From NCBI GenBank assembly GCA_029553375.1, contig JAKPCH010000004.1:1-62772 (forward strand): 62,772 nt of DNA, given 5' to 3'. Below the pieces are notes generated by a model. The model was given only the letters and a program-made list of their open reading frames with translations. It was not told where the DNA came from and made no database searches. This document shows positions 1-62,772 of the stretch, piece by piece (position 1 is the stretch's first letter; each line of letters opens with the position of its first letter). Source of the DNA: Deltaproteobacteria bacterium. Lineage in GTDB: Bacteria; Desulfobacterota; Syntrophia; Syntrophales; UBA8958. The translations under genes and the position numbers were made by a program.

Positions 1-168
1 CTTCTCCACCTCCTTGGAGAGATTCCTGGTGATGGTCTTCATCCCCCCGTCGATGAACCGCTGCTCGATGTCCCGCAGACGGACATTGTAACCCGCCTGG
101 GCACACACCTGGGCGATACCGCTGCCCATGAGACCGGCCCCCAATACACACACCTCTCTGATCTCCAT
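1..168 (-). CDS. 3-hydroxyacyl-CoA (3-hydroxybutyryl-CoA) dehydrogenase, N-terminal fragment at window edge
   Basis: The reverse strand encodes 56 residues that begin MEIREVCVLGAGLMGSGIAQ and run off the left edge. GxGxMGxGIA after a short beta strand is the Rossmann NAD-binding motif of the 3-hydroxyacyl-CoA dehydrogenase family, and the following acidic residue (RLRDIE) is the usual NAD-ribose contact. Such enzymes oxidise 3-hydroxyacyl-CoA to 3-ketoacyl-CoA in beta-oxidation or butyrate metabolism. The ATG is preceded by a strong ribosome binding site (AAGGAGGTGCTT). Only the N-terminus is visible, so a stand-alone short dehydrogenase cannot be told from a fused enoyl-CoA hydratase/dehydrogenase; the start at the very N-terminus favours the short form. 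Confidence 0.85.
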   Translation of the reverse strand, partial: MEIREVCVLGAGLMGSGIAQVCAQAGYNVRLRDIEQRFIDGGMKTITRNLSKEVEK

Positions 169-200
169 AAGCACCTCCTTGGCTAGGTTTTTAGGGTATG

Positions 201-229
201 TTGACGGTCTTCTTCATCTCGGTTATAGG
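201..229 (+). promoter_or_regulatory. sigma-70-type promoter for the NYN-domain gene
   Basis: TTGACG (201-206) and TATAGG (224-229) are separated by exactly 17 bp in the divergent gap between the dehydrogenase and the NYN-domain gene. The predicted transcript would start near 236 and have a leader of about 95 nt. This is a motif match only. Confidence 0.5.
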
Positions 230-329
230 GTGTCGCGTTGATCGTCGAAGGAAAGAGCCCATCGTAGGATGAAAGCGAAACGTAGATAGCACATTTCCCC
301 TGCCGGGGCAATCGAAATGAGGGGCCGGC

Positions 330-863
330 ATGCACATCATCATCGACGGCTACAACCTGATCCGGCGCTCACCGGAACTGCGGAGGCACGAGCGGCACTC
401 CCTCGAGGAGGGGCGGCGGGCCCTGATACGGGCCCTCACGATCTACCGGCGCCTCCGGCCCCACCGGATCACCCTCGTCTTCGACGGCAACGTGGGCGGC
501 GCCCCCCAGATGGGGCGGGACCGGGAAGGGGACATCCTCATCCTCTACTCACCCCGGGGGGTGACGGCCGACGAGGTCATCAGGGACCTGGCCGAAAGGA
601 GGGACGGGGAGACGGTGGTGGTGACCTCCGACCGGGCCGTCGCCTCCTTCGTGGAACGGCGGGGGGCGACGGTCGTCTCGGCCGATCAATTCGCCGAGAT
701 ACTCCTCGCGCCGGGCCGGGGACCGCGGGAAGGACGGCCGGGAGGGTCAGAAACGCCGGAAAAGGAAGAGGACGACGATGAGCGGGAACGCCCCCGGAAA
801 GGACCCGCGAGGCGCCCGTCGCGGCGGGAGAGGGAACTGAGGAAAAAACTCGAGAAACTATGA
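330..863 (+). CDS. NYN/PIN-like domain protein, YacP (Rae1)-like putative ribonuclease
   Basis: The 177-residue product starts MHIIIDGYNLI, the N-terminal signature of the NYN (PIN-like) domain, with Asp-6 as the expected first metal ligand. Further acidic clusters lie near 'LVFDGN' and 'VVTSDRAVASFV', as in YacP/Rae1 endoribonucleases that cleave mRNA or rRNA in a metal-dependent way. After about residue 125 comes a low-complexity, highly charged tail (E/D-rich, then R/K-rich) that could bind RNA. The gene stands alone on the plus strand behind its own promoter, and its stop overlaps the stop of the convergent holA by 6 bp. Family assignment is firm; the substrate is not known. Confidence 0.85.
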   Translation: MHIIIDGYNLIRRSPELRRHERHSLEEGRRALIRALTIYRRLRPHRITLVFDGNVGGAPQMGRDREGDILILYSPRGVTADEVIRDLAERRDGETVVVTSDRAVASFVERRGATVVSADQFAEILLAPGRGPREGRPGGSETPEKEEDDDERERPRKGPARRPSRRERELRKKLEKL

Positions 864-2237
864 AAAACGGATGAGGAACCGCTCGAGGAGGAGGCGGGGG
901 TCGGCGGCGGCGCCCTTCATGGCGGCGTCCATGGCGCAGAGGGCCTCAAGCCTCTGTAGGAGGTCCTCTTTCGTGAAACGGACGGAGTTCCTCAGGGCGT
1001 TGTAGATGACGAAGGGGTGCTGGAGGGCGAACTCGAGGGGGGGGCCGCCCGCCCCCTCGGGTGTCCCCAGGGCCTTGATCCGCGCGTAGAGGCGGGCTTG
1101 GAAGGCGGCGAAGTCCAGGGCGGGGTTGTAGTCCCCCAGGACCCCGCTCTCGAGGATCAGCTTCCCGTGGAGGAGGAGACGGATCTCCCGGGCGAGCATG
1201 GAGAGGATCAAAAGGGGCGCCGTCCCGCGGTCGCAGAGATCGTTCACGACGCGGACGGCCCGATCGAGGTCCCGGGCCGACAGGGCGGCCATCAACGCGA
1301 AGACGTGATCCTCCTTCGTCTTCCCCACCACCTCCTCCACGTCCCCCTCGTCGATGAGGGGCCGCCCCTCGGTATAGAGGACGAGTTTCTCGACGGCGGC
1401 GAGGGAGGCGGCCAGGTCGAACCCCGTCTTTCGTCCCAGGGCGAGCCAGGCGGCGTCCGTCATGGTCTTGCCGGCCCCTTCCAGGACCCGGCGGGCCTCC
1501 TGGGCGAGGCGGGAGCGCTGTCTCTCCTCGCCCTTCGGCCGGGTGTAATTCAAGACGGCCCCGAGTTGGGAGACGGCCTTGAAGAGCCTCTTGCGGCGAT
1601 CCACGGCCGGGGCGGTGAGGATCAGGACATGGCCCTCGGGGAGGCCCGCAAGGAGGAGGGAGGCCAGGCGGTCCCCCCCGTCACCACCCTGCGTCTCCGT
1701 GAGGCCGTGGTCCAGGCAGATCTGGAGGACCCGGGGAAGCCACTTCTCCCTGTCGTCCGCCCCCGACCCCGGGGAGAGACGCCCCCACTCGGCGTCGTCG
1801 ATCCTCTGCCAGCCCCCGTCCCTCATGTCTTCCAGCCGCCAGCCCATCAGGGCCAGGAGGCTCAAGAAGGCCCGGGCCGCCCGCGGGGGGTCGCTGTCCA
1901 GAGACCCCTTGATCCCGGTGATGAGGTCCGCCGCGTTTCCCTTCCCCAGGAGGAAGGGGGTGTTGCTCAGGACGACGACCTTCCGGGAAGGCAGGAGGGG
2001 GGAGGTGAGGAGGTCCTCCTGGAGGGCGGCGAAGTCCGTCTTTTCGCCGTCCCTCTCGAAGAGGTTCAACGCGCGGTCTGATTCGTCGAGGAGGGCCGCC
2101 ACCAGGGCCTCCTTAGCCTTTTTGACGAGGAAGTCCTCATCGCCCCAGATGAGGTAACAGGGCCTCACCCGCCCCCCGGCGATCTCCCCCAGGAGCCGCT
2201 CCAGAGACTCCCCGCCTTCTTTGTCGCCCCGGAGCAT
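858..2237 (-). CDS. holA: DNA polymerase III subunit delta
   Basis: The protein has 459 residues. Residues 25-95 (CYLIWGDEDFL, later VVVLSNTPFLL) match the N-terminal fold of the delta clamp-loader subunit. The second half contains the family's typical 'LAREIRLLLHGK' region and the C-terminal helical domain that binds the other clamp-loader subunits. Delta opens the beta sliding clamp during replication. Typical family members have about 330-350 residues; the extra length here comes from an insertion at about residues 98-190, between a beta strand and the segment LASLLLAGLP. The gene lies 9 bp downstream of the LOG-family gene on the same strand and ends overlapping the convergent NYN gene. 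Confidence 0.9.
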   Translation of the reverse strand: MLRGDKEGGESLERLLGEIAGGRVRPCYLIWGDEDFLVKKAKEALVAALLDESDRALNLFERDGEKTDFAALQEDLLTSPLLPSRKVVVLSNTPFLLGKGNAADLITGIKGSLDSDPPRAARAFLSLLALMGWRLEDMRDGGWQRIDDAEWGRLSPGSGADDREKWLPRVLQICLDHGLTETQGGDGGDRLASLLLAGLPEGHVLILTAPAVDRRKRLFKAVSQLGAVLNYTRPKGEERQRSRLAQEARRVLEGAGKTMTDAAWLALGRKTGFDLAASLAAVEKLVLYTEGRPLIDEGDVEEVVGKTKEDHVFALMAALSARDLDRAVRVVNDLCDRGTAPLLILSMLAREIRLLLHGKLILESGVLGDYNPALDFAAFQARLYARIKALGTPEGAGGPPLEFALQHPFVIYNALRNSVRFTKEDLLQRLEALCAMDAAMKGAAADPRLLLERFLIRFS

Positions 2238-2246
2238 GAAAACCGG

Positions 2247-2897
2247 TCAGACGATGACGAATCTCTGGATGTGACGGACGACCTCGTCGGGATCGTCCAG
2301 GACGCGGATCAGGTCGAGATCGTCGGCGCTGATCTTGCCGTCCTTGACGAGGGTCCTCTTGATCCAGTCGAGGAGGCCCTTCCAGAACTCGCTCCCCATG
2401 AGGACGACGGGGAAGGCCTTGATCCTCTTGGTCTGAATGAGGGTGAGGGCCTCGAAGAGCTCGTCGAGGGTCCCGAAACCGCCGGGCATGATGACGTAGG
2501 CCACGGCGTACTTGACGAACATGACCTTGCGGATGAAGAAATACTTGTAGTCTATGTGTATGTTCGCGTAAGGATTGGGCTTCTGCTCATAGGGGAGGCG
2601 GATGTTCATCCCCACGGACTTGCCGCCCGCCTCGGCGGCTCCCTTGTTGGCCGCCTCCATGATGCCCGGGCCGCCCCCCGTGATGACGCTGAAGCCCTTT
2701 TGGGCCAGCTTGCGGCCCAGCTCCTCCGCCTTCCCGTAATAGGGGTCCTCCGGCCCGACGCGGGCGGAACCGAAGATGGTCACGGCCCTTTCCACGTGGG
2801 AGAGGGTCTCGATGGCCTCCACGAACTCCGCCATGATGCGGAAGATGCGCCACGACTCCTCGATGCTGAGGGCATCAACTAGGTACTGCTTCTCCAC
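2247..2897 (-). CDS. LOG-family protein (TIGR00730-type Rossmann fold, putative nucleoside-monophosphate phosphoribohydrolase)
   Basis: The 216-residue protein has the two LOG-family signatures GGGPGIMEAANKGA (residues about 77-90) and PGGFGTLDELFE (about 138-149). The family hydrolyses the N-glycosidic bond of nucleoside 5'-monophosphates (cytokinin-type or AMP/pyrimidine nucleotidase activity); the bacterial substrate is often unknown. A GTG start gives MEKQYLVDALSIEESW. It lies between rpsU and holA in the minus-strand run and is not obviously linked to either function. A YgdH/PpnN assignment is less likely because those proteins are about twice as long. Confidence 0.9.
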   Translation of the reverse strand: MEKQYLVDALSIEESWRIFRIMAEFVEAIETLSHVERAVTIFGSARVGPEDPYYGKAEELGRKLAQKGFSVITGGGPGIMEAANKGAAEAGGKSVGMNIRLPYEQKPNPYANIHIDYKYFFIRKVMFVKYAVAYVIMPGGFGTLDELFEALTLIQTKRIKAFPVVLMGSEFWKGLLDWIKRTLVKDGKISADDLDLIRVLDDPDEVVRHIQRFVIV

Positions 2898-2967
2898 GCC
2901 CTATTTCCCCCTTTCCCCCCGACGGCCGCCTCCCGCGGCAGGGGAAAGACCCGGATAACCCGGCCCC

Positions 2968-3159
2968 TCAGGAAGAGCGGCGGCGCTGAACCTTGGCGAA
3001 ACGTCTCCTCGCCTCGATGGCCTTTCTCTTCTTTTTCACCGACGGTTTCTCGTAGGCCCGGCGCAGCTTCAGCTCCTTGAAGAGCCCGCTCTTGGAGAGC
3101 TTGTTCTTGAGGATCTTCAGGGCCTTCTCCACGTCGTTCTCAAATACCTTTACCTCCAA
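2968..3159 (-). CDS. rpsU: 30S ribosomal protein S21
   Basis: The small (63 aa), strongly basic protein has the S21 pattern: VKVFENDVEKALKILKNKL, then the conserved LRRAYEKPSVKKKRK segment and a basic RRRFAKVQRRR tail. S21 sits near the anti-Shine-Dalgarno end of 16S rRNA on the small subunit and affects initiation. The start appears to be TTG, with AGGAAGG about 7 nt upstream. Bacteroidota use S21 for autogenous control; nothing comparable is visible here. Confidence 0.95.
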   Translation of the reverse strand: MEVKVFENDVEKALKILKNKLSKSGLFKELKLRRAYEKPSVKKKRKAIEARRRFAKVQRRRSS

Positions 3160-3224
3160 TGCTGTCCTTCCTTTCTGATTTTAGATGTTTTGCGATTTCT
3201 CCCCGCCCGGCGGGGCGACGGCGC

Positions 3225-3278
3225 AAAAAAAGGGCAGTACGGCGCCTTTCGTTCCCGGATGGTCCGTCGTCCGCCCTT
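3225..3278 (-). terminator. possible rho-independent terminator after hisC
   Basis: On the minus strand AAGGGC and GCCCTT can pair across a loop of about 40 nt and are followed directly by a run of seven T. The loop is long, so the folding is uncertain. A second small hairpin (CCCCG/CGGGG, 3201-3215) lies between it and the rpsU start. Confidence 0.35.
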
Positions 3279-3307
3279 CTGTGTCCCTTATAGAAGAATC
3301 ACGCTCC

Positions 3308-4369
3308 TTACGGGTTCAACTCTCCCTGAAATGCATCGATAAACCGCCGGTTTTCCTGCGGGCTCCCGATCGTCACGCGCATGGCGTTCCTGAGGGAAGG
3401 CACGGCATGGAAACTCCTGACGAGGACACCTCCCTCGATGAGGCGTCTATATAAGCCATGCGTGTCGAAATCGCAAGTAAAAAAAATGAAATTCGCCTCC
3501 GAGGGGAAGGGCCTGACGCCCTTCGTCTGCGCCAGGGCGCCGAACACCTCCCCCCGGGCGGCGACGACGGCCCGGGCCCCCTCCCGGAAGGCGGCCTCGT
3601 GATCGAGATAGAAGGCCGCCACGACCTGGGAGAGGGCGTTGACGTTGTAGGGGAGACGCACCTTGTCCAGCTCGCGGACCAGCAACGGCGACCCCATGAG
3701 GAAACCGACGCGGGCCGCCGCCAGGCCGAGCTTGGAGAGGGTCCTGAGGATGACGAGGTTCTCGTACCTCCCAAGGAGGGGGATGAAGGTCTTGCCGCAG
3801 AAGGGGAAATAGGCCTCGTCCACGACGACGAGACCTTCCGCCGCCTCGATGATCTCGATGATCCGATCCCTGTCGAAGCAGTTCCCCGTGGGGTTGTTGG
3901 GGTAGCTCAGAAAGACGAGGGCGGGCCGCTTGCTGACGACGGCGGCCAAAAACGCCTCCCCCAGGTCGTGATCGGGTCCCAGGGGCACCTCGATCACCCG
4001 CTGACCGCTGTTTTGGGCGATGATGCGGTACATGACGAAGGTCGGCGCCGGCACGACGACGGAGGACCCGGGGGTGGCCAGGGCGGCGCAGAGGAGGGCG
4101 ATGAGCTCGTCGGAGCCGTTGCCGATGATCAGGCCCTCGGGGGGGACGCCGAAGAAGGCGGCGTACCTCTCCCTCAGCCTCATCGACCCCGCCTCGGGGT
4201 AGCGGTTGAGGGGGACGGCGGCGAGGCGCTCCATCAGGTCGGAGGCCAGCTCCGCCGGCACGCCGTAGGGGCTCTCGTTCGCGTCCAGCTTCACGGGGCA
4301 GGAGACGTCCTCGACGTCGTAGGCCCTCTGCCCGATGATCTCCTCCCGGATGAGTCTCTCGATCCTCAC
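3308..4369 (-). CDS. hisC: histidinol-phosphate aminotransferase
   Basis: This PLP-dependent class I/II aminotransferase converts imidazole acetol-phosphate and glutamate to histidinol-phosphate in histidine synthesis. Visible motifs are KLDANESPYG near the N-terminus, GNGSDELI, SYPNNPTGN, VVDEAYFPF, and the PLP-lysine segment TLSKLGLAAARVG. I place the start at GTG 4369 (MRIERLIREE...), because that codon overlaps the upstream TGA (GTGA) and GGAGG lies about 10 nt before it; an ATG at 4399 would overlap the upstream gene by 34 bp. hisD lies 32 kb away, so his genes are dispersed. The family also includes related aromatic aminotransferases, but the motifs favour HisC. Confidence 0.92.
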   Translation of the reverse strand: MRIERLIREEIIGQRAYDVEDVSCPVKLDANESPYGVPAELASDLMERLAAVPLNRYPEAGSMRLRERYAAFFGVPPEGLIIGNGSDELIALLCAALATPGSSVVVPAPTFVMYRIIAQNSGQRVIEVPLGPDHDLGEAFLAAVVSKRPALVFLSYPNNPTGNCFDRDRIIEIIEAAEGLVVVDEAYFPFCGKTFIPLLGRYENLVILRTLSKLGLAAARVGFLMGSPLLVRELDKVRLPYNVNALSQVVAAFYLDHEAAFREGARAVVAARGEVFGALAQTKGVRPFPSEANFIFFTCDFDTHGLYRRLIEGGVLVRSFHAVPSLRNAMRVTIGSPQENRRFIDAFQGELNP

Positions 4370-5199
4370 AACCTCTTTCCTCCCCCCTGCCTGTTCCACC
4401 CCTCGGTGAGGTATTTCCCCGCCAGGAGCCCTTCCTTCATCGCCTCCTCCTCCCGGGTCAGCCCCCCCTCTTCAAGGACGACGCCGAAGACCTCCGCGAA
4501 GGCCCGGCGGACGGCCTCGCAGACTTCCTCCCGCGAGACGGGCTCAGGGAGGAGGTCGTTGACACCCGCCGCCGCTTCCCCCAGGTCCCCGGCCCCCATC
4601 CTGCCCGCGGGGGCGGCGAGGACCTCCCCCGTCCGTCGGGCATCGAAGCTCAACAGGAGGGACCCGTGCTGGAGGAAGGCCCCCCGCGACCTCACCTGGG
4701 CGCTCCCGCACACCTTCCGGCCCCGGACGAGGATCTCGAAGGCCGAGGGGACGGCGAAGCACGAGGCGTCCCTGCCCCCCCCTCGTTCGGGCCGTCCCTC
4801 GGGGGCCATCTCCGCCCCCAGGCCGAGGAGGCCGAGGGCGCGGACCAGGCCCTCCCCCACGGCCCGGTAGGTCCCGAGGACGTCGGGGGGAAAGAAACCG
4901 GCGTCTTCCCGGCCGACCAGGGCGTAGGTGACCTCCCGATCGTGATAGACCGCCTTGCCCCCCGTCGGCCTCCGCACCACCGCCACACCGAGGCGGCGGC
5001 AGGCCTCGTCGTTCACCGTGAGGTCGTAGGTCTGGAAGTACCCGAGGGAGACCGTCGGTCTCGCCCAGGCGTAGAGACGCAGGGTCACCGCCGCGGGGCC
5101 TTCACGGGAGAGGCGGAGGAGGGCCTCGTCGACGGCCATGTTCTCGAAGGGGTCGCCCACCCGCCAGGGCAGGACACGCCACCTCGTGTCCCTCGTCAG
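4366..5199 (-). CDS. lipM: LipM-type octanoyltransferase (lipoate-protein ligase A family)
   Basis: The protein belongs to the biotin/lipoate ligase fold: ENMAVDEALL, SLGYFQ, and the substrate-binding RRPTGGKAVYHD. It carries the segment ASCFAVPSAFEI...GRKVCGSAQ...LQHGSLLL, which matches Bacillus subtilis LipM around its catalytic cysteine rather than LplA. That cysteine is residue 147 if translation starts at CTG 5199. LipM moves octanoate from acyl carrier protein to GcvH. The CTG start overlaps the gcvH stop (CTGA), lies 4 nt after GGAGG, and gives an N-terminus aligning with B. subtilis LipM; GTG 5160 is the alternative but would remove the first beta strand. Adjacency to gcvH supports the role; true lipoate ligase activity is not excluded. 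Confidence 0.82.
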   Translation of the reverse strand: MTRDTRWRVLPWRVGDPFENMAVDEALLRLSREGPAAVTLRLYAWARPTVSLGYFQTYDLTVNDEACRRLGVAVVRRPTGGKAVYHDREVTYALVGREDAGFFPPDVLGTYRAVGEGLVRALGLLGLGAEMAPEGRPERGGGRDASCFAVPSAFEILVRGRKVCGSAQVRSRGAFLQHGSLLLSFDARRTGEVLAAPAGRMGAGDLGEAAAGVNDLLPEPVSREEVCEAVRRAFAEVFGVVLEEGGLTREEEAMKEGLLAGKYLTEGWNRQGGGKRL

Positions 5200-5594
5200 T
5201 CCGCCTCCATCTCGTTGACGATGAACTCCTGATACCCCCGGGCGTCGAGGAGATCGTCCAGCTCGTTCTGGTCCTTCATCTCCACCACGATCATCCAACC
5301 CGTGTCGTGGGGATCGCTGTTGATGATGCCGATATCATCCGTGAGGTCCTCGTTGACGCTGATCACCTCGCCCGTGACGGGGCTGATCAACTCGATGGAG
5401 GCCTTGGCCGACTCGATGACCCCGAAGGCCTCGTCCCTCTCCACCTCCGTCTCCACCTCGGGGAGCTCGATGGAGAGGATCTCGCCGAGCCTCTCCTGGG
5501 CGTAATCGGTGATGCCGATCGTCGCCAGGTCCCCTTCCACTCGCACCCAAACATGTTCGCGGCTGTAAAGCAGATCGTCGGGAAAAACTTTCAT
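5196..5594 (-). CDS. gcvH: glycine cleavage system H protein, copy 1
   Basis: The 132-residue protein has the complete lipoyl-domain fold of GcvH: YSREHVWV, IGITDYAQERLG, and the lipoylation hairpin VIESAKASIELISPV with Lys-64 as the acceptor. H protein shuttles the aminomethyl group among P, T and L proteins. It lies 4.4 Mb-equivalent distance is unknown, but 43 kb from the full gcvT-H-PA-PB cluster in this window, and directly before the LipM gene with a CTGA overlap. It may therefore act chiefly as the octanoyl/lipoyl carrier for lipoate assembly, as GcvH does in Bacillus. It differs clearly from copy 2 (ESAKAS against ESVKSV around the lysine; an acidic C-terminus ending EMEAD). Confidence 0.93.
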   Translation of the reverse strand: MKVFPDDLLYSREHVWVRVEGDLATIGITDYAQERLGEILSIELPEVETEVERDEAFGVIESAKASIELISPVTGEVISVNEDLTDDIGIINSDPHDTGWMIVVEMKDQNELDDLLDARGYQEFIVNEMEAD

Positions 5595-5630
5595 ATGATG
5601 ACACCCGTTAAAGAAGTTTTCGCCTTCCTC

Positions 5631-6689
5631 TCACCCTTTGGGGCTCCTTGTCAATATCCTGGCGCCGTCTTTCCCCACCAGGACCATGTCCTCGATCCTT
5701 ACGCCCCCCCGGCCGGGGAGATAGACGCCCGGCTCGACGGTGACCACCATGCCCTCCTCGAGGACGGCCTCCGAGAGGGGCCCGAGGCGGGGATACTCGT
5801 GGACCTCCAGCCCCACGCCGTGGCCCGTGCCGTGGGTGAAATAGGACCCCCAGCCGCGGCTGACGATGTATTCCCTCACCACGTCGTCCACGTAACGGCA
5901 CGAAACCCCCGCCTTCACGGCGGCGATCCCCGTCTCCTGGGCCTCCCGGACGACCTCGTAGACGTCCTTAAGTTCCCGGCCCGCGTCCCCCACGAAAAAG
6001 GTGCGGGTCTCGTCGGCCCGGTATCCCTTGACGACGGCCCCGTAGTCCACGATCACCGCGTCCCCCTCCCCGATCCTCCTTTCTCCCGGCCGGGCGTGGG
6101 GGAGGGCGGCGTTCGGCCCCGAGGCGACGATGGTGGGGAAGGAGACGTCCTCGGCCCCGAGGAGCCGCAGGCGGTACTCCAGTTCCGCCGCCAGGACCCG
6201 TTCCTCCGTGCCCGGACGCAGGAGGGGCAGGGTCTGGAGGAGGGCCTCGCGGGAGATCCTCGCCGCCTCCTTAAGGCAGGCGATCTCCTCATCGTCCTTC
6301 ACGGCCCTCAGCCTCCTGAGGTCGTCCCCCAAAGGCCGCAGGTCCAGCCCCGGGAGGCGCCCCCTCAGCTTCTCGTAGAATTCGAAGGTCATGCCCCAGG
6401 ACTCGAAGGCGACGCTTCCCCACCCCCCCTCCGACAGGGCGGAGGCGATCCCCTCCACCTTGTCGCGATACTCCCTTACCTCCAGGCCGTCCGCCTGGCC
6501 CCGGGCCTGGGTGGTGTAGCGGCCGTCCACGAGGAGGAGGTCCGCCGTCCCGGAGACGACCAGGGCCCCGTCGCTCCCCGAGAAGCCCGTCAGGTAGCGG
6601 ATGTTGGCCATGTCCAGGAACAGGACGGCCCCCGCGCCCCACCTCTCTAGGTCCTCCCTCAGGGACCTTCTCCCCGCGGCCCCCCTCAC
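5631..6689 (-). CDS. M24-family metallopeptidase (Xaa-Pro aminopeptidase/dipeptidase)
   Basis: The 352-residue protein has an N-terminal creatinase-like domain (MANIRYLTGFSGSDG) and a C-terminal pita-bread catalytic domain. The dinuclear metal ligands are visible in VIVDYGAVVKGYRADETRTF (two Asp), GTGHGVGLEVHEYP (His), VVTVEPGVY (Glu) and GGVRIEDMVLV (Glu). Such enzymes remove N-terminal residues preceding proline or split X-Pro dipeptides in the cytoplasm. The GTG start overlaps the stop of the TPR gene (GTGA), so the two are probably translationally coupled; gcvH copy 1 follows after 36 bp. Aminopeptidase P and prolidase cannot be separated from sequence alone. Confidence 0.9.
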   Translation of the reverse strand: MRGAAGRRSLREDLERWGAGAVLFLDMANIRYLTGFSGSDGALVVSGTADLLLVDGRYTTQARGQADGLEVREYRDKVEGIASALSEGGWGSVAFESWGMTFEFYEKLRGRLPGLDLRPLGDDLRRLRAVKDDEEIACLKEAARISREALLQTLPLLRPGTEERVLAAELEYRLRLLGAEDVSFPTIVASGPNAALPHARPGERRIGEGDAVIVDYGAVVKGYRADETRTFFVGDAGRELKDVYEVVREAQETGIAAVKAGVSCRYVDDVVREYIVSRGWGSYFTHGTGHGVGLEVHEYPRLGPLSEAVLEEGMVVTVEPGVYLPGRGGVRIEDMVLVGKDGARILTRSPKG

Positions 6690-7351
6690 GCCTGCCTGAT
6701 CCTCCCGATGTTGCCGAGCCAGCGGGACAGCTCGGCGATGAGGGCCTCCCGCTCCTCCTCCCCGCCGAGGAGGCGGCGCACCTCCCGCAGGCGGGCGGCG
6801 GCCTGGACGTTGCCCGGCTCCCTCGCCAGGACGGCCTCCAGGACCCGCCGGGCCGTCTCCAGGTGTCCCTGGGCGATGTAAAGCTCCGCCATGGTGAGGG
6901 TCTGAAAATCCGGCGCGGGCCCTCCCACCTCCTCGTCCTCTTCATTCCCCCCGACGTCCCGTCCCCTCTCGAGGCGGCCGATACGGGCGTCGAGCTGTTC
7001 CGACCAGGAGGCGGCCAGGGAGGGATCGGGAAGGAGGGTCATGCTCTTGTGGAAGCAGGACAGGGCCTCGGCCTGGAAACCCCTCTTCAGATAGAGGTCG
7101 CCGAGGTCACGGTAGAGCCTCGCCAGAGAGACCTGGGCCCGCTCCAGCTGGGTGACGGCCTCCCGGGCGTTCGCCAGGTCCCCCATGCCGAGCCAGGCGC
7201 GACCGATGACGGCCAGGGCGTCGAGATCGTCGGGGCAGGCGTCGAGACGTTCCTGGGCCAGTCTCAGGGCGAGGGAGTATTTCCCCGCGGCGAGGAGACC
7301 CTCCGCCGTGGAAAGGAAGATCTCCCGGACCATGACCTCGTCTCGCTCCAT
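6686..7351 (-). CDS. tetratricopeptide-repeat protein
   Basis: About 221 residues form successive helix pairs with TPR spacing: residues about 5-75 (AEGLLAAGKYSLALRLAQERL, ALAVIGRAWLGMGDLANAREAV), about 80-115 (LYRDLGDLYLKRGFQAEALSCF), and a last repeat near 165-200 (MAELYIAQGHLETARRVLEAVL). A charged linker lies between. There is no signal peptide, so it is probably a cytoplasmic scaffold or adaptor. I chose ATG 7351 because GAGG lies about 7 nt upstream. It is the first gene of the minus-strand run to gcvH/lipM/hisC and faces the pilin operon across the divergent gap. No specific function can be assigned. Confidence 0.8.
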   Translation of the reverse strand: MERDEVMVREIFLSTAEGLLAAGKYSLALRLAQERLDACPDDLDALAVIGRAWLGMGDLANAREAVTQLERAQVSLARLYRDLGDLYLKRGFQAEALSCFHKSMTLLPDPSLAASWSEQLDARIGRLERGRDVGGNEEDEEVGGPAPDFQTLTMAELYIAQGHLETARRVLEAVLAREPGNVQAAARLREVRRLLGGEEEREALIAELSRWLGNIGRIRQA

Positions 7352-7410
7352 GAAACCTCGTTTTTCGAGTCTTATCGGCAACTTGCGCCACAGGCCGACG
7401 AAGAGTCAAG

Positions 7411-7439
7411 ACGCTAACACACCCCACGGGGTGTGTCAA
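7411..7439 (-). promoter_or_regulatory. promoter with an operator-like inverted repeat in its spacer, for the TPR-pepP-gcvH-lipM run
   Basis: On the minus strand TTGACA (7439-7434) and TAGCGT (7416-7411) are separated by 17 bp. The spacer and the end of the -35 box are made of a perfect 9-bp inverted repeat, ACACACCCC-AC-GGGGTGTGT (7417-7436). A palindrome between the two boxes is a classic position for a repressor or MerR-type activator site. The regulator is unknown. Confidence 0.55.
7417..7436. repeat. perfect inverted repeat, candidate operator
   Basis: Two 9-bp arms (ACACACCCC and GGGGTGTGT) are separated by 2 bp. The central gap is too short for a good RNA hairpin, which favours a DNA-binding dimer site. 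It is in the 216-bp divergent region between the TPR gene and the first pilin gene and could control either side. Confidence 0.6.
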
Positions 7440-7567
7440 GAATGAAACGAAATCTTCTACTTGAACGACCGCGGCGGGGAACCGCCGTCAGGACCCCATG
7501 GAAAGGCTTGATTTTCCGTATCGGAGGTGTTCTACTTCAGAAAAATATATTTATGGGAGGGACAGCG

Positions 7568-8068
7568 TTGCCAAGCCGCCTCCATCGCCGCCGAAGCCGA
7601 AGGGCCGAAGGAGGGTTCTCCCTCGTGGAGCTTTTGATCGTCATCGCCCTGATCGGGATCCTGGGGGGGATCGCCGCCTACTCTTGGCAGCGCTACGTGG
7701 ACAACACCAACCTCAAGACGGCGGCCCGGGAGCTGGTCCAGGACATCAACAACACCCGCAGCCGGGCCGTTACGGAGACCGCCACCTACCGGATCGTCGT
7801 CAGCACGGGCGACAACAATTACCGGATCGAGAAAGAGGCCACCGCGGGATCCTACACGGCCGTGACAACGAGATCCCTCAACGAGTTCGGGGCGGGTTCC
7901 GGCCTCGCCGTGGAGGCCGTCAACTTCTCCGGGGGCAACACCATCTCCTTCTTCACCCGCGGGACCATCTCCCCCGGGACCTTGACCCTCAAGAACGGCC
8001 GGGGGTCCCGGGCCGTCATCACGGTGAACATGACGGGGAAGAGCCATGTCCAGTTCAGTATGCAGTAA
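7568..8068 (+). CDS. type IV pilin-like minor pseudopilin, FimT/GspH type
   Basis: The product has a short basic leader ending in G, then FSLVELLIVIALIGILGGIAAY, the type III signal peptide of prepilins (cleavage G|F, Glu+5, then a hydrophobic helix). The remainder (about 140 residues) resembles the GspH/FimT globular domain (LVQDINNTRSRAV...). Prepilin peptidase would process it and it would enter the pilus tip. I chose TTG 7568 because GGGAGG (7555-7560) sits 7 nt before it; longer in-frame starts lack a ribosome binding site. It is the first of four prepilin genes ahead of pilY1, the order of type IV pilus tip operons. Confidence 0.85.
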   Translation: MPSRLHRRRSRRAEGGFSLVELLIVIALIGILGGIAAYSWQRYVDNTNLKTAARELVQDINNTRSRAVTETATYRIVVSTGDNNYRIEKEATAGSYTAVTTRSLNEFGAGSGLAVEAVNFSGGNTISFFTRGTISPGTLTLKNGRGSRAVITVNMTGKSHVQFSMQ

Positions 8069-8489
8069 CGACAGGGGCATCAGTCTCGTCGAGGTGATGA
8101 TCGCCGTCTTTCTCACCGTCGTGGCCGTCCTGGCCGTCTTCGCCCTTCAGCCCTCGGGCTGGCGGACGGCGGCGAGGGCCGACTTCCTGGGCCGGGCGGC
8201 GGGGATCCTCCACGAGGAGCTCCAGAGAGCGGAACTGTTCATCATGAACCCGTGCAACAGCGTTACGACGGGGACGACGGGCCCCACGACGGTCTATGCC
8301 AGCGGCATGACGACGGCGCAGCCGGGTGATATACCCTTCAGCGTGACGACGACGACGACCAGCATCGGCACCAACGTCTGGCGGGTGACCGTCCAGGTCA
8401 CCTGGCCCGGCAACAACCAGGGTATCAGGGAGAGCATCGTCGTGACCCGCCAGGAGGGTTACCGTTTCCCCGCGGGTTGCGCGGGTTGA
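8046..8489 (+). CDS. pilV: prepilin-type minor pilin, PilV-like
   Basis: The 147-residue protein starts MSSSVCSNDRG|ISLVEVMIAVFLTVVAV: a short leader, cleavage after Gly, Glu at mature position 5 and a hydrophobic N-terminal helix. The body has a region typical of PilV/GspI proteins (helix with 'GRAAGILHEELQRAE'), then a Thr-rich beta part. It overlaps the preceding pilin gene by 23 bp and the next by about 13 bp at the longest start, which indicates coupled translation. PilV primes pilus assembly at the tip with PilW, PilX and PilY1. The symbol is by position and resemblance. Confidence 0.78.
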   Translation: MSSSVCSNDRGISLVEVMIAVFLTVVAVLAVFALQPSGWRTAARADFLGRAAGILHEELQRAELFIMNPCNSVTTGTTGPTTVYASGMTTAQPGDIPFSVTTTTTSIGTNVWRVTVQVTWPGNNQGIRESIVVTRQEGYRFPAGCAG

Positions 8490-8506
8490 GGAGGATGGGG
8501 CGGGTC

Positions 8507-9196
8507 ATGAACGAGCGGGGCGTCACCCTGGTGGAGATGATCATCACCCTCGGGGTCACCGTGATCCTCATGGGGGCCGTCTACATGGCCATCAACGCCG
8601 TCCAGAGTCACTCGACGGGCATCGAGAGGAAGGTGACGGCCCAGCAGGACGTCAAGCCCGCCCTGGACATCATGGCCCTCGAGATCGGGATGGCCTCCTA
8701 CAACCCCACGGCCGCCACGGGCCTCTGGAGGAGCCCGACGGCCTGCACCGCCGCGGCGACGAACCAGGAATACAAGGGCATCCAGGAGGCGACGACGACG
8801 ACCATCGCCGTGGAGATGGACCTCAACGACGACGGGGTCCTGACGGGGGCCAACGAGATCATCCGCTACCGCTACGACACGGCCAATTCCTACGTCACCC
8901 GGGAGACGAACTGCGGGGGCCAACAGCCCTTCCTCGGCGACGACCCGGCCTCGGGGAGGCCCAGGACGGTCCTGGTGATCAACAACGCCTTGAACATCCC
9001 CGTCTTCAGGTATTTCGACGGCCAGGGGACGGAGATCTTCCCCACCGCCGCCGATCAGACTATGATACCCAACATCAGGAGGATCGACATCACCCTCGCC
9101 GTGGAGACGGAGGAGGTCGATCCCACGACCAACCAGCGCCGCCGCCTCATCTACTCGACGAGCGCCCTGGTGAGGAACCATGCCATCGGTCAATAG
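8507..9196 (+). CDS. pilW: prepilin-type minor pilin, PilW-like
   Basis: The mature part begins MNERG|VTLVEMIITLGVTVILMGAVYMAINAV, a prepilin leader with Gly-1, Glu+5 and a hydrophobic helix. About 230 residues in total, with 'QQDVKPALDIMALEIGMASYNP' in the region where PilW proteins have 'ARLAIDFLARDIRMAGY'. I chose ATG 8507 for the short canonical leader; ATG 8495 is crowded against GGAGG, and TTG 8477 is also possible. It overlaps the following PilX-like gene by 17 bp. Predicted role: minor pilin of the tip complex. Confidence 0.8.
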   Translation: MNERGVTLVEMIITLGVTVILMGAVYMAINAVQSHSTGIERKVTAQQDVKPALDIMALEIGMASYNPTAATGLWRSPTACTAAATNQEYKGIQEATTTTIAVEMDLNDDGVLTGANEIIRYRYDTANSYVTRETNCGGQQPFLGDDPASGRPRTVLVINNALNIPVFRYFDGQGTEIFPTAADQTMIPNIRRIDITLAVETEEVDPTTNQRRRLIYSTSALVRNHAIGQ

Positions 9197-9659
9197 GAGA
9201 ACATCGGACGAGAGGGGAGTGGCGCTCGTCATGGCCATTTTGGCCTGCGTCATCCTCTTCGCCCTGGCCATGCTCGTCATCTACCTCTCCACCTCGGACC
9301 TGCGGACGAGCCGCCAGTACGTAGGGGACAAGAAGTCCGCCGCCGCCGCCGAGACGGGGATCCACCGCCTCGTCCAGAACTTCGACCCCGCCAACCCCTC
9401 GGCCGTCGCCGTCACGGACCAACCCGTTGATGCCGCCACGGACCCCAACACCCTCTATTCCATCACCACCCCCTCCACCCCCTCGGCGGGCCCCACCTTC
9501 CTCCCCATGGCCGGCTACTCCATCGGCGGGGGTCAATCCTGGGGGCAGAAGCGCTACGAGGCCCGGGTGACGGGACGCAACACCGCCTACGGCACCCGTA
9601 CGGAGATCGAAGTCGGCGTCGGCTACGGGCCCATCGAGATCACCACCATCTCCAGATGA
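9180..9659 (+). CDS. pilX: PilX-like minor pilin / pilus assembly protein
   Basis: The 159-residue protein has an N-terminus of PilX type: DERG|VALVMAILACVILFALAMLVIYLS. The leader ends in Gly and a hydrophobic helix follows, but position +5 is Met/Val rather than Glu, as is common in PilX and GspK. The helix continues into 'RTSRQYVGDKKSAAAAETGIHRLVQNF', like GspK/PilX 'A..AAEAG...A'. The gene overlaps the PilW-like gene and abuts pilY1, the standard order. Glu+5 loss fits a tip component that does not need to neutralise a neighbouring subunit. Confidence 0.78.
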   Translation: MPSVNRRTSDERGVALVMAILACVILFALAMLVIYLSTSDLRTSRQYVGDKKSAAAAETGIHRLVQNFDPANPSAVAVTDQPVDAATDPNTLYSITTPSTPSAGPTFLPMAGYSIGGGQSWGQKRYEARVTGRNTAYGTRTEIEVGVGYGPIEITTISR

Positions 9660-9676
9660 AGGGAGGGACAAGGATC

Positions 9677-12600
9677 ATGAGGAAAGGTTCCCGCAAATAT
9701 CTTCTCTATCTGACGGCCCTCCTGGTCCTGGCCTGGGGGTTGTCCCTGTCCCCGCCCGCCGGGGCCACCCAGCCGCCCGCGGGGGAGGAGGCCCTCTTCA
9801 CCTCCTCCGTCGCCCCCGACGCCCTCATCGTCCTGGACCTTTCGGGGAGCATGGACTGGAACCCCGCGGGGGGCGATGAGACCTACGGGGCGTCCAACTG
9901 CGCCGCCAACACCACCTACTGTTCCGGCACGGGGTGCAGCGGCGGTTTCTGCTCCAGCTCGAAGACCAACTGCGCCACGAACTGCAGCCGCCTCGCCATC
10001 GCCAAGCGGTCCCTCTTCAGCCTCCTGGACGACAACAACGACAACACCATCAACAGCGCCGACGAGGGGAGCCTCAACGTCCGGATCGGTTACATGCGCT
10101 TCTACAACTGCTCGAGCGACGACACGGGCAACGACTACAACAGCGGCTGCATCTCCCTCAAGCGGGCCATCGGCTCCAAGTACAGTCTCATCTACTGCGC
10201 GAGCAACACGAGCTGCACCATCACCAGCGGCTCCAGCTCCTCCAACTGCATCAACGGCGAGAGCGCCTCGGGCGGGACCCCCCTCGCCTCGGCCCTGCGG
10301 GAGGCCAAGACCTACCTCGACGCCCACAAGGCGGCGGACTCCGCCGCGGCGTGCCGCAAGAAGTTCGTCATCTTTGTCACGGACGGCGCCGACACCTTCG
10401 CCTGTTCGGGGAGCGGCGCGGAGTGCCAGGAGCACATGTACAAGCGCCGCCGCGACGCCGTGGCCCGGGCCAAGGCCCTCGCCGACGCGGGCTACAAGGT
10501 CTTCGTCGTCGGTTTCGGGGCCGCCATGCCCGATTACCTGGAGAACACCCTCAACTGGATGGCCTACTACGGCGGCACGGACAACCCCAACGCACCCAAC
10601 AGCGGCAGCACCTCGGCCGTCACCCCCCCGGCGGCGGGGACCTGCGCCACCGACACGGATGTGGCGAGCGCCACCTGTTACGACTACTCGGGCTCCCACA
10701 CCCCATCCAAATTCAAGGCCAACAGCAACGACCCCGGTTACGCCTCCCTCTCGGGTTACGCCTTCCTCGCCGCCGACGCCGACCAGCTCGCCGAGTCCCT
10801 CAAGACGGCCATGAACATCATCCGCCAGGCCAACTACGCCTTTTCCCAGGCCTCCGTCCAGTCTTCCCGGACGGCGGACGAGAACTACATCTACGAGGGA
10901 TCCTTCACCCCCGACGACAGCGATTCCTTCTGGAAGGGCTACCTGAAGAAATACGCCATCAACAGCGACGGCTCCGTGGCCTCCTCGCCCTCGGCCGACG
11001 GGGGCCAGGCCCTTCAGAACACGAGCGCCAAGGTCCGGAACATCAAGACCTACAAGGGGGGGAACCTCGTCCACTTCACCCGCTGCGCCCCCCTCGTGGC
11101 GAGCTGCACCACCTACCCCCACTGCGACGACTTCTCCAACGCCCTCATCACCGCCACGTGCGTCTACAACATCACCCCCGCCGATCTGGGCATCACCTCC
11201 GGCACGGACAGCGAAAAGAACACCTACCGCAACAACGTGGTGGGCTACATCCGCGGCGACCCCGCCTACAACCCCGAGACGACGGGCGCGGGGACCAACC
11301 CCTGGAAACTGGGGGACGTCTTCCGCTCCACCCCCATCACCGTGGGGACCCCGTCGGTATTTTACGAGGACATGCGAGACACGAGCTCCTACAGCGTCTC
11401 CTGCACGGAGGGCGACAGCTGCGGGCAGACGACGACCCGCACCGTCAACGCCTTCGGTTATCACCGCTGCACCCACTGCCGCGCCTCGGCGAACCTGAAG
11501 CGCCTCATCGTGGCCGGGGCCAACGACGGCCAGCTCCACGCCTTCAGGACCGCCGACATGAACGAGGTCTGGAGCTTCATCCCCCCGAACCTGCTGACGA
11601 AGCTCAAGAACATGACCCACACCTCCCACCCGACCTCCCAGAGCCACCAGTACTTCGTCGACGGCCCCGTGACGGTGGCCGACGTCTGGCTGGGTTCGGG
11701 GACGGGGACCGGCAAGGACGCCGGGTCGTGGAAGACCCTCCTCGTCTTCGGTCTCGGCCGGGGCGGCACAAGCTACTCCTGGAGTTCCTCGGCCTACTGC
11801 GACGCGGGGATCAACGCCACCTACTCCTCGACTTACCAGTACTACTGCGGCTATCACGCCCTGGACCTCAGCGACGAGCTCAACCCGACCTACCTGTGGC
11901 ACCTCAACTTCACGAGCGCGGCGAACCGGGACGCCCAGGCGCCCTACCTCGGCGACCCCTGGAGCAAGATGATGCCCGGGCGGGTCAGGATCAAGGAGGG
12001 GGGACAGGAGGTCGAGAAATGGGTCGGCTTCGTGGGGGGCGGCTACAACGCCGCCGACTGCGCCGGCGGCGGCTCCTGCGAACTTCGGGGCAAGGGCTTC
12101 TACGTCGTGGACCTGGCCAACGGCAACATCCTCTGGAGCTACAACCGCGGCAACGACACCACCATGGACTACAGCATCGCCGCCCCGCCCGCCATCGTGG
12201 ACACGGACAACGACGGCTTCATCGACACGGTCTATATCGGGGACCTCGGGGGCAGCATGTGGCGGTTCAAGTTCTGCCTGAGCAGCGAGATGCCCGATTG
12301 CGGCATCCCCGGCTCGGGGGCCGGGACGGTCTGGTCCGGCGGGCGCTTCTACAGGGCTTCCTCGGGCAATATCCGCCCCATCTTCACCAGCGCCGCCGTC
12401 TCCAAGGACAGCAGCGGCAACCTCTGGGTCTACTGGGGGACGGGGGACAAGACGGACCCCACGGCCGCCAACGCCCAGGAGCGCTTCTTCGGCGTCAAGG
12501 ACAACGACCGGAGTTCCACCTATACCTTCTCCGACATGGACAACCTCACCTCGGCCAACCAGACCTACAACCCCGCCAGAGGCGTGGGCTGGGCCCTCAA

Positions 12601-12973
12601 CCTCGCCGGCGGCGGCGAGAAGGTCCTGGCGGACCCCACGGTCTTCGGGGGGGTGGTCTACTTCACCACCTACGTACCCGCCGCGGGGAACAACCCCTGC
12701 GAGCAGGGGGGTGACGCCTATCTCTACGCCCTGAAGTACACGACGGGCGGCGGCGCCCTCTCGAGCGGCGAGCGCCGCATGGGCGTGGGCTCCGGGATCC
12801 CCTCGGCGCCCGTCCTCTCCCTCGGGCCGGGAAGCGGGGGCACCCCCGATCTCTACGTGACCACCAGCGGGGGCGGCGGGGTCTCGGCGAGCACCCAGCG
12901 GGTCAACATCACCCCCCCCGGCGTGGCCAACCGGACGAACATGATCTACTGGAAGGACCGGCGCATCCAATAG
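9677..12973 (+). CDS. pilY1: PilY1-like pilus tip adhesin with von Willebrand A domain
   Basis: About 1,098 residues. A signal peptide (MRKGSRKYLLYLTALLVLAWG...AGA) is followed by a von Willebrand A domain whose MIDAS motif DLSGSMD starts at residue 54; later come FVTDGADT and a Cys-rich stretch. The C-terminal half holds the PilY1 beta-propeller (GANDGQLHAF, FGLGRGG, YIGDLGGSMWRF). Residues 842-850 (DTDNDGFID) form an EF-hand-like calcium loop as in Pseudomonas PilY1, where calcium controls pilus retraction. ATG 9677 has GGGAGGG about 10 nt upstream; ATG 9656 overlaps the previous gene and lacks one. Many cysteines imply disulfides in the periplasm or outside the cell. Confidence 0.93.
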   Translation: MRKGSRKYLLYLTALLVLAWGLSLSPPAGATQPPAGEEALFTSSVAPDALIVLDLSGSMDWNPAGGDETYGASNCAANTTYCSGTGCSGGFCSSSKTNCATNCSRLAIAKRSLFSLLDDNNDNTINSADEGSLNVRIGYMRFYNCSSDDTGNDYNSGCISLKRAIGSKYSLIYCASNTSCTITSGSSSSNCINGESASGGTPLASALREAKTYLDAHKAADSAAACRKKFVIFVTDGADTFACSGSGAECQEHMYKRRRDAVARAKALADAGYKVFVVGFGAAMPDYLENTLNWMAYYGGTDNPNAPNSGSTSAVTPPAAGTCATDTDVASATCYDYSGSHTPSKFKANSNDPGYASLSGYAFLAADADQLAESLKTAMNIIRQANYAFSQASVQSSRTADENYIYEGSFTPDDSDSFWKGYLKKYAINSDGSVASSPSADGGQALQNTSAKVRNIKTYKGGNLVHFTRCAPLVASCTTYPHCDDFSNALITATCVYNITPADLGITSGTDSEKNTYRNNVVGYIRGDPAYNPETTGAGTNPWKLGDVFRSTPITVGTPSVFYEDMRDTSSYSVSCTEGDSCGQTTTRTVNAFGYHRCTHCRASANLKRLIVAGANDGQLHAFRTADMNEVWSFIPPNLLTKLKNMTHTSHPTSQSHQYFVDGPVTVADVWLGSGTGTGKDAGSWKTLLVFGLGRGGTSYSWSSSAYCDAGINATYSSTYQYYCGYHALDLSDELNPTYLWHLNFTSAANRDAQAPYLGDPWSKMMPGRVRIKEGGQEVEKWVGFVGGGYNAADCAGGGSCELRGKGFYVVDLANGNILWSYNRGNDTTMDYSIAAPPAIVDTDNDGFIDTVYIGDLGGSMWRFKFCLSSEMPDCGIPGSGAGTVWSGGRFYRASSGNIRPIFTSAAVSKDSSGNLWVYWGTGDKTDPTAANAQERFFGVKDNDRSSTYTFSDMDNLTSANQTYNPARGVGWALNLAGGGEKVLADPTVFGGVVYFTTYVPAAGNNPCEQGGDAYLYALKYTTGGGALSSGERRMGVGSGIPSAPVLSLGPGSGGTPDLYVTTSGGGGVSASTQRVNITPPGVANRTNMIYWKDRRIQ

Positions 12974-12990
12974 GAGGGACAGGGTCGTTC

Positions 12991-14535
12991 ATGGCCTCAC
13001 CACGCCCCCGCTTCGAGATCGGCCCCTTCTTCCACCTCCAGGAGGGGCTCCTGGCGGGTCTCAAGAGGGAGTACCTGCGGAGGGAGCTCTGGCTCCCCCT
13101 CAAGAGGGAGGGGGATGTCTTGACGGTCCTCATCGCCGACCCCGACAACCTGCCCAAGAGGGACACGGTGGCCCAGATCCTCAAGGGCAAGGAGATCCGC
13201 TTCGTCCGGGCCGCCCCCGAGGAGATCCTCCAGCTCATCGACCGGGCCTTCGACGGCGAGGAGATGGGCAGCGCCATCCGCCAGGAGGCGACCAGGGCGG
13301 AGGCGGAGGGGGACGCCCGTCTGCCCACGGAGTCGGACAGCGTCATCGTCCGCCTGGTCAACCGGATCATCAACGACGCCTACGACCGCCGGGCCTCGGA
13401 CATCCACATCGAGCCGGACGTGAAGGACCGGGACGTGAAGGTGCGCATCCGCGTCGACGGCGAGTGCCTCCCCCTGGACGTCCTGCCCTTCGAGTACCGA
13501 TCCGCCGTCGTCTCCCGCATCAAGATCATGTCCAATCTGGACATCACGGAGAGGAGGCTGCCCCAGGACGGCAAGATCGCCTTTAGGCGCCCCGACGGGG
13601 AGGAGATCGAGCTGCGGGTGGCCACCATCCCCACCCACGGCTACGTGGAGGACGTGGTCCTGAGGATCCTCACCAAGGGGCGGATCATGACCCTCGAGGA
13701 GCTGGCCATGGAGCCCGAGACCTACGAGGGCTTCCTCAACATCCTCAAGAAGCCCTACGGCCTCATCCTCATCGTGGGCCCCACGGGCTCGGGCAAGACG
13801 ACGACGGCCCACGCGGCCCTCCACATCCTCAACCGCCCCAACACGAAGATCTGGACGGCCGAGGACCCCGTGGAGATCGCCCAGCAGGGGATCCGCCAGG
13901 TCCAGGTCCACCACAAGATCGGCTACGACTTCAAGCAGGCCATGAGGGCCTTCCTGCGGGCCGACCCGGACATCATCATGGTGGGGGAGATGCGGGACTA
14001 CGAGACGGCCAAGATGGGGATCGAGGCCTCCCTGACGGGGCACCTCGTCCTGAGCACCCTCCACACCAACAACGCCCCCGAGACGATCGTCCGCCTCCTC
14101 GACATGGGCATCGACCCCTTCGCCTTCGCCGATTCCCTCCTCTGCGTCCTGGCCCAGCGTCTCGTCCGCTCCCTCTGCGTCCACTGCCGGGAGGAGTACC
14201 ACCCCTCCCGGGAGGAATACGACGAGCTGGCGCGCCACTACGACGAAAAATACTTCGCCGCCCTCAACGTGGCCTACGACGAGCGTTTGCGCCTCTTCCG
14301 CCCCCGGGGCTGCCCGGAGTGCAACCACACGGGTTACCGGGGACGGATGGGACTCTTCGAGCTCCTCGTCGTGACGGACCAGATCAAGCACCACATCATC
14401 AACAAGAAATCCATCCCCTCCCTGCGGAGGACGGCCCTCAACGAGGGGATGCGCACCCTCCTCCAGGACGGGATCCGCAAGATCCTCCAGGGGCGGACGG
14501 ACCTCATGGAGGTCCTGAGCGTGTGCATGAGGTGA
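12991..14535 (+). CDS. pilB: type IV pilus assembly / type II secretion ATPase (PilB/GspE family)
   Basis: The 514-residue hexameric traffic ATPase has an N-terminal GspE-N-like part (residues about 10-90), then the catalytic core: Walker A GPTGSGKTT (263-271), the Asp box near ADPDIIMVGEMRD (325-336), a His box (LSTLHTNNA), and a zinc tetracysteine (C396, C399, C441, C444) typical of PilB/GspE and absent from PilT. It powers subunit polymerisation at the inner membrane. It follows pilY1 by 17 bp as the last gene of the minor-pilin operon. No inner-membrane PilC platform gene follows, which is unusual for pilB. GspE is the alternative; context favours PilB. Confidence 0.88.
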   Translation: MASPRPRFEIGPFFHLQEGLLAGLKREYLRRELWLPLKREGDVLTVLIADPDNLPKRDTVAQILKGKEIRFVRAAPEEILQLIDRAFDGEEMGSAIRQEATRAEAEGDARLPTESDSVIVRLVNRIINDAYDRRASDIHIEPDVKDRDVKVRIRVDGECLPLDVLPFEYRSAVVSRIKIMSNLDITERRLPQDGKIAFRRPDGEEIELRVATIPTHGYVEDVVLRILTKGRIMTLEELAMEPETYEGFLNILKKPYGLILIVGPTGSGKTTTAHAALHILNRPNTKIWTAEDPVEIAQQGIRQVQVHHKIGYDFKQAMRAFLRADPDIIMVGEMRDYETAKMGIEASLTGHLVLSTLHTNNAPETIVRLLDMGIDPFAFADSLLCVLAQRLVRSLCVHCREEYHPSREEYDELARHYDEKYFAALNVAYDERLRLFRPRGCPECNHTGYRGRMGLFELLVVTDQIKHHIINKKSIPSLRRTALNEGMRTLLQDGIRKILQGRTDLMEVLSVCMR

Positions 14536-14589
14536 GGCATATAATTCGTAAGTATCGATATCCATAGATAAATTTGCGAACATGAACAC

Positions 14590-14618
14590 GGTGCCGAGGG
14601 GCCTCATGACACCTTTTT
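14590..14618 (+). terminator. weak rho-independent terminator after pilB
   Basis: GGTG (14590-14593) pairs with CACC (14610-14613), and an inner AGG/CCT can also pair, followed by five T. The stem is short and interrupted. It sits 55 bp after the pilB stop and before the pilN promoter candidate. The rest of the 218-bp gap is AT-rich with no gene. Confidence 0.35.
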
Positions 14619-14646
14619 AGATGGATGGAATCATTGAAATTTTTTA

Positions 14647-14675
14647 TTGCCAAGGACATTTTTTTTCTGTACAGG
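14647..14675 (+). promoter_or_regulatory. candidate promoter for pilNOPQ
   Basis: TTGCCA (14647-14652) and TACAGG (14670-14675) are 17 bp apart, in an AT-rich stretch about 80 bp before pilN. The match is moderate. I saw no -24/-12 sigma-54 element here. Confidence 0.33.
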
Positions 14676-14753
14676 AATTAAACGTGGTGAAACAAAGGGG
14701 ATCGCTTTCGTGACCCCGGGAAAGGGGAAGGCAGTCGAGGGCCGAAGAGAAGC

Positions 14754-15302
14754 ATGATCCGCATCAACCTCCTCCCGTACCACGAGCTGGCCGTCAAGGA
14801 GACGAAGGTAAAGCAGATCTTCGTCATCGGCGGCGCCTTCGCCCTCTTCTTCGTCCTCCTGGGGGTCGTCCACTTCGTCCTCCTGAGCTCCCTTTCGGGC
14901 CTGGAAAAGGACGTCAAGGCCAAGGAGGAGAGGGTCAACACCCTCAACCGCCTCATCGGCGAGGTGGACAACATCAGGAAGGAAAAGGCGATCCTGGAGA
15001 AGAAGCTCGCCATCATCAAGAAGCTGGAGGAGGGCCGCCTCTACCCCGTGCGGATGCTCGCCGACGTGGCCGCCCAGGTCCCCGTGAAGGACGTCTGGCT
15101 GGACAAGCTCACCCAGCGGGGGACAAGCCTGGCCCTCGAGGGCTCGGCCCGGGACAACTTCGCCGTCGTCCGCCTCATGAAGAACCTGGAGGCCTCGCCG
15201 TTCTTCCGGTCCGTGGAGCTCGTCTCCACGAAGGAGTACGAGACCCAGCAGATGAAACTCCACCGTTTCGTCCTCAACTGCACCCTCAAGGGGAGGGAGT
15301 GA
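14754..15302 (+). CDS. pilN: type IV pilus inner-membrane protein PilN
   Basis: The 182-residue protein starts MIRINLLPYHE; the INLLP motif at the N-terminus is the segment that binds PilM in the cytoplasm. One membrane helix follows (about residues 24-46), then a coiled coil (SGLEKDVKAKEERVNTLNRLIGEV) and a ferredoxin-like periplasmic domain. PilN pairs with PilO and links cytoplasmic PilM to the PilP/PilQ gate. It begins the pilNOPQ operon; pilO starts 4 bp after its stop. pilM, normally the first gene, lies elsewhere (21460-22671). Confidence 0.93.
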   Translation: MIRINLLPYHELAVKETKVKQIFVIGGAFALFFVLLGVVHFVLLSSLSGLEKDVKAKEERVNTLNRLIGEVDNIRKEKAILEKKLAIIKKLEEGRLYPVRMLADVAAQVPVKDVWLDKLTQRGTSLALEGSARDNFAVVRLMKNLEASPFFRSVELVSTKEYETQQMKLHRFVLNCTLKGRE

Positions 15303-15306
15303 CGCC

Positions 15307-16032
15307 TTGGCCCTGACCCTCGACGACCTCAAGAAGCTCTCGCCGCGCACCAAGATCATCCTCGTCGTGGCGGCCATGGGTCTTTTAGGTTACTTCTACT
15401 GGTTCTTCCTCTTCCAGCCGGCCTGGGACAAACGGTCCGCCCTCCTGGAGAAGAAGGGTCAACTGGAGGGCCAGATCGCGGAGAAGGAACGGATCGTCGC
15501 CCAGAAGGGCCGCTATCTCAAGGAGGTGGCCCTCCTGAAAGAGGCCTTCCAGCTCGCCCTCACGAAACTCCCCGACGAGAAGGAGATCCCCGGCCTCCTC
15601 CTCTCCGTGGCGACGGCGGGCCGCAGCGCCGGCGTGAACTTCGTCCTCTTCGAGCCCAAGCCGCCGGAAAAGGTGGTGGAAAAGGCCGACAAGGGGGCCG
15701 AGGTGAGGGCCGGTCTGAAACCCTCGGACCAGCGGGCGGAACAGAAACAGGAGCAGAAGCCCCCGGAGGGCAAGAAGCCGCCGGCGAAGGCCGAGGCGCC
15801 CCAGAGCTTCTACGACGAGATCCCCGTGGCCGTGACGGTGAGCGGCGGTTTCAACAACACCGTCTTCTTCTTCGACAAGGTGGCGAAACTCCCCCGGATC
15901 ATCAATATCGAGGAGATCTCCATGGGGGACGCCAAGGACGTCAAGGGCAGGGGAAGGGTCATCACGACGAACTGTCTCATCAAGACCTACATGTTCACCG
16001 AGAAGAAGACCACCAAAGAGAAGAAGCCATGA
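15307..16032 (+). CDS. pilO: type IV pilus inner-membrane protein PilO
   Basis: 241 residues: a short cytoplasmic N-terminus, one membrane helix (about 20-38: IILVVAAMGLLGYFYWFFLF), a coiled coil (about 45-75), then the PilO fold with 'ATAGRSAGVNFVLFEPKPPEK' and 'IPVAVTVSGGFNNTVFFFDKVAKLPRIINI'. An unusually long Lys/Glu/Gln/Pro linker (about 120-160) is inserted before the last domain half. The start is TTG with AGGGAGG upstream. The last codons overlap pilP (ATGA-type). PilO dimerises with PilN and binds PilP. Confidence 0.92.
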   Translation: MALTLDDLKKLSPRTKIILVVAAMGLLGYFYWFFLFQPAWDKRSALLEKKGQLEGQIAEKERIVAQKGRYLKEVALLKEAFQLALTKLPDEKEIPGLLLSVATAGRSAGVNFVLFEPKPPEKVVEKADKGAEVRAGLKPSDQRAEQKQEQKPPEGKKPPAKAEAPQSFYDEIPVAVTVSGGFNNTVFFFDKVAKLPRIINIEEISMGDAKDVKGRGRVITTNCLIKTYMFTEKKTTKEKKP

Positions 16033-16511
16033 AGGCGCGACGGATGGCCATAAGAGTGATCGCCGCGACCGCGGCGGCCCTCCTGGCGGCGCCGGCCCCC
16101 CTGGGGGCGGCGGGGGCCGAGACGGCGCCGGCGAAGGAATTCGCCTACAACCCCGTCGGCAAGCCCGATCCCTTCAAGCCCTTCATCGAGGCGGAGATCG
16201 CCGCCCGCAAGAGGGCGGAGGAGCTGAGAATAAAGAACCTGCCCCTCTCGCCCCTCCAGCGCTCGGAGGTCGAGACCTTCCGCCTCGAGGGCATCGCCGG
16301 TTCGGAGAAGAAGAGGACGGCCCTCCTGAAGGATCCCGTCTCGGGCAAGTACTTCATCGTCGAGGCGGGGACCCCCATCGGCACGAGGAAGGGCCGGGTG
16401 GCGACGATCCTCCCCGACCGGGTGATCGTCGCGGAACCGGCGGCCGGCAAGGGTGCCCGCGCCAGGAAGATAGAGATGAAACTCCGTAGGGGAGAAGGGG
16501 AAAAGCCATGA
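16029..16511 (+). CDS. pilP: type IV pilus assembly protein PilP
   Basis: The 160-residue protein has an N-terminal signal sequence (MKARRMAIRVIAATAAALLAAPAPLGAAGA), an unstructured part containing 'YNPVGKPDPFKPF', the segment that binds PilN/PilO, and a C-terminal HR beta-domain (LEGIAGSEKKRTALLKDP...) that docks to the secretin PilQ. Known PilP proteins are usually lipoproteins; no lipobox cysteine is present, so this one may stay anchored by its uncleaved signal or be soluble. It overlaps pilO and pilQ by 4 bp each. Confidence 0.9.
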   Translation: MKARRMAIRVIAATAAALLAAPAPLGAAGAETAPAKEFAYNPVGKPDPFKPFIEAEIAARKRAEELRIKNLPLSPLQRSEVETFRLEGIAGSEKKRTALLKDPVSGKYFIVEAGTPIGTRKGRVATILPDRVIVAEPAAGKGARARKIEMKLRRGEGEKP

Positions 16512-18211
16512 AGAGAATCATGACATGGACGGTCTGGCTCTGTTTCCTCGCCGTCGTCCTGGGGACGGGGACGCCGGCGGCCCAGACGGCCCCGGAGGCC
16601 GCGGGTCCCGCCCCCCAGGCAGGCTACCTCGAGGATGTCCGCTTCGAGAAGGGACCCGGCTGGGAGCGGGTGATCCTGGTCCTGAGCCGCCAGCCCGGGG
16701 CGGAGGTGGACAGCAAGAAAATGCCGCCCCTCGTCATCCGCCTGAGCAACACCTTCATCCCCGAGGAACTGCGCCGCCCCCAGGGGGAGGGTAAGTTGGC
16801 GGCCGTCCTGAGGGCGGTCCCCGCCCAGGAGGCCCTGGGGGCCTCGCCCCGGGCGTCGGTCCGCATCGACCTCAAGGAGGCCCTGCCCTTCTCCGTCCGC
16901 CAGGAGGCCAACAACCTCCTCGTGGAGTTCAACACGGCCGCCCTGGCCAAGGCCGAGGCGACGCCCGCAGACAAGGAGACCTACACCCCCGTGGCCGTGG
17001 CCGCCGGGGGCCTGTCGGAAAAGGAGAAATACCGCGGCGAGAAGATCAGCCTGTCCTTCCAGGAGGCCGATTTCCGCGGCGTCCTCCAGCAGCTGGCCCG
17101 CATCGGGGGGAAGAACATCGCCTTCACCTCCGAGGTCCAGGACAAGAAGGGGACCGTCACCATGGACCTGCGGGACGTCCCCTGGGACCAGGCCTTCGAC
17201 ACCATCCTCTACGCCCAGGGCCTGACGAAGAAGGAAGAGGGCAACACCATCATCGTCGCCACCCGCGAGCGTCTGAAGAAGGACGAGGAGGAGAGGATCG
17301 CCGCGGAGGACCGGCGGAAGAAGGCGGAGGAGGCGGCCAAGGAGGCGGAGATCAAGAGCCGCCAGGAGAAGGGGAAGCTCCGCCAGATCCTCATCGAGGC
17401 CAAGATCCTCGAGGTCTCCGACACCTTCACCCGTGATATCGGCGTCCGGTGGGGCGCCGGTTTCCAGGGGAACCTCTCCAACGACGGGGCCTACTCCCTG
17501 GGCCTCGTGGGGGGCACGGGACCCATCACCTACCTCTGGAACCAGTCGGCCACCCAGACGGCCCCGGCCCTCGCCCTGACGAACGGCATCTCCCTGACGA
17601 AGAACGCCATGGCCGTCAACCTCTCCACGGCCGCCTTCACCCCGACGGTGGGCGTCATCATGGGGGGGGCCAACGCCGTCCTCAACGCCCAGATCTCCGC
17701 CCTGGAGACGACGAACAAGGGCCGGGTCCTCTCCTCGCCCCGCGTCGTCACCCAGGACACCCAGAAGGCCGTCATCGAACAGGGCGAGGAGATCCCCGTG
17801 ACGACGCCGGGGACCTCCACCACCCCCCCGACGACGACCTACAAGCCGGCGGTGTTGCGCCTCACGGTGACGCCCGAGATCAAGCCGGACAACCGGATCC
17901 TTTTGACGGTGGTCGCCCAGAACGACCGGCCCAACCGGGCGGAGAAGGACGTCACCACGGGGAACTACCCCGTATTCACGAGCAAGGTGGATTCCCGCAT
18001 CCTCGTCAAGGACGGCGACACCCTCGTCATCGGCGGCATCGTCAGGACGGACGACTCGTTGACCCTGTCGGGCGTCCCCTGGCTCTCCAAGATCCCCGTC
18101 CTCGGCTGGCTCTTCAAGTACCAGAGCGTCCAAAAGATCAAGCGGGAGCTCCTGGTGGTCATCACCCCCCGGATCATGGATGCCGGCGGCGAGGGCAAGG
18201 CGAAGATCTGA
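16508..18211 (+). CDS. pilQ: type IV pilus secretin PilQ
   Basis: 567 residues. Signal peptide (about 1-25), one AMIN-like domain (about 35-140: LEDVRFEKGPGWERVILVLS) that would bind peptidoglycan, an STN/N0 domain (about 178-255: ISLSFQEADFRGVLQQLARIGGKNI), a long charged coiled-coil insert (about 258-290, Glu/Lys/Ala-rich) in place of a longer N1 region, and the C-terminal secretin domain ending VPWLSKIPVLGWLFKYQ...RELLVVITPRIM. It forms the outer-membrane channel for the pilus. The protein is shorter than the 700-plus residues of many PilQs because it has one AMIN domain. Confidence 0.93.
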   Translation: MKRIMTWTVWLCFLAVVLGTGTPAAQTAPEAAGPAPQAGYLEDVRFEKGPGWERVILVLSRQPGAEVDSKKMPPLVIRLSNTFIPEELRRPQGEGKLAAVLRAVPAQEALGASPRASVRIDLKEALPFSVRQEANNLLVEFNTAALAKAEATPADKETYTPVAVAAGGLSEKEKYRGEKISLSFQEADFRGVLQQLARIGGKNIAFTSEVQDKKGTVTMDLRDVPWDQAFDTILYAQGLTKKEEGNTIIVATRERLKKDEEERIAAEDRRKKAEEAAKEAEIKSRQEKGKLRQILIEAKILEVSDTFTRDIGVRWGAGFQGNLSNDGAYSLGLVGGTGPITYLWNQSATQTAPALALTNGISLTKNAMAVNLSTAAFTPTVGVIMGGANAVLNAQISALETTNKGRVLSSPRVVTQDTQKAVIEQGEEIPVTTPGTSTTPPTTTYKPAVLRLTVTPEIKPDNRILLTVVAQNDRPNRAEKDVTTGNYPVFTSKVDSRILVKDGDTLVIGGIVRTDDSLTLSGVPWLSKIPVLGWLFKYQSVQKIKRELLVVITPRIMDAGGEGKAKI

Positions 18212-18217
18212 TCTCCC

Positions 18218-18238
18218 CCTCCGGGTCGCCCCCGGAGG
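18218..18238 (+). other. perfect 8-bp hairpin directly after pilQ
   Basis: CCTCCGGG (18218-18225) and CCCGGAGG (18231-18238) form a perfect stem with a 5-nt loop, starting 7 bp after the pilQ stop. No T-run follows, so it is more likely an mRNA 3'-end stabiliser or part of a rho-dependent terminator than an intrinsic terminator. Confidence 0.4.
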
Positions 18239-18270
18239 CGAAGAGGGGAAAAACGGTATTTCACAGGCGG

Positions 18271-18300
18271 CCCCGGGGTGACCCCCCGGGGTTCGTGTTT
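18271..18300 (+). terminator. rho-independent terminator candidate after pilQ
   Basis: Two copies of the self-complementary octamer CCCCGGGG (18271-18278 and 18284-18291) can pair as an 8-bp stem with a 5-nt loop, followed by a T-rich tail (TTCGTGTTT). It would end pilNOPQ transcription before the MFS gene. Confidence 0.5.
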
Positions 18301-18401
18301 CCGCTCACGACGGCCGCCGGGACTGCCCTTGTCCCTTCAGCCCTCCCCGGCGGGGGGGCGCCGCGGCGAAGACACCCGGCCCGGGCAAAGGGGGTAAGGC
18401 A

Positions 18402-18968
18402 ATGAACAGAAGGGACCTCTATCTCGTCTGCGCGACCGTGTTCCCCTTCATGGTGTGCACGGGGATGGTCTACTCCGTCATCTCCCTCTACATGGCGGAG
18501 CTGGGCCTCACGAAGAGCCAGATCGGCGCCCTCTACACCGCCGGGGCCGTCGCCGGGGCCGTCAGTTCCCCCTTCGTGGGGGCCCTGGCCGACAGGCTGG
18601 GCCGCAAGAGGGTCCTTCTGGCGTCCATGACCCTGTTCGCCCTGGTCTTCCTCGGTTACGCCCTGAGCCGGACCCGCCTGTCCCTCCTGGCCGTCCAGGT
18701 CTGCGAGGGCCTGGCCTGGGCGTCCATGGGGACCTCGGCGACGGCCCTCATCGCCGACCTCGTCACCGTCGAGGAACGGGGCAAGGCCATGGGGATCTAC
18801 AACACCACCTGGAACCTCGGCTGGATCGCCGGGCCCACCCTGGGCGGGACCCTCTCCGACGCCTTCGGCTTCACCGCCACCTTCCTCCTCTGCACGGCCC
18901 TGACGATCCTGGGCATCGCCCTCGCCGTCCCCCTCATCCCCTCGCGGCCGAAGGGGCCGGGACAATAA
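18402..18968 (+). CDS. half-length major facilitator superfamily transporter (N-terminal six-helix domain only)
   Basis: The 188-residue protein has about six membrane helices and all the N-terminal-half MFS marks: a first helix with 'FMVCTGMVYSVISLYM', the loop 2-3 motif GALADRLGRKRVLL, and helix 4-5 features (EGLAWASMGTSATALIADL, ERGKAMG). It ends at TAA after a hydrophilic tail (PSRPKGPGQ), about half of the usual 400 residues. No C-terminal MFS half follows: the next 376 bp are AT-rich and non-coding. It is either a truncated remnant or a true half-transporter acting as a dimer. The substrate is unknown. A well-placed purine-rich site (AAAGGGGGTAAGGCA) precedes the ATG. Confidence 0.75.
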   Translation: MNRRDLYLVCATVFPFMVCTGMVYSVISLYMAELGLTKSQIGALYTAGAVAGAVSSPFVGALADRLGRKRVLLASMTLFALVFLGYALSRTRLSLLAVQVCEGLAWASMGTSATALIADLVTVEERGKAMGIYNTTWNLGWIAGPTLGGTLSDAFGFTATFLLCTALTILGIALAVPLIPSRPKGPGQ

Positions 18969-19143
18969 AGAGGTCGTAGGGAGAAGATTGGAGGCCAAAA
19001 CTAATAATTTTTGGAGATTTTCCCCGGAGGGGAGATCAGCGCCGAATATTTAAGAATTGCAAGTGATTTCGATAAGATGCAAAATATCGCAATGATTACC
19101 GCACTGTTTCATTTTCCCCAATAATATCGAGGTGATAAGTTTG

Positions 19144-19156
19144 ATTAGTCACTAAT
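19144..19156. repeat. short perfect palindrome, candidate operator for atuA
   Basis: ATTAGT and ACTAAT flank a single C. It lies about 120 bp upstream of the -35 box of the strong atuA promoter. Short palindromes occur by chance in AT-rich sequence, so the regulatory reading is tentative. Confidence 0.3.
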
Positions 19157-19274
19157 AATTGCCGCCTCTCGACAGGCCTCTCCGCACCTGAAGCGAAATA
19201 TTATATCAGTATTATGTCATATTCCGGAGATAGGCGGACCCCGGGGTGGGCCGCGGGGCGGCGGGGGGAATTGT

Positions 19275-19304
19275 TTGACAGGCGGCGAGGCCGTCTTCTA
19301 TACT
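19275..19304 (+). promoter_or_regulatory. strong sigma-70-type promoter for the atuA pair
   Basis: A perfect TTGACA (19275-19280) and TATACT (19299-19304) are spaced by 18 bp, giving a predicted start near 19311 and a leader of about 35 nt before the atuA ATG (19345). It is one of the two best promoter matches in the window. Confidence 0.68.
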
Positions 19305-19344
19305 CGGGCCCGCGGCGGGGAGACCCGTCGCGGCGAGGGAGGGC

Positions 19345-20685
19345 ATGAAGACCATCAGGATCGGTGCCGGGGCGGGTTACGCCGGCGACCGTGTCGAACC
19401 CGCCGTCGAGCTGGCCCGGGAGGGGGATCTGGACTATCTCGTCTTCGAGTGCCTCGCCGAGCGGACCATCGCGTTGGCCCAGCAGGCCCGGGCGCGGGAC
19501 CCCCGGGCGGGATACGACCCCCTCCTGGCGGAGCGGATGGAGGCCTGCCTGGGCATCTGCCTCCGGCGCCACGTGAAGATCATCACCAACATGGGCGCCG
19601 CCAACCCCCGGGAGGGTGCCCGGGTCATCGCGGCGACGGCGCGCCGCCTCGGGGTGGGGGGCCTGAAGATCGCCGCCGTCCTCGGCGACGACGTCCTGGA
19701 CCTCGTCCGCCGGGGCGACTACCCCGTCGCGGAGACGGGGGGACGGGTCTCGGACCTGGGGGACGCGGTGATCGCGGCGAACGCCTACCTCGGGGCGGAG
19801 CGGGTCGTGGAGGCCCTGCGAAACGGCGCCGACGTGGTCATCACGGGGCGGGTGGCGGACCCCTCCCTCTTCGTCGCCCCGGCGATCCACGAGTTCGGCT
19901 GGCCCTGGGAGGACTGGGACCTCCTGGGTCAGGCCACCGTCATGGGCCACCTCCTGGAGTGCGCCGGGCAGGTCACGGGGGGCTATTTCGCCGACCCCGG
20001 TTACAAGGACGTCCCGGGCCTGGAACGCCTGGGCTTCCCCCTGGCGGAGGTGAGGGCCGACGGCTCCTTCGTCGTCACCAAGGTGCCCGAGGCGGGCGGC
20101 ATGGTCACGGCGGCCACCTGCAAGGAGCAGCTCCTCTACGAGATCCACGACCCAGCCCGGTACGTCACCCCGGATGTCGTGGCGGACTTCACCGCCGTCC
20201 GGATCGAGGAGACCGGGAAGGACCGGGTCCTCGTCACGGGCGGCAGGGGCCGGCCGCGGACGGACACCCTCAAGGTCTCCATCGGCTACCGGGACGGTTA
20301 CATGGGCGAGGGGCAGATCAGCTACGGGGGACCCGGGGCCGAGGCCCGGGGACGCCTGGCCCTCGAGATCGTCATGGCGCGCCTGAGACAGACGGGCATC
20401 GCCTTCGCAGACCTCCGCGGGGACCTCATCGGCGTCTCCGCCCTCCACGGCGGGCGCCTGGCCGCGGGGCACGACCCCTACGAGGTCCGGCTGCGGGTGG
20501 CGGCACGCGCGCGGACCCTCAAGGACGCCGCGCGCGTCGGGAACGAGGTGGAGGCCCTTTACACCAACGGCCCGGCGGGCGGCGCCGGCGCCGTGAAGGC
20601 CGTCCGGGAGGTGCTGTCCGTGGCCTCGACCCTGATCCCACGCGCCTTGGCGCCCGGTGTCGTCCACTACGAGGAGGTGCGGTGA
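19345..20685 (+). CDS. AtuA-family (DUF1446) protein, main domain
   Basis: The 446-residue protein begins MKTIRIGAGAGYAGDRVEPAVEL and contains the family's conserved blocks: DYLVFECLAERTIAL, ITNMGAANP, TGRVADPSLFVAP, and 'SIGYRDGYMGEGQISYGGPGA'. The family is named after the acyclic terpene utilization protein AtuA of Pseudomonas; its biochemical activity is not established, and many members occur outside terpene pathways next to acyl-CoA enzymes. Here only the main domain is present, and the C-terminal domain is encoded by the next gene, overlapping by GTGA. There are no other terpene or acyl-CoA genes beside it. It has its own strong promoter. Confidence 0.88.
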   Translation: MKTIRIGAGAGYAGDRVEPAVELAREGDLDYLVFECLAERTIALAQQARARDPRAGYDPLLAERMEACLGICLRRHVKIITNMGAANPREGARVIAATARRLGVGGLKIAAVLGDDVLDLVRRGDYPVAETGGRVSDLGDAVIAANAYLGAERVVEALRNGADVVITGRVADPSLFVAPAIHEFGWPWEDWDLLGQATVMGHLLECAGQVTGGYFADPGYKDVPGLERLGFPLAEVRADGSFVVTKVPEAGGMVTAATCKEQLLYEIHDPARYVTPDVVADFTAVRIEETGKDRVLVTGGRGRPRTDTLKVSIGYRDGYMGEGQISYGGPGAEARGRLALEIVMARLRQTGIAFADLRGDLIGVSALHGGRLAAGHDPYEVRLRVAARARTLKDAARVGNEVEALYTNGPAGGAGAVKAVREVLSVASTLIPRALAPGVVHYEEVR

Positions 20686-20990
20686 AACTGCGGGAGATCG
20701 CCCACGCCCGGGCGGGGGACAAGGGCGACACGGTCAACATCGCCCTCATCGCCTACGACGGGGCCCACTACCCCCTCCTGGAGCGTCACGTGACGGCCGC
20801 GCGGGTGAAGGAGTTCTTCGCCGACATCGTCCGGGGGGAGGTGGTCCGCTATACCCTGCCTAACCTCGGCGCCCTCAACTTCGTCATGCACGGGGCCCTC
20901 GGCGGCGGCGTGACGCGCACCACCGCCCTGGACATCCACGGCAAGTCCCTGAGCTCCGCCATCCTCGAGATGGAGATCCCCGAGACATAG
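20682..20990 (+). CDS. AtuA C-terminal-domain protein (small, separate subunit)
   Basis: The 102-residue protein (GTG start, GAGGAGG 4 nt upstream) has the AtuA C-terminal signature: LREIAHARAGDKGDTVNIALIA, then 'VRYTLPNLGALNFVMHGALGGGVTRT' and LDIHGKSLSSAILEMEI. In Pseudomonas AtuA this domain is fused to the main domain; here it is a separate chain translated by stop-start overlap (GTGA) with the upstream gene, so equal amounts and a complex are likely. Its own role (perhaps substrate or cofactor binding) is not known. Confidence 0.88.
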   Translation: MKLREIAHARAGDKGDTVNIALIAYDGAHYPLLERHVTAARVKEFFADIVRGEVVRYTLPNLGALNFVMHGALGGGVTRTTALDIHGKSLSSAILEMEIPET

Positions 20991-21173
20991 GACCGCCTCC
21001 GAGGTGACGGTCACGTCGTCGTGCCCCTGGGCGGCCCCGGGCCCGGCGCCGGGGGACAGAGATGTCGGGACCCCCATCCGGGTCGGAAAGGCACTGGGAA
21101 GGGGGAAGGATAGTCGGCGGGGAAAATTTTTGTCCTTCGCAAATATCTCAATAATTTCGAATAGTTAACCTAT

Positions 21174-21197
21174 GCCGGGGCTCCGGCGTCCCTTTTT
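21174..21197 (+). terminator. terminator candidate for the atuA pair
   Basis: GCCGG (21174-21178) pairs with CCGGC (21183-21187) across a 4-nt loop; five T follow after a 5-nt spacer (21193-21197). It lies about 185 bp downstream of the last atuA-pair stop. Confidence 0.4.
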
Positions 21198-21286
21198 GCC
21201 CCCACTAAGATCTAATAATATACCCGCATAAGTATCTTAAGAGGGGCCGTTTTTCGCCCCGGAGAAACGGGCGAGAAAGACGCCTG

Positions 21287-21333
21287 CCACCACGAAAAGG
21301 CCCCCCGCGGCCTCGGCGTCATGTGGTGGTTTT
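21287..21333 (+). terminator. second hairpin with T-tract in the atuA/pilM convergent gap
   Basis: CCACCAC (21287-21293) pairs with GTGGTGG (21323-21329), with an inner AGGCC/GGCCT stem, and TTTT follows. Lying between convergent genes, it could stop transcription from the plus side, and its hairpin might serve the minus side as well. Confidence 0.42.
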
Positions 21334-21459
21334 GCCCGGTGCGCCAGGTAAATAGCTGATATTGTTGATGGATTGTTTTGGGAAGGCCGGGGCGGTCCCT
21401 CCGCCCCCGTATCCCCGGCGTTTGCGGGGGCCGTCCTCGGCCCCGGGTAAGGGGCGGGC

Positions 21460-22671
21460 CTACTTGTCCCCCGGTCTCCTCATGGCGAGGCCGACGGCCA
21501 CGGCGGCGGCGGGACCCTGCTGCATGACCGCCTCCGGGTCGATGTTCTTCCCCTTCAGGGCGATCTTCTTGAAGGGATCGACGAGGGTCGTCGGGATCCG
21601 GAGGCGGGCGGAGAGATCGTCCCCGAGACCCGGTATCAAGGCGCCCCCCCCGGCCAGGAGGACCTCCTTGATGTCCATGTCCCCGTAGGTGGAGCGGAAA
21701 TAGTCGATGGAACGGTCGATCTCGGAGCAGACGGGGTCGGCGAAGCCCACGAGGGAGTAGCGGAAACTCTGCCTGGCCATCTCGTCGCCCTCGATCCCGA
21801 AGATCTTCATCCGTTCCGCCTCCTCGAAGGAAACGCCGTAGGAGGACTGGATCTGCTCCGTCACCACGTCGCCCCCCATCCCGAAGTCCCGGGTGAAGAT
21901 GGAGCCGCCGCCCTTCATGACGTTGATGTTGGTGATGCTCGCCCCGATGTTGACGACGGCGACGACGTCCTCCTCGGAGAACTCGTAATTCCGCTCGTAC
22001 ATGGTCTCCAGGGCGAAGGTATCCACGTCCACGACCACCACCGTCAGGCCCGCCGCCGCGATGGCCTCGACGTAGGCGTCGACGATGTCGCGCTTGGCCG
22101 CCACGATCATGACGTCGTTCTGGTTGGGGTTGTCCCCGCTGCGGCCCAGGACCTGGAAATCGAAGTAGATCTCGTCCATGGAGTCGAAGGGGAGGTACTT
22201 GCCCGCCTCGTCGCGGATCAGCTCCCTGAGCTCCCCCTCCTCCTGCCGCGCGGGGAACTGGGCCTTCTTGACGATGACGGAGTGGCCCGAGAGGGAGGTC
22301 ACGACCCCCTTCTTCTGACAACCCGAGCCCTTGAAGAGGTCCTTGATCGCCTCCGCCAGGCCGTCGATATCCGTCACCACCCCCTCCACGATCACGCCCC
22401 GCTTGAGGGGGACATGGAGGAAGCGGTTGAGGACGAAGCCCTCCTTCGTCTCCAGGATCTCGGCCAGTTTCAGGGAGCTGGAACCGATGTCGAGGCCCAC
22501 CACCTCTTTGCGCCCCGAAATGAGATTCTTGAGGTCGAACTTGGACAGGAAGGAGAGATCGAGGGCGGCGAAGGCCTTCTTCTTGGGGGGAGGGGGCGCC
22601 TTCTCGCCCCCGCCCGGGGGGGTCTTTTCCGAAGGGGCTTTCCTGCGGGTGAGGAGATCCTTGATGGCCAT
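21460..22671 (-). CDS. pilM: type IV pilus assembly ATPase-fold protein PilM
   Basis: 403 residues with the actin-like/FtsA-type fold: VVGLDIGSSSLKLAEI (phosphate 1), VVDVDTFALETMYERNY, VVNIGASITNINVMKGG (phosphate 2), and LLAGGGALIPGLGDDLSARL (adenosine site). PilM binds the INLLP tail of PilN on the cytoplasmic face. The first 45 or so residues are an extra Lys/Pro-rich extension (PPGGGEKAPPPPKKK) not usual in PilM. It lies on the strand opposite pilNOPQ, 3.2 kb away, downstream of ftsB with a 14-bp gap, an uncommon arrangement. Confidence 0.93.
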   Translation of the reverse strand: MAIKDLLTRRKAPSEKTPPGGGEKAPPPPKKKAFAALDLSFLSKFDLKNLISGRKEVVGLDIGSSSLKLAEILETKEGFVLNRFLHVPLKRGVIVEGVVTDIDGLAEAIKDLFKGSGCQKKGVVTSLSGHSVIVKKAQFPARQEEGELRELIRDEAGKYLPFDSMDEIYFDFQVLGRSGDNPNQNDVMIVAAKRDIVDAYVEAIAAAGLTVVVVDVDTFALETMYERNYEFSEEDVVAVVNIGASITNINVMKGGGSIFTRDFGMGGDVVTEQIQSSYGVSFEEAERMKIFGIEGDEMARQSFRYSLVGFADPVCSEIDRSIDYFRSTYGDMDIKEVLLAGGGALIPGLGDDLSARLRIPTTLVDPFKKIALKGKNIDPEAVMQQGPAAAVAVGLAMRRPGDK

Positions 22672-22685
22672 CGGCGTCGCCCTTT

Positions 22686-22952
22686 CTACCGGACAAACCG
22701 GTAAACGATGTCCCCTTTCTTGACCAGGCCCAGCTCGTTCCTGGCCACCTTCTCCACGGCCGCCAGGTCCTCCCTCAGGAGCCGGGCCGTCCGGCGGAGT
22801 TCCTCGTTCTCCCTCCGGAGTTCCTCGTTGGCCCTCTTGACGGCCGTCAGCTTGTCGCGCAGGGCGTAGTTGTCCCTCAAACCCCTCTCGCCGAAGACGG
22901 TCCCCGTCAGCACGATCAGCACCACGACCAGGAGGATCCTACCGATCTTCAC
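22686..22952 (-). CDS. ftsB: septum formation initiator family protein, FtsB/DivIC-like
   Basis: The 88-residue protein has one N-terminal membrane helix (about residues 5-20) followed by a heptad coiled coil (NYALRDKLTAVKRANEELRRENEELRR) and the family end 'VEKVARNELGLVKKGDIVYRF', matching the FtsB/DivIC pattern. In Gram-negatives FtsB joins FtsL and FtsQ in the divisome. A GTG start with a modest site is used. It precedes pilM in the same direction; coupling of cell division and PilM genes is not typical. Confidence 0.88.
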   Translation of the reverse strand: MKIGRILLVVVLIVLTGTVFGERGLRDNYALRDKLTAVKRANEELRRENEELRRTARLLREDLAAVEKVARNELGLVKKGDIVYRFVR

Positions 22953-22989
22953 CGCCCACCACTTCCCTTGTTATGTCATGGCGGTAACA

Positions 22990-23014
22990 CAAAAAACCCC
23001 GTGCCGCAAGGGGC
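22990..23014 (-). terminator. rho-independent terminator closing the rimP-to-DUF39 run
   Basis: On the minus strand CCCC and GGGG pair across a 9-nt loop (TTGCGGCAC) and are followed by six T. It is 18 bp beyond the stop of the DUF39 gene and before ftsB, so it marks the end of the long translation operon. Confidence 0.55.
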
Positions 23015-23031
23015 AAACACCCCCCCGTCCC

Positions 23032-24207
23032 TCAAGGTGTCGGGCCGGGAAGGGGCATCTGGGGCTCCCCCAGGACAAACTTCCCCTCCTCGATCCATTC
23101 CTTGAGGAGATGGGCGATCTCACGGGCCTTGTAGTAACTCGACAGGGGCGCCGTGTAGATCTTCTTCCCGTTGAGGACGATCTGCCCGCTCCTGAGCTCC
23201 TTGTAGCTCACCTCCCCCAGGCTCCGCGCGGTGCCCTTGGGATAGTCCATACCGTAATCGTAGATCTGGGTGTAGATGTCCTCGTCCTTCACGGCGGTGT
23301 AGCGGGCCATCTCCTCGTCGAGGATGGGTATGGGGATCCCCACCCCCACGTAGAGGGAGACGCCGTAACCGAGCATGCTGGCCCCCACCAGCCACTGGGG
23401 GGACATCTCCTTGAGGTTGCCGATGAGGGCCAGGGTGCCCGCCCCCTCCCGGGGCACACCGTTCTTGCCCCTCTTGACGTTGGGGTTGTGCTGCGTCCCC
23501 GGCCAGGCCACGAAACCCTGGGCCCCGCCGAGGAAGACCCTCGTGCCCACGCCGATGGTCCGGTAATAGGGGTCGTTGAAGAGGGGGCTCAGCTGGCCGG
23601 AGGTGGCGTAGTTGGCGTTGCCCATCCGCGGCCTCAGCATGCCCATGTAGGTGTAGATGGTCTTGTCGGACATGTTCACGGCGCAGCTGTAGTTCTGGTA
23701 GCAGTTCCTGGGGTTGAAGAGGACGGCGTCGCGCAGGTCCTGGATGGTGATGTTCTTCTCCACCTTGCGGGCGGGGTAGCAGTCCGTCCCGTAGCCCTCC
23801 GCCCGGAGGCGGATGACGTTGCCCGCCACGAGGTCCTCGATGACGTGGCCGCCGCCGTAGTTGAACTCCCCGGGATAGACGCTGTTGAGGGGATCCCCCT
23901 CGGCGACCTCCGTGGCCCCGATGTAACAGTCCACGGCCGCGAGGCCCGCGTAGGCGGGGACGTCGTTCAGCCAGACGCGGTGGGCCTTGATCCGGGGGGA
24001 GGAGTGTCCGAAGTTGATGAAGGCGCCGGAGGAACACATGGGGCTGAAGGTCCCCGTCGTCACCACGTCGACGCGCCGGGCGGCCTCCACCTCGCCGTGT
24101 CGCTCCACGATGTCGATCATCTCCTCCGCCGTGACGACCACCGCCTTGCCCTGGCGGATCCGCTCGTTGATCTCGGCGTAACTCTTGTGGACCTTGTGTC
24201 TCTTCAT
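23032..24207 (-). CDS. homocysteine biosynthesis protein (DUF39/HcyBio family)
   Basis: The 391-residue protein has the DUF39 hallmark blocks: KSYAEINERIRQGKAVVVTAEEM, VVTTGTFSPMCSSGAFINFGHS (with conserved Cys-58), 'GEFNYGGGHVIEDL', and a C-terminal 'KGTARSLGEVSYKELRSGQI'. In Methanosarcina a DUF39 protein with a ferredoxin/NIL partner makes homocysteine by sulfur transfer to an aspartate-semialdehyde-derived intermediate, an anaerobic route. No ferredoxin partner is adjacent here. ATG 24207 is chosen because the family N-terminus starts there and GGTGAG precedes it. It is the last gene of the nusA-infB-rpsO-pnp run, 4 bp after dut. Confidence 0.88.
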   Translation of the reverse strand: MKRHKVHKSYAEINERIRQGKAVVVTAEEMIDIVERHGEVEAARRVDVVTTGTFSPMCSSGAFINFGHSSPRIKAHRVWLNDVPAYAGLAAVDCYIGATEVAEGDPLNSVYPGEFNYGGGHVIEDLVAGNVIRLRAEGYGTDCYPARKVEKNITIQDLRDAVLFNPRNCYQNYSCAVNMSDKTIYTYMGMLRPRMGNANYATSGQLSPLFNDPYYRTIGVGTRVFLGGAQGFVAWPGTQHNPNVKRGKNGVPREGAGTLALIGNLKEMSPQWLVGASMLGYGVSLYVGVGIPIPILDEEMARYTAVKDEDIYTQIYDYGMDYPKGTARSLGEVSYKELRSGQIVLNGKKIYTAPLSSYYKAREIAHLLKEWIEEGKFVLGEPQMPLPGPTP

Positions 24208-24211
24208 GATC

Positions 24212-24682
24212 TCACCCCTGCCAATCCGTGGATCCGAAGCCCCCGTCACCCCGCGGGGAGCCGGGCAGTTCCGCCACGGGGTCCCACTGGACCCGCCATG
24301 CCCTCTGGACGACCAACTGGGCCACCCTCTCGCCCCGGCGGACCGTGAAGGGACGGGGGCCGAAATTGACGAGGACGACCTTGATCTCCCCCCGGTAGTC
24401 GGCGTCCACCGTGCCGGGGGCGTTGAGGATCCCGACACCCTCTCTTGCCGCCAGGCCGCTGCGGGGCCTGACCTGGCCCTCGAAACCCTCGGGGAGGGCG
24501 ACGGCGATCCCCGTGGGGATGACGCGCCACTCCCCCGGGGGTATCACGACCTCCCCGGCCACGGCGGCACGCAGGTCCATCCCCGCCGCCTGGGGCGTCA
24601 GGTAGCGGGGTAGATCCAGGTCCTCGTGGCCCGGCAGTCTCTTGACCTTCACCCGGAGGGGTCCCGGCACGTCGTTTCCCAC
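24212..24682 (-). CDS. dut: dUTP diphosphatase
   Basis: The 156-residue trimeric dUTPase has all five motifs in order: AGMDLRA, RPRSGLA, NAPGTVDADYRGEI (with the catalytic Asp), RGERVAQLV and the C-terminal GGFGSTD arm. It hydrolyses dUTP to dUMP and pyrophosphate, keeping uracil out of DNA and feeding thymidylate synthesis. The stop of the M16 peptidase gene is 3 bp upstream, and the DUF39 gene follows within 4 bp. Confidence 0.97.
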   Translation of the reverse strand: MGNDVPGPLRVKVKRLPGHEDLDLPRYLTPQAAGMDLRAAVAGEVVIPPGEWRVIPTGIAVALPEGFEGQVRPRSGLAAREGVGILNAPGTVDADYRGEIKVVLVNFGPRPFTVRRGERVAQLVVQRAWRVQWDPVAELPGSPRGDGGFGSTDWQG

Positions 24683-24685
24683 CCC

Positions 24686-25942
24686 CTAAACGCTCAGGAT
24701 GTGGAGGGTCAGCTCCTGCTCCGTCACGGGTCCCAGGGCGGAGACGGAGATGACGCCGGGGTCGAACATCCTCGCCGCCAGGTCCCGGACCCCGTCGGCC
24801 GTCACGGCGTCGATCCCCGCGATGACCTCCTCCGTGGGGACCTGGCGCCCGAAACAGATCTCGTTCTTCGCCAGGCGGGTCATGCGGTTGTCCGTGCTCT
24901 CCATGCCCAAGAGGAGATGGCCCTTGATCAATTCCTTGGCCGCCGCCAGCTCCCGCTCCCCCAGGGGCTCATGGGTCATGCGGCGCATCTCGTCGAGGAT
25001 CAGGCCGAGGACCTCCCGGCACTGCCCCCTGCCCACGCCCACGTAGACGCCGAAGAGACCCGCCTCCAGGTAGGGGACGATGAAGGAATGGACATCGTAG
25101 GCCAGGCCCCGCCGCTCCCTGATCTCCTGGAAGAGGCGGGAACTCATGCTGCCCCCGAGGACGGAGTTGAGGACGAAACCGGCGTAGCGGTCCTCGTCCA
25201 CCGCCGAGGGGGCCAGGGTCCCCACGATCATGTGGATCTGTTCCAGGTCCTTCTCCAGGGCCCGGACCCGCGGCGCGGGCCGCGCCGCCTCCCTCTTCAC
25301 CTCGGCGCCGCCCCCGTTCAAAGAGGCGAAGGCCTCCTGGGCCAGGGCCGCAAAGGTCTCGTGGCGCAGACGGCCCGCCGCCGCCAGGACCGTGTTCGCC
25401 CCGTGGTAGTGGCGCCTGAAGAAGGAGACGAGGCCCTCGCGCGTTAGGGCCTCGATGTTGTGACGCCGGCCGAGGACGGGCAGGCCCAGGCAGTGGCCGT
25501 CCCAGAAGGCCGCCTCGAAGAGGTCGTGGATGTAGTCGTCCGGGGCGTCCTCGAGCATGCTGATCTCCTGGAGGATGACCTGCTTCTCCTTCTCCATCTC
25601 CGCCGGGTCGAAGCGGGAGTGGAGAAAGATATCGCCGAGGAGATCGACGGCCGTCGGCAGGTGGTAATCGGGGACCTTGACGAAAAAGGAGGTCAGCTCC
25701 TTGCCCGTGTAGGCGTTCATCACGCCCCCCACGGAATCGATGGCCGAGGCGATGTCGAAGGCCGACCGCCTCTCGGTCCCCTTGAAGAGCATGTGTTCGA
25801 GGAAATGGGCGGTGCCGTTGGTCTCCTCGCTCTCGCAGCACGACCCCGCCTTGACCCAGATGCCGATGGACACGGACCGGACGTGGTCCAACTCCTCCGT
25901 GACCACCCTCAGGCCGCTGGCCAGGGTGACGGTCTCAATCAT
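24686..25942 (-). CDS. M16-family zinc metallopeptidase (pitrilysin/processing-peptidase type)
   Basis: 418 residues: residues 46-50 form the inverted zinc motif HFLEH, with the third ligand Glu in the downstream segment about residues 120-130 ([13 protein letters not shown]). A second, inactive M16 domain (about 230-418) completes the clam shell. It resembles the bacterial homologues of the mitochondrial processing peptidase (YmxG type), which also follow pnp in Bacillus. Target peptides are unknown. It overlaps the end of pnp by 8 bp. Confidence 0.93.
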
Positions 25943-28055
25943 TGCCCTCCAGGGCCTCCCGACGGCTCAGCCTGATCTTGCCCTGCTTGTCGATCTCCAG
26001 GACCTTCACCATCACCTCGTCACCCTCGTTGAGGACGTCCGTCACCTTGTTGACCCGCTTCTTGGAGAGCTGGGAGATGTGGACGAGACCCTCCGTCCCG
26101 GGGAGGATCTCGACGAAGGCGCCGAAATCGACGACCTTCTTGACCGTCCCCTTGTAGATCTTGCCGATCTCCGCCTCCTCCGTGAGCCACCTCACCATGG
26201 CCACGGCCCGGGCCGCCGCCTCGGCGTCGCTGGAGGCGATGGTCACCGTCCCGTCGTCTTCGACGTCGATGGTGACGCCCGTCTCGCTGATGATCTGACG
26301 GATGTTCTTCCCGCCCGATCCGATGACGTCCCTCACCCTCTCGGGCTTGACCTTGATGGTCGTGATCCGCGGGGCGTAGACGGAGATGTCGGGCCGCGGC
26401 TCGCTGATGGTCTCCCGGAGGCGGTCGATGATGAACAGCCGCCCGCGGCGGGCCTGATCGAGGGCCCGGGCCAGGATGTCGGCCGTGAGGCCGTCGATCT
26501 TGATATCCATCTGCATGGCCGTGATGCCCTTCTTGGTGCCGCAGACCTTGAAATCCATGTCCCCCGCGTGGTCCTCGTCGCCGAGGATGTCGGAGAGGAT
26601 CACGACGTCGTCGCCCTCCTTGAGGAGGCCCATGGCGATGCCGGCCACCGTGTCCTTCACGGGGACGCCCCCGTCCATGAGGGAGAGGCTGCCGCCGCAG
26701 ACCGTCGCCATGGACGACGAGCCGTTGGAGGAAAGGATCTCCGAGACGATGCGGATGGTGTAGGGGAACCGTTCCTGGGACGGGAGGACGGGCAGGAGGG
26801 CCCGGCGGGCCAGGTTGCCGTGGCCGATCTCCCTCCGTCCCGGGCTCCTGAGGGGTCTGGCCTCACCGACACAGTAGGGGGGGAAGTTGTAGTGGAGGAT
26901 GAAGGAACGCATCTCCTCCCCCGTGATGAAGTCTATCCGCTGCTCGTCCGAGGAGGTCCCCAGGGTCAGGGCGACCATGGCCTGGGTCTCCCCCCTCGTG
27001 AAGAGGGCCGAACCGTGGGCCCGGGGCAGGAGCCCCACCTCGCAGCTGATGGGCCGGATCTCGTCCGGCGCCCGGCCGTCGCACCTCTTCCCCTCTTTGA
27101 GGATCATCTCCCGCAGGGTCTTCCTCTCCAGCTGCTCGAAGATCCCCGCCACCGCCGAGGCCCGCGACGGGTCCTCCGCGGCGAACTCCTGGAGGGTCCG
27201 GCGGCGCAGGTCGTCGAGGGCGGCGTAGCGCTCCCTCTTCCCCGGCGTGGAATAGGCGGCCTTGAGGCCTTCCAGGGCGAAACGGCTCACCGCCGCCAGG
27301 AGGTCCTCGTCGACGGCCGGCGCCGCCACGGGCCTCTTCTCCTTTCCCACGGCGGCGCGGAGGCGGTCCTGCAGGGCGATGACGGGACGGAGGTGTTCCA
27401 GGCCGAACTCGATGGCCCCCAGGATCTGCTCCTCCGAGGCCTCCTTCGCCTCCCCCTCCACCATGACCAGATTGACGCCGAACTCCTCGCCCTCCTTCGT
27501 GGGCGGGACCTTCCGCCCCGTGAGGAAGATGTTGATCTCCCCCTCCTCCTGCTCGTCGAGGGAGGGGTTCGCTATGTACCGGCCCTCGAGGAGGCCGACC
27601 CGGATGCCCGCGATGGGGCCGTGGAAGGGGATGTCGGATATCCCCAGGGCCGCCGAGGCCCCCAGCATGGCCGCCACGCCCGGGTCGTTGTCGTTGTCCA
27701 CGGACAGGACCGTGGCGATCACCTGGGTCTCGAAGTGATAACCCTTGGGGATGAGGGGGCGGATGGACCGGTCGATGAGGCGGGAGGTCAGGATCTCCCG
27801 CTCGTTGGGACGCCCCTCCCGCTTGAAGAACCCGCCGGGGATCTTACCCGCCGCGAAGGTCATCTCCTGATAATCGACGGTGAGGGGCAGAAAATCGAGC
27901 CCCTCCCGGGCGGTCTTCAGGGAGACGGCCGTGACGAGGACCACCGTGTCCCCATAGCGGACAAAAACGGCGCCGTCGGCCTGACCCGCCATGTAGGAGG
28001 TCTTCAGGGTCACCTCCCGGCCTGCAAAATCACAAGAATGTACGTTGTTACTCAT
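25935..28055 (-). CDS. pnp: polyribonucleotide nucleotidyltransferase (PNPase)
   Basis: The 706-residue protein has two RNase PH domains (about 1-220 and 305-540; catalytic region '[15 protein letters not shown]' and '[16 protein letters not shown]'), a KH domain (about 550-615, [10 protein letters not shown]) and an S1 domain (about 615-690). PNPase degrades RNA phosphorolytically from the 3' end in the degradosome. It follows rpsO, the classic order, and a long hairpin lies in the rpsO-pnp gap. The ATG start has a modest ribosome binding site. Length is normal for the family. Confidence 0.97.
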
Positions 28056-28087
28056 AGGTTTTTCCTTATACCTTTCTGCTCTCGACG

Positions 28088-28137
28088 GGCAGAGACACGC
28101 CTCCCCGGGTCACCGCCCGGATCGGGACGTCTCTGCC
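28088..28137 (-). promoter_or_regulatory. hairpin in the rpsO-pnp gap, candidate RNase III processing/autoregulation site
   Basis: A perfect 9-bp outer stem (GGCAGAGAC at 28088-28096 and GTCTCTGCC at 28129-28137) encloses a second CCGGG/CCCGG stem. It sits 33 bp before pnp. In E. coli a stem at the same place is cut by RNase III and lets PNPase repress its own mRNA. That this one acts likewise is inference. Confidence 0.55.
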
Positions 28138-28185
28138 GCAATTAATCCTTGCCGCCATGGGCGCAGGGAAATCTCTCCCGGGCCT

Positions 28186-28452
28186 TCACTTCCTCAGGCC
28201 GAGGCGGTTGATGATGGATCGGTACCGCTCGATATCCTTCTTCTTCAGATAGTCGAGGAGACGGCGCCTCTGGCTGACCAGCTTCAGCAATCCCCGCCGG
28301 GAATGGTGGTCCTTCTTGTGCATCTTGAAATGCTCCGTCAGGTACTCGATCCTGGCGCTCAACAGGGCGATCTGGACCTCCGGCGACCCCGTGTCCGTTT
28401 CGTGGAGCCGGTAACCGGAGATGATCCCTTTCCTCTTCTCTGCATCCAACAC
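28186..28452 (-). CDS. rpsO: 30S ribosomal protein S15
   Basis: The 88-residue protein has the S15 pattern: [61 protein letters not shown]15 binds the central domain of 16S rRNA early in assembly. GTG start with a strong GGAGGAATAAGG site. It lies between truB and pnp, the canonical context. Confidence 0.97.
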
Positions 28453-28512
28453 GACCTTATTCCTCCTATCTCTATATCCTTTTCCAATGATGGGTTATGT
28501 TCGCAAGGAAAA

Positions 28513-29427
28513 TCAGGGGTCCTTGAAGACCCTCAACAAACGGAAACCGCAGGCCCCCGGGGTCCGCCCGTCCGCGCCTCCCCTCCCCTCCAGGGCGGCG
28601 ACGGCGGCCAAATGGCCGGTCGGAGTGAGGAATTTTACCATATCCCCCTCGGCAAATAAAGGGTGATCACGGTCCCCCAGGATCTCCGCCCGGGGGGCGA
28701 TGCCCCTGCGGATCCCCTCCGCCGCCCCCTCGTCGAGGTACAGGGAAGGGACGTGGGAGAGGGCCTCGGCCATGGGGATCACCCCCGCCCGCAGGGCCTC
28801 CCGGTCTTCCGGCCTCACGGCCCTCGTCTCGTCGAAGGGGCCGCTGGCCGTCCGGCGCAGGGCGTACAGACAGGCCCCGCACCCCAGCATCCCTCCCGCC
28901 TCGGCGCAGAGGGAACGGACGTACGTGCCGGCGGAACAGGTGACGGAAAAGGTGACGTGGGGCGGCTTCACCTCCTCCACCTCGAGGGAGAAGATCTCCA
29001 CCTCCCTCGGGGGGGCCTCGACGGCTACACCCTTCCTCGCCCAACTGTAGAGGGCCCGGCCGCGGTGCTTGACCGCCGAGTACAGGGGCGGCCGCTGGCT
29101 GATCCGCCCCCGGAAACGGGCCAGGACCTGCCGCACCTCCTCCTCCCGGACCCGCGCCTCCGCCGTCCTCACGACCCGCCCCTCGATGTCGAGGGTGTCC
29201 GTCTCGACGCCCAAGAGCATCGTCGCCCGGTAGGTCTTGGCCTGGCCGGAGAGGAAGGGCGACAGCTTCGTCCCCTCGTCGAGGCAGACGACGAGGACCC
29301 CCGTCGCCAGGGGATCCAGGGTCCCCACGTGACCCGCCTTCCGCACCTCCAGGGCCCTCTTGACCATCGTCACGACGTCATGGGAGGTGAGACCGGCGGG
29401 TTTGTCCACCACGACCACACCGTTCAT
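28513..29427 (-). CDS. truB: tRNA pseudouridine-55 synthase
   Basis: The 304-residue enzyme has the TruB N-terminal block VVVVDKPAGLTSHDVV, the catalytic region AGHVGTLDPLATGVL (Asp nucleophile), RPPLYSAVKHRGRALYSWAR and a C-terminal PUA-like part. It makes pseudouridine 55 in the T-loop of tRNAs. ATG overlaps the nrnA stop (ATGA). Length is normal. Confidence 0.97.
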   Translation of the reverse strand: MNGVVVVDKPAGLTSHDVVTMVKRALEVRKAGHVGTLDPLATGVLVVCLDEGTKLSPFLSGQAKTYRATMLLGVETDTLDIEGRVVRTAEARVREEEVRQVLARFRGRISQRPPLYSAVKHRGRALYSWARKGVAVEAPPREVEIFSLEVEEVKPPHVTFSVTCSAGTYVRSLCAEAGGMLGCGACLYALRRTASGPFDETRAVRPEDREALRAGVIPMAEALSHVPSLYLDEGAAEGIRRGIAPRAEILGDRDHPLFAEGDMVKFLTPTGHLAAVAALEGRGGADGRTPGACGFRLLRVFKDP

Positions 29428-30380
29428 CGGGCGATGATCTTCCCTATCTCTTCCATCAGCCTCCGCCGGACCTCGGCGAAACCGCCCCCGATCCGGCAGG
29501 CCGCCGCGTTCATGTGACCGCCTCCCCCGAACGCCCGGGCCACCCGCTCGACGTTGTAGGCGTTCTTGGAACGGAGGCTGACCTTGAAGACCCCGTCCGG
29601 CATCTCCGTGAAAAGGACGGACACGACCACCCCCTTCACGGACCGGGGGATGTCGACGAACCCCTCCGTGTGCTCGGCCAGGGCCTGGGTCTCGGCGAAG
29701 TCCCTCTGGAGCACCACCAGGTAGCCGACCCGCCCGTCCCTCTCGAAGGTGAGGCTCTGGATGGCCCGGGCGAGGAGGCGGACCTTGGCGGGGGGGTTGT
29801 CCTCATAGACGTGCTGGGAGATCCCCTGGGGGTCCGCCCCGTGCTCCACGAGGCGGCCGGCGGCGACGAGGGCCTCGGGGGTGGTGTTGCTGTAGCGAAA
29901 CCCGCCCGTGTCGGTGAGGATGGCCGTGTAGAGGGCCGTGGCGATCTCGCCCGTCACGGGGGCCCCCAGGGCCTCGATGAGTCTCAGGACGAGTTCGCCC
30001 GTGGAACTCGCCCGGGGGTCCACGAGGGCGAGGGGGGTGAAACCGCCGTTGCTCACGTGGTGATCGATGTTGATGAGGGGTCTGACGGCGGCGATGCGGG
30101 CCGCCTGGGAGCCCACACGGTCCAGTTCGCTGCAGTCCAGGACGAAGGCGGCGTCGAAACCGTCCAGGGGGGGAAGGTCCCTGACGATCCTCTCCGCCCC
30201 GGGGAGGAAGGCGTAATTGCCGGGGGTCGGGTCCTCGTTGTAGATGGAGGCCTCCTTCCCCATATCCCTCAGGAGATGAAAGAGGGCCAGTTCCGAGCCC
30301 AGGGCGTCGCCGTCGAGCTTCAGATGGGAGGTGATGAGAAACCTCCTTTTGTTTTTTATGGCCTCAATGATCTCCTTCAT
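29424..30380 (-). CDS. nrnA: bifunctional oligoribonuclease/PAP phosphatase NrnA (DHH/DHHA1)
   Basis: The 318-residue protein has the DHH motifs HLKLDGDALGSELAL, 'FVLDCSELDRVG', and INIDHHVSNGGFT (the DHH triad), then a DHHA1 substrate domain ending AFGGGGHMNAAACRIGG. NrnA degrades nano-RNAs and pAp. It is common between rbfA and truB in this gene order in many phyla. It overlaps rbfA by 17 bp. Confidence 0.95.
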   Translation of the reverse strand: MKEIIEAIKNKRRFLITSHLKLDGDALGSELALFHLLRDMGKEASIYNEDPTPGNYAFLPGAERIVRDLPPLDGFDAAFVLDCSELDRVGSQAARIAAVRPLINIDHHVSNGGFTPLALVDPRASSTGELVLRLIEALGAPVTGEIATALYTAILTDTGGFRYSNTTPEALVAAGRLVEHGADPQGISQHVYEDNPPAKVRLLARAIQSLTFERDGRVGYLVVLQRDFAETQALAEHTEGFVDIPRSVKGVVVSVLFTEMPDGVFKVSLRSKNAYNVERVARAFGGGGHMNAAACRIGGGFAEVRRRLMEEIGKIIAR

Positions 30381-30738
30381 CCCTTTCCCTTTCCTGGGCC
30401 TGCAATTCCGTGATGATGCGGTCTATGCGGCTGCCGTACGCGAAGGACCCGTCCACGACGAAGACGATCTCCGGCACGTACCGGAGCCGGAGGCGGCGGC
30501 CCAACTCGCGGCGCAGGAAACCCGTCGCCCCCCGGAGGGCCGACTCCGTCTCGGGCCGGCATGTCTCCTGGCCCATTTCCACGAAGTAGATCTTCGCGTG
30601 GCGCAGGTCTTCGCTCACCTTCACGCCCGTGACGGTGACCATGGAAACCCGGACGTCCCCCATCTCCCGATGGAGGATCTCCGCCATCTCTTCCCGGATG
30701 CGGTCTGCGACCCTATCGGCCCTCTTGAAGGTCGTCAT
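30364..30738 (-). CDS. rbfA: ribosome-binding factor A
   Basis: The 124-residue protein starts MTTFKRADRVADRIREEMAEILHREM and has the KH-like RbfA fold with VTVTGVKVSEDLRHAKIYF and the C-terminal LRLRYVPEIVFVVDGS. It helps 16S rRNA 5'-end maturation on the small subunit. I place the start at ATG 30738 because the family N-terminus begins there; it overlaps the upstream DUF503 gene by 26 bp. Confidence 0.95.
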   Translation of the reverse strand: MTTFKRADRVADRIREEMAEILHREMGDVRVSMVTVTGVKVSEDLRHAKIYFVEMGQETCRPETESALRGATGFLRRELGRRLRLRYVPEIVFVVDGSFAYGSRIDRIITELQAQERERDEGDH

Positions 30739-31096
30739 AGGCCTCGTCACCGTACTTTCCCGCCATGTAGCGTCCCGCCTCGCCCGTGACGTCTCCGCCC
30801 AGGGCCCCCGTGAGATTGACGATCTCCCGGTGGGCGACCATGACCTCCGCCAGGTGGAGGTCCTCGATGAACCTGAAGACGTGATCCATCTTGGCATCGA
30901 TCAGGCGGCGGTCGTTACCCACGAGGGAGAAACCGACCTCGGCCTTCCCCCAGAGGTCCTGGTCCCCCACCTCGGCGATGGAGATGTTGAACTCGTTCTG
31001 CGTCCTCTTCAGGATCTTCCTGAGGACACCCCTCTTCTCCTTGAGGGACCTCACCTCGGGGATCAAGAGGACGACGATGCCGTGCCCTACCACCAT
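30713..31096 (-). CDS. ylxP: DUF503 family protein (YlxP-like)
   Basis: The 127-residue protein has the DUF503 pattern: VVLLIPEVRSLKEKRGVLRKILKRTQNEFNIS, 'EVGDQDLWGKAEVGFSLVGND'. YlxP is in the nusA-infB-rbfA operon of Bacillus and has been linked to ribosome biogenesis; its molecular role is not well defined. It has 17 bp to infB and overlaps rbfA, an operon arrangement matching Firmicutes. Confidence 0.9.
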   Translation of the reverse strand: MVVGHGIVVLLIPEVRSLKEKRGVLRKILKRTQNEFNISIAEVGDQDLWGKAEVGFSLVGNDRRLIDAKMDHVFRFIEDLHLAEVMVAHREIVNLTGALGGDVTGEAGRYMAGKYGDEAYDDLQEGR

Positions 31097-31112
31097 CGGT
31101 CACCGCCTAGTC

Positions 31113-33839
<2,727 letters not shown>

Positions 33840-33866
33840 GACCGACCTCCCGACCTCCACGGGGCC

Positions 33867-35129
33867 TCACGACACCCTTTTGCTGTTTTCATCCGCCGTC
33901 AATACCGCCGCAGCGGCTATCCAAGCCTCGATCCTGTCCTCCTCGGCGCCCGTGATGTCCGCCAGCACCTCCTTCTGCGTCGCCGCCACCTGGGCCGGGT
34001 CTTTGATGCCGCCCTTGACGAGGATCTCGGCGTCTTCCTCCGTCATCCCGGGGATCTTCATGAGGGCCGCCCGGGCGTCCTCTTCCTCCTTCGTGGCCGA
34101 CTCGCCCTTCACGTCGATCTTCCAACCCGTCAGCCGCACGGCGAGCTGGACGTTCAGGCCGTTCTTCCCGATGGCGAGGGAGAGCTGGTCGTCGGGGACG
34201 ATCACCTCCATCGCCCTACTCTCCTCGTCGATCAACACCCGGTCGACCTTGGCGGGGGAAAGGGCGGCACAGACATACTTGGCGGGATCTTCGCTATAGG
34301 GGACGACATCGATCTTCTCCCCCCGCAGCTCCTGGACGACCCCCTGGACCCGCGATCCCCTCATGCCGACGCAGGCCCCCACGGGATCGATGTCCCGGTC
34401 CTTGCTGCGGACGGCGATCTTGGCCCTCTTACCCGGTTCCCTGGCCACGCTGACGATCTCGATGAGCCCCTCCGATATCTCGGGGACCTCCATCTCAAAC
34501 AGGGCCTTGAGAAACCCCGGATGGGTGCGGGACAGAAGTATCTGGGGCCCCTTGGCGGTCTTGTCCTTCACGTCGAAGATGAAGGCCCTGATCCTTTCGC
34601 CCCTCCTGTAACCCTCCCGATGGATCTGCTCCGCCGCGGGGATGACCCCCTCGGCCCGGCCCAGGTTGACGACGATGTTCCCCCCCTCGAACCGCTGGAT
34701 GAAACCGCTCACCAACGTCCCCTTCCTGTCCTTGTACTCCTCGTAGACCGTGTCCCGTTCCGCGTCCTTGACCTTTTGGATGATGATCTGCTTGGCCGCC
34801 TGGACGGCGATCCTCCCGAAGGTGCTGGTGTCCACCTTGATCCCGAGCTCGTCCCCCGGCTCGGCCTCCTCGTCCAACTCGCGGGCCTCGGCGAGGGAGA
34901 TCTGCACCTCCGGATCCGTCACCTTGACCTCCACCGTCTTGAACTGAAAGACCTCGATCTCCCCGAGCTCGTCGTTATAGTGGGCCTCGATCTCCACCCT
35001 GGGACCCAGCTTCTGCCGCGCCGCCCTCAGCATGGCCGCCTCGAGGGCCTCAATGATCACCGCCCGGTCGATCCCCCGATCCTTACCCAGTTGGTCAATC
35101 AGTCTCTTGAGTTCCGGAAACATTGACAA
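33867..35129 (-). CDS. nusA: transcription termination/antitermination protein NusA
   Basis: The 420-residue protein has the NusA N-terminal RNA-polymerase-binding domain (about 1-130), S1 (about 135-200: GTLVSGFIQRFEGGNIVVNLG), KH1 and KH2 (about 205-345, with VGACVGMRGSRVQGV and GKNGLNVQLAVRLTGWKI) and a helix-hairpin-helix end (IPGMTEEDAEILVKGGI). It controls pausing and termination. It lies between rimP and infB. ATG 35129 or 35123 could be the start. Confidence 0.97.
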   Translation of the reverse strand: MSMFPELKRLIDQLGKDRGIDRAVIIEALEAAMLRAARQKLGPRVEIEAHYNDELGEIEVFQFKTVEVKVTDPEVQISLAEARELDEEAEPGDELGIKVDTSTFGRIAVQAAKQIIIQKVKDAERDTVYEEYKDRKGTLVSGFIQRFEGGNIVVNLGRAEGVIPAAEQIHREGYRRGERIRAFIFDVKDKTAKGPQILLSRTHPGFLKALFEMEVPEISEGLIEIVSVAREPGKRAKIAVRSKDRDIDPVGACVGMRGSRVQGVVQELRGEKIDVVPYSEDPAKYVCAALSPAKVDRVLIDEESRAMEVIVPDDQLSLAIGKNGLNVQLAVRLTGWKIDVKGESATKEEEDARAALMKIPGMTEEDAEILVKGGIKDPAQVAATQKEVLADITGAEEDRIEAWIAAAAVLTADENSKRVS

Positions 35130-35137
35130 ACCCTCCC

Positions 35138-35689
35138 CTATTCCTTCGCGCGGCCCGGGAAGGCGGGGTTTCTCTTACCTCCGGGCCGATGTCGCGGCGA
35201 TTTCCTCTCGGGTTCCCCCTCGCCGACGTATTCAAGGTTGGCCTTCAGGACCGCCTCGCGGGGGACCTCGTAAGTCCTGTCCCCCACCTGGAGGACCAGG
35301 ACCATCCCGTCCCCCCCGCTCCGGTAGTCCCTCAATTCCCCACAGAAGTTCCTGGCGCCACCAATGGGCCTGTCCGTCTTCACCCGGACCCTCCGGCCCC
35401 GAAAGCGGAGGAAATCCTTATCCCTCGCCAGGGGCCTCTCCAGGCCGGGGGAGGACACCTCCAGGGTATAGGGCCCGGGGGGCAGGTCATGGACGTCGAG
35501 GATGTCGCCCACCAGGTCGCTGACGGCGCAACAGTCGTCGAGATCCACTCCCCCTTCCTCCCGGTCGATATAGAGCCTCACGAGCCAGCGGGTCTTCATC
35601 CTGAGACATTCCACCAGGATGAGCTCCATCCCCTGGGCCTCCACGACGGGGGCCAGGAGGGCCCCGATCTCTTCTTGGTAACCCTTCAC
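35138..35689 (-). CDS. rimP: ribosome maturation factor RimP
   Basis: The 183-residue protein has an N-terminal alpha/beta domain (VVEAQGMELILVECLRMK.TRWLVRLYIDREEGGVDLDDC) and a C-terminal SH3-like domain (YTLEVSSPGLERPL, FRGRRVRVKT). RimP helps assemble the 30S subunit. I place the start at GTG 35689 (VKGYQEEIG), with GGGAGG 5 nt upstream, because the longer frame would include the attenuator. The basic C-terminal tail is longer than usual. It starts the canonical rimP-nusA-infB run. Confidence 0.94.
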   Translation of the reverse strand: MKGYQEEIGALLAPVVEAQGMELILVECLRMKTRWLVRLYIDREEGGVDLDDCCAVSDLVGDILDVHDLPPGPYTLEVSSPGLERPLARDKDFLRFRGRRVRVKTDRPIGGARNFCGELRDYRSGGDGMVLVLQVGDRTYEVPREAVLKANLEYVGEGEPERKSPRHRPGGKRNPAFPGRAKE

Positions 35690-35713
35690 CCCACCTCCCG
35701 AAACCCTGCCGGG

Positions 35714-35740
35714 AAAAAAAAAGTGGGCGGCAGCCCACTT
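35714..35740 (-). terminator. intrinsic terminator/attenuator in the rimP leader
   Basis: A perfect 8-bp stem (AAGTGGGC and GCCCACTT, 4-nt loop TGCC) is followed at once by seven more T. It ends only 24 bp before the rimP start. It is the best terminator in the window. Between tRNA-Gly and rimP it may end tRNA transcripts and also act as an attenuator for the operon. Confidence 0.85.
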
Positions 35741-35763
35741 CCTCAGAAACCAGCCCTGACTCG

Positions 35764-35791
35764 CCCCTGAGCCGTAGCACACGGACAGGGG
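35764..35791 (-). other. leader hairpin ahead of the rimP attenuator
   Basis: CCCCTG and CAGGGG (outer stem) and CCGT and ACGG (inner stem) fold into a compact hairpin 23 bp upstream of the attenuator. Together they make a structured leader of the kind used for antitermination. No known riboswitch consensus is recognised. Confidence 0.5.
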
Positions 35792-35828
35792 ATTTGCAAG
35801 GGGAAATTAGCCTCTACCAGGCAAAAAA

Positions 35829-35903
<75 letters not shown>

Positions 35904-35933
35904 CCGAAAGCCAAGCTCACGGCCGGATCATAT

Positions 35934-37250
35934 TCAAGCGGGTCTTTTTGTCAAGGTATTTTTCGCCTCCCGGCGCACCCTGACGGCCGCGGCGTGGCCC
36001 TCAAGACCCTCGAGGACGGCGAACCTCTCCGCGTCGGGGCCGTGGCGCTCGAAAGAAGCCTCGGAGAAGGACAGGACGCTGATCCTCTTGACGAAGTCGT
36101 AGACCCCCAGGGCGGAGAAAAAGCGGGCCGTCCCCGAGGTGGGGAGGATGTGGTTGGGCCCGGCGAGATAGTCACCCAAGGTCTCGGGTGTGTAGGGCCC
36201 CAAAAAGACGGCCCCGGCGTTCCTCACGGCGGGCAGGAGGGCCTCCGGCGCGGCGGTTTGCAGCTCCAGGTGTTCCGGGGCGAAGCGATTCGCCAGCTCC
36301 ACGGCCTCCCTCAGGTCCCGGGTGACGATGACGGCCCCGTAGCTCGCCAGGGAACGGTGGGCGATCTCCCTTCTGGCCATCACACCCAGGAGCCTCTCCA
36401 CCTCCCCCATGACCGCCCGTCCGTAAGACTCGTCGGGGGTCAGGAGAACGGCGCTGGCCCGCTCGTCGTGTTCCGCCTGGGCCAGGAGATCGGCCGCCGC
36501 GAAGACGGGCGGCACCGTCCCGTCACCGATGACGAGGACCTCGCTGGGCCCGGCGACCATGTCGATGGCCGCATGGCCGAAGACGGCCTTTTTCGCCGCC
36601 GCCACGTAGGCGTTCCCCGGCCCCACGATCTTGTCCACCCGGGGCACCGATTCCGTCCCGAAGGCCATGGCCGCGACGGCCTGGGCGCCCCCGACCTTGT
36701 AAATCCCGTCCACGCCCGCGATCCGGGCCGCCGCCGCCACCAGGGGGTTGAGGCGTCCCTCCCTCAGGGGGGAACAGAGGATGACCTCCCCCACGCCGGC
36801 CACCCGGGCCGGGATGGCGGCCATGAGGACCGTCGAGGGGTAGGCGGCGAGGCCGCCGGGCGTGTAGACGCCCACCCGTCCCAGGGGGACGGTGATCTGG
36901 CCGAGGATCGTCCCCCCGCCTTCGTCCTCCATCCACCCGCCGGGGACCTGGCGGCGGTGGAAGGCCTCGATGCGACGGGCCGCCCTCTCGAGGAGCGAAC
37001 GATCCCCCTCCGGCACCTCCGCCGCCGCCTCTTCGATCTCGTCGTCCGTGCAGCGGACGGCCCCGGGCGTCATCTCAACGCCGTCGAAACGGCGGGTGTA
37101 GTGGAAGAGGGCCTCGTCGCCCCGGGAGGCCACGGCCCCGACGATCTCCTCCACCAGGCGCCACACCTCGGGGCTGAAGACCTCCCCCCTCTCCAGCAAA
37201 CCCCGGAAAGAGGCCTCGAAGTTCTCGTCCGTCGTCTTGATGAACCTCAA
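35934..37250 (-). CDS. hisD: histidinol dehydrogenase
   Basis: The 438-residue zinc enzyme oxidises histidinol to histidine in two NAD-dependent steps. It has the HisD blocks '[20 protein letters not shown]', [15 protein letters not shown], '[12 protein letters not shown]' and the C-terminal [23 protein letters not shown]. The start is TTG, overlapping the murA stop (TTGA). The his genes seen here (hisC, hisD) are unlinked. It is last in the rpmE-prfA-prmC-murA-hisD run before tRNA-Gly. Confidence 0.96.
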
Positions 37251-38494
37251 CCTTTGACCCTCTCCATCCTCGCCCCCAGGGCGGCGAATTTCTTCTCGAT
37301 CTTCTCGTACCCCCGATCGAGGTGATAGACCCGCGACAGGACCGTCTTGCCCTCCGCGGCCAAACCGGCGAGGATGAGGCAGGCCGAGGCCCTCAGGTCC
37401 GTGGCCATGACGGGCGCCCCCCGCAGGCGAGGAACCCCGCGCACGACGGCGCTGTTGCCCTGGATCACGATATCGGCCCCCATGCGGATGAGCTCGCCGA
37501 CGTGCATGAACCGGTTCTCGAAAACCGTCTCGGTGATCACGCTCAGGCCGGGACCCACGGCCATCATGGCCATCATCTGGGCCTGGAGGTCCGTGGGGAA
37601 ACCGGGATAGGGCAGGGTCTTGACGTCGACGCTGACGATCCTCCCGCCGGCGGCCCTGATGGCCTTATCCCGGATCTCGATGGTCATGCCCGCGTCCCGC
37701 AGCTTGGCGATGAGGGCGTCGTGGTGGCCCGGGTCGGCGTCGACGACCGTCACGTCCCCGCCCGTGATCCCGGCGGCGATCATGAAGGTGCCCGCCTCGA
37801 TACGGTCCGGGATGATCTCCCCCTCCGTCGGGTGGAGGGAGGGGCAACCGTCGATGCGGATCACGTCCGTCCCGTCGCCCGTGATCCTCGCCCCCATCCC
37901 CCGCAGGACCTCGGCGAGGTTCGACACCTCCGGTTCCCGGGCGGCGTTCTTGAGGAGGGTGGTGCCGTCGGCGAGGCAGGCGGCCATCATGATGTTCTCC
38001 GTCCCCGTGACCGTGGGGAGGTCGAAGTAGATGGTGGCGCCTTTCAGACGTGCCGCCTTGGCCTCGATGTAGCCGTCCTTGAGGTTGACCTCGGCGCCCA
38101 TCTCCTGGAGGGCCCGGATATGGAGGTTCACGGGGCGGGCGCCGATGGCGCAGCCCCCCGGCAGGGAGACCCGGGCCTCACCCGTCCTGGCCAAGAGGGG
38201 GCCCAGGACGAGGATCGACGCCCTCATCGTCCTGACGAGATCGTAGGAGGCCTCGATGCCCGTGAGGTCCGTCGCGTCCACCCCGAGGGCCTCGCCCTCC
38301 ACGAACCGCACCCCCAGGCCCCCGAGGAGTTTCTTGATCGTCCTGATGTCCACCAGGTCCGGGACGCGGCGGAAGAAGTTACAACCGGAGGTCAGAAGGG
38401 ACGCCGTCAAGATGGGCAGGGCGGCGTTCTTGGCCCCGCTGTTGTGCACCTCCCCCCGCAGGGGGGTGCCGCCCTCGATCACGATCTTGTCCAT
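37247..38494 (-). CDS. murA: UDP-N-acetylglucosamine 1-carboxyvinyltransferase
   Basis: The 415-residue enzyme starts peptidoglycan synthesis by transferring enolpyruvate from PEP to UDP-GlcNAc. Visible are [16 protein letters not shown] at the N-terminus, the catalytic loop [16 protein letters not shown] with Cys-115 (fosfomycin target, so the Cys form), and '[14 protein letters not shown]' in the second domain. ATG 38494 is the family start; it overlaps prmC by 16 bp. Confidence 0.97.
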
Positions 38495-39396
38495 GCCTCT
38501 TTCCTCCTGGCCGCCACGAGTCTCTCCCGGCCGGCGTAATCCCTTTTCAGATAGGACTCCCCAAAGGCGTCCGCCTCCTCGATGAGGGCCAAGACGGCCT
38601 CCCCCTGCCCGTCCCCCACCTCCATGACCAGCCAGCCGCCCTGGGCGAGGATTCCCGGGCACTCCCCTATCAGGAGGCGATGGAAGAACGTCCCGTCCCC
38701 CGGGGCGCACAGGGCCACGGGGGGCTCGAAATCCCTGACGCCGGGAGGCAGGGACCGGTACTCCTCATCGCCGATGTAGGGCGGGTTCGAGATCACCAAG
38801 TCGAACTCCCCCCCCAGACAACTCAGGAGATCGCCCACGACGAAGGAGACCCGCCCCCCCAGACCGGCCGCGGAGGCGTTGCGGCGGGCCAGCTCCACGG
38901 CGGGCGGCGAGATGTCCGTGGCCACAACGAAGGCGTCGGGGCGTTCTTTCGCCAAGGCCAGGGCGATGGCGCCGGAACCCGTGCCGACATCCACGATCCG
39001 GGGATGGACGGTAGCAGATCGGGACAGGATCTTCAAGGCCTCCTCCACCAGGAGTTCCGTCTCCGGCCTCGGTATGAGCACCCGGGGGTCGACGGACAGG
39101 GAAAAGGTCCAGAAGTCCTTGCGCCCGACGATGTAGGCGACGGGCTCCCCCCGGAGGCGCCTCTCCACCCACGACCAAAGGGAAGCCGCCGTGTCCCCGC
39201 CGATGGCCTCGTCACCGTGGGCGAAGAGGTAGGCCCTCTCCCTCCCCAGGCGGCGCGCCAGGAGCACCTCCGCGTCGAGGCGCGGGGAAGGCAGACCCGC
39301 CCGGGCTAAGGCGGCGGAGGCCTCTTTGAGGAAAAGGCCGATCGTCGTCCCCCCACCGGGAAAGGAAACCAGCGGCCTTTCAACGACGGGGGACAT
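38479..39396 (-). CDS. prmC: release factor glutamine methyltransferase
   Basis: The 305-residue protein has an N-terminal helical domain and an AdoMet-dependent core: [15 protein letters not shown] (motif I), [16 protein letters not shown] (motif II), and the catalytic [10 protein letters not shown]. It methylates the Gln of GGQ in RF1 and RF2. It follows prfA by 16 bp, the usual pairing of the methylase with its target. Confidence 0.95.
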
Positions 39397-39412
39397 GCGG
39401 AGACAATCCGTC

Positions 39413-40483
39413 TCAGGCGGCGGCGGACTTCAAGGCCTCGGCCTGAAAGTGGGCGATGAGGGCGTCGATCATCGCCTCGATCTCGCCGTCGAGGAACTGG
39501 TCCAGGCTGTAGAGGGTGAGACCGATGCGATGGTCCGTCACCCTACCCTGGGGGAAGTTGTAGGTCCTGATGCGTTCGCTCCGGTCGCCGCTGCCCACCT
39601 GGCTTTTCCGGGCCTGGGCGATCTCCTCGTTCTGCTTCCTGACCATCCGGTCGAGGAGGCGGGCCCGCAGGACCTTCATCGCCTTGGCCTTGTTCTTCAA
39701 TTGGGACTTCTCGTCCTGACAGGAGACGACGAGACCCGTGGGCAGATGGGTTATCCTCACGGCGGAATCCGTCGTGTTGACGCTCTGCCCGCCGTGGCCG
39801 CTGGAGTGGAAGACGTCGATGCGCAGGTCGTTGGGGTCGATGTTGACCTCCACCTCCTCCGCCTCGGGCAGGATGGCCACCGTTACGGCGGAGGTGTGTA
39901 TCCTCCCCTGGGACTCCGTCACGGGGACGCGCTGGACGCGGTGCACGCCGCTTTCGAATTTCAAGCGGCTGTATGCTCCCCGGCCCTCGATGGAGGCGAT
40001 GATCTCCTTGAAACCGCCCACACCCCCCGCCGGTGAGGAGCTGATCACCTCCACCCGCCAGCCCATCTTCTCGGCGTAGCGGGCGTACATGCGAAAGAGA
40101 TCGCCGGCGAAGAGACCGGCCTCGTCACCCCCCGTCCCGGCGCGGATCTCCAAGAGGACGTTGCGCTCGTCGTTGGGGTCCTTCGGAAGGAGGAGGATCT
40201 TGAGCCTCTTTTCGAGGGCGGCGAGGTCGTCCCTGAGTTCGGAGAGCTCCTCCCGGGCCATCTCCTTCAGTTCCTCGTCGTTCTCCCTCAGGATCCTCTG
40301 GGTCTCCTCGATCTGCCGCCGGGTCTTCTCGTAGTCCCGGAAGGTATGGACCAGATCCGTCAGGTCGGCGTGCTCCTTGGCGTAACGCTGGTAAACGGCG
40401 GGCCTGGAAACCACCTCGGGATCGCCGAGGAGGTTCTCGAGCTCAGCGTAACGATGTTCTATCTCTTTCAGACGCCCGAACAT
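39413..40483 (-). CDS. prfA: peptide chain release factor 1
   Basis: The 356-residue RF1 has the catalytic GGQ (231-233) in [19 protein letters not shown] and the PxT tripeptide (PVT at 187-189) that reads UAA/UAG, rather than the SPF of RF2. It lacks any internal stop or frameshift. It follows rpmE and precedes prmC. Confidence 0.97.
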
Positions 40484-40551
40484 CGGGTATCAACCTCCTT
40501 ATGAAGGTATGACGGAAATTTCCTATGACCGGACGGACGGACGGAGGGGGT

Positions 40552-40575
40552 CCCCCTGCCCGCGGCGGCAGGGGG
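40552..40575 (-). other. strong hairpin between rpmE and prfA
   Basis: CCCCCTGCC and GGCAGGGGG form a perfect 9-bp stem with a 6-nt loop. No T-run follows on the minus strand, so it may act as a processing or stability element that adjusts rpmE against prfA levels rather than as an intrinsic terminator. Confidence 0.45.
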
Positions 40576-40617
40576 TGGTGAAAGTACGGAAATCCCAGGG
40601 GCGGGGGTAAGTAGTCT

Positions 40618-40827
40618 TCACGCTTCGCCCTTCTTGGCGTATTTCTTCTTGAAACGCTCCACCCTCCCGGCGGTGTCGATGATCTTCTGCTTTCCCGTCA
40701 TGAAGGGATGACACTGGGAGCAGATCTCGATCTTGATGTCCTGTTTCGTGGACCTCGTCTCGATGACGTTGCCGCAGACGCAGGTGATGGTCGTCTCCTT
40801 GTATTCCGGGTGTATGCCTTTCTTCAT
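40618..40827 (-). CDS. rpmE: 50S ribosomal protein L31 (zinc-binding C+ type)
   Basis: The 69-residue protein has the zinc cysteines C16, C18, C37 and C40 (ITCVCGN and ICSQCHPF), so it is the C+ form. It starts MKKGIHPEY and ends KKYAKKGEA. It has its own strong promoter at 40889-40916 and lies downstream of rho as in many bacteria. Confidence 0.97.
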
Positions 40828-40888
40828 GGCCAGATTCGCCTCCTACCGAGCCTCGTTTGTAAATCCCCCGCGGGGGAACAGGGGGAGC

Positions 40889-40916
40889 ATTATAGACACA
40901 AAAAGGAGAATTTCAA
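40889..40916 (-). promoter_or_regulatory. sigma-70-type promoter for rpmE-prfA-prmC-murA-hisD
   Basis: On the minus strand TTGAAA (40916-40911) and a perfect TATAAT (40894-40889) are 16 bp apart. A CCCCCGCGGGGG palindrome (40865-40876) overlaps or follows the predicted start site and could be a leader hairpin or operator. It lies between rho and rpmE. Confidence 0.7.
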
Positions 40917-40929
40917 GGGATTTCTGTCC

Positions 40930-42279
40930 TCATTGGTTCATGGAGTCGAGGAAGATCTGATTGGTCTCCGTCTTCCTGATCTTGTCGATGATGAACTCCA
41001 TGGCGTCGATGGGGTTCATCTCCTGGAGGAGCCTCCTGAGGATCCACACCCGATTGAGGTTGGCCTTGGGGATGAGGAGCTCCTCCTTCCGCGTGCCGGA
41101 ACGGATCAGGTCGAAGGCGGGGAAGATGCGCCGGTCGGCGATGCGGCGGTCGAGGTGGAGTTCCATGTTACCCGTGCCCTTGAACTCCTCGAAGATCACC
41201 TCGTCCATGCGGCTCCCCGTGTCGATGAGGGCCGTGGAGACGATGGTGAGGCTGCCGCCGTTCTCGATGTTCCGGGCGGCGCCGAAAAACCGCTTCGGCT
41301 TGTGGAGGGCGTTGGAGTCCACGCCGCCGGAGAGGACCTTGCCGCTCGGGGGAACGACGGTGTTGTACGCCCGGGCGAGGCGCGTGATGCTGTCGAGGAG
41401 GATGACCACATCCCGCTTGTGCTCCACGAGGCGCTTGGCCTTCTCGATCACCATCTCCGCCACCTGGACGTGGCGCGTCGCCGGTTCGTCGAAGGTGGAG
41501 GACACCACCTCCCCCTTGACGCTCCGCTGCATGTCCGTCACCTCCTCGGGACGCTCGTCGATGAGGAGGACGATGAGGATGATCTCGGGATGATTGACGG
41601 AGATGCTGCGGGCGATGTCCTGGAGCAGCATGGTCTTGCCCGCCCGGGGGGGGGACACGATCAGGGCCCGCTGCCCCTTGCCGATGGGGGTGAAGAGATC
41701 CATGATGCGGGTGGAGAGGTTCTCCGGGTCCGATTCGAGCTTGATCTTCTCCTCCGGGTAGAGGGGGGTCAGGTTGTCGAAGAGGATCTTGTCCCTCGCC
41801 ACGTCGGGGGGCTCGAAATTCACCGTGTCCACCTTGAGGAGGGCGAAGTACTTCTCCCCCTCTTTCGGGGGTCTCACCTCCCCGGAGATGGTGTCTCCCG
41901 TCCGGAGGTTGAAACGGCGGATCTGGGACGGGGAGATGTAGATGTCGTCAGGGCTGGGGAGATAGTTGTAGTCCACCGCCCTGAGAAAACCGAAACCGTC
42001 GGGGAGGATCTCCAGGACCCCCGTGGCGGCGATGGCACCGTTCTTCTCCGCCTGGGTCTGGAGGATCGCGTAGATGAGGTCCTGGCGCCTCATGCCCCCG
42101 GCGCCGGGGACGTTCAGCTCCTTGGCGAGGTTGGCGAGCTCGCTGATGGGGAGCCTCTTGATCTCCTCGATGTTCAGAAACGGTCTGTTCCCTATGGGGG
42201 GAGGTTCCTGCGGGACGGCCCCCGCGTCCTCCGGGGGCATGGGCGGTACTGCCGCTGCTTCTGAGGCCTTCTTTCTCAT
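40930..42279 (-). CDS. rho: transcription termination factor Rho
   Basis: The 449-residue helicase has a Pro/Ala-rich N-terminal extension (about 1-32), the helical Rho-N and cold-shock RNA-binding domains ([31 protein letters not shown]), the P-loop [11 protein letters not shown] (about 209-219), and '[12 protein letters not shown]' and the Q-loop region. It ends transcription. The ribosome binding site is weak (GAG about 12 nt upstream). The upstream 136-bp gap holds a possible small hairpin (TAAG/CTTA) but no clear promoter. Confidence 0.97.
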
Positions 42280-42415
42280 CGTGTAATTCTCAACGGGGCG
42301 ATAATTTTTTCCTTAAGATTACCGGCTGAAACGGGATTGCATAAGGGTTGTTCTTACGGGCTGACTGAAAGGTAGGATTTACAATCGCCTTCTATCAGAA
42401 CGATTCCCAGCTATA

Positions 42416-43252
42416 TCAAAGATCCTCCCGTGTCAAGGAATTTCTTAGCATCAGGATATTGGCCTGCCTCCCCGTCCGTCCCCCGTCGCGGCGGTGGGAA
42501 AAAAACAGGTCCCTCCGGCAGGCCGTGCAGAGACGGACGACGGTTACGTTCCTTGCTTCCAGTCCCCCCGCCGTGAGCTGGAGACGATTCGTTTCCGCCA
42601 GATCGAGCATCCAGCGACCCTCCCGGGGCGACGGCCTCAGGACGCCGCTATCAAGCCAGGGCCCCATCGCCGCGGCCACATCCTCATCCACCTCGTAGCA
42701 GCACCCGCCGATGGCCGGCCCGATGGCCGCCAGGAGGCGGGAAGGACGGCTCCCGAAACGGTCCTCCATGACCGACACGACCCGGCGGGCGATTTCCCGG
42801 GCCGTCCCCCGCCACCCGGCGTGGACGTTGGCGATGACGCCGTGATCGGGATCGACGATGAACAGGGGCACACAGTCCGCCGTCCGGATGCAGAGGGCGA
42901 CACCGAAGACGGCGGTGACGAGGGCGTCCCCCGTCACGGTCGCGGGACCCTTCACGTCCGTGTCCTCGATGACGACGATCCCGTCGCCGTGAACCTGCCG
43001 GGGGATGACGAGGGCCTCGCGGTCCACCCGCAGGGAGGAGGCGATGATGTCCCAGTTACGATCGATGTTTTCCCCGCGGTCCCCCTCTTTGGCACTCGTG
43101 TTGAGACTCGAAAACGCCCCGGCGCTCACCCCCCCCTCGCGGCAGAGGAAGGCGTGGAGGACGAAGGGGAGAGAGGCGAGGCTTTCCGCCTCCACGAGGG
43201 CGACTCCCCCTTTTCTCGAGATCTCAAACCCCCCCGTCACCCTATCCCCCAT
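42416..43252 (-). CDS. pgeF: peptidoglycan editing factor PgeF (polyphenol oxidase/YfiH family)
   Basis: The 278-residue protein has the DUF152 markers LCIRTADCVPLFI, VHAGWRGTA, GPAIGGCCYEVD and CTACRRDLFFSHRRDGG with the metal-binding His and Cys residues. E. coli YfiH removes wrongly incorporated serine from peptidoglycan precursors; multicopper oxidase activity was claimed earlier and purine phosphorylase activity for homologues. Its start lies inside the end of rlu. The RluD-PgeF gene pair is very common. Confidence 0.94.
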   Translation of the reverse strand: MGDRVTGGFEISRKGGVALVEAESLASLPFVLHAFLCREGGVSAGAFSSLNTSAKEGDRGENIDRNWDIIASSLRVDREALVIPRQVHGDGIVVIEDTDVKGPATVTGDALVTAVFGVALCIRTADCVPLFIVDPDHGVIANVHAGWRGTAREIARRVVSVMEDRFGSRPSRLLAAIGPAIGGCCYEVDEDVAAAMGPWLDSGVLRPSPREGRWMLDLAETNRLQLTAGGLEARNVTVVRLCTACRRDLFFSHRRDGGRTGRQANILMLRNSLTREDL

Positions 43253-44273
43253 GGGCGCGGCCCCTCAGAAAGTTAAGGAGGTCCTCTATATCGGCGGGCA
43301 GGGGGGCGGTGAAGGTCAAAGGACGCCCGTCCCAGGGGTGGGAAAAGGTCAATGACCAGGCGTGAAGGGCCTGACGGCCCAAGGTCTGGATCAGGCGCCT
43401 GAGATCACCCTGGGGCAGGGTCCGCCAAAACCCCTTGCGGCCGTAGACGGCGTCCCCCACGACGGGATGGCCGACGGCGTTGAGATGGACCCTGATCTGA
43501 TGGGTCCGCCCCGTCTCGATGACGACCTCGAGGAGGGCGAAATCACCGAGGCGTTCCCTGACCCGCCACCGGGTCACGGCCTCCTTGCCCCGGCGGCTGC
43601 GGACGGACATCTTCTTTCTCTCCACGGGGTGCCGCCCCACGGGCAGGGATACGATCCCTTCCTCCTGTCGGGGATCGCCGTGGCAGAGGGCCAGATAGAC
43701 CTTCTTGACCCTCCTGTCCCTGAACTGCCTTGCCAGGCCCTCGTGGGCCTCCTCCGTCTTGGCTGCCACCAGGACCCCCGAGGTGCCCTTGTCGAGGCGA
43801 TGGACGATCCCCGGCCTGAGGACGGCGCCGATCCCCGTCAGGTCCCCGCAGTGGTGCAGAAGGGCGTTGACGAGGGTCCCGCGGTAGTTCCCCGCCGCCG
43901 GGTGGACGACCATCCCCGCCGGTTTGTCGATCACGATCAGGTGGGGGTCCTCGTAGAGGACCCGCAGGGGTATGTCCTCGGGCACGACCTCGCAGGGCGC
44001 GGGCCGGGGCTTCCGAAAGACGACCCGGTCCCCTTCCCGCAGGCGGTAGGAGGCCTTCGCCGGGCCGTCGTTGACCGTCACCCCCCCCGCCGTCACGGCC
44101 TTGGCGGCCTGACTGCGGGAGATGCCCGCGGCGCGGCTCAAAAAAACGTCGAGACGAGACCCCGCCTCGCCCGCGGCGACCTCCACGGCGACGGCTTCCC
44201 CCGCCTCTGGTCGGGGCGCCTCACCGTCGGCCCGCCCGCCCGGGACCCTTTCCTTAACCCTACCGAAGGTCAC
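43242..44273 (-). CDS. RluA/RluD-family large-subunit pseudouridine synthase
   Basis: The 343-residue protein has an N-terminal S4 domain (SRLDVFLSRAAGISRSQAAKAV) and the catalytic GIVHRLDKGTSGVLVAAKT (Asp nucleophile), then 'GRTHQIRVHLNAVGHPVVGD'. RluD-type enzymes make pseudouridines in helix 69 of 23S rRNA; RluC is the alternative. GTG start overlapping the selA stop (GTGA). It precedes pgeF with a 11-bp overlap. Confidence 0.93.
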   Translation of the reverse strand: MTFGRVKERVPGGRADGEAPRPEAGEAVAVEVAAGEAGSRLDVFLSRAAGISRSQAAKAVTAGGVTVNDGPAKASYRLREGDRVVFRKPRPAPCEVVPEDIPLRVLYEDPHLIVIDKPAGMVVHPAAGNYRGTLVNALLHHCGDLTGIGAVLRPGIVHRLDKGTSGVLVAAKTEEAHEGLARQFRDRRVKKVYLALCHGDPRQEEGIVSLPVGRHPVERKKMSVRSRRGKEAVTRWRVRERLGDFALLEVVIETGRTHQIRVHLNAVGHPVVGDAVYGRKGFWRTLPQGDLRRLIQTLGRQALHAWSLTFSHPWDGRPLTFTAPLPADIEDLLNFLRGRAHGG

Positions 44274-45688
44274 CGCCCGGACCCCGCCTCCACGAGGGCG
44301 TCCCTGACAAGGGCGTACTCATCCTCGACCAGGGTCCTGAGATCGATGATGATATGCTCGTCGGCCACCCGGACGATGACGGGCGTCTCGAGGCGACGGA
44401 GGGCCTCGGCGAGTCGGGCGGGCGTCATCTTCAGGGACCGCACAGCGATGACCGTCGTGGGGATCGCCTCGCCCGGCAGGGACCCGCCCCCGGCCATGGA
44501 GAAATCCTTCCTGAGGACCATCGTCATCCCCTCCGGTTTCGCCCTCCTGAGGATCCTAAGTAAACGGCGGGCCCTCTTCGCCACCTCCTCCGGGGCCTCG
44601 GTGAGGGACCTCAGGACCCTCAGGTCCCTGACGGCCCCCTCGGGATCGAGATAGTGGACGAGGGTGCCCTCCAGGGCGGCGAGGGTCATTTTGTCGATGC
44701 GCAGGGCCCGATTCAAGGAATTCTTCTTGACCCGCGCCAGGATCTCCGCCCTGCCCAGGATCACCCCGGCCTGGGGACCACCGAGGAGCTTGTCGCCGCT
44801 GAAGGTCACGACGTCCGCGCCCGCCGCCACGACCTCCTGCACGAGGGGCTCCTTCGCGAGGCCGTACCTGCCGAGATCGATCAGGCAACCGCTCCCCAGA
44901 TCGACCATGACGGAAACGGCGTGCCTCCTCCCGAGCCGGACGAGATCCCCCAGGGCGACCTCCTCCGTGAAGCCGACGATCCGGTAGTTGCTCGTGTGCA
45001 CCTTCATCAGCAGGGCCGTCTCCGGCCCTATGGCCCCCTCGTAATCGGCGAGGCGGGTCCGGTTGGTGGTCCCCACCTCCCTCAGGCGGGCCCCGCTTTT
45101 CGCCATCACGTCGGGGACGCGGAACTCGCCCCCGATTTCCACCAGTTCCCCCCGGGAGACCACCACCTCCCTCCCCCGTGCCAGGGTATCGAGGACGAGG
45201 AGGACGGCGGCGGCGTTGTTGTTCACCACCAACGCGTCCTCGGCCCCCGTGAGGGCGCACAGGAGACGGTGGACGTGATCGTACCGGAGGCCCCTGTTTC
45301 CCCTCTCCAGATCGTACTCGAGATTGGAATAACCCTCGCTCACCAGGCGGACCCTCGCGACGGCCTCGCGGCAGAGGGGGGCCCGGCCGAGATTCGTGTG
45401 GAGGACCACGCCCGTGGCGTTCACGACCTTCCTCAGCCTCAAGCGGTGCAGGTCGGCGATCTTCTGAGCCACGGCGACGGCGGTTAGCTCGGCGAGGCTC
45501 TCCGGCGCGGGGTCCACGGTCAGGGAACCCGCCAGGATGTGGCGCCGCAACTCCTCCACCGCCTCCCGGCAGAAGGACTTTACAAGTTCCCGGGGGGCCG
45601 GCTTCATTCGCCCCTCCTTGTCCAGTTTCAACAGGAGGGTGTCGATCCCGGGGAGATTGGCCAGCATTGTCCTCTTCAGATCGTCCAT
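44270..45688 (-). CDS. selA: L-seryl-tRNA(Sec) selenium transferase
   Basis: The 472-residue PLP enzyme converts seryl-tRNA(Sec) to selenocysteinyl-tRNA(Sec). It has 'VVNATGVVLHTNLGRAPL', VVNNNAAAVLLVL, and the PLP lysine K300 in TFSGDKLLGGPQAGVI. Length is normal. ATG 45688 has GGAGG and matches the family N-terminus (LKRTMLANLPGIDTLL). selB, selC and selD are not in the window, and I found no in-frame UGA selenoprotein here. It implies a Sec-using organism. Confidence 0.96.
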   Translation of the reverse strand: MDDLKRTMLANLPGIDTLLLKLDKEGRMKPAPRELVKSFCREAVEELRRHILAGSLTVDPAPESLAELTAVAVAQKIADLHRLRLRKVVNATGVVLHTNLGRAPLCREAVARVRLVSEGYSNLEYDLERGNRGLRYDHVHRLLCALTGAEDALVVNNNAAAVLLVLDTLARGREVVVSRGELVEIGGEFRVPDVMAKSGARLREVGTTNRTRLADYEGAIGPETALLMKVHTSNYRIVGFTEEVALGDLVRLGRRHAVSVMVDLGSGCLIDLGRYGLAKEPLVQEVVAAGADVVTFSGDKLLGGPQAGVILGRAEILARVKKNSLNRALRIDKMTLAALEGTLVHYLDPEGAVRDLRVLRSLTEAPEEVAKRARRLLRILRRAKPEGMTMVLRKDFSMAGGGSLPGEAIPTTVIAVRSLKMTPARLAEALRRLETPVIVRVADEHIIIDLRTLVEDEYALVRDALVEAGSGR

Positions 45689-45734
45689 AACCTTGCCTCC
45701 TCCATCCTCGGGTACCGCGGCGCCGCGGGCTTGG

Positions 45735-46982
45735 TCAATGGGCCATAGCCCGGCAGAAGTCACGGAAATTGTTCACGGCGATGAAGAACTCCCTCATGAG
45801 GATCACCCAGGCGTAGCGGCCCCGGGGGGTCAAAAGCGCCATCGGGGTCCGCCACTTGAGGCACCCCGCCAGGGTGAAGGCCACAAACTCCGGCCAGAGG
45901 TAGAGCCAGGGGCTCCGGTGGTACTTTCTCCGGAAATGGGTCAAATCCAGGCGGGTTGCGAAGAGCTTCATGAGAAAATCATAGCGCATCAGGTCCCTCG
46001 TGGAAAAGAGGCGGGAGGCCATGAGGGGGAGGTCGCCCCTCTCCACGGCGGCGATGTAGCCTTCGATATGAAAGGTGTTGGCGTAGCAGGAACCGTTGAG
46101 GAACCCGATGGAACCGCTCCCCAGACCGGCGTATTCCTCGTAGTCGACGATGTACTCGTCGATCATCGCCTCCCCCCGGGAGAAGCACCAGGCCGAGGAA
46201 AACCTGTAGGCGGGCTGGAGCCTTTCGCTGATTATGCGGTAAAAGCCCTCCTCCCGGGCGTAGTCGACTTCCCCCAGGGACCTCTTTACGGCCAGCCGCG
46301 TCGAATCGGAGACCATCAGGGGATAATAGGTGATCTGATCGAGATCGAGGGCGGTCAAGGTGTCGAGGTCCCTCCTCAGGATCTCCGCGGTCTGGGAGGG
46401 GAAGTTGAAGATCATGTCGGCGTTGAGGGTGGGGAAGAGGCCCCGGACGGAGGACAGACGCGCGGCGATCTCCGTCCCGCGCCCGTACTTCTCGAGGCGG
46501 CCCATGTCCCTCAGGAGCCCGTCGTCGAAACTCTGGACACCCACGGAGAGCCGGTCCACCCCCCCATCCCTCAGGGCCGTCAAGACGGCGGGGACGAGGT
46601 GGTTCGGGTTCGTCTCCACGGATATCTCCCGGATGGAGAACAGTCTCCTCGCCTCGGCGAGGGTCAGGGCCAGCTCCTCCGCGATCACCGTGGGGGTGCC
46701 GCCCCCGACGTAGACGCCCTGGAAATCGTAGCCCCGTTCCCCGTAGAGGGCCATCTCGGCCCGGAGGGACCGGAAGTAACGGCGGCAGAGATCCTCCTGG
46801 AAGAGGACGCGGTTGAAGGAGCAGTAGGGACACAGGCGTTCGCAGAAGGGGACGTGGAGATAGAGGAGCCGCTCCTTTTTCGCCCCCACCTCGGGGATCG
46901 TGGGTTTCTCGCCGGTAAAGCGGAGGGAACGTTGAAATTCGCGCCGCGCGGCGGCGGCGATGGCGTTGTTGACGAGGGACAT
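45735..46982 (-). CDS. HemN-like radical SAM protein (oxygen-independent coproporphyrinogen III oxidase family)
   Basis: The 415-residue protein has the radical SAM motif in LYLHVPFCERLCPYCSF (CxxxCxxC), then GGGTPTVI, EVETNPNHL and 'RLSVGVQSFDDGLL' typical of HemN/HemW-type enzymes. The C-terminal part 'LGSGSIGFLNGSCYANTFHIEGYIAAVERGDLP' also matches. It could be a coproporphyrinogen dehydrogenase, a HemW-like heme chaperone, or a related heme-degrading or methylating enzyme (HutW type); the sequence does not decide. ATG 46982 follows GGGAGAG. It is divergent from def, and selA follows after 46 bp. Confidence 0.85.
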   Translation of the reverse strand: MSLVNNAIAAAARREFQRSLRFTGEKPTIPEVGAKKERLLYLHVPFCERLCPYCSFNRVLFQEDLCRRYFRSLRAEMALYGERGYDFQGVYVGGGTPTVIAEELALTLAEARRLFSIREISVETNPNHLVPAVLTALRDGGVDRLSVGVQSFDDGLLRDMGRLEKYGRGTEIAARLSSVRGLFPTLNADMIFNFPSQTAEILRRDLDTLTALDLDQITYYPLMVSDSTRLAVKRSLGEVDYAREEGFYRIISERLQPAYRFSSAWCFSRGEAMIDEYIVDYEEYAGLGSGSIGFLNGSCYANTFHIEGYIAAVERGDLPLMASRLFSTRDLMRYDFLMKLFATRLDLTHFRRKYHRSPWLYLWPEFVAFTLAGCLKWRTPMALLTPRGRYAWVILMREFFIAVNNFRDFCRAMAH

Positions 46983-47059
46983 GGATCTTTTCTCTCCCAC
47001 CTGTGGCCTCACCCCGTAGCAGATCCCGCAGGAAGGGGCAAGAGATACCTGCCGGCGTC

Positions 47060-47087
47060 TTGACATATCCCCCCGGCAATGTTAACG
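47060..47087 (+). promoter_or_regulatory. candidate promoter for def
   Basis: A perfect TTGACA (47060-47065) is followed after 16-17 bp by TTAACG/TAACGG, a weak -10. It lies about 30 bp before the def ATG (47117). The leader would be short. Confidence 0.35.
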
Positions 47088-47116
47088 GATCACCGACTAA
47101 AGCAAATGGGAACGCG

Positions 47117-47689
47117 ATGAACGAGACCCGTGTCTTGACCCTCTGGAATGACGGCGTCGTCAATGAGGACGATGCCGCCGTCCTCAGGCGGAGATGTGAA
47201 GAGCTGCCCATCCCCTTCGACGCGGCCGCCCGGGAGGCCGTGCGGGCCCTGCGGGAGGCCTTCCTCGGCAGGGATGACGCCTCGGGCCTCGCGGCGCCCC
47301 AGATCGGCATTTCCAAGCGGATCATAGCCTTCCGCAACCGCGGTTTCACGAGCGACGGCGCCGTGGACGGCACCTGGTCGAAAAAGGACGTCGAGATCCT
47401 CGTGAACCCCCGCATCACCCAGACGAGGGGGGACCTGGTGGTCCTCTCCGAAGGCTGTCTCTCCTGTCCCGACGTGAGGGTCCAGATCGCCCGCTTCCCC
47501 GAGATCAAGGTCCGGGGCTACGACATGTTCGGCCAGAAGGTCAGCCGCCGCTACTTCGACTACGTGGCCAGGATCGTCCAACACGAGATGGATCACCTCG
47601 ACGGCAAGCTGATCGTCGACTACGAAGGCGCCGTCCTGGTCCCCAAGAAAAAGCGAAACCTCTTCGAAAGCCTCCTGGCGAGGACGTGA
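47117..47689 (+). CDS. def: peptide deformylase
   Basis: The 190-residue enzyme removes the N-formyl group from new proteins. All three motifs are present: GLAAPQIG (about 57-64; the usual G-x-G begins with Ser here), EGCLS with Cys-114, and QHEMDHLDG with His-156, Glu-157 and His-160 for metal and catalysis. ATG 47117 is chosen for the family N-terminus; longer in-frame starts extend into the divergent gene's region. A terminator follows at 47724. Confidence 0.95.
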   Translation: MNETRVLTLWNDGVVNEDDAAVLRRRCEELPIPFDAAAREAVRALREAFLGRDDASGLAAPQIGISKRIIAFRNRGFTSDGAVDGTWSKKDVEILVNPRITQTRGDLVVLSEGCLSCPDVRVQIARFPEIKVRGYDMFGQKVSRRYFDYVARIVQHEMDHLDGKLIVDYEGAVLVPKKKRNLFESLLART

Positions 47690-47723
47690 CCTACCCTCCT
47701 CGGCTCAGGAGGATCGGACCCAT

Positions 47724-47767
47724 CCCGTTGATCCCTTCGCACGTCCCCATCGACGGGTGGACTTTTT
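47724..47767 (+). terminator. terminator after def
   Basis: CCCGTTGAT (47724-47732) pairs with ATCGACGGG (47749-47757) in nine pairs including one G-U; five T follow at 47763-47767 after a short spacer. It separates def from the gcv operon. Confidence 0.5.
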
Positions 47768-47770
47768 GCC

Positions 47771-47799
47771 TTGCATTATCGGACACCCTATTGTACATT
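47771..47799 (+). promoter_or_regulatory. candidate promoter for the gcv operon
   Basis: TTGCAT (47771-47776) and TACATT (47794-47799) are 17 bp apart in an AT-rich segment about 100 bp upstream of gcvT. No glycine-riboswitch consensus is seen in the leader. Confidence 0.38.
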
Positions 47800-47899
47800 T
47801 CAGATTAATTATGGAAAACTTCTACGATTTTTCCTCGGCGACGGGGGGCGGCCCGACGCCCCGGACCCGGGGATAAGCCTTGTCAACGGACCGGCCTTG

Positions 47900-49021
47900 A
47901 TGAAAAAAACCCCTCTCTATGAAAGGCATATCGCCCTGGGAGGACGTATCATCGATTTCGGCGGTTGGGCGATGCCGGTCCAGTACGACACCGTCATGGC
48001 GGAACATGAGCGCACCAGGCAAGCCGCCGGTCTCTTCGACACCTGCCACATGGGGGAGGTGGAGATCCGGGGGGAGGGCGCGTTCTCCTTTCTCCAAAGG
48101 GTCCTCACCCGTGACCTGGCGGACCAGCGGCCCGGCCAGATGAGACTGAGCCTCATGACGAACGAAAGGGGGGGGATCCTCGACGACCTGACGGTCTACA
48201 TGCTCTCGGGGGACCGCTATTTGATCGTCACCAACGCGGCCACGAAAGACAAAGACCTGCAGTGGCTCCTGAAGATCCGAGACGAGGGAGGCTTCGGGGA
48301 TGTGGTCATCGAGGACGTGACGGCGACGACGGGCAAGGTCGATCTCCAGGGGCCGAAGGCGGAAGAGATCCTCCAGGTCCTGGTGCCCCATTATCTCCAC
48401 ACCCTTAAATTTTATCATTTCCTGGAGACGACGATCCTGGGGATGCCCGCCCTCGTCTCCCGCAGCGGTTACACCGGAGAGGACGGTTTCGAGATCTACG
48501 TGCCCGCCGAGGGGATCGGGAGGGTATGGGACCGACTGCTCCAGGTAGGAGGCGATTACGGTCTCAAGGCGGCCGGTCTCGGGGCCCGGGACACCCTCCG
48601 CCTCGAGGCGGGCCTGATGCTCTACGGCAACGAGCTCGACGAGGATGTCATCCCCTTCGAGGTGGTCTACGGATGGATAACGAACCTGGAGAAGGATTTC
48701 GTGGGCAGGGACGCCCTGAGGAGACGTTACGAGAAAGGGGTGGAGAGAAAGCTGGCGGGATTCATCTGCCGGGGGAGGGGAATCGCCCGCAAGGGCCACG
48801 GGGTCATGAAGGACGGCCGAGAGGTGGGGGTGGTGACCTCCGGGACCTACTCCCCCACCCTGGGAAAGGCCATCGGCCTCGCCTTCGTCCCCCCGGGCCT
48901 CGCCGTCTCGGGGACGGTCCTGGATATCGTGGTCCGTCAGAACGTCATACCCGCCCAGGTCGTGGATCTACCCTTCTATCGACGAAAACGGCAGTACTAC
49001 TTCTTTAATCTTTTCATCTAG
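47900..49021 (+). CDS. gcvT: aminomethyltransferase (glycine cleavage T protein)
   Basis: The 373-residue protein has the T-protein folate-binding features: YERHIALGGRIIDFGGWAMPVQY at the N-terminus, GLFDTCHMGEVEIRG, SRSGYTGEDGFEIYVP and 'LGARDTLRLEAGLMLYGNELDE'. It releases ammonia from aminomethyl-lipoyl-H protein and makes methylene-tetrahydrofolate. ATG 47900 is the family start; an in-frame upstream extension is unlikely. It is first in the gcv operon. Confidence 0.95.
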   Translation: MKKTPLYERHIALGGRIIDFGGWAMPVQYDTVMAEHERTRQAAGLFDTCHMGEVEIRGEGAFSFLQRVLTRDLADQRPGQMRLSLMTNERGGILDDLTVYMLSGDRYLIVTNAATKDKDLQWLLKIRDEGGFGDVVIEDVTATTGKVDLQGPKAEEILQVLVPHYLHTLKFYHFLETTILGMPALVSRSGYTGEDGFEIYVPAEGIGRVWDRLLQVGGDYGLKAAGLGARDTLRLEAGLMLYGNELDEDVIPFEVVYGWITNLEKDFVGRDALRRRYEKGVERKLAGFICRGRGIARKGHGVMKDGREVGVVTSGTYSPTLGKAIGLAFVPPGLAVSGTVLDIVVRQNVIPAQVVDLPFYRRKRQYYFFNLFI

Positions 49022-49043
49022 GCAGCCAAGGAGACCCTCAAAC

Positions 49044-49442
49044 ATGGCCAGGATCACCCCGAAAGACCGATTTTACACGAAGGAACACGAATGGGCCCTC
49101 GACAACGGCGACGGGACCGTCACGGTGGGCATCACCGATCACGCCCAGGAGCTCTTGACGGACATCGTCTTCGTCGAGCTCCCCGAGAAGGGCAAGGTGG
49201 TGGCCCAGATGGAGACGTTGGCGGTGGTGGAATCGGTGAAATCCGTCTCCGACGTCTACGCCCCCGTGGGTGGGCGGGTCGTCGACGTGAACGGGAGACT
49301 GGAGGAACACCCGGAACTGATCAACAACGATCCCTACGGTCAGGGTTGGATAGCGAAGATTGCCATGGAAGACCCCTCGGAACTGGCCTCCCTCATGGAC
49401 GCCGAGGGATATGAAGCCATGATCGCCCAAGAGTCCCACTAA
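49044..49442 (+). CDS. gcvH: glycine cleavage system H protein, copy 2
   Basis: The 132-residue protein has the lipoylation site VVESVKSVSDVYAPV with Lys-66, plus 'YTKEHEWALDNGDGTVTVGITDHAQELL'. It sits between gcvT and gcvPA and is the operon's own carrier protein. It is markedly different from copy 1. Spacing is 22 bp to gcvT and 14 bp to gcvPA. Confidence 0.96.
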   Translation: MARITPKDRFYTKEHEWALDNGDGTVTVGITDHAQELLTDIVFVELPEKGKVVAQMETLAVVESVKSVSDVYAPVGGRVVDVNGRLEEHPELINNDPYGQGWIAKIAMEDPSELASLMDAEGYEAMIAQESH

Positions 49443-49456
49443 AAGAGGGTCAGGAA

Positions 49457-50788
49457 ATGGATTACACCCCCCACACGGATCGTGAACGGTCCCTGATGAT
49501 GGGAGTCGTGGGCGTCGCCTCCATCGACGAACTCTTCGCCGATATCCCCCCCGGGTGCCGCATCAACGGTGATCTCAGGCTGCCCCCACCCCTCTCGGAA
49601 CAGGAACTGGCCGCCCTCATGGAGGGGATCGCCGCCGAAAACCGTCTCCCCCGCCTCTGCCTTTTGGGGGCCGGGGCCTACCATCACTACATTCCGGCCG
49701 TGGTCCGCCACGTCGTCGCCAGGTCGGAATTCTACACCGCCTACACACCCTATCAGGCCGAAATAAGCCAGGGCATCCTCCAGGCCATCTACGAGTATCA
49801 AACGATGGTCGCCCGCCTGACGGGGACGGACGTGGCCAACGCCTCCATGTACGACGGGGCCTCTTCCCTGGCGGAAGGGGCGGTCCTCGCCGCCAAGACC
49901 CTCAACCGTAGCCGCATCGTCGTCGGCCGTGCCGTTCACCCCCGTTACCGGCGGGTCGTCGCAACCTACGCCTGGGCCAACGGATACGAGACGGTGGAGA
50001 TACCTTACGACGACACGGGCAGAACGGATCCATCGGCCCTGGGGGAGGCCCTGAACCCGGAGACGGCCGCCGTCCTCATCCAGAGTCCCAACTTCTTCGG
50101 CGTCATCGAGGATTTGGAGGCCCTGGCGCCCCCGGTCCACGAGGCAGGCGCCCTTTTGATCTCCTCCTTCACCGAGGCCACCTCCCTCGGCCTGTTGAAA
50201 CCGCCGGGACAGGCCGGTGCCGACATCGTCACGGGGGAAGGCCAGGCCTTCGGCAACCCCATCGGCTTCGGCGGCCCCCATCTCGGCATCTTCGCCGCCA
50301 AGAGCCGCTTCCTCCGGAAGATACCGGGCCGCCTGGCGGGGGCCACGGTGGACAGGGAGGGGAGACGGGGTTTCGTCCTGACCCTCCAGACGAGGGAACA
50401 GCACATAAGGAGGGAGCGCGCCACCTCCAACATCTGTTCCAACGAGGCCCTCTGCGCCCTGGCCGCCGCCGTCTACCTCGCCTGCCTCGGGAAGAACCTG
50501 CGGCGTCTGGCCGAAATCAACCTCCACAAGGCCCGCTACCTGAGGGATCTCCTGGTGGGACTGCCCGGCTGGGAAGGGCTTTTCCCGGCTCCCTTCTACA
50601 ACGAGTTCGCCCTCCGCTGTCCCGACCCGGCGGGGGCCAACGCCCTCCTCGAGGAGGAGGGCATCGTGGGAGGATACATCTTGGAAGATGACTATCCCGA
50701 ACTCAGGGGCGGGATCCTCCTTTGCGTCACCGAGACGGCCACCCGGCAGGATCTGGACAAGGCGGTCTCCATATTGAAGAAACTGTAA
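49457..50788 (+). CDS. gcvPA: glycine dehydrogenase (decarboxylating) subunit 1
   Basis: The 443-residue protein is the N-terminal-half P protein: LFADIPPGCRINGDLRLPPPLSEQEL, 'FLGAGAYHHYIPAVVRH' region, FYTAYTPYQAEISQGILQAIYEYQTMV and 'NASMYDGASSLAEG'. It pairs with gcvPB to form the split PLP P protein found in Firmicutes, archaea and many Desulfobacterota. It lacks the PLP lysine, which is in GcvPB. Confidence 0.96.
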   Translation: MDYTPHTDRERSLMMGVVGVASIDELFADIPPGCRINGDLRLPPPLSEQELAALMEGIAAENRLPRLCLLGAGAYHHYIPAVVRHVVARSEFYTAYTPYQAEISQGILQAIYEYQTMVARLTGTDVANASMYDGASSLAEGAVLAAKTLNRSRIVVGRAVHPRYRRVVATYAWANGYETVEIPYDDTGRTDPSALGEALNPETAAVLIQSPNFFGVIEDLEALAPPVHEAGALLISSFTEATSLGLLKPPGQAGADIVTGEGQAFGNPIGFGGPHLGIFAAKSRFLRKIPGRLAGATVDREGRRGFVLTLQTREQHIRRERATSNICSNEALCALAAAVYLACLGKNLRRLAEINLHKARYLRDLLVGLPGWEGLFPAPFYNEFALRCPDPAGANALLEEEGIVGGYILEDDYPELRGGILLCVTETATRQDLDKAVSILKKL

Positions 50789-50804
50789 AAAAATCGAAGA
50801 GGAG

Positions 50805-51848
50805 ATGGAAGTGAACAAGACAGAACTCGCGGCTTGGGCTCCCCTCTACGAGGCGGCCATCAATTTCAAGAACCACCGGCCCTGGGAGTGGATGTACGAT
50901 CACGAGATCTTCGGGGTCGCAAACCCCCAGACGGGGGAGATAGGCTATTGCTCCGTCCTGGGCCACTTCAAGCAGGTCTATGCCCTCAACGTCAACCGCG
51001 GCACGGAGGGCCTCTTCGGTCACTTCGTCATGCAGAGCGTCGGTCAAGAAGAAGGGCCGGAGGCGGAAAACCGGCATGAGGTGCTCTTTTACCAGAATTG
51101 CCTCATGGCCTCCTTCGACGATCGGCAGTGGCTCGCCAAGGAGGAGCTGGAGATCATCAAGGCCCTGGGGCTCAGATTCCGCGGGAGAAACGCCTGGCCC
51201 AAGTTCCAGGATTATCGGCCGGGATATTTCCCTTGGTTTATCGAGGAGAAGGACATCTACTTCCTCACCGTGGCCCTGGAACAGGCCCTCGACGTGGTCC
51301 TGCGGTGCCGGGAGGACAAGTCCCTCATCGAGACGGGAGAGGACGAGGTCTTCCTCGTGAGGAAACCCGTTTTCGAGGAGAGGGGGATAGTATGGCACGA
51401 CACCTACCAGGAACCCGCCCCTTTCCATTTCACCATCCCCGATGACGGGCCCTTCGATGAGGTCGGCCTGCAACGGATCCTCAAAAAGACCCCCCAGGGG
51501 AAAGATGTCTGGGAGGCGGAGATCTTCCATTACCCCAACCCCGTCCGGGAGGGCAAAAATCGCCCCTACTTCCCTCTGACCTTCGCCGTGGTGGAAAAAA
51601 AGAAGGGCCTCCTCGTCCGGCTGGAGATCCTGCCCCTCGAGGGTTACGTCAAGGAGGCCCGGGATCTCCTGATCGCCGCCATGGAAGGGGCGGGCGTGAG
51701 GCCGCGGGAGATAAGGGTGATGACGGGCAGGGCCCACGACGTCCTCAAACCCGTGACGGACAAGGCGGGAATCACCCTGAAGAGGGTGGAGAGGCTGCCT
51801 GACCTGGAGAGGATGCGCAGGCATTTCCTCTCGTCTCTGATAAGCTGA
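50805..51848 (+). CDS. DUF7309/DUF6930-like protein of unknown function in the gcv operon
   Basis: The 347-residue soluble protein has no signal peptide and no known catalytic motif. The N-terminal part (EWMYDHEIFGVANPQTGEIGY, then 'RNAWPKFQDYRPGYFPWF' and 'YFLTVALEQALDVVLR') resembles DUF7309. The C-terminal part (FHYPNPVREGKNRPYFPLTFAVVEKKKG onward) resembles DUF6930, as recalled from Bacillus/Clostridium hypotheticals. Neither domain has an assigned role. It starts 16 bp after gcvPA and ends 32 bp before the cupin gene, so it is likely co-transcribed with the glycine cleavage genes. Nothing visible links it chemically to glycine. Confidence 0.65.
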   Translation: MEVNKTELAAWAPLYEAAINFKNHRPWEWMYDHEIFGVANPQTGEIGYCSVLGHFKQVYALNVNRGTEGLFGHFVMQSVGQEEGPEAENRHEVLFYQNCLMASFDDRQWLAKEELEIIKALGLRFRGRNAWPKFQDYRPGYFPWFIEEKDIYFLTVALEQALDVVLRCREDKSLIETGEDEVFLVRKPVFEERGIVWHDTYQEPAPFHFTIPDDGPFDEVGLQRILKKTPQGKDVWEAEIFHYPNPVREGKNRPYFPLTFAVVEKKKGLLVRLEILPLEGYVKEARDLLIAAMEGAGVRPREIRVMTGRAHDVLKPVTDKAGITLKRVERLPDLERMRRHFLSSLIS

Positions 51849-51880
51849 GGCCGTCGAGGGCTTCGGGAAAGGAGGTAGAC

Positions 51881-52201
51881 ATGGCCTTCGTCGATCTGGA
51901 AACCTTGGAGGAGAGGGAGATCGCCCCCGGTTTCAGGGCCAGGTTCGTCCACACGCCCAACGTCACCATCTCCTTCTGGCGCGTCGCCGCCGGTTCCGTT
52001 CTCCCCAGCCACCGCCATGCCCACGAGCAGGTCACGAACGTCCTCTCCGGTCGCTTCGAGATGACCGTGGCGGGGGAGACCCAAACGGCCGTGCCCGGAA
52101 TGACCGTCGTGATCCCCCAAAACGCCGAACACGGAGGTCGGGCCTTGACGGATTGCTACATCCTCGACGTCTTCTACCCCGTGCGGGACGACTATCGCTG
52201 A
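51881..52201 (+). CDS. small cupin-domain protein
   Basis: The 106-residue single-domain cupin has the metal-site motif PSHRHAHEQVTNVLSG (two His, Glu) and a later His in PQNAEHGG, with a beta-barrel pattern throughout. Small cupins bind a divalent metal and act as isomerases, dioxygenases or sensors; no substrate can be named. AAAGGAGG lies about 8 nt before the ATG. It is between the DUF7309-like gene and gcvPB. Confidence 0.85.
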   Translation: MAFVDLETLEEREIAPGFRARFVHTPNVTISFWRVAAGSVLPSHRHAHEQVTNVLSGRFEMTVAGETQTAVPGMTVVIPQNAEHGGRALTDCYILDVFYPVRDDYR

Positions 52202-52228
52202 CGCCTTGATCATCAGGTGGGGTGCGAG

Positions 52229-53677
52229 ATGGAATTGATCTTCGAGAAGAGTCGGCCCGGCAGAAGGGCCACGGTGCCACCGAGCTGTGACGTGCCCGAG
52301 AGGCCCCCGGAGGAGCTGATCGAGGGCCGGTTGTTGAGATCCGGGATCGACCTGCCCGAGGTGGCGGAGGTGGACATCGTCCGCCACTACACGGCCCTTT
52401 CGCGGCGCAACTTCGGTGTGGATGTGGGCTTCTATCCCCTCGGTTCCTGTACGATGAAGTACAACCCGAAGATCAACGAAGAGGCGGCGGGACACCGAGG
52501 TTTCACGGATATCCACCCCTTTGCCCCCATGGACCGGATACAGGGCAATCTCCGCCTGATGCACGAGCTGGGTCTGTACCTTGCGGAGATCTTCGGCATG
52601 GCGGAATTCTCCCTCCAGCCCGCCGCCGGCGCCCACGGAGAACTGACGGGGGTGATGATCATCAAGAAACATTTCGAAAAACGAGGGGAAAGGAGGGAAA
52701 AGATCCTCATCCCCGACGCCGCCCACGGGACGAACCCCGCCTCGGGGGCCCTCTGCGGTTACCGCGTCGTCACCGTCCCCACGGACGGCGAGGGTGGGGT
52801 GGACACGGCGGCCCTCGACCGCCTCATGGACACCGCCACGGCGGCCCTCATGCTGACCAACCCCAACACCCTGGGCCTCTTCGAGAAGAACATCCTCACC
52901 ATCGCCCGGATCGTCCACGAAAGGGGGGGGCTCCTCTACGGAGACGGGGCCAACGCCAACGCCTTCCTGGGCAAGACACGGCCGGGCGACCTGGGATTCG
53001 ACGTGATCCAGCTAAACCTCCACAAGACCTTTTCGACCCCCCACGGCTGCGGGGGTCCGGGCAGCGGGCCCGTGGGAGTGGGGCCCGAGCTGAGGGGCTA
53101 TCTGCCCGTGCCCCGGGTCGTCAAGGAAGACACGTCGGGCAGACCCCGGTATCGCCTCTCTTTCGAGGCCCCCGACACCGTCGGGGCGGTCCGGAGTTTC
53201 TGGGGGAACTTTCTCGTCCTCGTGAAGGCCTACGCCTACATAAGGGCCCTCGGGGCCGAGGGTCTGACGAGGGTGGCGGAGGATGCCGTCCTGAGCGCCA
53301 ATTACGTCATGGAGAGACTAAAGGACTACTACGACCGGCCTTACCAAAGGCGCTGCATGCACGAGTGCGTCTTCACCGGCGCCCGGCAGGCGAGGGAGTC
53401 GGGGGTCCACACGGCCGACATCGCCAAGAGGCTCCTGGACTACCAATTCCATCCCCCGACGATCTATTTCCCCCTCATCGTCCCCGAGGCGATCATGATC
53501 GAGCCCACGGAGACGGAGAGCCTCGAGACCCTCGACGCCTTCTGCGAGGCCATGATCGCCATCGCCCGGGAGGCGAGGGAAGATCCGTCCCTGGTCAAAG
53601 AGGCCCCCCACACGACCCCCGTCGGACGTCTCGACGAGGTCCGGGCGGCGCGGGAACCTGATGTCTGCTGGAGGTGA
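52229..53677 (+). CDS. gcvPB: glycine dehydrogenase (decarboxylating) subunit 2
   Basis: The 482-residue protein carries the PLP lysine K266 in LNLHKTFSTPHGCGGPG and blocks NFGVDVGFYPLGSCTMKYNP, 'QPAAGAHGELTGVMI' and DAAHGTNPASGALCGY of the C-terminal-half P protein. It decarboxylates glycine and passes aminomethyl to lipoyl-GcvH. ATG 52229 has AGGTGGGG upstream. Two foreign genes separate it from gcvPA. Confidence 0.96.
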   Translation: MELIFEKSRPGRRATVPPSCDVPERPPEELIEGRLLRSGIDLPEVAEVDIVRHYTALSRRNFGVDVGFYPLGSCTMKYNPKINEEAAGHRGFTDIHPFAPMDRIQGNLRLMHELGLYLAEIFGMAEFSLQPAAGAHGELTGVMIIKKHFEKRGERREKILIPDAAHGTNPASGALCGYRVVTVPTDGEGGVDTAALDRLMDTATAALMLTNPNTLGLFEKNILTIARIVHERGGLLYGDGANANAFLGKTRPGDLGFDVIQLNLHKTFSTPHGCGGPGSGPVGVGPELRGYLPVPRVVKEDTSGRPRYRLSFEAPDTVGAVRSFWGNFLVLVKAYAYIRALGAEGLTRVAEDAVLSANYVMERLKDYYDRPYQRRCMHECVFTGARQARESGVHTADIAKRLLDYQFHPPTIYFPLIVPEAIMIEPTETESLETLDAFCEAMIAIAREAREDPSLVKEAPHTTPVGRLDEVRAAREPDVCWR

Positions 53678-53687
53678 GTAGATAAGG

Positions 53688-55502
53688 ATGAAGAGCGTCA
53701 TCGCCATGACGAAAGGGGAGCTGGTGGAGAAGCTGTGGCAGGCCGATCCCCAGATCAAGAAGATCCTCAAGAACTCCAAGCACGTGGAGGAGGCGAGGCA
53801 CCTCCTCTTCGACTATTTCAACTACCTGAACCGCTCCATGTTCAACATGAAGCCCGACACCTACTACTCGAACATGAACATTACCGAGAAGCGCAACGCC
53901 CGGGAGTGCATCCGCGTCTTCTCCAACACCGTGCGGACGGAGAACGAGTATCTGACGGGGTTCTCCCCCCTGACCCACCTCTTCGACCTCGCCCAGGGGA
54001 AACCGGGGGCCCTCGAGGAGGTCAGCGAGGCCTTCCTGAGCGAATACGTTTTTCTCTTCCAGGGCATCACGGGCAAGGCGGGCAAGCACTCAAAAAGCCA
54101 GGACCTGTTCCAGATGACGGAGGGCCGGGAGGCGGCCCTCATCCGTTCCCAACAACTCGACAATTACGCCTCCATGATCCGGCGATACATGAGACGTTAC
54201 CGGTCCGGCATGGACCGCAGCGCCGTCAAGCAGCACAACGCCCTCAGGGAAAGGATCCTGGCCTACTTCGGGGCCGGCGAAGAGGACTGGAGAAACTACC
54301 TCTGGCACCTCAAGCACGTCATCAGGGACCTCAAGGTCCTCAGGGAGCTCGTGACCCTCGAGGCCGACGAGGTGGAGGGCCTGGAGGCGGCCAAGGAATA
54401 CGGTATCCCCTTCGAGATCACCCCCTATTACCTCTCCCTCTTCAACAGGGAGGGCCGGTGCGACGCCGACCGTCAGATCCGCGCCCAGGTCCTGCCGAGC
54501 GTCCGTTACTGCCGGAGGGTGGCGGAGAGCCGAGAAAGGGGGATCGACCTCGATTTCATGGGCGAGAGGTCCACGAGCCCCATCGACGGCATCACCCGGC
54601 GCTACCCCGAGATCCTGATCCTCAAGCCCTACAACTCCTGCCCCCAGATCTGCGTCTACTGCCAGCGGAACTGGGAGGTCAAGGCCATGGACGAGAAGGT
54701 CCTCATGAGCCGGAAGAAGGTCCGTGAGGCCATCGACTGGATCAGGGAACACGGGGGGATCAACGAGGTCCTGGTGACGGGCGGGGACCCCCTGACGATG
54801 CCCAACGACTACATCGATTGGCTCCTGGGCGAGATCGCCAAGATCGACCACGTGGAGAGGATCCGCATCGGCACCAGGACGCCCGTCACCCTCCCCTACC
54901 GCTTCAACGACGAATTGATCTCCATCCTCAAGAAATACCACCGCTGGGGCGAGAGGGAGATCGCCCTAGTGACCCACTTCGAGCATGCCGCCGAGATGAC
55001 CCCCGACGCCCAAGAGGCGGTGCGAAAGATCAAGGATGCCGGGTTAAACATCTATAATCAGCAGGTTTTCACCTATTACAACAGCCGGAGGTTCGAGACC
55101 TGTCAGCTCCGCAGGGTCCTGAAGCTGGCGGGGATCGATCCCTATTACTCCTTCAGCACCAAGGGGAAGGAAGAGACGGAAGACTTCCGGGTCCCCATCG
55201 CCCGGATCCTCCAGGAGAGGGCGGAAGAGGCCCGTCTCCTGCCGGGACTCGTCCGCACCGACGAACCCGTCTTCAACGTGCCCCGTCTCGGGAAGTCCCA
55301 GCTCCAGGCCTGGCAGGATCACGAGGTGATCATGATCACGCCGGACGGCCGGAGGGTCTACAGGTTCTACTCCTGGGAGGTGCGCCTCGTCACCTCCCGG
55401 GACTATCTGCACACCGACGTCCCCATCTACGGTTACCTCAAGCGCCTGGCGACAGACGGGGAAAACATCGCCGACTACAGCACCATCTGGTACTACTTCT
55501 GA
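53688..55502 (+). CDS. KamA-family radical SAM aminomutase, probable glutamate 2,3-aminomutase
   Basis: The 604-residue protein has the radical SAM cluster CPQICVYC (C318, C322, C325) and KamA blocks (ITPYYLSL, 'ILKPYNSC', RIGTRTPVTLP). Clostridial lysine 2,3-aminomutase uses D293 and D330 to hold lysine; here the aligned positions are K492 (in FSTKGKEETEDFRVP) and N530 (in PVFNVPRLGK), as reported for glutamate 2,3-aminomutase of Clostridioides difficile. K536 is the PLP lysine. Residues 1-190 are a helical N-terminal extension not found in lysine aminomutase. It starts 10 bp after gcvPB. Glutamate as substrate is inferred. Confidence 0.72.
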   Translation: MKSVIAMTKGELVEKLWQADPQIKKILKNSKHVEEARHLLFDYFNYLNRSMFNMKPDTYYSNMNITEKRNARECIRVFSNTVRTENEYLTGFSPLTHLFDLAQGKPGALEEVSEAFLSEYVFLFQGITGKAGKHSKSQDLFQMTEGREAALIRSQQLDNYASMIRRYMRRYRSGMDRSAVKQHNALRERILAYFGAGEEDWRNYLWHLKHVIRDLKVLRELVTLEADEVEGLEAAKEYGIPFEITPYYLSLFNREGRCDADRQIRAQVLPSVRYCRRVAESRERGIDLDFMGERSTSPIDGITRRYPEILILKPYNSCPQICVYCQRNWEVKAMDEKVLMSRKKVREAIDWIREHGGINEVLVTGGDPLTMPNDYIDWLLGEIAKIDHVERIRIGTRTPVTLPYRFNDELISILKKYHRWGEREIALVTHFEHAAEMTPDAQEAVRKIKDAGLNIYNQQVFTYYNSRRFETCQLRRVLKLAGIDPYYSFSTKGKEETEDFRVPIARILQERAEEARLLPGLVRTDEPVFNVPRLGKSQLQAWQDHEVIMITPDGRRVYRFYSWEVRLVTSRDYLHTDVPIYGYLKRLATDGENIADYSTIWYYF

Positions 55503-55506
55503 GCCT

Positions 55507-55698
55507 ATGGAAAAACTTTACCTGTCGACGACGGACAAAAAGATCGCCGGCGTCTGCGGCGGCCTGGGCGAGTTCTTCGACAAGGATCCGACCCTCTTCA
55601 GGATCCTCTTCATCCTCCTCATCCTCTTCTCTTTCGGTTTCGGCGTTTTGGCCTATCTGGCCATGTGGCTCGTCATCCCTTCCCGTCCCCGGGACTGA
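55507..55698 (+). CDS. PspC-domain small membrane protein
   Basis: The 63-residue protein matches a PspC domain: LYLSTTDKKIAGVCGGLGEFFDKDPTLFRILFILL, one membrane helix (about 30-55), then a short tail. PspC proteins sense envelope stress or bind the phage-shock protein machinery; the short stand-alone type has no fixed role. It sits 4 bp after the KamA gene and 3 bp before lipA. No pspA or pspF is near. Confidence 0.88.
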   Translation: MEKLYLSTTDKKIAGVCGGLGEFFDKDPTLFRILFILLILFSFGFGVLAYLAMWLVIPSRPRD

Positions 55699-55701
55699 AG
55701 G

Positions 55702-56583
55702 ATGAAGGAGGCCTCGGGCGGCACGATGAGGAAACCTTCCTGGCTGAAGGTCCGCCCCCCCCTGTCGGAATCATGCCGCGAGGTCAAGGGGATCCTCGCC
55801 CGCCGCCGCCTCCATTCGGTCTGCCAAGAGGCCCTCTGCCCCAACAGGGCCGAATGTTTTCGTGCGAAGACGGCCACCTTCCTCATCCTGGGCAACGTCT
55901 GCACCCGGAGGTGCGCCTATTGCAACATAGGAACGGGCATCCCCCAGGAACCGGACGAAACGGAGGCACAACGGTTGGCGGCGGGGGTGAAGGACCTGGG
56001 ACTTTCCTACGTCGTCATCACCTCCGTCACGAGGGACGACCTCCCCGACGGCGGAGCGGGACACTTCGCAAGGTGCATCGAGGCCGTAAGGACGGCCATC
56101 CCGTCCAGTCGCATCGAGGTCCTCATCCCCGATTTTCGCGGCCGTCGCGCCTCTTGGGACGAGGTGATCGCCGCCGACCCCTACCTGATCGGCCACAACA
56201 TGGAAACCGTCGCGGCCCTCTTCGGGGCCCTTCGTCCCCAGGGCGACTACCAAAGGTCCCTCGCCCTCCTCGCCGCCGTCGCCGACCGTCACGGGCGGCC
56301 GCCCAAGTCGGGTTTCATGGTGGGACTCGGGGAGGGGTGGAGAGACATCGAGGGCCTCCTTGTCGATCTGCACCGGGCGGGCTGCCGCCAGGTGACCATC
56401 GGCCAGTATCTCCAGCCCTCGCGCCGCCACTGGCCCGTCCGGCGGTACTATACCCCCGAGGAGTTCGCGGGGCTGAAGGAACTGGCCCTGTCTTTGGGCA
56501 TGGAGCATGTCGAGGCGGGCCCCCTGGTCCGGAGTTCCTACCGGGCGGCCCACCGGTACGGGGGGGACGCGGCCCCCCCTTGA
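55702..56583 (+). CDS. lipA: lipoyl synthase
   Basis: The 293-residue radical SAM enzyme inserts two sulfurs into octanoyl groups on GcvH or E2. Both clusters are visible: auxiliary C41, C46 and C52 (CQEALCPNRAEC) and radical SAM C67, C71 and C74 (CTRRCAYC), plus the C-terminal RSSYRA with the auxiliary-cluster serine. It lies at the end of the gcv operon, matching its job of lipoylating GcvH. Start ATG 55702 is assumed; ATG 55726 is possible. Confidence 0.96.
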   Translation: MKEASGGTMRKPSWLKVRPPLSESCREVKGILARRRLHSVCQEALCPNRAECFRAKTATFLILGNVCTRRCAYCNIGTGIPQEPDETEAQRLAAGVKDLGLSYVVITSVTRDDLPDGGAGHFARCIEAVRTAIPSSRIEVLIPDFRGRRASWDEVIAADPYLIGHNMETVAALFGALRPQGDYQRSLALLAAVADRHGRPPKSGFMVGLGEGWRDIEGLLVDLHRAGCRQVTIGQYLQPSRRHWPVRRYYTPEEFAGLKELALSLGMEHVEAGPLVRSSYRAAHRYGGDAAPP

Positions 56584-56626
56584 CCCCCTGCCGGCCCTTC
56601 CGAGGTCTTTTCCCGCCGGGCCAGAC

Positions 56627-57952
56627 TCATCCGCCCCCCCCCGCCGCGGCCTCACCGGCCACCCAGCCCGTCGAGAAGGCGGCCTGGAGGTTGTAGCCCC
56701 CCGTGTCGGCGTCGAGGTCCAACACCTCGCCGCAGAGATGAAGTCCCCTTACCAGGCGCGAGGCCATGGTGCGCGGATCGACCTCGTCGAGGGACACCCC
56801 CCCCGCCGTGACCATGGCCCTCTCCAGGGGCAAGGTGGCCTTGACGGTGAAACGCAGGGACTTGAGGGTGTGGACGACCCTCTCCCTTTCCCCCCGCGTG
56901 ATCTCCGACGACCGCTTGGCGAGGGGCACGTCGCAAAGGGCCGCCAGGGGCGATACCATGGCGGCGGGGACGAGACCGGCCAGGACGGTCCTGAAGAGGC
57001 GCCTCCCGTAACGGTCGAGGTCGCGCCTCAGGCGTTCGTCGAGGGTGGATGGATCCAGGGCGGGTTTCAGGTCGATGGAGACGCCCACGGGACCATCCCG
57101 GAGGGCGTCGGCGACGGCGAGGCTCATGAGGAGCGTCACGGGGCCCCCGATCCCGAAGTGGGTGAAGAGCATCTCCCCGAACCTGCTCTCGATGACGGGG
57201 GCCGGCGGCCGGCCCGGGAAGCCGCGGCCGTAATCCCTCCCCGGCGTCAAGAGGGGGTCGAAATCCCCCTTCCGGCCCCGGAAGGAGGTGAGACGGACGT
57301 TCTTCAGGCTCAGCCCCTGCATGGCCGCCGCCAGCTGCTGTTCTTCGACGACGAGGGGCACCAGGGCGGGACGGAGGGCCACGATCCGGTGCCCCAGGGC
57401 CGCCGCCATGGCGTAGCCGTCGCCCGAAGACCCCGTCCCGGGCCAGGAGGCCCCGCCCGTGGCGATGATGACCCTGTCGGCGGCCACGAATCCCTCGGCG
57501 GTCTCCACCCCCGCCACCTCGTCCCCCCGGCGACGTATCCCCTCCACCCGGACGCCCGTCCGGATGATCACGCCGCTCGTCGAGGCGAAGCGCAACAGGG
57601 CGGCGAGGACATCGCCGGCGTCATCGGAGACGGGGAAGACCCTCCCGCCCCTCTCCACCTTCGTCGCCACGCCGAAGCGGCCCAAGAGGGCCAGAAGGTC
57701 CTCCCGGAAAAAGCGATGGAAGGCCTGCCGCAAAAAGACCCCCTGGGGTCCGTACATGGGCAGAAAGGCCTCGAGATCGCGGATGTTGGTCAGATTGCAA
57801 CGGGATTTGCCGCTGACGAGGATCTTGAGGCCGCAGGAGGGCATCTTCTCCAAAAGGACGACCCCGCCCCCCCGCTGGGCCGCCCTCGCCGCCGCCAGGA
57901 GGCCGCTCGCGCCTCCCCCCACCACGACGATCCTCCTGCGGACGACGGTCAT
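56627..57952 (-). CDS. HI0933/BaiN-like NAD(P)/FAD-dependent flavoprotein
   Basis: The 441-residue protein has an N-terminal FAD-binding GGGASGLLAA and the family-specific KILVSGKSRCNLTN, and ends 'VLDLDADTGGYNLQAAFSTGWVAGEAAA'. The family (BaiN-like, YhiN) includes proteins named aminoacetone oxidase; enzymatic roles are mostly unproved, and some members are linked to bile-acid 7-dehydroxylation. It is convergent with lipA over 43 bp. No neighbour hints at a substrate. Confidence 0.9.
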   Translation of the reverse strand: MTVVRRRIVVVGGGASGLLAAARAAQRGGGVVLLEKMPSCGLKILVSGKSRCNLTNIRDLEAFLPMYGPQGVFLRQAFHRFFREDLLALLGRFGVATKVERGGRVFPVSDDAGDVLAALLRFASTSGVIIRTGVRVEGIRRRGDEVAGVETAEGFVAADRVIIATGGASWPGTGSSGDGYAMAAALGHRIVALRPALVPLVVEEQQLAAAMQGLSLKNVRLTSFRGRKGDFDPLLTPGRDYGRGFPGRPPAPVIESRFGEMLFTHFGIGGPVTLLMSLAVADALRDGPVGVSIDLKPALDPSTLDERLRRDLDRYGRRLFRTVLAGLVPAAMVSPLAALCDVPLAKRSSEITRGERERVVHTLKSLRFTVKATLPLERAMVTAGGVSLDEVDPRTMASRLVRGLHLCGEVLDLDADTGGYNLQAAFSTGWVAGEAAAGGGG

Positions 57953-57968
57953 CCCAAACGGGGAACCC

Positions 57969-58688
57969 TTACGCCGACCCGAAGCGGAAGGGGTTGAAAT
58001 TCGTCCCTATGTCGTAATGATCGACCCCCTCCGTCCTTTTCAGAAAGGCCACGACGGCGTAAGTCGCCGGGGTCATGACGGCCTCCACGAAGACCTTGAA
58101 GAGGTAGTTGGTGACGATGAGGCTGACCATGAGCTCCGGGGGGAAGACACCCCAGAGGGTGGCGATGACGATAAACAGGGCCGTGTCCACCCCTTCGCCG
58201 ACGAGGGTGCTGCCGACGGTCCGGGTCCACAGCCAGCGGCCGCGGCTCCACACCTTCATCTTCGCCAGGACGTAGGAGTTGGAGAACTCACCGGCCCAGT
58301 ATGCCGTCAGGCTGGCGAGGACGATCCCCCCCGTGGTCATCCCCCCGAGGACGGCGTCATAGGCCCCCTGCCCCACCGTCTTCTCCCACAGGGGCTCGCC
58401 GGGGAGATTCTTGACTGCCCAGAAGAGGAGACTCGAGAAGGCCAGACAGAAGAAGCCGGTCCAGATCACCCGGCGGGAGCGGCGGTACCCGTAGACCTCC
58501 GTGAGGATGTCGCCGAAGATGTAGCTGACGGGGAAGAGGAGGGTGCCGGCATCGAAGGCCAGGGGTATTCCCCAGAGGCTCACCCGCCAATCGACGATCT
58601 TCGCTGACGAAAGGATGTTGCTCACGATGAGGACCGTCACGAAGACGGCCGTGATGAGATCGTAGTAACGATAAAGGCGATTCTCCAT
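57969..58688 (-). CDS. yhhQ: queuosine precursor transporter (YhhQ/VUT family)
   Basis: The 239-residue membrane protein has about six helices and the YhhQ signature VSYIFGDILTEVYGYRRSRRVIW, later 'GTLVGEGVDTALFIVIA'. The family imports preQ0/preQ1 for tRNA queuosine. No preQ1-riboswitch motif is seen in the upstream region (58689-58923), though that stretch has repeated CCTTGCC elements. It is 16 bp upstream of the flavoprotein gene. Confidence 0.9.
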   Translation of the reverse strand: MENRLYRYYDLITAVFVTVLIVSNILSSAKIVDWRVSLWGIPLAFDAGTLLFPVSYIFGDILTEVYGYRRSRRVIWTGFFCLAFSSLLFWAVKNLPGEPLWEKTVGQGAYDAVLGGMTTGGIVLASLTAYWAGEFSNSYVLAKMKVWSRGRWLWTRTVGSTLVGEGVDTALFIVIATLWGVFPPELMVSLIVTNYLFKVFVEAVMTPATYAVVAFLKRTEGVDHYDIGTNFNPFRFGSA

Positions 58689-58923
58689 GGGGCGGCGCTA
58701 TCACACCTCACCCTTCCCGTCAAGGCGGGAGGCGCCGGGCGTCTGATGAATATTTCCTCAAGAGGTGGGAGTATTTTCCCCTTGCCGAGACCTGCCGCAC
58801 GGAACCCTTGCCAAGGAAGGGGAGATCATTTATCTTGATGTCCCGCCGGGAAGGCGAGACGGGGCCATCGAAGCCTCTGTGGCATAAAATATGCTTTTTG
58901 AGGGATGGGGTTAATCGGGGTCC

Positions 58924-59343
58924 ATGAAGCTTCTGCAGGGTATTATCTTCGCCAGCCTGTTTATGTTCCTCACGGCCGCCGTCGGCGGGCCCGCCCCCTC
59001 CGACCCGGCGACCCCTAAGGTTCAGCCCGTCCGGCCGTCGGTCCAAAAGCCCGTTGCACCGAAACCCCCGCCCCGGGAGACACGTCTGCGGGTCAGTGGC
59101 GTCGTGCGGGAGCTGGAGGGTCCCAAACTCCGCATCGAGAGGAACATCACGGCGGAATCCATGGAGTTCATCCTCGAGAGGCCCGTCACGAACGTCGCCG
59201 TGGGAGACCGGGTGGTGATCAGCTATATTATCAAGGAGGGACAGAACATCGCCAAGAGGGTCCGCAAGGAGTCACCGACCCCCAAGCAGGTCAAAACCGC
59301 CCCCACCTCTCCCGCTGTCCCCGCGCCGGCCCCGCGCCGGTGA
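58924..59343 (+). CDS. secreted/periplasmic hypothetical protein
   Basis: The 139-residue protein has a signal peptide (MKLLQGIIFASLFMFLTAAVGG), a Pro/Lys-rich linker (about 25-55), a beta-rich central part (RLRVSGVVRELEGPKLRIERNI...MEFILERPVTNVAVGDRVVISYI) that could be an OB-like barrel, and a Pro-rich tail. No family recognised. It ends 22 bp before the histidine kinase gene and may act as that kinase's periplasmic partner; this is inference from position. Confidence 0.72.
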   Translation: MKLLQGIIFASLFMFLTAAVGGPAPSDPATPKVQPVRPSVQKPVAPKPPPRETRLRVSGVVRELEGPKLRIERNITAESMEFILERPVTNVAVGDRVVISYIIKEGQNIAKRVRKESPTPKQVKTAPTSPAVPAPAPRR

Positions 59344-59365
59344 CTTCCCCTGATCATGGAAGGCC

Positions 59366-60904
59366 ATGACGGTCAGGACACGTCTCCTCCTCGTCACGAC
59401 GGCCGCCATGGCCATTACCATGGCCGTCTGGGGCTGGATGCAGTTCGAGGCCCTCGATAACATCCTCCTCCAGCAACAACAGCGGCGCCTCGACGAGCTG
59501 GCCGACACGATTCACACCTACTACGAACACTTCCCCACCGTTCGGGGCCTCGGCGCCCTCGATCTGACCCTCAAAGACCATGTCCAGTCGGACACACGCC
59601 TCGCCAGGATAGACGTCTTCAGCCTCCAGAGGGGGATCATGGTCTTGGTGGCGGGGGCCGGTCGGACCTCCTTCGAATGGTCGGAAGAGAACGTGACCTC
59701 CGTCGCGGAGAGCATGAAACCCCGCTACTTCAATCTCGAAACGGACATCGGACCGGCCCTGGGGCTCCTGTCTCCCAACATCTACGAACGAGACGGGAGC
59801 ATCCATGTCGTGGGCGTGGTGACCCTATCCCAACCCCGCCTCGAGGTCGTCTCCCGGGCGAAGTTGATCCTTCTGGCCAGCAGCCTCATCCTCCTCTTGA
59901 TCATCGTCGCCCTCATTTTCTTCGCCTTCGAGAACCTCATCGGACGTCCCCTGGCAGGGATCATGGCGACGATCGGCGAGTTCCGCCGGGGCGACTACTC
60001 CCGCCGGATGACCGTTGAGCGACCCGACGAACTGGGACGCCTCGCCGAACACTTCAACGCCATGGCGGCGGCCGTCGAGGAGGCCATGGCCCGGAACCGC
60101 GAGTTGACCCTCAGCCTCCAAGAGCGGGTTCAGGAAGAGACCCTCAAGGTGGCGGGTCTCCAACAGGAGGTGAACCAGCTGCAGCGCCTGGCCGCCATGG
60201 GTCACCTGACGGCCAACCTGGCCCACGACATCGGGACCCCCATCCACTCCATCAAGGGCTTCGCCAGGCTGCTTCTGGAGAAGGAGGGTTGGCCCCCCGA
60301 CGTGAAGAGGAAACTGGAGCTGATCGAACAGCAGGCCCAGCGTCTCGACGCGGCCGTCAGGGATATCAAGAGGATGACGAGGCCCCCGGAGCCCCATTTC
60401 GAGGTCACGACGGTGGAGGAGATCCTCAGCGAGACCCTCCCCCTCGTGGAACCGCAGCTCCAGAAAGGGGGCGTCAACCTCAAGGTGACGGTGGGGGAGG
60501 GCATCCCGCCCCTCTACCTGGACCGGTCGCGGGTCCAGACGGCCCTTTTGAACCTCATCCAGAATTCCGTGGAGGCCCTCGCCGGCAAGGGGGAGATCGT
60601 CGTCCAGGCCTCCCTTTCCGAGGGGGGAGATTACGCCGTGATCCGTGTCCGCGACAACGGCCCCGGCATCCCCCCCGAACTCATGGAGAGGATCTGCGAA
60701 CCCTTTTTCAGCACCCGCGCCGAGACGGGCATCCGTGGTCTCGGACTGGCCATCGTCCGGGACATCATGAAGGTCCACGGGGGTGAGCTCCTTATCGAGA
60801 GCTCCCCCAGGGAGGGCACCGAGGTGAAACTCCTCTTCCCTATCCGGCCGCCTCAGACGGCGCCCGTCAACGAAGAAGAAAGATCCCCCCTCGCCAAACC
60901 GTAA
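59366..60904 (+). CDS. sensor histidine kinase
   Basis: The 512-residue protein has two membrane helices (about 6-22 and 166-187) around a 140-residue periplasmic sensor, then HAMP (about 188-240), a coiled coil, HisKA with H287 in NLAHDIGTPIH, and HATPase_c with N box NLIQNSVEA, G1 DNGPGIP and G2 GLGLAI. It resembles NtrB/AtoS-type kinases that signal to sigma-54 regulators. It overlaps the convergent response regulator gene by 52 bp. Its stimulus is unknown. Confidence 0.93.
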   Translation: MTVRTRLLLVTTAAMAITMAVWGWMQFEALDNILLQQQQRRLDELADTIHTYYEHFPTVRGLGALDLTLKDHVQSDTRLARIDVFSLQRGIMVLVAGAGRTSFEWSEENVTSVAESMKPRYFNLETDIGPALGLLSPNIYERDGSIHVVGVVTLSQPRLEVVSRAKLILLASSLILLLIIVALIFFAFENLIGRPLAGIMATIGEFRRGDYSRRMTVERPDELGRLAEHFNAMAAAVEEAMARNRELTLSLQERVQEETLKVAGLQQEVNQLQRLAAMGHLTANLAHDIGTPIHSIKGFARLLLEKEGWPPDVKRKLELIEQQAQRLDAAVRDIKRMTRPPEPHFEVTTVEEILSETLPLVEPQLQKGGVNLKVTVGEGIPPLYLDRSRVQTALLNLIQNSVEALAGKGEIVVQASLSEGGDYAVIRVRDNGPGIPPELMERICEPFFSTRAETGIRGLGLAIVRDIMKVHGGELLIESSPREGTEVKLLFPIRPPQTAPVNEEERSPLAKP

Positions 60905-62184
60905 CGCTTGATCTTGGAACGCAGGGTCTTGCGGTCGATCCCCAGGACGGAGGCGGCACGGCTCTGGTTCCACCCTTCGGAATTGAGGACCTCGAGGATC
61001 CTGCCCCTCTCCACCACCTCCAGGGGGGTGAGATCTTTCTTCACCCGAAACCGGGGGGGCAGATGCTCGGGGAGGATGAGGTTGTAGGGCGACAGGAGGA
61101 CGATCTGCTGGAGGACGTTCTGGAGCTCCCGGACGTTCCCGGGCCAGTCGTAGGCCATGAAGAGTTCCATGACCTCGTCGGAGAGGCGGACGGTCGAGTA
61201 GCCGAGTTTCTTGAGGAGGGATTCCACCAGTTGGGGCAGGTCGCCCTTGTGCTCCCGCAGGGGCGGTATGTGGAGGCGGACGATGAAACGGTAGAGGAGG
61301 TCCGCCCGGAACCGCCCCTTCTGGACCTCCTCGTCCACGTTGCGATTGGCGGCCGCCACCACCCTCACCGCCACGTGGCGCACGGCGTGGCCCCCGAGAC
61401 GGCGGACCTCGCCGTTCTGCATGAACCTCAGGAGCTTGGCCTGGAGGTTCGTGGACATCTCCGTGACCTCGTCGAGGAAAATGGTCCCCCCCTGGGCGCT
61501 CTCGATCAGTCCCTGGTGGGGGTGGTCGGCCCCCGTGAAGGCCCCCTTCTCGTAGCCGAAGAGCTCCGACTCGAGGAGGGTGTCGGGAATGGCGCCGCAG
61601 TGGACGACGACGAAGGGTTTGTCCCTCCTGATGCTCAACTGGTGGAGGGAACGGGCCGCCAACTCCTTACCCGTGCCGCTCTCCCCCTCGATGAGGACGC
61701 TGGCCTCGGAATCGGCCACCCGGGCCACCTGCTTGTAGAAATTCACCATCACGGCGGAGGAGCCGATAAACTGGCCGTCGTCCCTCACCTTTTCCCGGTC
61801 CCCCCGGCGCCGGCGGCGCAGCTCCCGGACGTCGAGGACCTTTTTCACCATCTCCCGGATGGCCTCGGGGGTGAAGGGTTTGCTGATGTAGTCCCAGGCC
61901 CCGTAGCGGAGGGCCTCCATGGTCGTTTCGAGGGAACCGTAGGCCGTCATGAGGATCACGGGCAGGTCGGGCCACTTCTCGTGGACCCGCTTGAGGAACT
62001 GGAGCCCGTCCATGCCGGGCATGCGGATATCCGACAGGAGGAGATCGAAATGGTCCAGCTCCTCCTTCAGGGCCTCCTCGGCGGAGGTGAAGGTCCGGAC
62101 CTCGTGGCCCTCTACGGCCAAGGCGTCGTGGAGGAACTCACAGGCCACGGCATCGTCGTCGAGGACGAGAACGCGCGCCGCCAT
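60853..62184 (-). CDS. sigma-54-dependent response regulator (NtrC family)
   Basis: 443 residues: receiver domain with phosphoacceptor D52 (LSDIRMPG), AAA+ domain with Walker A GESGTGKE (167-174) and GAFTGA (214-219) for contact with sigma-54, and a C-terminal Fis-type helix-turn-helix ([35 protein letters not shown]). It should activate sigma-54 promoters when phosphorylated. It follows gap by 6 bp on the same strand, and its 3' end overlaps the convergent kinase. Regulated genes are unknown; no -24/-12 sites were recognised near pil genes. Confidence 0.95.
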   Translation of the reverse strand: [443 protein letters not shown]

Positions 62185-62190
62185 GGAAGC

Positions 62191-62772
<582 letters not shown>

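Follow-up and report, generated by a model that had tools for sequence, protein, structure and literature searches.

A long, deeply branching group of KamA-family proteins in Syntrophales and methane-oxidising archaea includes a candidate non-lysine 2,3-aminomutase

Lysine 2,3-aminomutase (LAM; KamA/AblA, TIGR03820, PDB entry 2a5h) and glutamate 2,3-aminomutase (Eam, TIGR04368) are the described systems closest to the protein analyzed here. In LAM, R134 contacts the substrate carboxylate, K337 is the PLP lysine, and D293 and D330 bind the epsilon-amino group of lysine. Eam, as Ruzicka and Frey reportedly described in 2007, carries Lys and Asn at the two side-chain positions. The eam gene is found among the Na+-riboswitch osmolyte genes of bacteria (PMC9337991). 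The archaeal enzymes for beta-glutamate were incompletely identified as of a 2005 review, which also recounts that NMR labelling data from the methanogen under study spoke against a glutamate aminomutase (PMC1224877). In Methanoperedens, the MscS-kamA-ablB operon is an N-acetyl-beta-lysine operon that is induced by salt, and the genes downstream of ablB were described as being of function unknown (PMC11337218). Our literature search for reports on the long KamA family described below found no study.

Our analysis of a 62,772-nucleotide stretch of DNA (the window) from a deltaproteobacterium of the order Syntrophales (contig JAKPCH010000004.1) revealed a complete open reading frame for a long KamA-type protein (Table 1). 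The protein passed the cutoff of the KamA family model TIGR00238 (324.8 versus 199.2 bits) and missed the equivalog cutoffs of both Eam (251.7 versus 650 bits) and LAM (220.4 versus 525.4 bits). Arginine aminomutase (BlsG, TIGR04468; 151 bits) and EpmB (TIGR03821; 131 bits) have the KamA superfamily core in common with it, but their models scored more weakly and below cutoff, and one BlsG (L121) retains Asp at position 293. At full length, Eam was the top-scoring equivalog model (252 versus 220 bits for LAM), and it also scored above LAM on the catalytic part alone in all three long-family members tested (233 versus 221 bits for the window protein, 240 versus 199 for Methanoperedens, and 216 versus 186 for Poribacteria). 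The sole PDB sequence relative is LAM 2a5h, and identity to LAMs amounts to 31-36%. The AF2 model (mean pLDDT of 80) likewise had 2a5h as its top Foldseek match, with a TM-score of 0.70 by target length; because pLDDT fell below 50 in the pocket loops (residues 488-492 and 519-543), the model was taken as confirmation of the fold and set aside for residue-level reading. Together with the cluster Cys residues and the PLP Lys, these data bear out the original prediction of a KamA-family enzyme. The genome also encodes a second KamA protein of 362 aa (L002, G000:C26:11267-12265), in which Glu and Asp occupy the side-chain positions and the motifs YYLFHPEP and YVLDTPGALGK mark an acidic pocket.

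Table 1. Features of the long KamA gene and its neighbours (window coordinates)
Feature	Position	Strand	Basis or remark
gcvT	47771..49021	+	listed ORF; start codon probably too far upstream
gcvH	49044..49442	+	order conserved in relatives
gcvPA	49457..50788	+	order conserved in relatives
DUF7309 + DUF6930 protein	50805..51848	+	between gcvPA and cupin
Small cupin	51881..52201	+	between gcvPA and gcvPB
gcvPB	52217..53677	+	stops 10 bp 5' of KamA start codon
Long KamA-family radical SAM/PLP protein, 604 aa	53688..55502	+	ORF; TIGR00238 325 bits (cutoff 199); Foldseek best match LAM 2a5h
N-terminal all-helical domain, residues 1-146	53688..54125	+	structure prediction; Pfam/PDB searches without match
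Linker, residues 147-195	54126..54272	+	Eam model match; outside LAM model
Radical SAM cluster motif C318-x3-C322-x2-C325; R327 (counterpart of LAM R134, contacts substrate carboxylate)	54639..54668	+	alignment, conservation
K492, opposite LAM D293	55161..55163	+	alignment, hhalign; Lys 58/71, Gln 8, Met 5
K494	55167..55169	+	alignment; 71/71 long homologues, Phe in distant Bacteroidota proteins
N530, opposite LAM D330	55275..55277	+	hhalign, conservation; 70/70
K536, opposite LAM PLP lysine K337	55293..55295	+	hhalign, conservation; 70/70
lipA-like lipoyl synthase	55702..56583	+	199 bp 3' of KamA

In the alignment, C318, C322, C325, and R327 correspond to C125, C129, C132, and R134 of LAM. 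The prediction that K492 and N530 take the places of D293 and D330 held for both residues. K492 faces D293 without gaps, and it also faces a Lys in L065, a true Eam (716 bits, above the TIGR04368 cutoff) that carries Lys and Asn at both side-chain positions. Pairing N530 with D330 requires a one-residue gap, and default MAFFT sets D525 against D330 instead; however, hhalign, run with 34 long proteins against nine LAM, Eam, and related proteins, matched N530 to D330 and K536 to the PLP lysine with a probability of 100%. The Asp pair that binds the epsilon-amino group of lysine is consequently absent from the window protein, and its pocket is not of the lysine type, as had been proposed. An initial reading that K492 lies outside the pocket, drawn from the variability of this residue, was dropped, as Lys occupies the position in distant Bacteroidota proteins and in Eam.

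Conservation was scored over 71 distinct long homologues, of which 70 cover N530 and K536. R327, the three cluster Cys, and K494 did not vary in any of the 71 proteins, nor did N530 and K536 in the 70. All exceptions at position 492 came from Syntrophales-type loci, and those placed on the tree (L009, L010, L043, L011, and L013) fell into a single Syntrophales clade (support 91/84). One of them, L009, has Met at this position, yet keeps the whole gcv-KamA-lipA order. N530 is therefore clearly constrained, while K492 is usual but replaceable (58/71), and its loss in a clade that includes a member of the gcv operon type means that the substrate cannot be read from this residue by itself. The alignment behind the original Lys/Asn assignment holds, but K492, replaced in 13 of the 71 proteins, is weak evidence for the substrate.

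The protein shares with Eam the Lys/Asn pair and the linker before the barrel: the TIGR04368 match begins at residue 147 (profile position 3), and residues 147-195 add about 19 bits. It differs from Eam in its low identity (about 34% to L065), an extra 146-residue domain, another C-terminus, and its position on what appears to be a separate deep branch. With LAM it has in common the cluster motif, the carboxylate-binding Arg, the PLP lysine, and the barrel fold, but it lacks both Asp and possesses the long N-terminal domain and another C-terminus. The N-terminal extension is real and conserved in relatives, as claimed. Of its 190 residues, called unexplained in the original prediction, the linker part finds a counterpart in the Eam model; residues 1-146, predicted with good confidence to be all-helical and conserved across the long family, gave nothing convincing against Pfam, PDB sequences, or PDB folds. 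In an unrooted tree, Eam, the other KamA proteins, and the long family formed three deep groups, the last with a branch length of 3.2 changes per site. On this tree, the window protein appears to belong to a separate, uncharacterised deep clade of the KamA family with its own helical N-terminal domain, and by score it is not of the known Eam type, whose cutoff it misses by far (252 versus 650 bits). Two Bacteroidota "KamA family proteins" of 704-714 aa (L124 and L125) resemble it in the extension, in Lys at 492 and Asn at 530, and in the motif TD..V.N.P..GKS, but they are only 28-29% identical and differ by Phe at 494, an insertion before the PLP loop, and a very long branch. Both genes are plasmid-borne (L124:2416-4557 and L125:2407-4521), and L124 scores below the TIGR00238 cutoff (142 versus 199).

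Full-length relatives with 47-77% identity occur in Syntrophales, Omnitrophota, Elusimicrobia, Woesearchaeota, Chlorobiota, Poribacteria, and ANME-2/Methanoperedens, and a 598-aa version with 42-46% identity is present in archaea that we assign, by inference, to a Methanothrix-like group. The long gene was found in 37 of 155 sampled genomes of the window's order, in 41 of 200 from the class of Methanoperedens, and in 3 of 247 from the phylum of the Chlorobiota member; the viral contigs searched contained no relative. Two copies (G006:C211:42514-44258 and L033:7938-9548) are interrupted by an in-frame TAG or a frame change, reflecting either assembly error or decay.

The placement of the gene between gcvPB and lipA, noted in the original prediction, is repeated in roughly 20 Syntrophales loci (certain of them representing the same genome twice) from at least five families, and the arrangement is therefore old and probably functional. 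The DUF7309 + DUF6930 gene seems to have entered the gcv operon recently, because the markers in L004 and L005 run gcvPA-cupin-gcvPB without it. The small cupin gene occupies the same place between gcvPA and gcvPB in L004, L005, and L033 and lies before gcvPB in L038. The gcvT frame is listed from a TTG at 47771; its true start is probably further downstream (MKKTPLYERHIALGG). In one Syntrophales family, the long KamA gene lies downstream of genes for a TAXI-TRAP transporter and a 2,4-diaminopentanoate-dehydrogenase-like (DAPDH-like) protein, the three adjoining in L011, L012, L014, L105, L107, and L108; in L013, it stands beside genes for DAPDH, TRAP, a class III aminotransferase, and a beta-keto-acid cleavage enzyme (BKACE). 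A search for riboswitches near the gene, in the window and in sampled relatives, found none; a sub-threshold RNase P match was taken as chance.

In archaea, the surroundings are of another kind. Eight of the Methanoperedens-type genomes searched encode a true AblA (more than 525 bits) and carry the long gene as a second KamA, which in five of the eight lies within 3 kb of ablA. The genes are co-directional in the order MscS-ablA-ablB-KamA in L023 and L040, and in the order MscS-ablA-(ablB)-purD-like-EctA-like GNAT acetyltransferase-KamA in L151, L155, and L168. The purD-like ATP-grasp and EctA-like acetyltransferase genes (L151:6165-7992, L155:9819-11662, and L168:2789-4616) may act on a beta-amino acid. 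MscS-type channel genes occurred within 6 kb of the long gene in 9 of 30 archaeal genomes, compared with about 0.6 expected by our own arithmetic, which is uncorrected for relatedness; these neighbours are phylogenetically clustered and therefore not independent. Collectively, the archaeal contexts suggest an osmolyte role in some archaea. The predicted product, beta-glutamate as an osmolyte, finds indirect support only in these archaeal relatives, while in the window's lineage the neighbours were glycine cleavage and lipoate genes, and no osmotic neighbour genes were seen.

The motifs, the Lys/Asn replacement, and the co-occurrence with AblA lead us to infer that a non-lysine 2,3-aminomutase is likely. 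That the window protein is a radical-SAM, PLP-dependent enzyme of this kind which forms a beta-amino acid, with glutamate as the best single guess for its substrate, we regard as an even bet. In such an enzyme, SAM would be cleaved at the cluster held by C318, C322, and C325, the alpha-amino acid would be bound as an aldimine with displacement of K536, R327 would grip its alpha-carboxylate, and the amino group would be shifted from C2 to C3. Because the acidic pair is replaced by K492 (with the invariant K494) and the invariant N530, the bound side chain is probably not cationic, and L-glutamate would be converted to beta-glutamate. In Methanoperedens-type archaea, the product would probably be, or feed into, a beta-amino-acid compatible solute; in Syntrophales, the gene runs in the direction of the gcv operon and may contribute either to amino-acid metabolism or to that solute.

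Other readings of the locus have to be weighed against this one. It is possible, though we would not expect it, that the enzyme is a non-lysine aminomutase for another amino acid (e.g., glutamine, aspartate, alanine, or another neutral one), the substrate differing by subclade and the change of K492 to Gln or Met marking the switch. The variation of K492 next to a fixed K494 and N530 would fit this, as would the depth of the clade apart from Eam and the divergent contexts of its members (gcv/lipA, TRAP-DAPDH, the abl operon, and a lysine-fermentation-like cluster in L017); however, Eam tops the equivalog models in all members tested, and most members carry the Eam-type Lys/Asn pair. The L017 gene, which lies beside its cluster, and the family resemblance to LAMs could also be taken to indicate a loosely annotated LAM with a rearranged lysine-binding site. 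We consider this improbable, given the loss of both lysine-binding Asp, the score of 220 against a LAM cutoff of 525, and the true AblA encoded in the same operon, next to which a second LAM would be redundant.

The TAXI-TRAP and DAPDH-like neighbours in six loci, joined by the aminotransferase and BKACE in L013, point to a catabolic enzyme whose beta-amino acid would be oxidatively deaminated by the DAPDH-like protein, or transaminated and then split by BKACE in a reaction with acetyl-CoA. Five genes for BKACE and a single one for a DAPDH-like protein are present in the window's genome. Nevertheless, we find a catabolic role unlikely, as such a context is limited to the Gln492 clade, the archaeal contexts are osmotic, and the DAPDH-like protein of the window's genome is only 43% identical, with neither its gene nor that of the best-placed BKACE clustered with KamA. 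The idea that these two genes form an orthologous catabolic cluster was rejected as support, given the identities of 43% and 40% and the absence of linkage. Returning to glutamate as the substrate, we counted against it the distance to the Eam cutoff, the Gln or Met at position 492, the catabolic-looking context of the Gln492 clade, the NMR labelling result in the methanogen, and, in the window's lineage, the lack of osmotic neighbours and of a riboswitch near the gene.

We tentatively propose, with more doubt than confidence, that a new aminomutase family, distinct from Eam and LAM and with an N-terminal domain of its own, supplies a compatible solute in the form of beta-glutamate or a related beta-amino acid, and thereby a second branch alongside N-acetyl-beta-lysine, its hosts being ANME-2/Methanoperedens, Methanothrix-like archaea, and syntrophic bacteria. 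KamA-type matches in such genomes would then have to be read as lysine aminomutases only with caution. With its non-lysine pocket and its location, in methane-oxidising archaea, close to the N-acetyl-beta-lysine genes that salt induces, the long KamA protein is a concrete candidate for an archaeal beta-glutamate enzyme.
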